In this document: positions 1 to 22,855 of the stretch, piece after piece
Layout: each line of letters begins with the position of its first letter
Numbering within the stretch: position 1 is the first letter of the stretch
Source: a virus
Virus record (IMG/VR): IMGVR_UViG_3300009603_001659
Coordinates: 1 to 22,855 of that record
DNA length: 22,855 bases
Strand: one strand, 5' to 3'
Position numbers and translations under genes: made by a program
Notes under the pieces: generated by a model
Databases searched by the model: none
Seen by the model: the letters and a program-made list of their open reading frames with translations, nothing else
What the model was told of the DNA's origin: nothing

Positions 1-468
1 GTGATAAGCTTGCAACATCTCCATTAGGGCTTTCTTCGCCACCCCATACGGAGCATTGGTTTCTTCGGGGTATCCATTCCAGATATCCTCTTCCTTAAAA
101 GGAACTTCTGTATATTTTGGATATGAACAGACGGTGCTTGTCAAGACTAATTTTTTAACCGAAAGCTTTCTAGCCGTCTCTATGACATTCATACCCATGT
201 ACATATTGTCATAGAAGAACCTTCCGGGGTTATCTTTATTGGCTCCTATACCCCCAACTCTCGCCGCTAAATGCAGAACAACATCTGGTTGGCATTGTCT
301 AAAAACCTTATCAGTAAAAAAAGCGTTTGTTAAGTCTATTCCTCTTTTGGTTCCTTCTAGTGGAATAACCTTGGTATAACCTTTGTCGGCCAGAGTTTTG
401 CATACAAAATGCCCCAAGAATCCCCTGCCGCCAGTAACCAAGATTGTGTCGTTTCTATTAATTTCCAT
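1..468 (-). CDS. fcl: GDP-L-fucose synthase, N-terminal part (cut by window edge)
   Basis: I translated this from the sequence as 156 codons open to the window edge; the family is normally about 310-320 aa, so roughly half is present. It is an extended short-chain dehydrogenase/reductase: the NAD(P) Rossmann motif G13-x2-G16-x2-G19 follows VTGG, then HLAARVGGI at 66-74, and the catalytic pair Y141-x3-K145 (YGVAK). The stretches HLAARVGGIGAN and TSTVCSYPK are typical of GDP-fucose synthases (WcaG/Fcl), which epimerise and reduce GDP-4-keto-6-deoxymannose to GDP-L-fucose in the cytoplasm. The ATG at 468 overlaps the end of the preceding epimerase by 11 nt, which suggests co-translation. The partner enzyme GDP-mannose 4,6-dehydratase is not in the window and may lie beyond position 1. 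Family assignment is strong; exact substrate is inferred. Confidence 0.9.
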   Translation of the reverse strand, partial: MEINRNDTILVTGGRGFLGHFVCKTLADKGYTKVIPLEGTKRGIDLTNAFFTDKVFRQCQPDVVLHLAARVGGIGANKDNPGRFFYDNMYMGMNVIETARKLSVKKLVLTSTVCSYPKYTEVPFKEEDIWNGYPEETNAPYGVAKKALMEMLQAYH

Positions 469-1417
469 GAATCTTCTCCACGACAGACCGGATACAATCC
501 TTGGAATGAGGGTACTGGGGATTCCACCCCAACTGCTTAAGCTTGAGATTGCCAGCCTTTATAAACCTGTTGTCTCCTTTCCAGTTTGCCCCTTCACCCA
601 TCCATTTAATCTCTTTTTGGACACCACAGCCACCCATAACCGCGCGAGCCACCTCCTCTACGGTTATTTGGTCGTCTGGGCAGACATTAAACGCTCCGTT
701 TGTATCTGAAAGTGCCAGCAATATAAAAGCATCTATCGCGTCATTTATGTGGAGATAGGGCTTGGTTGACCCCGGATAGTCACCCAAAGCTTCCAGATAA
801 GGATTTGTAGAAAGAAGTTTCCTGATAAAATCCTTAACTACTCCGTGTGTTAGATTGGGACCAACGGTTGCGCACAATCTTAATGACGCCCCGGAAATTC
901 TATCCATTTTACAATAAGATTCAAGTATACTCTCTGATGTCCTCTTAGTTATGGCGTACAAAGAGGTGGGCTTGGTGGTCATGTCTTCTGTGTAAAACTC
1001 CGGTCCATCATCAGCTTCAAACATCCAGTCACCATAAACAGTAATGGACGAAGCCAGTATTACCCTACACCCCTTGGGTGCTGAATGTATTACCTTGTGG
1101 GTAGATGTTATGTTGTCTTGAATGATTTTATTAGGATTAGATTCATCTAGCTTCGTCAGAGGGTTGGCCGCAAGGTGAAAAATTATATCCGGCTTTTTCT
1201 GAGCACAAATCTTATGCATGCACTCATAATAATAATCTTCACTATCACATAAGCCCAAATCACATGTAAAGTGTGTGGTGTTGGGGCGAGCATTTATGAC
1301 AGGACTTCGGCTCATAGTAACAACATCTGAAAAAACATCGCTCATGAGCAGAAGCTTGTCAACCAAGCTTCGGCCCATAAAGCCACTGGAGCCAGTAACC
1401 AACGCTTTTTTCTTCAT
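458..1417 (-). CDS. NAD-dependent epimerase/dehydratase (extended SDR)
   Basis: This 319-aa protein is full length for an extended SDR nucleotide-sugar epimerase or dehydratase. It shows the cofactor motif G9-x2-G12-x2-G15 (TGSSGFMG), HLAAN at 81-85, a serine-rich strand LASSITVYGD around 121-130 and the catalytic Y154-x3-K158 (YAITK). Its second half (RLCATVGPN, then PYLHINDAIDAF) resembles UDP-glucose 4-epimerase and dTDP-glucose dehydratase relatives. It probably alters a nucleotide-linked sugar feeding the neighbouring glycosyltransferases; the substrate cannot be read from the sequence. It begins one base after the stop of the CgeB-like gene and runs 11 nt into the GDP-fucose synthase gene, so the three are one transcription unit. 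Confidence 0.85.
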   Translation of the reverse strand: MKKKALVTGSSGFMGRSLVDKLLLMSDVFSDVVTMSRSPVINARPNTTHFTCDLGLCDSEDYYYECMHKICAQKKPDIIFHLAANPLTKLDESNPNKIIQDNITSTHKVIHSAPKGCRVILASSITVYGDWMFEADDGPEFYTEDMTTKPTSLYAITKRTSESILESYCKMDRISGASLRLCATVGPNLTHGVVKDFIRKLLSTNPYLEALGDYPGSTKPYLHINDAIDAFILLALSDTNGAFNVCPDDQITVEEVARAVMGGCGVQKEIKWMGEGANWKGDNRFIKAGNLKLKQLGWNPQYPHSKDCIRSVVEKIHGN

Positions 1418-1418
1418 G

Positions 1419-2480
1419 TTAATTTTGCCCTAATAGTTGATTCATGGTATCAGCGGCCAAATCCATGCAATCGGATTTTTCTTCTATCAAACCAAGCTCT
1501 TCGAATATTCTTCCGACTCTATGAAAATAGGTATGATTAGCAACAACCTTATGAAAGCCCCTGTTGATATATGGAATTCTTTCATCAGGATATTTCAAAT
1601 AGTGGTTGATAAGTTCAACAAATTCCTCTGGGTCTTTGGCAAAAACAATTTCGTCTTCATCAAAAACATCTTCCGCCATGGATTGTACGTAATCTGAAAT
1701 GCAGAACCCGCCACTAAACAGAACCTTGAATGGTCTCTCTATAACATCATAGCCAAAAACTTGAGAATGTGGCTCACTTATATTGGGACAAATTGTAGCG
1801 GACCTAAAAACGTTCTTGACTTCTTGGTTTTCTATGAAGCCCATGTACTGACATACTGGCCAGTTTTGTCCACCAAATATTTTGACGTTATACCTCCCAA
1901 CAGGATGACACAGCGGAATAATGTATCTGTCCAAGGTCTTTGCTTTGTACGGCCAATACCCGCCGACAAAAGAAATGTCGCTAACAAGGTGGTCGAACGT
2001 TCTGGAGCGGTTATACTCAAACACGTCCGCAGCATGCATCATTGAGATTGGCTTTATGCCTATCGTTTCCCACTTCCCATGAGTTTTTTTTACCCAGTTG
2101 TCGTGATAATGATTATACACGAAGTCTGGCTTGCCTGTTTCTTCTTTTAGTTGCCCCATGAGGTCTATTTCATCTTGTCGAGCTACCAGAATGGGATATT
2201 CTTTTAGGTCAATTTTGTCCTGCTGTTCTCCCCAATCAGACGCCCTGAGAACCACCTTTAGGTGTGGTCTGTCCTTGATGCACTTGAAAACAGCCCTGTC
2301 AAGATTGTAGGTCTGCCCAATAAATATATCAGGCTCGAATTCATCAAAGGCATCAAACGCGGGCTTTTCGAAAATATCCCAGAGGATTACTTCGTGGCCC
2401 ATAGCCGCAAATACTTTGGCCCAAGCCATTCTAATATGATAATGGGCGTGAGGCCCATCGCTAGCAATCATTACCCTCAT
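1419..2480 (-). CDS. CgeB-like glycosyltransferase (GT-B fold)
   Basis: This 353-aa protein starts MRVMIASDGPHAHYHIR and resembles the CgeB/Glyco_trans_1_2 group of GT-B glycosyltransferases. The N-terminal half has alternating strands and helices, with a FEPDIFIG strand near residue 50. The C-terminal half carries the donor-domain pattern GYDVIERPFKVLFSGGF, then DPEEFVELINHYLKYP and a closing GFHKVVANHTYFHRV segment, which is typical of this group (the region where RxxEALACG would otherwise stand). No signal peptide or membrane segment is visible, so it should act in the cytoplasm. The ATG overlaps the stop of the nucleotidyltransferase gene by 4 nt (ATGA). Donor and acceptor are unknown; CgeB itself is a spore-coat glycosylation protein of Bacillus. 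Confidence 0.72.
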   Translation of the reverse strand: MRVMIASDGPHAHYHIRMAWAKVFAAMGHEVILWDIFEKPAFDAFDEFEPDIFIGQTYNLDRAVFKCIKDRPHLKVVLRASDWGEQQDKIDLKEYPILVARQDEIDLMGQLKEETGKPDFVYNHYHDNWVKKTHGKWETIGIKPISMMHAADVFEYNRSRTFDHLVSDISFVGGYWPYKAKTLDRYIIPLCHPVGRYNVKIFGGQNWPVCQYMGFIENQEVKNVFRSATICPNISEPHSQVFGYDVIERPFKVLFSGGFCISDYVQSMAEDVFDEDEIVFAKDPEEFVELINHYLKYPDERIPYINRGFHKVVANHTYFHRVGRIFEELGLIEEKSDCMDLAADTMNQLLGQN

Positions 2481-3187
2481 TGTAAATCCTTAATGGCGTC
2501 TACTTCGTATATTTCCATTTCTTGTGGTTCAACAGCCTTTAACGCTCCGTTGTTTTTAACAATATTGTTCAAAATTTCAAAGGTGTACATTTTGTTTTTG
2601 TTTCTATCCGAGCATTCTTTTCTAAACATGTATAGCTCATTGCCCGTAAGATAAACGATTTGTGCCCATTTTGTGGAAAGCCCGTAGGCAAAAGTCGTAA
2701 CCATTCCATCAACTATAGTTACGCCTATTTCATCATCCTTAAATCTACCAGAGGAGTCTGTGATTATACAAGATTCGTTTCTATCAATGGCTTGTATGGT
2801 TTTAGGATTAAACACTAAGTCTCCGTGTATTATCAGAACACTGTCGGAAACAGAGTTGTTTATGGCTAGCCTCAAGCTCTCTATGGTGTTGGTTTCTTTG
2901 TATAGTTGATTTTCTATAATTCTCACGTAGTCAGGAATTTTGCTAATAATTTTGTCAGCCTCAAAGCCCACACAAACAATAATCTCGTCTTTGGAAAAAA
3001 CCGTATTTACGTTTTGTATGATTTTCTCAATAATTGTTTCGTTCTCATTGACATTTAAAAGACACTTAGGGCCATAAGACTTCATCCTATACCCAACGCC
3101 AGCAGCAGGAATAATAACGCTCATTGTTTGAGGTTTTTTATTTCGTCCCCTCTTGGTCGGGGCTATAAATCTATTATATCTGGCCAT
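2477..3187 (-). CDS. Sugar/choline-phosphate nucleotidyltransferase (LicC-like)
   Basis: This 236-aa protein has the nucleotidyltransferase fold: signature PAAGVGYRM at 27-35 with PK at 40-41 (the GxGxRxxPK class) and a metal-binding HGD at 121-123. The segment KETNTIESL at 97-105 resembles the TNNIYSL region of choline-phosphate cytidylyltransferase LicC, so an amino-alcohol phosphate or sugar phosphate may be the substrate. It would make an activated CDP-, GDP- or UDP-donor for the neighbouring transferases. I chose the ATG at 3187 because AAAGG lies just upstream; an internal ATG at 3124 (MSVIIPAAG) would give the minimal domain but has no visible ribosome site. It overlaps the upstream GT2 gene by 14 nt. 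No LicA or LicD-like gene is present to settle the substrate. Confidence 0.78.
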   Translation of the reverse strand: MARYNRFIAPTKRGRNKKPQTMSVIIPAAGVGYRMKSYGPKCLLNVNENETIIEKIIQNVNTVFSKDEIIVCVGFEADKIISKIPDYVRIIENQLYKETNTIESLRLAINNSVSDSVLIIHGDLVFNPKTIQAIDRNESCIITDSSGRFKDDEIGVTIVDGMVTTFAYGLSTKWAQIVYLTGNELYMFRKECSDRNKNKMYTFEILNNIVKNNGALKAVEPQEMEIYEVDAIKDLQ

Positions 3188-3968
3188 ACTGCCTTTGTTG
3201 TGTTTTTTCTACGACCCTACGCCAGTTTTGCTGCCAAACATCATCTTCAACCACAGAAGAAGAGTTGACACCTGTAATTCTAACTAATGTTAGAGCTTCT
3301 GGAATGTGCATAATCAAAAAGTTTTCGCTGATTCTGGTCCAAAGGTCGTAATCTTCACAGACCCGCATTGTTCTGTCGTAGTATCCTGTCTCTTCTTCTA
3401 CAGTCATAAAGGCTTGCGCGCTGACCATGGAACCACTGTGTACGATACACTCCTCTAGAAGCCTTTGTCTACTGAATGGCTCTTTATATTCTCTGATAAT
3501 CTTTCCACTGCTTGTGTCTAATGTGTCGTAGTCGCCGTAGACAGCCCCAATTCTCACGGGGTCTATTTTAAAAATGGAAAGCATCCTGCTAATTTTTTCA
3601 GGATACATTTCATCATCAGCATCCAGCGTTACATATGAAAAACTTCTGTCCATGGTGCGCTTTATAGCAATATTCCTAGCTTCGCTTGGGCCTAGTGCTA
3701 GGTCTGTTTTTATACACAAAAAGGAAAAGTTGTTAGGGGCTTCGGCTTCAACAACAAGGAGGCCGTCTTCTTCTTCTGTTTTCTTGGGCTTGCCCTTAAG
3801 ACATTTCTCGGTAATGATATCCCAAGAATTATCCGTAGAGCCGTTATCTATTACGGCAACAACGATAGGGCCATGATAGTCTTGTTTGAAAACGCTATCT
3901 ATACACCCACCAAGATACTCGCCATTATTGTGATTGGCTATAAGAACAGTAACTACTGGTGGCCCCAT
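3174..3968 (-). CDS. Family 2 glycosyltransferase (GT-A)
   Basis: Read from the ATG at 3968, this is a 264-aa GT2 enzyme. The opening strand VTVLIANHNNGEYL is followed by VIDNGSTDNSWD with nucleotide-binding D41, the metal motif D116-A-D118-D (TLDADDEMYP) and the acceptor-site acid pair E205-D206 in VCEDYDLWTRI. All expected catalytic positions are present, so it should be active. It would transfer one sugar from a nucleotide donor, in the cytoplasm. The open frame runs upstream to 3986, but the ATG at 3968 shares its A with the preceding TAA stop (TAATG) and has GGAGG about 9 nt upstream, so this start is preferred. It sits between the degenerate GT-A gene and the nucleotidyltransferase gene. 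Confidence 0.85.
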   Translation of the reverse strand: MGPPVVTVLIANHNNGEYLGGCIDSVFKQDYHGPIVVAVIDNGSTDNSWDIITEKCLKGKPKKTEEEDGLLVVEAEAPNNFSFLCIKTDLALGPSEARNIAIKRTMDRSFSYVTLDADDEMYPEKISRMLSIFKIDPVRIGAVYGDYDTLDTSSGKIIREYKEPFSRQRLLEECIVHSGSMVSAQAFMTVEEETGYYDRTMRVCEDYDLWTRISENFLIMHIPEALTLVRITGVNSSSVVEDDVWQQNWRRVVEKTQQRQYGQI

Positions 3969-4891
3969 TATCCTAAGTCCTCCCACTTAACAATCAAACG
4001 TTCAAAGTCTTGTGTCTGAGCAATCTTTTTAACCTTATCGTATATTGGTTTAGATATTTCAAAGTTTGTTGTATCTTTGCTTCCGCTCAAATACTTGTGA
4101 AGGGCGCAAGACACGGTTAGTCCGCTATAGGAATCCTTATCATGAGGTTCAATCATTAGAATTTGATTCAGTTCTATGTTTATAGCGTTATTAATCTTCT
4201 TGAGAAGGTCTGGGGCTACAACAGACCCGGCGTCTACTATCGTATAAAAACCATTAGTGGCATAGTCAAAAGCCGCCTCTAAAACAGTCCAGAAATCTTG
4301 GTTCTTCTCGACCATGATTCCACCAACAAAAGTGGTTCCTTCTTCAGATTTATTCAGATAAGAAGTCTGTTCCGCGTAACTGCCAAAAATCTCATGAAGC
4401 TTATGGATAATATCAAAGTTATCGTGCTTAGAATTGTTCATTGTAATGACTTTGATTGCTTCAAAATCATCTTGAGTTGCTATAGAGACAAGAGTCTTCT
4501 GTAGGTCTTCAATCGTGTCCCCATCATTAATTGGAACTATGAAGTTAACCCTAACAGCATTCTCTTTGAGAACACGCTTCTTTTTATGCTTCCAATATTC
4601 CGCCCAATCTCCCTCTCTATAGCAGTTGCACATTCTGTGTACGAGATAAAATTCCCTCTCTCCATCCTCGGCTTCTACTACCTTTGTCCCCTTTTCTTGG
4701 AATTTTTCTATCCTGCCCAATTCGCAGCCTACTTGGGTTTTACCTTCGTAGTTAGCAAAACAACAAGCAGCACACGAGGTTACAACTTCCTCTCCCCTGT
4801 AAGTTCCGGGTCCAGCGGCGGTTTTTGGCTGGCTGAAATCCGTGTCTGTATCTGGGGTATTTATTAAGTCTTGCGCTTTGGAATCACTCAT
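3968..4891 (-). CDS. Cysteine-cluster protein fused to a degenerate GT-A-like domain
   Basis: This 307-aa protein has two parts. Residues 1-30 look disordered; residues 35-95 hold six cysteines in the order C40-x2-C43-C44-x11-C56-x31-C88-x-C90, followed by YREG, which suggests a metal site (zinc or Fe-S). From about 113 a GT2-like fold starts: VNFIVPINDGD, then IKVITMNNS and a late strand FYTIVDAGSVV. The expected DxD metal motif reads D220-A-G222, so the second acid is missing, and no clear ED acceptor motif follows. I infer a catalytically weak or non-catalytic GT-A relative, perhaps a scaffold or acceptor-recognition protein for the transferases beside it. The ATG overlaps the upstream stop by 4 nt. 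I recall similar Cys-rich N-termini in environmental phage proteins but cannot search here. Confidence 0.62.
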   Translation of the reverse strand: MSDSKAQDLINTPDTDTDFSQPKTAAGPGTYRGEEVVTSCAACCFANYEGKTQVGCELGRIEKFQEKGTKVVEAEDGEREFYLVHRMCNCYREGDWAEYWKHKKKRVLKENAVRVNFIVPINDGDTIEDLQKTLVSIATQDDFEAIKVITMNNSKHDNFDIIHKLHEIFGSYAEQTSYLNKSEEGTTFVGGIMVEKNQDFWTVLEAAFDYATNGFYTIVDAGSVVAPDLLKKINNAINIELNQILMIEPHDKDSYSGLTVSCALHKYLSGSKDTTNFEISKPIYDKVKKIAQTQDFERLIVKWEDLG

Positions 4892-5334
4892 GGTCTTTCT
4901 GCCTCTACTGAAAATTTAAAACCGTTTATTCGCTTCTTAAGAACCTTAAGGCCCCTGCTTTCTAATTCGTTACACATTTGCTGTAAGGTGAGTTGGTTCA
5001 AACGAACATCCCACCCTTGCGACTGCTCACCGTGCATTAGGTTGTTTAACTCTTCCAGACTTAATGCTTCCTGAGCAAACATTTTGCAGACCTCGTAGAC
5101 ATCTGTTCCTCCAATGACTATCATCCCTTGGTGTCTTAGTTTGCCAACCCAGTTATCTAGAACTTTCGACAATTCTTGTTTTGGCATGTAATCTACAATA
5201 TCTTCAGCAATGATTTCAAAGCATTCAGCATTGTCAACATACTCGTCCAGATTTCTGATTTCCAAGTCTTTAAGGGCGGATATGTTTAGATATCCGTTTT
5301 TATCTGCGCCGCCAATAAGGATGTTAATTTTCAT
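4888..5334 (-). CDS. Small methyltransferase-like protein, lacking a clear SAM motif
   Basis: I read 148 aa from the ATG at 5334 (MKINILIGGADKNGYLNI), which overlaps the upstream GT4 stop by 4 nt and has GGAAG six bases before it; the open frame extends upstream only inside that gene. The layout resembles the short SAM-dependent methyltransferases often found among sugar-transfer genes: an opening strand, a GYLNIS segment (compare GFINID), ECFEIIAEDIVDYMP near the position of the usual acidic loop, KLRHQGMIVIGGTD (compare LKPGGKLIIRVPD), and a final strand pair. The usual glycine-rich GCG is IGG here and the helix of the first Rossmann unit is short, so SAM binding is doubtful. It may be a degenerate or accessory member. 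Function is uncertain. Confidence 0.5.
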   Translation of the reverse strand: MKINILIGGADKNGYLNISALKDLEIRNLDEYVDNAECFEIIAEDIVDYMPKQELSKVLDNWVGKLRHQGMIVIGGTDVYEVCKMFAQEALSLEELNNLMHGEQSQGWDVRLNQLTLQQMCNELESRGLKVLKKRINGFKFSVEAERP

Positions 5335-6356
5335 TTGAATCTTCCGGTATAAGGTATTTTGGATACTACGTCGAACACCCTGTTCCATTCATTTACAAAT
5401 CTGTCCTCTGAGAAATCTTCTAAGATGGTTTTTCTGGCCTGTTCGCCAACCTTTCTTGCTAGCTCTTCATTATTAAGAAGTTCCACTAGCATTTCTTTAA
5501 GCTCTTCTTCATCATTAGATATAAAGCCGTTAACACCATTTTCTATTATTTCTGGTATCATGCAGGTCGCAGTAGAAACAACAGCGCACCCACAAGCCAT
5601 CGCCTCTAAAAGAGATGTCGGGACTGGGGAAATAGTTGAGGTGTTAAGAAATATCCGGCTGCTCTGGTACGCTCTTACCAGTTTGTCAAAACTTGATGCT
5701 GGTTTAGACAGCCCCGGAGTGTCGCCAAGAACGCTGACCGGCAACCCTTTGGTTACCCCTTGCCATATAGTAAAACCACAACACCAATCTCTATTTATCC
5801 AGTCATTAACTACGGATAAAATATGGTTTTCTTTTTTCAGGTCTTCGGGCTTAAACGACTTACTATCAACCCCGTGCTTTATTATCAAAGTGTCGGGTTT
5901 GCTATCCCAATTCCACCCCTCAATACTATACTCTGAAATAAACACGTTGGCATCGGCTCTCATGTTTCTGAGGTTTGTGCGCATTTTCTGGTCCCAAAAT
6001 GGAATGGGCAAGGTGTGTTCCAAGCTAACCATTGGAAGATGCAGGGTATCAGCAATTTGGTGCGCTATTTGAAATTGCCCAAACTTGTTTTGAGATAGTA
6101 TCAAATCTAAATCCAGACTTAGAGGAACCTGCCTTCCTTCTAGAGATTCATCTAGAAGCATGTAATTGTCTGGAATTTCTGCGTAATCGGTGTTCCAGTG
6201 TTTGATTCCGGGCGCATGATAGGAATAAAAATTATGACCCGTTTTGGCAAGAAGGGTCTCATACCTTTCGTGCGTAGGAAAGGTCAGGATGTTCAGGGGG
6301 CCGTCAGGGTCTCTGGTTGCGGCTCTTGTTATGGAAGAAATTGGGCTAACTGACAT
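5331..6356 (-). CDS. Family 4 glycosyltransferase (GT-B)
   Basis: This 341-aa protein has a GT4/GT1-type C-terminal donor domain: after IIKHGVDSKSFKP (the linker motif common in this family) come ILSVVNDW, a VLGDTP strand, and SLLEAMACGCAVV followed by CMIPEIIENGVNGF. The LLEAMACG glutamate is intact, while the first acid of the usual E-x7-E is a serine in SPVPTSLLE. The N-terminal half has DLDLILSQNKFGQF and LEHTLPIPFW. It should be a retaining transferase acting in the cytoplasm on an unknown acceptor. The ATG at 6356 lies 11 nt inside the end of the upstream transferase gene; its own end overlaps the next gene by 4 nt. Confidence 0.82.
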   Translation of the reverse strand: MSVSPISSITRAATRDPDGPLNILTFPTHERYETLLAKTGHNFYSYHAPGIKHWNTDYAEIPDNYMLLDESLEGRQVPLSLDLDLILSQNKFGQFQIAHQIADTLHLPMVSLEHTLPIPFWDQKMRTNLRNMRADANVFISEYSIEGWNWDSKPDTLIIKHGVDSKSFKPEDLKKENHILSVVNDWINRDWCCGFTIWQGVTKGLPVSVLGDTPGLSKPASSFDKLVRAYQSSRIFLNTSTISPVPTSLLEAMACGCAVVSTATCMIPEIIENGVNGFISNDEEELKEMLVELLNNEELARKVGEQARKTILEDFSEDRFVNEWNRVFDVVSKIPYTGRFK

Positions 6357-7479
6357 TTTCTAATTCGTCTTTGATTAATTGTCCAACTTTTTCATAGGAA
6401 AAATTCTCGGCGGCGTCTCTGCCCTGTTTTTGAAGTTTTGTGTACGAGTTTTTATCTGACTTATACGTCTCGTATACCTTTCTCATTTCCAATTGCAGCT
6501 TTCTAATATCGACCCTTGTCCAGTCTTCATCCCCAGTAAATATATCTTCAAAGGTTTCTGTCATGCCAAAAACAGGTTCTTGATGTCCCGGCACAAGAGA
6601 GCCTCCTCCATTTTTTAGAAAATCAGACACCCCTCCAACATCTGTACAAATGGGGGTTTTACCAAAGCCCATAGCATCGAATGCGGGAATACACCAAGCT
6701 TCGCCATGGCTTGGCATAACAAAACAGTCGCAGGTTGTGTGGAGTCTGCAAATATCTTCTTCATTCAATCTATCTGTAACTATTAGTTCTTCTTTATACT
6801 TTTCAGGCGATGCGTACAGCTTTAAGTTTTTCTTGACATCTAAGCATAAATTTCTAACTTTTTCTGCACATTCATCTGGAGATAACCCGTATTGACTTGT
6901 CTTTACAAGCAATTCAACGTTTTCATTTGCATAAAACTCTAAATGAAACGCTTTTAGCAAAGCGGGGAGATTTTTTCTGTGAGTTAGGTCTCCTATAAAA
7001 TAGAAGACAAAATTATCTAAAAGCTCTTGGGATTCTAGGAGATTATATCTCTTGTCAAACTTTTTTGTATCACACGCATGAGGAATAACCTTTATCGGTA
7101 TGTTAACGCCGCTATTTAATGACGATTCTTTTGACTGGTTATTAATTACCCAAGCTTCGTCCAGCGTGTTAATTCTTTGTGTCCACGCAGAGCGCTTAAA
7201 ATGACTGGTCTCTGTGGCATACAGGGCGATATTTTTGTCAAACCTGCCGTTATAGTCCATGTAGTGAGGAAGGACGTGCTGAATACACACGTTGCATCCT
7301 TCAGAAAACCTGCCCTCAAGCTCTAGAATTCTATGAGGCAAGTCGCCTTGAGTCTGGTTAAGCTTCAGGGGGCGACAAACCACATCTATACCAACAGAGT
7401 CCATAGACAGTATATAGTCTATAGCCGCCTGTCCCCATCCGGTATGGTCTCTATAGCAGCCGATGTAAAGTATTTTCAT
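6346..7479 (-). CDS. Family 4 glycosyltransferase with E-x7-D active-site variant
   Basis: I read 377 aa from the ATG at 7479 (MKILYIGCYRDHTGWGQAA). This start overlaps the upstream stop by 4 nt and has AGGA six bases before it; the frame continues upstream to a TTG at 7518 within the neighbour. The glycine-rich GWGQAA near residue 15 is the acceptor-domain loop. Later come VIPHACDTKKF at 131-141, FYFIGDLTHRKNLPALLKAF at 159-178 and MPSHGEAWCIPAFDAMGFGK. There the usual E-x7-E is E260-x7-D268, a conservative change that may keep function. No membrane segment is visible. It is one of three consecutive GT-B genes, which suggests stepwise building of an oligosaccharide. Confidence 0.84.
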   Translation of the reverse strand: MKILYIGCYRDHTGWGQAAIDYILSMDSVGIDVVCRPLKLNQTQGDLPHRILELEGRFSEGCNVCIQHVLPHYMDYNGRFDKNIALYATETSHFKRSAWTQRINTLDEAWVINNQSKESSLNSGVNIPIKVIPHACDTKKFDKRYNLLESQELLDNFVFYFIGDLTHRKNLPALLKAFHLEFYANENVELLVKTSQYGLSPDECAEKVRNLCLDVKKNLKLYASPEKYKEELIVTDRLNEEDICRLHTTCDCFVMPSHGEAWCIPAFDAMGFGKTPICTDVGGVSDFLKNGGGSLVPGHQEPVFGMTETFEDIFTGDEDWTRVDIRKLQLEMRKVYETYKSDKNSYTKLQKQGRDAAENFSYEKVGQLIKDELENVS

Positions 7480-9122
7480 TCCCATTCCTGCATCATCTCG
7501 CCGCGCACATTTTCCCAATAGTTTCTTTTCATTCGTATTTCATACATAGCTTGATAGGCTTCTTCGGGTCCAAAGGGTTCGAACTGGGGCCTATTGTGCG
7601 CCATTGAATCTTCGTTAATGTACACATCTCCGGTTCCTTGAATGTAAACGCCGTAATTCAAATCTCTAATCATGCGAGATTCCATATATGAATTTAGCAT
7701 TTTCTCATCACCAAGAACGTTTACGATAAGCCATCTGACGTACTCTTTATTATTAAGTCCCGCAGGAACTTTATCGGCGGGCTGAAATATTTCGGGAGTG
7801 GACTTCCATGTGTCTTCTGAACCACGATGAGGGAGGGCGTCGAAAAGGTTTCCCCATTTTTCTGCGGTAGCATCCCATTGATACTTGCGCACAAAGTTCT
7901 TCCTGCAAATAGCTCCTTTTCTTTTTATTTCATCGTCCGAAAGGCTAAAGAACTCAAGCATCTTTTCGCATGTATAGTCGTTATCGGGCATTGCTCTGTA
8001 GCAGCCCGTTTCAAGCTCTAGATATTTTGTTTTCAGCTTGAGAGGCTCTCCCTCTAGATTTCTAACTACGCTGCTCATAGCAGAATAGTCTACAGACATT
8101 ACAAAAACACCACAGGCGGCGGCTTCCACCTGTGGTAATCCAAACCCCTCAGAGTTTGCATATTGTATGTAAAGGTCAAATAGATTTACAATCTCTGAAA
8201 GCACACTTGTGTCAACGCCTTTCTGAACATTCGATAAGCTTGCGGCATGCTGCCCACATTTAGGACATCGACAGACGGCATCTTGAAAAAAGGACGGAAA
8301 CCAGTTTTGACAATTAGCACAAACATAGGTAAAAAGTGTCTTGCTGGCTATTCCATATTTCTTTAGAAGCTTTGGTATGTCCCAGCCCAAGTCTGGGTAA
8401 CTAGTATGGCAATATAGATATACGTCATCCCTACCGGATTTTTGAATGAATTTGGAAAAGGATTCGAACAGGTCGGGATATAACTTTCGACGCTGATTTC
8501 GCATCACCGTGCCGACAATCTTACAACTGCCATCAAACCCTAAAGACTCTTTATGTGCGACCTTATCCGCAACCGGTTGGTAGGCTGCGTCTGCCGATGG
8601 AGAAGCCACTCCTCTGCAATTAATCCTCCCCGCACTTTCTTCGAGAAGAGTTTCCATGCCAAACTCTGAATAATTGAAAGCAGCGTCTGATTTAGAATAC
8701 GTTGCTAACCATTGTTCATTTTGTGGATGGGCGTCCACGGTGGGCATTACAACCCACCAAAAAAGCCTCCTAAAAGGAGACCTTTCCTGATAATCCATCA
8801 TCCAAAAGTCCCTGATATCAAATACAATATCAGGTCTAAAGTCTAGAAGCACATGTTCAAATCTCCACTCACCAAATTGATTGGTGGATACAGAAAGGTA
8901 TTCTTCTCTTCTCTGTTCGTCATCCGCATCAGGAAGGTTGGGATAATACCGCCACGGTATAGTTGAAGCCCTCTCGTCGTCTGCACTTCCATAGCTGGCA
9001 AACTCGGCAAGCTCGTATTTATCTTTCTCATGTAGACGTTTCATAACCTCCCGACCATACGTTGCATAGCCGGTGTTTAAAAACGTAGCTTCGCTACAGA
9101 GAAGTATCCTCTTCTTCTCCAT
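7476..9122 (-). CDS. Family 4 glycosyltransferase with inserted zinc-ribbon-like module
   Basis: This 548-aa protein has a GT-B layout: N-terminal LLCSEATFLNTGYATYGREV (acceptor loop), a middle linker, VGTVMRNQRRKLYPDLFESF at about 203-222, and a donor motif NSEGFGLPQVEAAACG with E325-x7-E333 intact. Between these, at 268-289, lies an insert C268-x2-C271-x12-C284-x-C286-x2-C289 (CANC, then CRCPKCG), like a rubredoxin or zinc-ribbon knuckle pair. About 130 residues follow the donor domain, which is longer than usual for the family. It is the first glycosyltransferase gene of the module. Its ATG lies 29 nt inside the end of the sigma-factor gene, linking regulator and glycan genes in one unit. 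Transfer activity is likely; donor and acceptor are unknown. Confidence 0.8.
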   Translation of the reverse strand: MEKKRILLCSEATFLNTGYATYGREVMKRLHEKDKYELAEFASYGSADDERASTIPWRYYPNLPDADDEQRREEYLSVSTNQFGEWRFEHVLLDFRPDIVFDIRDFWMMDYQERSPFRRLFWWVVMPTVDAHPQNEQWLATYSKSDAAFNYSEFGMETLLEESAGRINCRGVASPSADAAYQPVADKVAHKESLGFDGSCKIVGTVMRNQRRKLYPDLFESFSKFIQKSGRDDVYLYCHTSYPDLGWDIPKLLKKYGIASKTLFTYVCANCQNWFPSFFQDAVCRCPKCGQHAASLSNVQKGVDTSVLSEIVNLFDLYIQYANSEGFGLPQVEAAACGVFVMSVDYSAMSSVVRNLEGEPLKLKTKYLELETGCYRAMPDNDYTCEKMLEFFSLSDDEIKRKGAICRKNFVRKYQWDATAEKWGNLFDALPHRGSEDTWKSTPEIFQPADKVPAGLNNKEYVRWLIVNVLGDEKMLNSYMESRMIRDLNYGVYIQGTGDVYINEDSMAHNRPQFEPFGPEEAYQAMYEIRMKRNYWENVRGEMMQEWE

Positions 9123-9615
9123 CCTTATTCGCTTCTCTTATCTTTTTGAGTATCTTTTTGATTTTCTGTTTAACTTCATTTTTGTTGCAACACATTATTT
9201 CAGAAATTTCTTTGTAGGTGTGATTTTTCAATTTCATATCAAGAATATCCATCTCGTCTTCAGTTAAATTATCTGGTTGGTATTCCCACAAAAGGATTTC
9301 TTGAGATTTTTTTTCGCGGAGATTTAGGCGACGATTTTGCCTGTTTTGCTTCTTGATGAACTTAAGTATTTCGTTTCTAATGCATACTGTAGCAAAAGTA
9401 GAAAACTTGCTTTTTTCTGAGTCGTAGTTTCTAATCGCCTTTAATAATCCAATCAGCCCAATTTGTATATAATCGTCCAAATCTTGCTTTTGAGCAATAA
9501 ATTTGACGGCTTGAGACACAACTAACCCGTAGTTGTCTATAACCATCTTTTCTTCTGAATCATCATCAGTGATTTCAGATTTTATGTTAGGCTTTTGCTT
9601 TTTCTGGGGACTCAT
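9094..9615 (-). CDS. Sigma-70-family RNA polymerase sigma factor
   Basis: Read from the ATG at 9615 this is 173 aa; the frame extends to a TTG at 9657 inside ssb. Region 2 is clear: LVVSQAVKFIAQKQDLDDYIQIGLIGL contains the DLxQxGxIGL core-binding helix, then FSTFATVCIRNEILKFIKKQNRQNRRLN for -10 recognition and melting. A short acidic linker follows, then region 4 (LTEDEMDILDMKL, then the helix-turn-helix YKEISEIMCCNKNEVKQKIKKIL). Region 1 is absent, as in compact phage and alternative sigmas. It should redirect host RNA polymerase to phage promoters. It overlaps ssb by 29 nt and the first glycosyltransferase gene by 29 nt. The N-terminus (MSPQKKQKPN) is basic and the C-terminus is acidic. An ATG at 9546 (MVIDNYG) is another possible start. 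Confidence 0.88.
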   Translation of the reverse strand: MSPQKKQKPNIKSEITDDDSEEKMVIDNYGLVVSQAVKFIAQKQDLDDYIQIGLIGLLKAIRNYDSEKSKFSTFATVCIRNEILKFIKKQNRQNRRLNLREKKSQEILLWEYQPDNLTEDEMDILDMKLKNHTYKEISEIMCCNKNEVKQKIKKILKKIREANKDGEEEDTSL

Positions 9616-9964
9616 CGATAGGTACTTCAGATTCCGTGTTTCTAGTATGTGCCCCAATAAGCTTAAATTTGTTAACCCTAAACTTTACTTTTGAATTACG
9701 ATTTCCGTCGCTATCTGTCCATTTGTATTGTCTTCCAGTGGTAAATACGGCCAACTCATCGCCCTTTTGACAATACTTACAGATTGTGGTTGCTCCGCTA
9801 TCCCAAGCCTCAAAGTCAAAATAATCTACCCTCTTAGTCTTTTTGCCATCACGAGACCGTCGATAATCTTCCACGGCTAGGGTAAATCTAGCCACATGAG
9901 TACTGTCAACAGGAACAAGCTCAGGGTTCTGTGCTAGTCTACCAATAAAATTGCAACTATTCAT
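9587..9964 (-). CDS. ssb: Single-stranded DNA-binding protein
   Basis: This 125-aa protein is a single OB-fold SSB. It begins MNSCNFIGRLAQNPEL, followed by VARFTLAVEDYRR, KRVDYFDFEAWDSGATTICKYCQKGDELAVFTTGRQYKWTDSDGN and a last strand FRVNKFKLIG; this matches the core order of bacterial SSBs. The C-terminal tail is short and ends ESPEKAKA, so the acidic DDDIPF-type tip through which bacterial SSB recruits partners is missing or changed. It should coat single strands during replication and recombination. The ATG is preceded by AGGAGAG, a strong ribosome site inside the end of the upstream gene (8-nt overlap). Confidence 0.92.
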   Translation of the reverse strand: MNSCNFIGRLAQNPELVPVDSTHVARFTLAVEDYRRSRDGKKTKRVDYFDFEAWDSGATTICKYCQKGDELAVFTTGRQYKWTDSDGNRNSKVKFRVNKFKLIGAHTRNTESEVPIDESPEKAKA

Positions 9965-10412
9965 CAGACTCTCCTTGGTTTAAAATAATCAACCTATATC
10001 CTTCTTCTACCCCGTTCTCTTTTGCCACCGCCTCCCAATCTTCTGAAAAGTCAGGAAAAGCTGCATAAAAGATTGTGGCTAATTTATTTTCTAGTTTACT
10101 GTCCTCCTCTACGCTGGGTCCATTGACAACGTCCGTAAAATTCGTTTCAAACAACTCTTCGCCATCCTCGTTGTAATAAACTATAAAGTCTTCAGATAAA
10201 CCCCATAGGGAGGCTTTGATTAGTACGTCTTGAAAGATTACTATCCTTGCAGCATATCTTGGACAATCTACTTTATGAATTTGTTCATACCAATCGGAAT
10301 AGTATGAAAGAGTTCCATCGTTTATGGTATATATACAAGCCTGTTCGTCCATTGTCGGACTAGATATAATTTTTGGTGGGTACATTACGAGACACGACTC
10401 CCCGTCGTGCAT
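9957..10412 (-). CDS. Unknown acidic protein, first gene after the promoter
   Basis: I do not recognise this protein. Read from the ATG at 10412 it is 151 aa (MHDGESCLVMYPPKII...). The open frame runs up to a GTG at 10460, which would add 16 residues. I prefer 10412 because AAGGTG sits six bases before it and because the promoter would leave only about 9 nt of leader before the GTG. It is acidic, with mixed strands (ACIYTINDGTLSYYSDWY, ARIVIFQDVLIKASLWG, FIVYYNEDGEELFETNF) and a C-terminal helix FYAAFPDFSEDWEAVAKENG. No signal peptide or membrane segment is visible. Its position directly behind a host-type promoter and ahead of ssb suggests early expression. Confidence 0.7.
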   Translation of the reverse strand: MHDGESCLVMYPPKIISSPTMDEQACIYTINDGTLSYYSDWYEQIHKVDCPRYAARIVIFQDVLIKASLWGLSEDFIVYYNEDGEELFETNFTDVVNGPSVEEDSKLENKLATIFYAAFPDFSEDWEAVAKENGVEEGYRLIILNQGESDE

Positions 10413-10471
10413 CGGAGACACCTTGATAACGTAGTTATGATTTTTGAAAAACTCTAACACGGTTTGCTCTA

Positions 10472-10484
10472 TGATATTATATCA
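10472..10484. promoter_or_regulatory. 13-bp palindrome over the -10 box, possible operator
   Basis: TGATAT and ATATCA form perfect 6-bp arms around a single central base, covering the -10 box and the bases on either side of it. A repressor bound here would block the promoter. TATAAT is itself nearly self-complementary, so part of the symmetry comes free with the consensus; the call is tentative. Confidence 0.2.
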
Positions 10485-10504
10485 GCAAAATTGGCTTTTG
10501 TCAA
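10476..10504 (-). promoter_or_regulatory. Consensus sigma-70 promoter with extended -10
   Basis: On the minus strand the -35 box TTGACA (10504-10499) and the -10 box TATAAT (10481-10476) are both exact consensus, separated by exactly 17 bp. The spacer ends TGA, giving an extended -10 (TGnTATAAT). Upstream, within the last codons of the replicase C-terminal gene, is an A/T-rich run (CAAAAAGTTTTTCAAATA) that could act as an UP element. Transcription should start near 10469. It lies in the only intergenic gap of note and faces the unknown gene, ssb, the sigma factor and the glycan genes. Such a site would be read by the host's housekeeping polymerase. Confidence 0.88.
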
Positions 10505-10505
10505 G

Positions 10506-12188
10506 TCATATTTGAAAAACTTTTTGAACAATTAGGCTGTCCTTTTTCTTAGACCTCTGCCCTGTTACGAGGATGGTGTTTCCTTCGTATAGTAAATGTT
10601 TATTTTTTGCCCACTCGTCGCTAAAGCAAATAACATTATCTAATTCACAACTACTGTCTTCTAAAGTTAAAAATCCCATTTTTTGTCCTTTGGATTGTCC
10701 TCTGGTGATTTCATATTCACGAGATGATTTTACCGCAACCGCTAAAACTGCGGTCCCGTTTCTGCCACTGAGAAACTCTTTGCACGTTGAGTTTGCAGCA
10801 CCTGTATCACAAGAGTCTACCTTGGAATATGTAAGGCAGGTTCCCAGCAATTCTTCCTCGGTTCCAGAAACCCACTCAGGGTCATCTTGAAGGGAGTAGG
10901 GGGAAGACTCCAGTTGGTATACATAGTCTGCGACAATCTCAGACCTTTTTATTGTGGAGGTTCCTCCACCGTTCTTTTTCGTGGGCCGTAAACTCTCTAA
11001 GCACTGTTTGAGGTTTTCCCAATCGGAGTCCTCCACATTATCGCCAACCCACTCTCTTTCCTTCGCGGTTAGTTTTGCCCATATATCATATTCGTATAAC
11101 ATTTTGTTTCTGCTCAAGCCTATGTGTGATAATGCACCGGCTGATATTAGAGAAGTTATTACCTTGCTGGTGACCTTGGTGGCACAAGATACTAAAAATT
11201 CTAACCAAGACCAATCCGCTGGAGGCTTGCATAACTCATGAGTAGCTTCAAGGACTGCGTTAGTCAACTTTTCTAATTGGCTGTCCCCGATAAATTTTAC
11301 ATCCCCCACACCAAAGTTAATTTCGTTATTATATATGGAAAAGCTGCGATTCATCTTGGCAATCGACGGTGGGTAAATAGGTACATCAGATATTTTTGCA
11401 TCAGACACCAATTCTCTTATCTCTTGTTGAGAGTCCTGTTTTCCTTTTGAGTAATACAAATAGTTGCAGTAAAAATTGACAGGAAAATGCGCTTTAGCAT
11501 AAGCAGACCAATAGCCACAAATAGCATAGCTAACAGCATGGGACTTATTAAAAGCGTAGCGATTCGACTTTTCAATCCAACCGAATATCTCTTCCGCTGT
11601 TTCTCTAGAAACCAAGCCGACATTTTCTGTTCCAGATAAAAATTCTTTCTTTACTGCGGCCATCAAGTCGGCCTTCTTTTTGCCTATTGCTTTTCTAAGT
11701 TCGTCAGCCTGTTGCAAGTCAAACCCGGCAATTGTCTGAGCAATTTCCATGGATTGTTCTTGATAAACCAACACTCCCTGAGTTGATTTTAATATAGGTT
11801 CTAGGCAGTCATCGAGATAAGATACCTCTTCTTCTCCGTGTTTTCGGTCAACATAATGCTGTGTCATAGACTTCCCGCCCACGATTGCCTTCAAGCATCC
11901 CGGTCTAATCAAGGCGACAAGAGCGGCTAGCTGCTCTATATTTCTAGGCTTTAATCTCTTCGCCCAAGATTTTCCTAGATTGCTCTCAAGTTGAAAAACC
12001 CCCTTGGTCCTCCCGTCACATATCAGGCCCCATGTTTTTTCACAGGTATAAAAGTCAGCATCTTTGTCCTGTTTTTCTGCGATATCAAAGACAACCGGCG
12101 GTAGACCGGTTTGCTTCTTTGTGACCGGGTCTTTGTCTATTTCAGAAATATCGAATTCACACCCACACTTAAACGTATAGCGTGCCAT
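10506..12188 (-). CDS. dnaE: DNA polymerase III alpha, C-terminal piece (fingers to OB fold)
   Basis: Read from the ATG at 12188 (MARYTFKCGC; AAAAGG lies 9 nt upstream) this is 560 aa; the frame extends to a TTG at 12206. Homology to bacterial DnaE starts near residue 40 (VFDIAEKQDKDADF, then GVFQLES at 63-69) and continues with VALIRPG, the YQEQ of the fingers at 142-145, AIGKKKADLM and the FNKSHA motif at 213-218. The later region contains EELLGTCL, and the last 80 residues form an OB fold (KMGFLTLEDSSCELDNVIC, ILVTGQRSKK). The PHP and palm domains are absent and are encoded separately at 13499-15493. The first 40 residues, with a CxC pair at 8 and 10, have no DnaE counterpart I recognise. 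No QxxLF-type clamp motif is obvious. It should pair with the N-terminal piece as one replicase. Confidence 0.9.
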   Translation of the reverse strand: MARYTFKCGCEFDISEIDKDPVTKKQTGLPPVVFDIAEKQDKDADFYTCEKTWGLICDGRTKGVFQLESNLGKSWAKRLKPRNIEQLAALVALIRPGCLKAIVGGKSMTQHYVDRKHGEEEVSYLDDCLEPILKSTQGVLVYQEQSMEIAQTIAGFDLQQADELRKAIGKKKADLMAAVKKEFLSGTENVGLVSRETAEEIFGWIEKSNRYAFNKSHAVSYAICGYWSAYAKAHFPVNFYCNYLYYSKGKQDSQQEIRELVSDAKISDVPIYPPSIAKMNRSFSIYNNEINFGVGDVKFIGDSQLEKLTNAVLEATHELCKPPADWSWLEFLVSCATKVTSKVITSLISAGALSHIGLSRNKMLYEYDIWAKLTAKEREWVGDNVEDSDWENLKQCLESLRPTKKNGGGTSTIKRSEIVADYVYQLESSPYSLQDDPEWVSGTEEELLGTCLTYSKVDSCDTGAANSTCKEFLSGRNGTAVLAVAVKSSREYEITRGQSKGQKMGFLTLEDSSCELDNVICFSDEWAKNKHLLYEGNTILVTGQRSKKKDSLIVQKVFQI

Positions 12189-12852
12189 CTGCAAACGCCT
12201 TTTCAAATTTAGTTTTGGAACCGATTCTTCTCTGATGCTTCCAGAATCGTATAAAGATATTCGCCGTATCTTTCACGTCTTGCAGGGCGTCGTGAGCATT
12301 TTCTGTCTCCAGAGATAAAAAGTCTCTCATGGAATCCATACTCATAGATTTAACATTTGGATTACTTTCCAGCCACCCATAAGCTAGGTCTAAAACATCC
12401 ACCTTATGAATTTTATGAAAGAGCGCTTGATTACCGTTTTTATCAACGGGGCCAAACTGTTCGCACAACCTTTGTATGATAATCATGTCATAGTTGATAA
12501 TATTGTAACCCACGGGTATAGGGGCAAACCATTGTGTTTTCTTGAAGTTGTATTTATTAACGAACTTTACAAATTTTTCCCAAACCTGTTTGGGTTGTGG
12601 GGCTTTAGCTAATGTCTTCCTATCTTTTCTGGTAATACTTAGGGCTTCTTCTTCCAGAGGGTCTAGCCCCATTTCTATCGCCTTTTCATCATCAAGGATG
12701 GGGCGAATCTCACTGTTGAAAAACCCTCCGGGCTGTGGGGTTAGCTTTCTGCCATGGATTGCTACTGCCGCCAATTGTGTGGGCTGGGCTTTATGGGGGT
12801 TCTTCGAACCCGTTTCAAAATCAAAAACAATGTAATCTCTACTAGGTATCAT
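12169..12852 (-). CDS. DnaQ-like DEDDh 3'-5' exonuclease
   Basis: This 227-aa protein carries the four acids and histidine of the DEDDh exonuclease family: D11-x-E13 in VFDFETG (motif I), D122 in VGYNIINYDM (motif II) and H187-x4-D192 in NAHDALQDVKD (motif III). The family removes 3' mismatches and acts as the epsilon proofreading subunit of Pol III. The gene lies between the two replicase pieces and overlaps the C-terminal piece by 20 nt and the PD-(D/E)XK gene by 11 nt, so a role as proofreading subunit of this replicase is a strong inference. The ATG at 12852 starts just before the first strand (RDYIVFDFETG). Confidence 0.9.
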   Translation of the reverse strand: MIPSRDYIVFDFETGSKNPHKAQPTQLAAVAIHGRKLTPQPGGFFNSEIRPILDDEKAIEMGLDPLEEEALSITRKDRKTLAKAPQPKQVWEKFVKFVNKYNFKKTQWFAPIPVGYNIINYDMIIIQRLCEQFGPVDKNGNQALFHKIHKVDVLDLAYGWLESNPNVKSMSMDSMRDFLSLETENAHDALQDVKDTANIFIRFWKHQRRIGSKTKFEKAFADGTLYV

Positions 12853-13339
12853 TCAACATCTCCTTAATCAATTTGACCGCTTCGGCTTTTTCTAGACTGT
12901 CTATTCTTTTGAACAACTTGTTCAGAATAGACTCCTTGGTATACACGTAGCCAGCAGAGTTGTTGTCGCCCCCAAAGGCTACCTTTTTATGAGGCTCAAC
13001 CTCTTCCATAAATTCTCTTAAGGAAGAAACAGAGGAAATCCACACCGCTTTAGAACCATCGTCTTCTGGCAAAACGTGAATCCATAAGTTAGCCTTGGTT
13101 ACAGCAACACCGCTAGGTTTGTCGGCCTTGCTGTTGTGGTATTCTATGTAAATATTGCCCGTAGTGCTAGACTTGTCGTCAAATTTAACTTCGACAGTAA
13201 ATTTCTTTCTTCCCATTTTGCAAGACAGGTCGTAGTCATATCTTTTGTCATAGTCTTCATTGATTTCGCACTTTATATCAAGCAGTTCAAGGACTCCCTT
13301 GGCACACTCCTCCCCCTTTTTGCCTTTTTGAAAACTCAT
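12842..13339 (-). CDS. Predicted PD-(D/E)XK endonuclease
   Basis: This 165-aa protein shows the restriction-endonuclease-like core: an N-terminal helix with E10/E11 (KKGEECAKGVLELL), then D35/D37 in RYDYDL, and E50-x-K52 in FTVEVKFDDKS; these are the D and ExK of the active site. A following strand GNIYIEYHNSKADKPSGVAVTKANLWIHVL resembles the GNIxIExxxxGKPSGIxxTxA region seen in phage nucleases of this class. It could resolve or trim DNA structures during replication or recombination, or degrade host DNA. The ATG overlaps the upstream stop by 4 nt. It is embedded between the two replicase pieces. Fold assignment is fairly secure; DNA target is unknown. Confidence 0.72.
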   Translation of the reverse strand: MSFQKGKKGEECAKGVLELLDIKCEINEDYDKRYDYDLSCKMGRKKFTVEVKFDDKSSTTGNIYIEYHNSKADKPSGVAVTKANLWIHVLPEDDGSKAVWISSVSSLREFMEEVEPHKKVAFGGDNNSAGYVYTKESILNKLFKRIDSLEKAEAVKLIKEMLNDT

Positions 13340-13554
13340 CTAATTTTTCTCTTGAGTTCTAAAAATTTCTTTACAGCTTGCGAGGAGCTTTCATAGAACT
13401 CGCTGTGCTTAACCTTTGTATCGTCGCAATGAACTTGATACAGAGTCTTTCTACGAAAAGAATTGCCTTTATAATCGTTAATTGTGCATAAGGATAGTCT
13501 ACCCTTCTCCAACGCACACCCGTCCAGTAGAACTGCTTCGTAATGCTCCTTCAT
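13336..13554 (-). CDS. Small basic protein of unknown function
   Basis: This 72-aa protein is not recognised. It is basic, with a predicted strand-rich middle (SLCTINDYKGNSFRRKTLYQVHCDD) and a C-terminal helix (SSSQAVKKFLELKRKIR). The ATG has GAGG six bases upstream, which supports real translation. Its first 56 nt overlap the end of the replicase N-terminal gene in another frame. It ends in an ATGA overlap with the nuclease gene. Position suggests a link to the replicase or nuclease, but nothing in the sequence proves it. Confidence 0.65.
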   Translation of the reverse strand: MKEHYEAVLLDGCALEKGRLSLCTINDYKGNSFRRKTLYQVHCDDTKVKHSEFYESSSQAVKKFLELKRKIR

Positions 13555-15493
13555 CGTTAACCTCTATATCTCCTGAGAATAATTGATTACTAATACCCAT
13601 GATTTTATCTAGCAAATTTACACCCAAAATATCAAATTTAACATGTCCCATGGCTTCTAGGTCTACCATTTCCATGCCAGCAATTCTATCTTGCCCTTTG
13701 GTTTCTCTAACCATTGGACAAACTTCATTAAGTATTCTGGATGAAATGACAACTCCAGCAGCATGCTTGCCTTGAGATTTGTATGTACCCTCAATTCGAA
13801 TAGCCTGTGCAAACAATTTTGCGTATTCGCCATCGAGAGAGCCATCTTCTGTTACCCGACAATAATCATTCAAGACTTCTGGCTGATGTAGCATCGTCCA
13901 TCGTATTACCGAAGACTCTTCCATGTCTTGTAGCTGGTCCGAAATTTCGTGTTCCTGCGGCAGCGCCTTGGTAATTCTGTTCATTTCATCGTAGGAACAG
14001 GCGCTGTGTACGCGGAGAACCTCTTTAAGCGCACTCCTACCTTGCAGTCTTCCAAATGTAACCATCTGGCTAACATTATTATACCCATACTTAGATTTGA
14101 TGTAGTCAATTACTTCGTCCCTTTTTGTGGCGGGGACATCAATATCTATATCTGGAAGTGAGACATGGCCCTCAGAATTTCTCCCCGCATTGTAGAATCT
14201 TTCAAAAATCAACCCATATTCAATGGGGTCCACTTGAGTGATTCCCACTAGGTATGACACCAAACAGCCAGCAGCGGAGCCTCTACCCGGACCCGGAAGC
14301 CACCCCTGTTTTTTCACATAAGATACGATATCTCTTACAATTAAGAAATACCCTGAAAGATTTGCGTCATTGATAACTTCTAGCTCTTTCTTAATTCTGT
14401 CTACATAGATATCTTCATTTTCCTGCGTAGATACCCTGCCTCGTTTTTTTAGTCTTTGTATCCACCCTTGTCTGCACAACTCTCTGAGATATTCCTTTTC
14501 GGCCATGTCGTCGGGACATGAGAACTTAGGAAGATTGGGTTTCCCCAAAATTTCATAATCCTCACACATGTCCGCAATAAGCAAAGTGTTTGAAATTTCC
14601 TCTTCGGTGTGAATCTCTTTCATCTCTTCTAGAGACGGTATGTGAAAATTATTTGAACGGAAGAATCCACTTAGGCCGACATCGTCTCCTGTTAGCAATT
14701 TCTCTTCAACTTTTTTAAGCGTTGTTTTCATGGCGGAACAAAGTAGTACCCTCTGGTCCGCTGCGTCTTCTTTTCTTGGATAATGCGAGTCTGCTGTTGC
14801 TACAGGAGGGATGCCAGTCTTTTCCGATACTTTGCGTAGACACTCTCCGACCAGTTTTGATGCTGGCGAGTTGTCTTGGTCTATTAGTTGAATCTCGATG
14901 AAGAAATTGCCCTTGCGGAAAATGCTCTGATACCTTTTGGCCAAATTGGAGGCTTGTTCGAACCAATCTGGTTTCAATAATTTTTGGGCTTCCTGATACG
15001 AATCGGAATTATACGCCTGTTTACAATCAGTAAATAGCACATTCGCAAGGTCGCTACCAAGATGACCGCTGAACGACACTAGATTTTTACCTGCATTGTG
15101 CTCTTCAAGTATGTCTAAGTCAATTCTGGGCTTAAAATAAAACACATCGTCCTTGTTGCTTCTAGAAACAAGCTCAATAAGGCTGTCCCATCCATCCTTA
15201 TTCTTTGCAAGAACCACAAGGTGGCTAAGCGACCTGTTTGTTTTCTCTTTTACGGTAGCGGATTCACGCACGGTCAGGTAGAACTCACATCCGAGAATGG
15301 GCTTGATGCCCTTTTCACGCATCGCTCTGACGAACGAGACGGCCCCTGAAATCGTCCCGTGGTCAGTTACGGCACACGCATCGTACTCTAGCTCCTCGCA
15401 GCGTTCTGCGACCTGTGAGGGCTTCGAGAGGCCATCTAGGAGGCTGTAGTGTGTGTGTAGGTGCAAGGGGATGAATTTAACCGGGTGCATCAT
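13499..15493 (-). CDS. dnaE: DNA polymerase III alpha, N-terminal piece (PHP and palm)
   Basis: Read from the ATG at 15493 this is 664 aa; the frame extends to a TTG at 15532 inside the upstream gene. A PHP domain opens it with a full set of likely metal ligands: HLHTH at 11-15, TDHG at 43-46, GCE at 68-70, SGH at 142-144 and ADSH at 234-237. The palm follows: GPGRGSAAG at 401-409 and PDIDIDV with catalytic D448 and D450, then KHAAGVVIS, and VKFDILG with the third catalytic D621. It stops about 43 residues later (ending RVCVGEG), before the fingers. The fingers and all later domains lie in a separate gene at 10506-12188, three genes downstream. The last 18 residues are encoded in overlap with the 72-aa gene. 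Confidence 0.92.
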   Translation of the reverse strand: MMHPVKFIPLHLHTHYSLLDGLSKPSQVAERCEELEYDACAVTDHGTISGAVSFVRAMREKGIKPILGCEFYLTVRESATVKEKTNRSLSHLVVLAKNKDGWDSLIELVSRSNKDDVFYFKPRIDLDILEEHNAGKNLVSFSGHLGSDLANVLFTDCKQAYNSDSYQEAQKLLKPDWFEQASNLAKRYQSIFRKGNFFIEIQLIDQDNSPASKLVGECLRKVSEKTGIPPVATADSHYPRKEDAADQRVLLCSAMKTTLKKVEEKLLTGDDVGLSGFFRSNNFHIPSLEEMKEIHTEEEISNTLLIADMCEDYEILGKPNLPKFSCPDDMAEKEYLRELCRQGWIQRLKKRGRVSTQENEDIYVDRIKKELEVINDANLSGYFLIVRDIVSYVKKQGWLPGPGRGSAAGCLVSYLVGITQVDPIEYGLIFERFYNAGRNSEGHVSLPDIDIDVPATKRDEVIDYIKSKYGYNNVSQMVTFGRLQGRSALKEVLRVHSACSYDEMNRITKALPQEHEISDQLQDMEESSVIRWTMLHQPEVLNDYCRVTEDGSLDGEYAKLFAQAIRIEGTYKSQGKHAAGVVISSRILNEVCPMVRETKGQDRIAGMEMVDLEAMGHVKFDILGVNLLDKIMGISNQLFSGDIEVNDEGALRSSSTGRVCVGEG

Positions 15494-16499
15494 AATATCC
15501 AATATTAAAACCCTTTTTGGTACAATCGGCAACAGTCTTTTCTATGCCGTCTTCTTCAAGTTTGTCGTGAATGTGTTGGCAAATATTTTTATCTGTTCCA
15601 TCCCAGTTGTTCTTGTAATAATCACACAGTTTTGTGCATTTCCAGTGCCTCTGCTCTACGGAGAGCATCTTGGGCATATCCGTATTTTGTATCTGTAAGA
15701 AGCGCTTTTTTAGCATCCCTACAAATTTTTCTTCATCAGAATGGTCAAAGCACAGGGAGAAAGGCCCTCCATCCTTGATGTAAAAGATGGTCATTATGGC
15801 CTGTTGATATTCTGGAAACAGTTTAGATATCGCGTAATTATATAGCAGGAGTTGGGGGTCTACCTCAAACTTTTCGTAGGTCTTCTCCTGCCCGGTTGCC
15901 CAGTCCAGTCTTCTACCCGTTTTCCAGTCTACCACTTCTATGATACCGTCGTCCACCCTTGTGACGAGGTCAATCGTCCCTTTGACGGCCAACCGGCCCT
16001 TGAGGGTCGAACCATCCGGTGTCTGGTACTCGTATTCAGCCCAGTCTTCTTCGATGGGAATATCGAAGTGAGGTTCCGTTGCAACTATATCTCGGAGGCG
16101 AGGGTCGAACTGGCCCTTGTTATATTCGAGGGCCATCCAAGACCATTTTCTGCAATCATTTTTGTCTTTTTTGGTATAGCTATGCGTACAGTTTGATGTA
16201 TAATGCTCAAAACTTTTGTCAACGATATCGTCAACAAATTCCTCCGACATTAATCTGCTTTTGGTAAAGGTAACTGTCCCAATAGCATCATCTGTAATGC
16301 TCATCAAGCTGGAGGAGGGAGCGTCTTGAATTTGCTTTTTGCACGCCGCAAGGCACTCCATTACCTTATGTACGATGGTCCCCATCTGTGCTTTTTTCCC
16401 AGACGTTGTGGGATGACCAAGCACATAATTTATGAAATACTGCTGCTGACAGTAATCATAATTATTGTATGAGGAACTTCTGATATAAGTTACTAGCAC
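15477..16499 (-). CDS. RecB/Cas4-like PD-(D/E)XK nuclease with probable Fe-S cluster
   Basis: This 340-aa protein matches the RecB-type nuclease of the Cas4/AddB group: opening SSSYNNYDYCQQQYFINYVLG, then H44 in GTIVHKVME, D177 in KGTIDLV, D191-x-K193 in EVVDWKTG and the QxxxY motif Q216-Y220. Four cysteines stand where such proteins bind a 4Fe-4S cluster: C17 near the N-terminus and C288, C292 and C307 near the C-terminus (KCTKLCDYY, NICQH). It would cut or chew DNA ends, perhaps acting with the RecA-like protein in recombination. The GTG start has AGGAG four bases upstream. Its end overlaps the replicase N-terminal gene by 17 nt. Confidence 0.85.
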   Translation of the reverse strand: MLVTYIRSSSYNNYDYCQQQYFINYVLGHPTTSGKKAQMGTIVHKVMECLAACKKQIQDAPSSSLMSITDDAIGTVTFTKSRLMSEEFVDDIVDKSFEHYTSNCTHSYTKKDKNDCRKWSWMALEYNKGQFDPRLRDIVATEPHFDIPIEEDWAEYEYQTPDGSTLKGRLAVKGTIDLVTRVDDGIIEVVDWKTGRRLDWATGQEKTYEKFEVDPQLLLYNYAISKLFPEYQQAIMTIFYIKDGGPFSLCFDHSDEEKFVGMLKKRFLQIQNTDMPKMLSVEQRHWKCTKLCDYYKNNWDGTDKNICQHIHDKLEEDGIEKTVADCTKKGFNIGYYDAPG

Positions 16500-16508
16500 G
16501 GAACTCCT

Positions 16509-16580
16509 TCACTCCAACCAAGCGCCTTGGACACGGTTGGAAGCTTGTAGGAAAAAATGCCCCATTTTGATTGCGTTCAT
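16509..16580 (-). CDS. Possible 23-aa leader-like peptide
   Basis: An ATG at 16580 overlaps the stop of the kinase gene in the ATGA arrangement used repeatedly in this operon and opens 23 codons (MNAIKMGHFFLQASNRVQGA and three more). Its TGA stop is next to the AGGAG ribosome site of the nuclease gene, so it fills the 77-nt gap almost exactly. It may be a real micro-gene or a coupling peptide that carries ribosomes to the nuclease start. Length alone gives no proof. Confidence 0.3.
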   Translation of the reverse strand: MNAIKMGHFFLQASNRVQGAWLE

Positions 16581-17317
16581 GTTGATGTAATCCATCCCCA
16601 CTTCATCAGGATAGACAATAATTCTTCAGCCTGTTCATGCACGGTCATTTCCGCATTGTCAATTACGGCATCAAATTTCTTGAAGTTTTTAAGGGCAACT
16701 TCGCTTGAGTGGCTATCCTCATGGGGCTGTCTCGTAAGTCTTATCACCTTGCCGCCAGACTTTTGCACTGCCGTCGCCTCATTGGGAAACCTGCAATCAG
16801 CAATAATTGCTAATTCGCTACCCTCGTTTTTAACCTGCTCTAAACAGAACGAGGTCCATATGTCTGGCTTGAGAGTTCGACAAATATTAGTTCCAAAGTA
16901 CTGTAGGAACTCTCTCGATGTAAAAGCCACGGTCCCATTGGGTTTTGCAACGTTGGTGTGGCTATTTTTTTCTTCATCAGTACCATAGCATTGTTCGTAT
17001 GACAGACCAAATAATTCCATGGACACGGATTTGAGCGCGTCGGCAAAGTTGTAGGCTTTCACATGGGGCCATATGTTGTTAGATGCATACTCGCCAAATT
17101 GATAATCTCTTCTAAAGATATCTAGCATCCCCATGCCTTCGGATGTTGAGCCGTCAGCATTGGTAAACAATGCGTTGACCAACAGCCTTCCTTCGTCGGT
17201 GATTTCGAAATGTTCTATAATCTCATTTCTTTTCATCTCGTAGCCGTAAAGAAAATTTGCGCAGGTGGTCTTTCCGCTTTGCTTAACGCCGGATATCGCC
17301 AACACTTTATGAGACAT
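16577..17317 (-). CDS. Deoxynucleoside monophosphate kinase
   Basis: This 246-aa P-loop kinase starts MSHKVLAISGVKQSGKTTCA with the Walker A at 10-18. The segments FADALKSVSMELFGL and CYGTDEEKN, then SREFLQYFGTNICR, match the T4 gp1-type deoxynucleotide kinases, which phosphorylate dNMPs to dNDPs for phage DNA synthesis. A later strand AIIADCRFPNEA and KVIRLTRQP complete the nucleoside-kinase fold. The ATG shares a base with the primase stop (TAATG). It supplies precursors to the replicase encoded downstream. Which dNMPs it accepts is not visible. Confidence 0.88.
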   Translation of the reverse strand: MSHKVLAISGVKQSGKTTCANFLYGYEMKRNEIIEHFEITDEGRLLVNALFTNADGSTSEGMGMLDIFRRDYQFGEYASNNIWPHVKAYNFADALKSVSMELFGLSYEQCYGTDEEKNSHTNVAKPNGTVAFTSREFLQYFGTNICRTLKPDIWTSFCLEQVKNEGSELAIIADCRFPNEATAVQKSGGKVIRLTRQPHEDSHSSEVALKNFKKFDAVIDNAEMTVHEQAEELLSILMKWGWITST

Positions 17318-18411
17318 TATATCATTCCACTGATTTGAGGTCTTAGATTTTCGTTTATCTCCGTCACAGACATATCGCCCACATCTTTTTTGTCTAGCTT
17401 GGGAAAATGTAGGTTAAAAAGTCTGCCACATTTCTCTTTAATAGAATCAGCCGCTTTTCTGCCCGGTTCATCATTGTCTGTGAGAACAATAATATTCAAA
17501 GCGCCAGACCTCTCTATACTGATTTGCTGGTAGTCAGTCAAGTGGCATCCAAATATTCCTACGGCATTTTTGATGCCAGCCTCCCAGAGCCTCCAAACAT
17601 CCCCCTGCCCTTCTACGAGGATGATTGTCTCGGTTTTTTCTACACTGTCTTTTGCCATTGAGTAATTGTACAGATGGGCGCCGGAATTGAAGCCCTTACT
17701 GTTTATCCATTTCTGCATAGCGGGGTTGTCCTCAAGGCTGCGCCCAACGCAACCCACCATGTATTGATGAGACTCGTCGTATACAGGGACCACAATTCTA
17801 TTATACATCAGTTTGTTGGAATTGAGACAAATTCCTACGTCGAATGTGTCGAGAGTTTCCTCAAGATACCCTCTTTTTAAGTAGAATTCTACCGGTCTTT
17901 GTAAACCCTGCCTAACAATGTCTCTGGGAACACCCTTTTGTGAAGATTTGGATTCTTTTAATAGGCTGTTTGCACAGGCAATAAAAGAGGTCTTTTCCAT
18001 GTGCTCCATGTCAACTTTCATATCATCCAATGACGAATCAATAAACTGACAAGCAAGATTTATCGTTTCGGAAAAAGTTGCCTCTCTGTCTTCTCGGTGA
18101 CTAATAACCCCACGAATAAATCCTAGCATCGTGTTAACATATTTCTTTTCACAATGATTAGTCCAACAATACCAATTACCAGATACGTTATCTCCAGATG
18201 TGAATATGGTAAGAGCATCACGCTTGTCGCCGCCATGTACGGGACACGGAGCCGATATGCGATTGCCGTATTGGTCGTATTCTATGCCAAAGAAATCTAG
18301 AATATCCTCTATTCTTTCAGACAATTTCTCACACAACACATCTATCTGTGCTTTAGATAGATTAGTCTGCGGTTTCAAATGGGATTTCTTCATCGTCATC
18401 ATCGTCTTCAT
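17317..18411 (-). CDS. DNA primase (CHC2 zinc finger and Toprim)
   Basis: This 364-aa primase has a zinc-binding region C56-x2-H59 (CPVHGG), then C82, H86 and C87 (YCWTNHCEK), a CHC2-like finger whose second pair is spaced more widely than the classical C-x2-C. The Toprim catalytic domain follows: E267 in ILVEGQGDV and D312-x-D314 in VLTDNDEPGRKA. It is shorter than DnaG and has no helicase part; helicase is a separate gene just upstream. It should make RNA primers at the fork. The frame offers ATGs at 18411, 18402, 18399 and 18393, all within the acid-coding end of the helicase gene (50-nt overlap); I kept the longest. Confidence 0.9.
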   Translation of the reverse strand: MKTMMTMKKSHLKPQTNLSKAQIDVLCEKLSERIEDILDFFGIEYDQYGNRISAPCPVHGGDKRDALTIFTSGDNVSGNWYCWTNHCEKKYVNTMLGFIRGVISHREDREATFSETINLACQFIDSSLDDMKVDMEHMEKTSFIACANSLLKESKSSQKGVPRDIVRQGLQRPVEFYLKRGYLEETLDTFDVGICLNSNKLMYNRIVVPVYDESHQYMVGCVGRSLEDNPAMQKWINSKGFNSGAHLYNYSMAKDSVEKTETIILVEGQGDVWRLWEAGIKNAVGIFGCHLTDYQQISIERSGALNIIVLTDNDEPGRKAADSIKEKCGRLFNLHFPKLDKKDVGDMSVTEINENLRPQISGMI

Positions 18412-19837
18412 TTACAATAAATCCATCGTCTTTTTGTTTTGAGCCGCCCTTTTTCAATTCATTTCTTGTAACGTTCTCTGCAATTTGCGCGATACTACCG
18501 CTCATAGACATATTTATATAGTCACCGTCTTCTAAAGCAGGACCGTGTCTGGCAACAATTGGAACAAGTTTTTTGTTTCCAACCTCCGGGCCATCTTCAG
18601 CAATTTCTTCGTCGCTTTTGTTTTTGAAAATCGAAAAGCTTGTGCAGAGCCATATCAATCTATCGGACCCACTGACAACGTCTGTTGATTCTCTCGTGAT
18701 GCCGTCTCGATTTAGCTGCACAAAGCTTAAACAGGGGCAATCATACTCCACACAAAAATTGTGTAAAGAGGTTATCTGAAATCCAAGCGCTTGGAATTCC
18801 TGTATGTTCGACAGAGAGTCCGCACTCATTAGTTTGAGATAATCGTAAATTATCAGGCAGTTATTAGTTCTTCCATTTTCGTCAAACCCCACCTCTTGCA
18901 GTATCCATCTGCGCATAATAGATAAGGTTTGTTCAAATGGACTTCCAGCTATGCTGACATATTTGTAGGGCATGCCTTTGAGGTGCTCTGCTGCGGCGTA
19001 GACTCGCTCTTTTTTTGTCGCATCTTGAGAATATTTTCCTGTTGATATCTCATTAATTTCAACGCCGCTTAAATTTGCTAGCACCCGGTTCAGGTGGTCT
19101 TCCAAGGACATTTCGGTGTCTAGCATCAAGACGGGTATTTCAAGCTCCCCGGCTATGTGCAAGCCGACATTGTCTCCGAACATGCTTTTGCCAACCTTGG
19201 GTCTAGCGGCCACAAGGTCAACACACTTTCTTCTGAATCCTCCTCCAATTGCGGCGTCATATCTCGGATACCCGCTGGGTATCCCCATAATTGAAGATGG
19301 GTTCTCTTCCAAATGAAGCAGGTATTCTTCTACGTTTTCCCCCAAAAAGGTCGGCTTGATGCTTTCGTTTGAGCCGAGAGACGAGGATAACTCAAAGATG
19401 GGATTTTCTGCGACCCCTATAATTTCACTAACGGTTTCGTCACCATTTATTTTGGAAATTTCATTGTGTATACTTGTTGCCTTTGCCTGTATAACCCTAC
19501 CAATTTGCAGCTTTCTGATTTTTATCGCATGTTGTTTTACGTTTTGTAGTTTTATAGGAAAGTTGTAGACCGCCCTCAAGTGGTCCATAGACTTTTTATT
19601 ATTAAGAGTATCCCCTAACGACAATTCGTTAGCAGCAGAAAGAATGGAGGCTATGTCAATTTCGTCCTGTGTAGCCAGAACTTTTTCAAGACACTTAAAA
19701 ATTAGCTGATTTTCTTCTAAAACAAACGTCTCCGTTTCAATCAAGTCTTCAATTTCTAAATAAGATTCTGCCCCATAAGAACACACGCCCGACAATACAG
19801 CCCGTTCGGCGGCGGCGTTCATCAACGGTTTGTTCAT
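18362..19837 (-). CDS. dnaB: Replicative DNA helicase, DnaB family
   Basis: This 491-aa protein has the DnaB order: an N-terminal helical domain (AAAERAVLSGVCSYG), a linker, and a RecA-type ATPase with GIPSGYPRYDAAIGGG, Walker A ARPKVGKS at 211-218, MLDTEMS with the likely catalytic E242, the hydrophobic Walker B strand CLIIYDYLKL and a FVQLNRDG sensor region. It should be the hexameric fork helicase. The C-terminus is a very acidic tail (NEDDDDDEEIPFE), whose DNA also encodes the start of the primase in another frame. The ATG has AGGTGA four bases upstream and lies 3 nt after the zinc-ribbon gene. No loader gene is recognised nearby. Confidence 0.93.
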   Translation of the reverse strand: MNKPLMNAAAERAVLSGVCSYGAESYLEIEDLIETETFVLEENQLIFKCLEKVLATQDEIDIASILSAANELSLGDTLNNKKSMDHLRAVYNFPIKLQNVKQHAIKIRKLQIGRVIQAKATSIHNEISKINGDETVSEIIGVAENPIFELSSSLGSNESIKPTFLGENVEEYLLHLEENPSSIMGIPSGYPRYDAAIGGGFRRKCVDLVAARPKVGKSMFGDNVGLHIAGELEIPVLMLDTEMSLEDHLNRVLANLSGVEINEISTGKYSQDATKKERVYAAAEHLKGMPYKYVSIAGSPFEQTLSIMRRWILQEVGFDENGRTNNCLIIYDYLKLMSADSLSNIQEFQALGFQITSLHNFCVEYDCPCLSFVQLNRDGITRESTDVVSGSDRLIWLCTSFSIFKNKSDEEIAEDGPEVGNKKLVPIVARHGPALEDGDYINMSMSGSIAQIAENVTRNELKKGGSKQKDDGFIVNEDDDDDEEIPFETAD

Positions 19838-19840
19838 ATA

Positions 19841-20278
19841 TCACCTATTACCAATGCATTTTGCGCATTTATAAAAATCGCGCTTATGTTGAGGGTTGAC
19901 CATTTCTTCTTGGCCACAAACATGACATTTTTGCTTCATCTTTTTATAAGAAGACCTTTGCCTAGCAGTTGGTTTTACGTCATCATTTATTGCATCATAC
20001 CCCGCTTCTGATGTATCAATTGTGCCGTCGTCAACAAACTTATTAACCCTGTTGCTTGACACCACGCTTCTGCTTGCTTTAGATTCACTCCTCGTACCTG
20101 CGATAAAATCATCCTCGTCGGAGTTCGGAGAAGACTGTTCGACAATCACTTCTGGGCTATCTGGAATCTCAATAGATTCTCCGGTAAGAAGCTCAAACCC
20201 CTCCGCAATTTTTGACATATCGTTTGACAATATGCCTTCTCTGATAGACTTTATAGCCTCAAGTAAGTGTCCTGTCAT
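19841..20278 (-). CDS. Zinc-ribbon protein of unknown function
   Basis: This 145-aa protein is not recognised by name. Its N-terminal half is helical (LLEAIKSIREGILSNDMSKIAEGFELL), the middle is low-complexity and acidic or serine-rich, and the C-terminus holds a four-cysteine ribbon: C118-x2-C121-x16-C138-x2-C141 (CHVCG, YKCAKC). Such ribbons usually bind nucleic acid or protein partners. It overlaps the upstream gene by 4 nt and precedes dnaB by 3 nt. A helicase or primase accessory role is possible from position only. Confidence 0.68.
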   Translation of the reverse strand: MTGHLLEAIKSIREGILSNDMSKIAEGFELLTGESIEIPDSPEVIVEQSSPNSDEDDFIAGTRSESKASRSVVSSNRVNKFVDDGTIDTSEAGYDAINDDVKPTARQRSSYKKMKQKCHVCGQEEMVNPQHKRDFYKCAKCIGNR

Positions 20279-20772
20279 GAGTACTGTTTCCTTTTAGATA
20301 GCTCTATTAGCACGTCGCCCATCCTTCTAACGTCACGCATTTTATCTGTCAGCATGTCAACCCTCGCCGTGGCATGTGTTTTTATGTTATTAAGACTTCT
20401 AGCAAATTCATTGTCTTGAATTGCCTCGTAATATTTTTGTTCGTGTTTAGTGAATTTGTCTCCATACTGTTTCAGCATTGGAGAAATCACCCTGTTGATT
20501 GCGTCGGTAGCCCAGTGTAGCTTGACCAAATTGCTGTTGTACAAAGTCTGCAAATAGTCAGCGTAAGAAAAAAGAATGTAGGCGGCTGACAAGCATTGCT
20601 CTGAGCTTAGCGAGTGAAGAAGGGCAGAGTCATAGTTGAGTATGTTAACAACCTCGGGATTTATCTTCGTCAACCCAACGTGCTGGCTGTTAATATATTT
20701 TTCGGTTGCGTCAACAAATTTACCAAGCCTCTCCTTAGCGTTCAAGAATTGCTCGTTTCCAGTCATCATCAT
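20275..20772 (-). CDS. Helical protein of unknown function in the recombination/replication cluster
   Basis: This 165-aa protein is nearly all helix by eye, with no recognised catalytic motif. Notable parts are SSEQCLSAAYILFSYADYLQTL, KLHWATDAINRV, KHEQKYYEAIQ and a basic C-terminal helix RRMGDVLIELSKRKQ. Its size, helicity and location next to a RecA-like gene recall recombination mediators such as T4 UvsY, but I see no convincing sequence match. Three ATG codons start the frame; it overlaps the upstream endonuclease gene by 38 nt. Confidence 0.66.
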   Translation of the reverse strand: MMMTGNEQFLNAKERLGKFVDATEKYINSQHVGLTKINPEVVNILNYDSALLHSLSSEQCLSAAYILFSYADYLQTLYNSNLVKLHWATDAINRVISPMLKQYGDKFTKHEQKYYEAIQDNEFARSLNNIKTHATARVDMLTDKMRDVRRMGDVLIELSKRKQYS

Positions 20773-21157
20773 TGTCCGAATATTTAAGTGCGATTATCTT
20801 GATGTTGTTTATCGAACACCAATCAGCCTTGTCTCTGTCTCTGGCTTTGGCTTTGTAAAAATCTAGCTTTGTCTTATGAAAAAAGGGAACGTGTTCATAG
20901 TGCTGTCTGCCGTGTACTTCTACAACAAGGTCTCTATTGGGAATGTAGAAGTCGGCAAACAGAATGGAGTTTCTAGTCTGTGTTTTGCTACCGGGTAGAG
21001 ATACTTCTTCAAGAATTGTATCTCTTGGGAAAAGCTCGCGGAGGAGCGCTCTGGCTCTCAGATGATTTTTTGAGCGAGGACGAGTTGCACTTTGTCGGGA
21101 TTTGCTCTTGTATACCGGCCATTTGTAATCTTTACCGTCAAAGCCCTTGACTATCAA
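20735..21157 (-). CDS. Vsr/DUF559-like endonuclease
   Basis: This 140-aa protein has a compact PD-(D/E)XK-type core: D69 in LFADFYIP, then E80-V-H82 in LVVEVHGRQHYEHV, followed by a helix (KARDRDKADWCSINN) and a last strand KIIALKYSD. This matches the Vsr/DUF559 style of DNA nickases and homing-type nucleases found free-standing in phages. It starts with TTG in a TTGA overlap with the recA-like stop; no ATG is available at the N-terminus. The first 35 residues are basic, fitting DNA binding. It could process recombination intermediates or act as a selfish nuclease; the target is unknown. Confidence 0.72.
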   Translation of the reverse strand: MIVKGFDGKDYKWPVYKSKSRQSATRPRSKNHLRARALLRELFPRDTILEEVSLPGSKTQTRNSILFADFYIPNRDLVVEVHGRQHYEHVPFFHKTKLDFYKAKARDRDKADWCSINNIKIIALKYSDNDDDWKRAILER

Positions 21158-22224
21158 AGCATGGCCTTTAGGTCTTGTTCAAGAATTTTTAGAACAGGCT
21201 TATTCTTTTTCAGGAACTGATATAATTTTTCCTGTCCCTGAAATTTTAGAAATCTTATCTTTGCTTCCTCAGTATCATCAACCTCGTTTTCTTTAAGAAG
21301 AAAGGTAAGGTCTTTTTCGTGGTCTAGCATAAAATCACACGAATACCATGCGCCTCTTTTAGATATCAGCCCAAGGTCCGCTCCCAAGCTTAGAAGCTCT
21401 TGTACGAAATCCAAGCCAGTGCCATATTTAAGCCAGCTTTGACATTCTGTGTTGTTGGCTCCCATCGAGGAACAAAGAATACGCCAGTTAATCATTTGAC
21501 CAACCTGTTTTGTCCCAACATCCCAAGGCTTTATGCTTTTGACTTCCATCCTTGTGTCTGCTTGGTATTGAATTTTTCTACCGCAGTCTGGCATTCTAGG
21601 TTTGCCGTAGCCGCTAGTATTTGCTATGAAGTGTGTGATAATTACTATGGTTGCTCTTTGCTGAGTAACGACATTAGAAAGCTTGCGACAAAAAGATGCC
21701 AATATTTTCGGAAGACCGGCCCTAAAAGTTCCGCTTATATCTTCTGTTAGTTCTCGGTCTGGAATTAAAGAAGATGTTGAGTCAATTATGCAAACACAGC
21801 GATAGAAGTCTTTGCTGGTTATAAGTTTGATGGCTATATCTAAAAACTGTTCTGCACAGAGAGGCTCTTCATCTGAATGCACGATTCGCATTTTCTCTCT
21901 GTCTAAACCGTCAATGCCATCAAGGTTCATGGCTTTGAGTCTGCCCTCACCGTCGAGATAGATTATCGGACGTGCGCCATTTTCTTCTTTTTGGCAGTTG
22001 GCTGCTATTTGTAGGGCCGTGGTTGTTTTGCCAGTCTTGGGGTCTCCGGTAAGCAGAACCCAGCTACCCTCTTTCAAACCGCCGCCCAGAGCTATGTCTA
22101 TGGAGGGGCTAACAGGCAGAGTATCAAAGTCATTTCTTTCTTCAAAAACCTCCGTCCCACTGGAGATAACTTTCCCGTGTTTCTTAATTATATCCTTGGT
22201 AGTAGCATCGCTAAACGTCACCAT
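21154..22224 (-). CDS. RecA/UvsX-like recombinase
   Basis: This 356-aa protein has a single RecA ATPase core: Walker A GDPKTGKTT at 60-68, the YLDGEG strand at 89-94 where RecA has its catalytic glutamate, and Walker B CIIDSTS at 145-151. A TIVIITHFIANTSG strand follows, and KIQYQADTRMEV stands where RecA has its YxxxRLDIRR segment. The approach ALGGGLKEGSW is also RecA-like. It should form filaments on single strands for recombination-dependent repair or replication. A KaiC/RadA-type relative is a weaker option. The ATG is 14 nt inside the end of the preceding gene. Confidence 0.85.
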   Translation of the reverse strand: MVTFSDATTKDIIKKHGKVISSGTEVFEERNDFDTLPVSPSIDIALGGGLKEGSWVLLTGDPKTGKTTTALQIAANCQKEENGARPIIYLDGEGRLKAMNLDGIDGLDREKMRIVHSDEEPLCAEQFLDIAIKLITSKDFYRCVCIIDSTSSLIPDRELTEDISGTFRAGLPKILASFCRKLSNVVTQQRATIVIITHFIANTSGYGKPRMPDCGRKIQYQADTRMEVKSIKPWDVGTKQVGQMINWRILCSSMGANNTECQSWLKYGTGLDFVQELLSLGADLGLISKRGAWYSCDFMLDHEKDLTFLLKENEVDDTEEAKIRFLKFQGQEKLYQFLKKNKPVLKILEQDLKAML

Positions 22225-22651
22225 CTAATTCCCTTAGCTTTTGAAGATTACTTTTTTGCCCGAAAGGTTTTCTGGGCGTAGCAGAAGACGAGGCTGGCTT
22301 GACAACAGACTTTGTCTCGTCTTGCTTTTTTAGAATCTCAACCTGTTCCTCTATCATTTCCTTAAGGCTAGGAAATCTAAGAGAGTATATTTTTTGACCC
22401 CGCTTGCTTTTTAGAGCCGCTATTATTGCCCTCTCGTCGTATTCATCAACCAGCCTGTTCGCAGCAATAATTTGTAGCTGGTATGTTTTCTTCCACTTGC
22501 CGGTGTTCCAAAATTTATACGCTAGGCTTCCCTCATTACTATTCTCTGCCATTCGCTGGCACATCATCTCGGCTATATATTGCGCTCCAGTACAGTAATC
22601 TCCAGTTGAAGGAGATTTGTATCGGCTCAAATCTGTACGTTTTTCTGTCAT
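22211..22651 (-). CDS. Unknown 146-aa protein upstream of the recombinase
   Basis: I do not recognise a named family. The N-terminal half (YCTGAQYIAEMMCQRMAENS, then YKFWNTGKWKKTYQLQIIAANRLVDEY) is helical, followed by AIIAALKSKRGQKIYSLRFPS and a proline/serine-rich basic tail. I recall similar YCTGAQ plus KGKNIYSL proteins in environmental phage genomes, without known function. The ATG at 22651 shares one base with the upstream stop; a GTG at 22654 is just ahead of it. The order before recA, helicase and primase suggests a role in DNA metabolism, which is inference. Confidence 0.66.
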   Translation of the reverse strand: MTEKRTDLSRYKSPSTGDYCTGAQYIAEMMCQRMAENSNEGSLAYKFWNTGKWKKTYQLQIIAANRLVDEYDERAIIAALKSKRGQKIYSLRFPSLKEMIEEQVEILKKQDETKSVVKPASSSATPRKPFGQKSNLQKLRELDGDV

Positions 22652-22855
22652 CACACGTCGATTGTAGGTTTGGCTATCAAAGAAATGCCAGCGCTATCTG
22701 GGTTTCTGTTTTCTGACCACTCTCTTTTCAGTTCTGGAACAGTCCAATGACCAACATGGAGATTACCATCGTTTAAAGTACCCGCTATGAAACCATGATA
22801 GGTATCGTCTCCAAACATAAACCCACCTGCGGTTTTTCTAAAATAGAAACCGTCA
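22651..22855 (-). CDS. C-terminal end of an unknown protein (cut by window edge)
   Basis: An open frame enters from the window edge and gives the last 67 residues of a protein, from DGFYFRKTAGGFMFGDD through GTLNDGNLHVGHW to the end SLIAKPTIDV. It is rich in glycine and aromatics, and I do not recognise a family. Its TGA overlaps the ATG of the next gene by one base, the same coupling as elsewhere, which supports it as a real gene. Confidence 0.6.
   Translation of the reverse strand, partial: DGFYFRKTAGGFMFGDDTYHGFIAGTLNDGNLHVGHWTVPELKREWSENRNPDSAGISLIAKPTIDV

What the first reader, a model, noticed from the sequence alone, without database searches (positions are those of the whole stretch)
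10506..15493. Replicase split in two, with three genes embedded between the halves
Seen: PHP and palm with all three catalytic aspartates (PDIDID and KFDILG) end in one gene; fingers (GVFQLES, YQEQ), FNKSHA and the OB fold start in another, 1.3 kb downstream. Neither half repeats the other, and together they cover a complete DnaE-type enzyme. The break falls between palm and fingers, not at the FNKSHS site used by the cyanobacterial split DnaE intein. I infer a two-subunit replicase that assembles without splicing. Split Pol III genes may already occur in environmental phages; I cannot check.
Basis: partly seen in the sequence, partly recalled or inferred. Interest (0 to 1): 0.75.

Follow-up and report, generated by a model that had tools for sequence, protein, structure and literature searches.

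The report
Phage replicase split into two genes
A large group of uncultivated phages makes its main DNA-copying enzyme as two separate proteins, with the gene for a proofreading nuclease always lying between the two halves; the sequences suggest the halves work as a complex without being spliced together, an unusual and testable variant of the bacterial replicase.

Summary
A DnaE-type Pol III alpha is encoded in two genes: PHP+palm (13499-15493 -) and fingers+HhH+OB (10506-12188 -), 1.3 kb apart, with a 72-aa ORF, a 165-aa ORF and a DEDDh exonuclease between. It is not a one-off: in all 183 related loci with both halves (53 lineages at ~70% identity) the break is at the same palm/fingers boundary and the exonuclease gene lies between; none is fused. 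Catalytic residues are conserved in virtually all, both halves are under purifying selection, and no other polymerase (family A, B or a second C) was found in 18 large contigs. No intein or intron was found. Best reading: an obligate two-chain replicase plus proofreading subunit from overlapping genes, assembled without splicing. Physical assembly is inferred, not shown. Split phage Pol III has precedents: a different minimal split form in jumbo phages (PMC7824862), and cultured phage phiT1 (perhaps P1201) broken at the same place without an exonuclease between. New variant of a known kind.

The parts
13499..15493 (-). alpha-N: N-terminal half of DnaE-type Pol III alpha (PHP + palm/thumb, three catalytic Asp), 664 aa
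   Evidence: Pfam PF02811, PF07733; PDB 2hpi match to Taq residues 4-625; catalytic D448/D450/D621 conserved in 180 of 183 loci
10506..12188 (-). alpha-C: C-terminal half (fingers, HhH, OB fold), 560 aa
   Evidence: Pfam PF17657, PF14579; PDB match Taq 653-964; AlphaFold pLDDT 93.1 and Z 22.9 to DNA polymerase 5lew residues 605-933
12169..12852 (-). DEDDh (DnaQ/epsilon-like) 3'-5' exonuclease, 227 aa; gene overlaps the start of alpha-C by 20 nt
   Evidence: PF00929 5e-12; phrog_192 'DNA polymerase exonuclease subunit' 6e-23; D,E,D,H,D invariant 183/183 and always between the halves
13336..13554 (-). small ORF 'S', 72 aa, overlaps the 3' end of alpha-N by 56 nt; conserved in 71 loci, function unknown
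   Evidence: AlphaFold pLDDT 85.8, no solved-structure match with E<=0.001
12842..13339 (-). 165-aa ORF 'E', phrog_13596 (unknown); looks by eye like a PD-(D/E)XK nuclease; found in the window's own subclade
   Evidence: phrog_13596 2e-13; found in L002, L003, L014, L015, L081-L089 and not in most relatives
12189..13498 (-). the break between the halves (palm/fingers boundary), 1310 bases

Best explanation
The two genes encode two separate subunits of one family-C (DnaE-like) phage replicase. Alpha-N carries the PHP domain and the palm with all catalytic aspartates. Alpha-C carries the fingers, HhH and OB domains that hold the template, the incoming nucleotide and the duplex. Neither half can be a polymerase alone, so they must meet non-covalently at the palm/fingers boundary. 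They are made, with a DEDDh proofreading exonuclease (epsilon-like) and in this subclade two further small proteins, from one run of overlapping genes. Shown here: domain content, fixed break point and gene order across the clade, conserved active-site residues, purifying selection, no detectable intein or intron, and no other recognisable polymerase in the contigs. Inferred: physical assembly, translational coupling, that the exonuclease is this polymerase's proofreader, and that one ancient event created the split.
For: 183/183 related loci have the order N - exonuclease - C, none fused, while the same pipeline of 80 GTDB loci and the first six loci from annotated records intact. Catalytic Asp residues 180/183; fingers motifs FQLES, YQEQ, GKK and FNKSH in 175-183 of 183; DEDDh 183/183. 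dN/dS 0.055-0.12 for both halves and about 0.03 for the exonuclease against close relatives L082 and L003. One palm and one fingers gene in each of 18 contigs up to 166 kb; no family A or B polymerase in 18 contigs up to 224 kb. The window block also holds primase, DnaB helicase, UvsX-like recombinase and SSB. Genes overlap: N/S 56 nt, S/E 4, E/exonuclease 11, exonuclease/C 20. N, C and exonuclease distance matrices correlate, r 0.67-0.79. The split group separates from intact DnaE in N, C and joint trees. Alpha-C is predicted to fold on its own as the fingers-to-OB part of alpha.
Against: Correlated distances are expected from shared ancestry alone. Tree support for the split group is modest (SH-like 0.76 joint, 0.55 N, 0.33 C). 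Some of the 183 loci are repeat fetches of one contig. Contigs may be incomplete, so another polymerase cannot be fully excluded.
Confidence: 0.85

Rival explanations
1. The halves are joined after translation or at RNA level (split intein or trans-spliced intron), giving one alpha chain as in cyanobacteria.
For: DnaE split by an intein is known in cyanobacteria (PMC3919608). One relative, L164, carries a split intein, but inside the palm at GRG|SAAG, not at this break.
Against: No intein or Hint family on either half at E<=1. Halves end and begin within some 20-50 residues of the expected boundary, leaving no room for an intein. No Rfam intron in the window or nine relatives. The exonuclease gene overlaps the start of alpha-C.
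Confidence: 0.04
2. The split gene is not the replicase: one half is a relic, or another polymerase replicates the phage and these proteins have a repair role.
For: Contigs may be incomplete. Jumbo phages of group 2.2 carry a minimal split Pol III beside a family B polymerase (PMC7824862).
Against: Both halves keep active-site motifs in about 180 of 183 loci and are under purifying selection. No family A or B polymerase in 18 contigs up to 224 kb, with working controls. The genes sit in a primase-helicase-recombinase-SSB block.
Confidence: 0.08
3. The break is a sequencing or assembly error, or a recent fracture on its way to loss.
For: P1201 shows two overlapping DnaE frames where its relative C3PO is annotated as one gene, so frameshift-like breaks do occur.
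Against: Same break with about 0.6 kb or more and a conserved exonuclease gene between in 183 loci and 53 lineages; dN/dS well below 1.
Confidence: 0.01

Closest known systems
Bacterial DnaE1-type Pol III alpha with separate epsilon (E. coli, Taq)
   Same: Domain order PHP-palm-fingers-HhH-OB, catalytic motifs, separate DEDDh exonuclease
   Different: One chain there, two chains here; no C-terminal tau-binding domain after the OB fold; exonuclease gene lies between the halves
Split minimal Pol III alpha of group 2.2 jumbo phages (Iyer et al. 2021, PMC7824862)
   Same: Pol III catalytic subunit in two standalone proteins thought to reassemble
   Different: Theirs lacks the other Pol III domains, is encoded by distantly located genes and accompanies a family B polymerase; here PHP, HhH and OB are present, the genes are close together and no family B polymerase was found
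Rossellomorea phage phiT1 gp20/gp18 (PV767480) and Corynebacterium phage P1201 gp59/gp58 (NC_009816)
   Same: DnaE broken at the same palm/fingers boundary
   Different: phiT1 falls outside the split group in the tree (about 32% identity); only a 49-aa ORF or nothing between, no exonuclease gene; P1201 may be a frameshift
Cyanobacterial split DnaE with split intein
   Same: DnaE encoded in two genes
   Different: Break at another site and rejoined by an intein; no intein here
PolC with internal exonuclease
   Same: Exonuclease lodged within the polymerase coding region
   Different: In PolC the exonuclease domain is fused inside the PHP domain (PMC3919608); here it is a separate gene between palm and fingers

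Membership tests
DnaE-type (family C) Pol III alpha | PHP domain followed by Pol III palm with catalytic Asp triad | tested here: met
   PF02811, PF07733; D448, D450, D621
DnaE-type (family C) Pol III alpha | Fingers, HhH and OB domain C-terminal to the palm | tested here: met
   PF17657, PF14579; structural match of model residues 26-560 to Taq alpha 635-1121
DnaE-type (family C) Pol III alpha | Single polypeptide | tested here: not met
   Two genes in 183/183 loci; so it works like a DnaE but is a two-chain variant
DnaE-type (family C) Pol III alpha | C-terminal tau-binding domain and internal clamp-binding motif | tested here: inconclusive
   Chain ends at the OB fold; no motif seen by eye; no beta-clamp gene in 19 records
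Split-intein DnaE | Intein fragments at the ends facing the break | tested here: not met
   No intein family at E<=1; termini of both halves across the clade show no intein
DEDDh DnaQ/epsilon exonuclease | RNase_T family with D-E-D-H-D residues | tested here: met
   PF00929; 183/183
DEDDh DnaQ/epsilon exonuclease | Binds alpha and proofreads its errors | not testable with these tools
   Gene position only
Iyer split minimal Pol III alpha | Only nucleotidyltransferase and template-binding parts, no other Pol III domains, beside a family B polymerase | tested here: not met
   PHP present; no PF00136 in 18 contigs

The most novel reading that the evidence does not exclude
The exonuclease is a structural bridge: alpha-N, exonuclease and alpha-C form an obligate three-chain core, built by coupled translation of the exonuclease and alpha-C. 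This would explain why the exonuclease gene has never left the gap, while the PHP metal site has been lost in about half of the clade. The small protein S (or, in a sister group, an apparently unrelated ~60-aa ORF) could be a further core subunit.
Probability: 0.3. Interest if true: 0.72.

Novelty: new variant of a known kind. Interest (0 to 1): 0.6.

Why it matters
Family C replicases of cells are single chains, apart from those rejoined by inteins. A whole phage clade that keeps palm and fingers on separate proteins would show that the active site of a replicase can be assembled across a subunit interface, give a natural split point for engineering, and offer a way to test how proofreading is tied to polymerisation.

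Tried and rejected
Intein: rejected. Self-splicing intron: nothing in Rfam. Intact relatives within the clade: none in the scans of IMG/VR and GTDB; a scan with L064's C half found only itself. T4-like capsid PF07068: no hit, but no control rang either, so uninformative. S fold: no match with E<=0.001; weak dsRBD-like rows not trusted. Exonuclease against PDB by sequence, and exonuclease and S against cultured phages by tblastn: no match. The 2009 'fractured genes' paper (NAR gkp095) is not held. P1201 as a clean precedent: doubtful, may be a frameshift. L261 (Myxococcales fragment) was called split by the pipeline but is a 4.3-kb contig with a partial match and no intervening ORF, so it was set aside.

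Full report
What is there. The window is a 22,855-base virus record. On its minus strand a DnaE-type Pol III alpha is encoded in two genes. The first (13499-15493) has a PHP domain and the full palm profile; the second (10506-12188) has fingers, HhH and an OB fold. Against solved structures the first ends near Taq residue 625 (E. coli ~563) and the second begins near Taq 653 (E. coli ~594), so nothing is duplicated and only the linker is missing. An AlphaFold model of the second half alone is confident (mean pLDDT 93.1) and aligns to solved alpha subunits from the fingers through the OB fold. Between the halves lie a 72-aa ORF (S), a 165-aa ORF (E, phrog_13596) and a 227-aa exonuclease with RNase_T and 'DNA polymerase exonuclease subunit' matches. 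The genes overlap one another by 56, 4, 11 and 20 nt. The block also includes primase, DnaB helicase, a UvsX-like recombinase, a dNMP kinase, SSB and a sigma factor.

It is a fixed feature of a large clade. Scans of IMG/VR with either half and with an alignment of C halves, and one scan of GTDB genomes, gave 183 loci with both halves (176 viral, 7 in GTDB assemblies; some contigs were fetched twice). All 183 are split, with the exonuclease between, in the order N - exonuclease - C on one strand. They comprise 53 lineages at about 70% identity, window included. N halves end just after KFDxLGxxxLDKIM and C halves begin some 20-60 residues before GVFQLES. The spacing varies from about 0.6 to 6.8 kb because other genes enter the gap: an Endonuclease_7 (HNH) gene, a T5orf172 (GIY-YIG-like) gene, a uracil-DNA glycosylase and, by eye, metabolic genes. 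The same pipeline scored ordinary bacterial DnaE as intact in 70 GTDB loci.

It is functional by sequence. The palm aspartates are present in 180 of 183 (the three exceptions are apparently the loci where the N half is itself broken, L123, L164 and L189), the fingers motifs in nearly all, and the exonuclease's D-E-D-H-D in all. dN/dS is 0.055-0.12 for the halves and about 0.03 for the exonuclease. Eighteen contigs up to 166 kb have exactly one palm and one fingers match, and 18 contigs up to 224 kb have no family A or B polymerase although the controls rang. No beta-clamp gene was found either. The PHP metal site, by contrast, is kept in only about 82-87 of 183 loci.

How it works. The catalytic residues lie on one chain, and the fingers that hold template and nucleotide lie on the other, so by established knowledge of family C polymerases neither should be active alone. 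There is no intein on either half and no known intron nearby. In one relative, L164, a split intein does interrupt the palm at GRG|SAAG, while the palm/fingers break in the same locus has none. Non-covalent assembly is therefore the best reading; it remains an inference. That the exonuclease is the proofreader, and that the overlapping genes are translationally coupled, are also inferences, from gene position and overlap.

Origin. In joint, N-only and C-only trees the split loci separate from intact DnaE, with a long stem but modest support (0.76, 0.55, 0.33). A single old event fits, with later gains and losses of genes in the gap. Homing-type nucleases in the gap make a nuclease-driven fracture plausible, but this was not tested.

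Known relatives. Split Pol III alpha has been described in group 2.2 jumbo phages, as a minimal form, in distant genes and beside a family B polymerase (PMC7824862). A survey of marine jumbo phages reports the Pol III palm domain PF07733 in 51.9% of one genome cluster, without mention of a split (PMC9123017). In GenBank, Rossellomorea phage phiT1 has DnaE broken at the same boundary with a 49-aa ORF between, and Corynebacterium phage P1201 has two overlapping frames there. Staphylococcus phage PhiSepi-HH3, Lactobacillus phage Satyr, Microbacterium phage Rie18, Pseudomonas phage PA5 and Bacillus phage vB_BpsS-140 are broken at other points. None of these has the exonuclease arrangement, as far as the annotated stretches show, and the exonuclease and S have no tblastn match among cultured phages. 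I found no paper describing this clade's split in the library searched.

Verdict. Observation confirmed, interpretation supported, assembly untested. New variant of a known kind; interest 0.6.

Noticed in passing
L164:1730-4069: A split intein interrupts the palm of the N half at GRG|SAAG: N-intein at the end of ORF 1730-3148 (weak PF14890, PF05203), C-intein ending ...GIGVHN|SAAG at the start of the next ORF.
   Followed up: partly
L189:1045-4116; L123:2343-4125: The N half is broken a second time inside the palm; in L189 a LAGLIDADG-type gene lies in that break.
   Followed up: partly
L272 (PV767480), L280 (NC_009816): Cultured phages phiT1 and P1201 have DnaE broken at the same palm/fingers boundary, apparently outside this clade; P1201 may be a frameshift.
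   Followed up: partly
L278, L279, L281, L282, L107: Cultured phages with DnaE broken at other points (after PHP, or before or within the palm); their records do not comment on it.
   Followed up: partly
window:10476-10504 (-): Perfect sigma-70 consensus TTGACA-17-TATAAT starting one base after the stop codon of alpha-C; none in 100 shuffles.
   Followed up: yes
window:20735-21157 (-): 140-aa ORF matching homing endonuclease families (phrog_9084 9e-16) next to the UvsX-like gene.
   Followed up: no
L192, L194: Two different split loci on contigs of one Lokiarchaeota bin (JABXKB01); mis-binned phage or an archaeal virus, not resolved.
   Followed up: no
L021, L036, L048, L055, L075, L097 and others: PHP metal ligands lost in about half of the clade while the exonuclease active site is invariant.
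   Followed up: partly
L114-L148, L188, L190, between N half and exonuclease: A second small ORF family (about 57-66 aa, core ISCC...NA) occupies the slot that S has in the window's group; the sequences look unrelated.
   Followed up: no
L103 (AFYI01000001): The phage collection holds at least one bacterial contig (Salmonella chromosome with dnaE), so counts of phage DnaE there are inflated.
   Followed up: no
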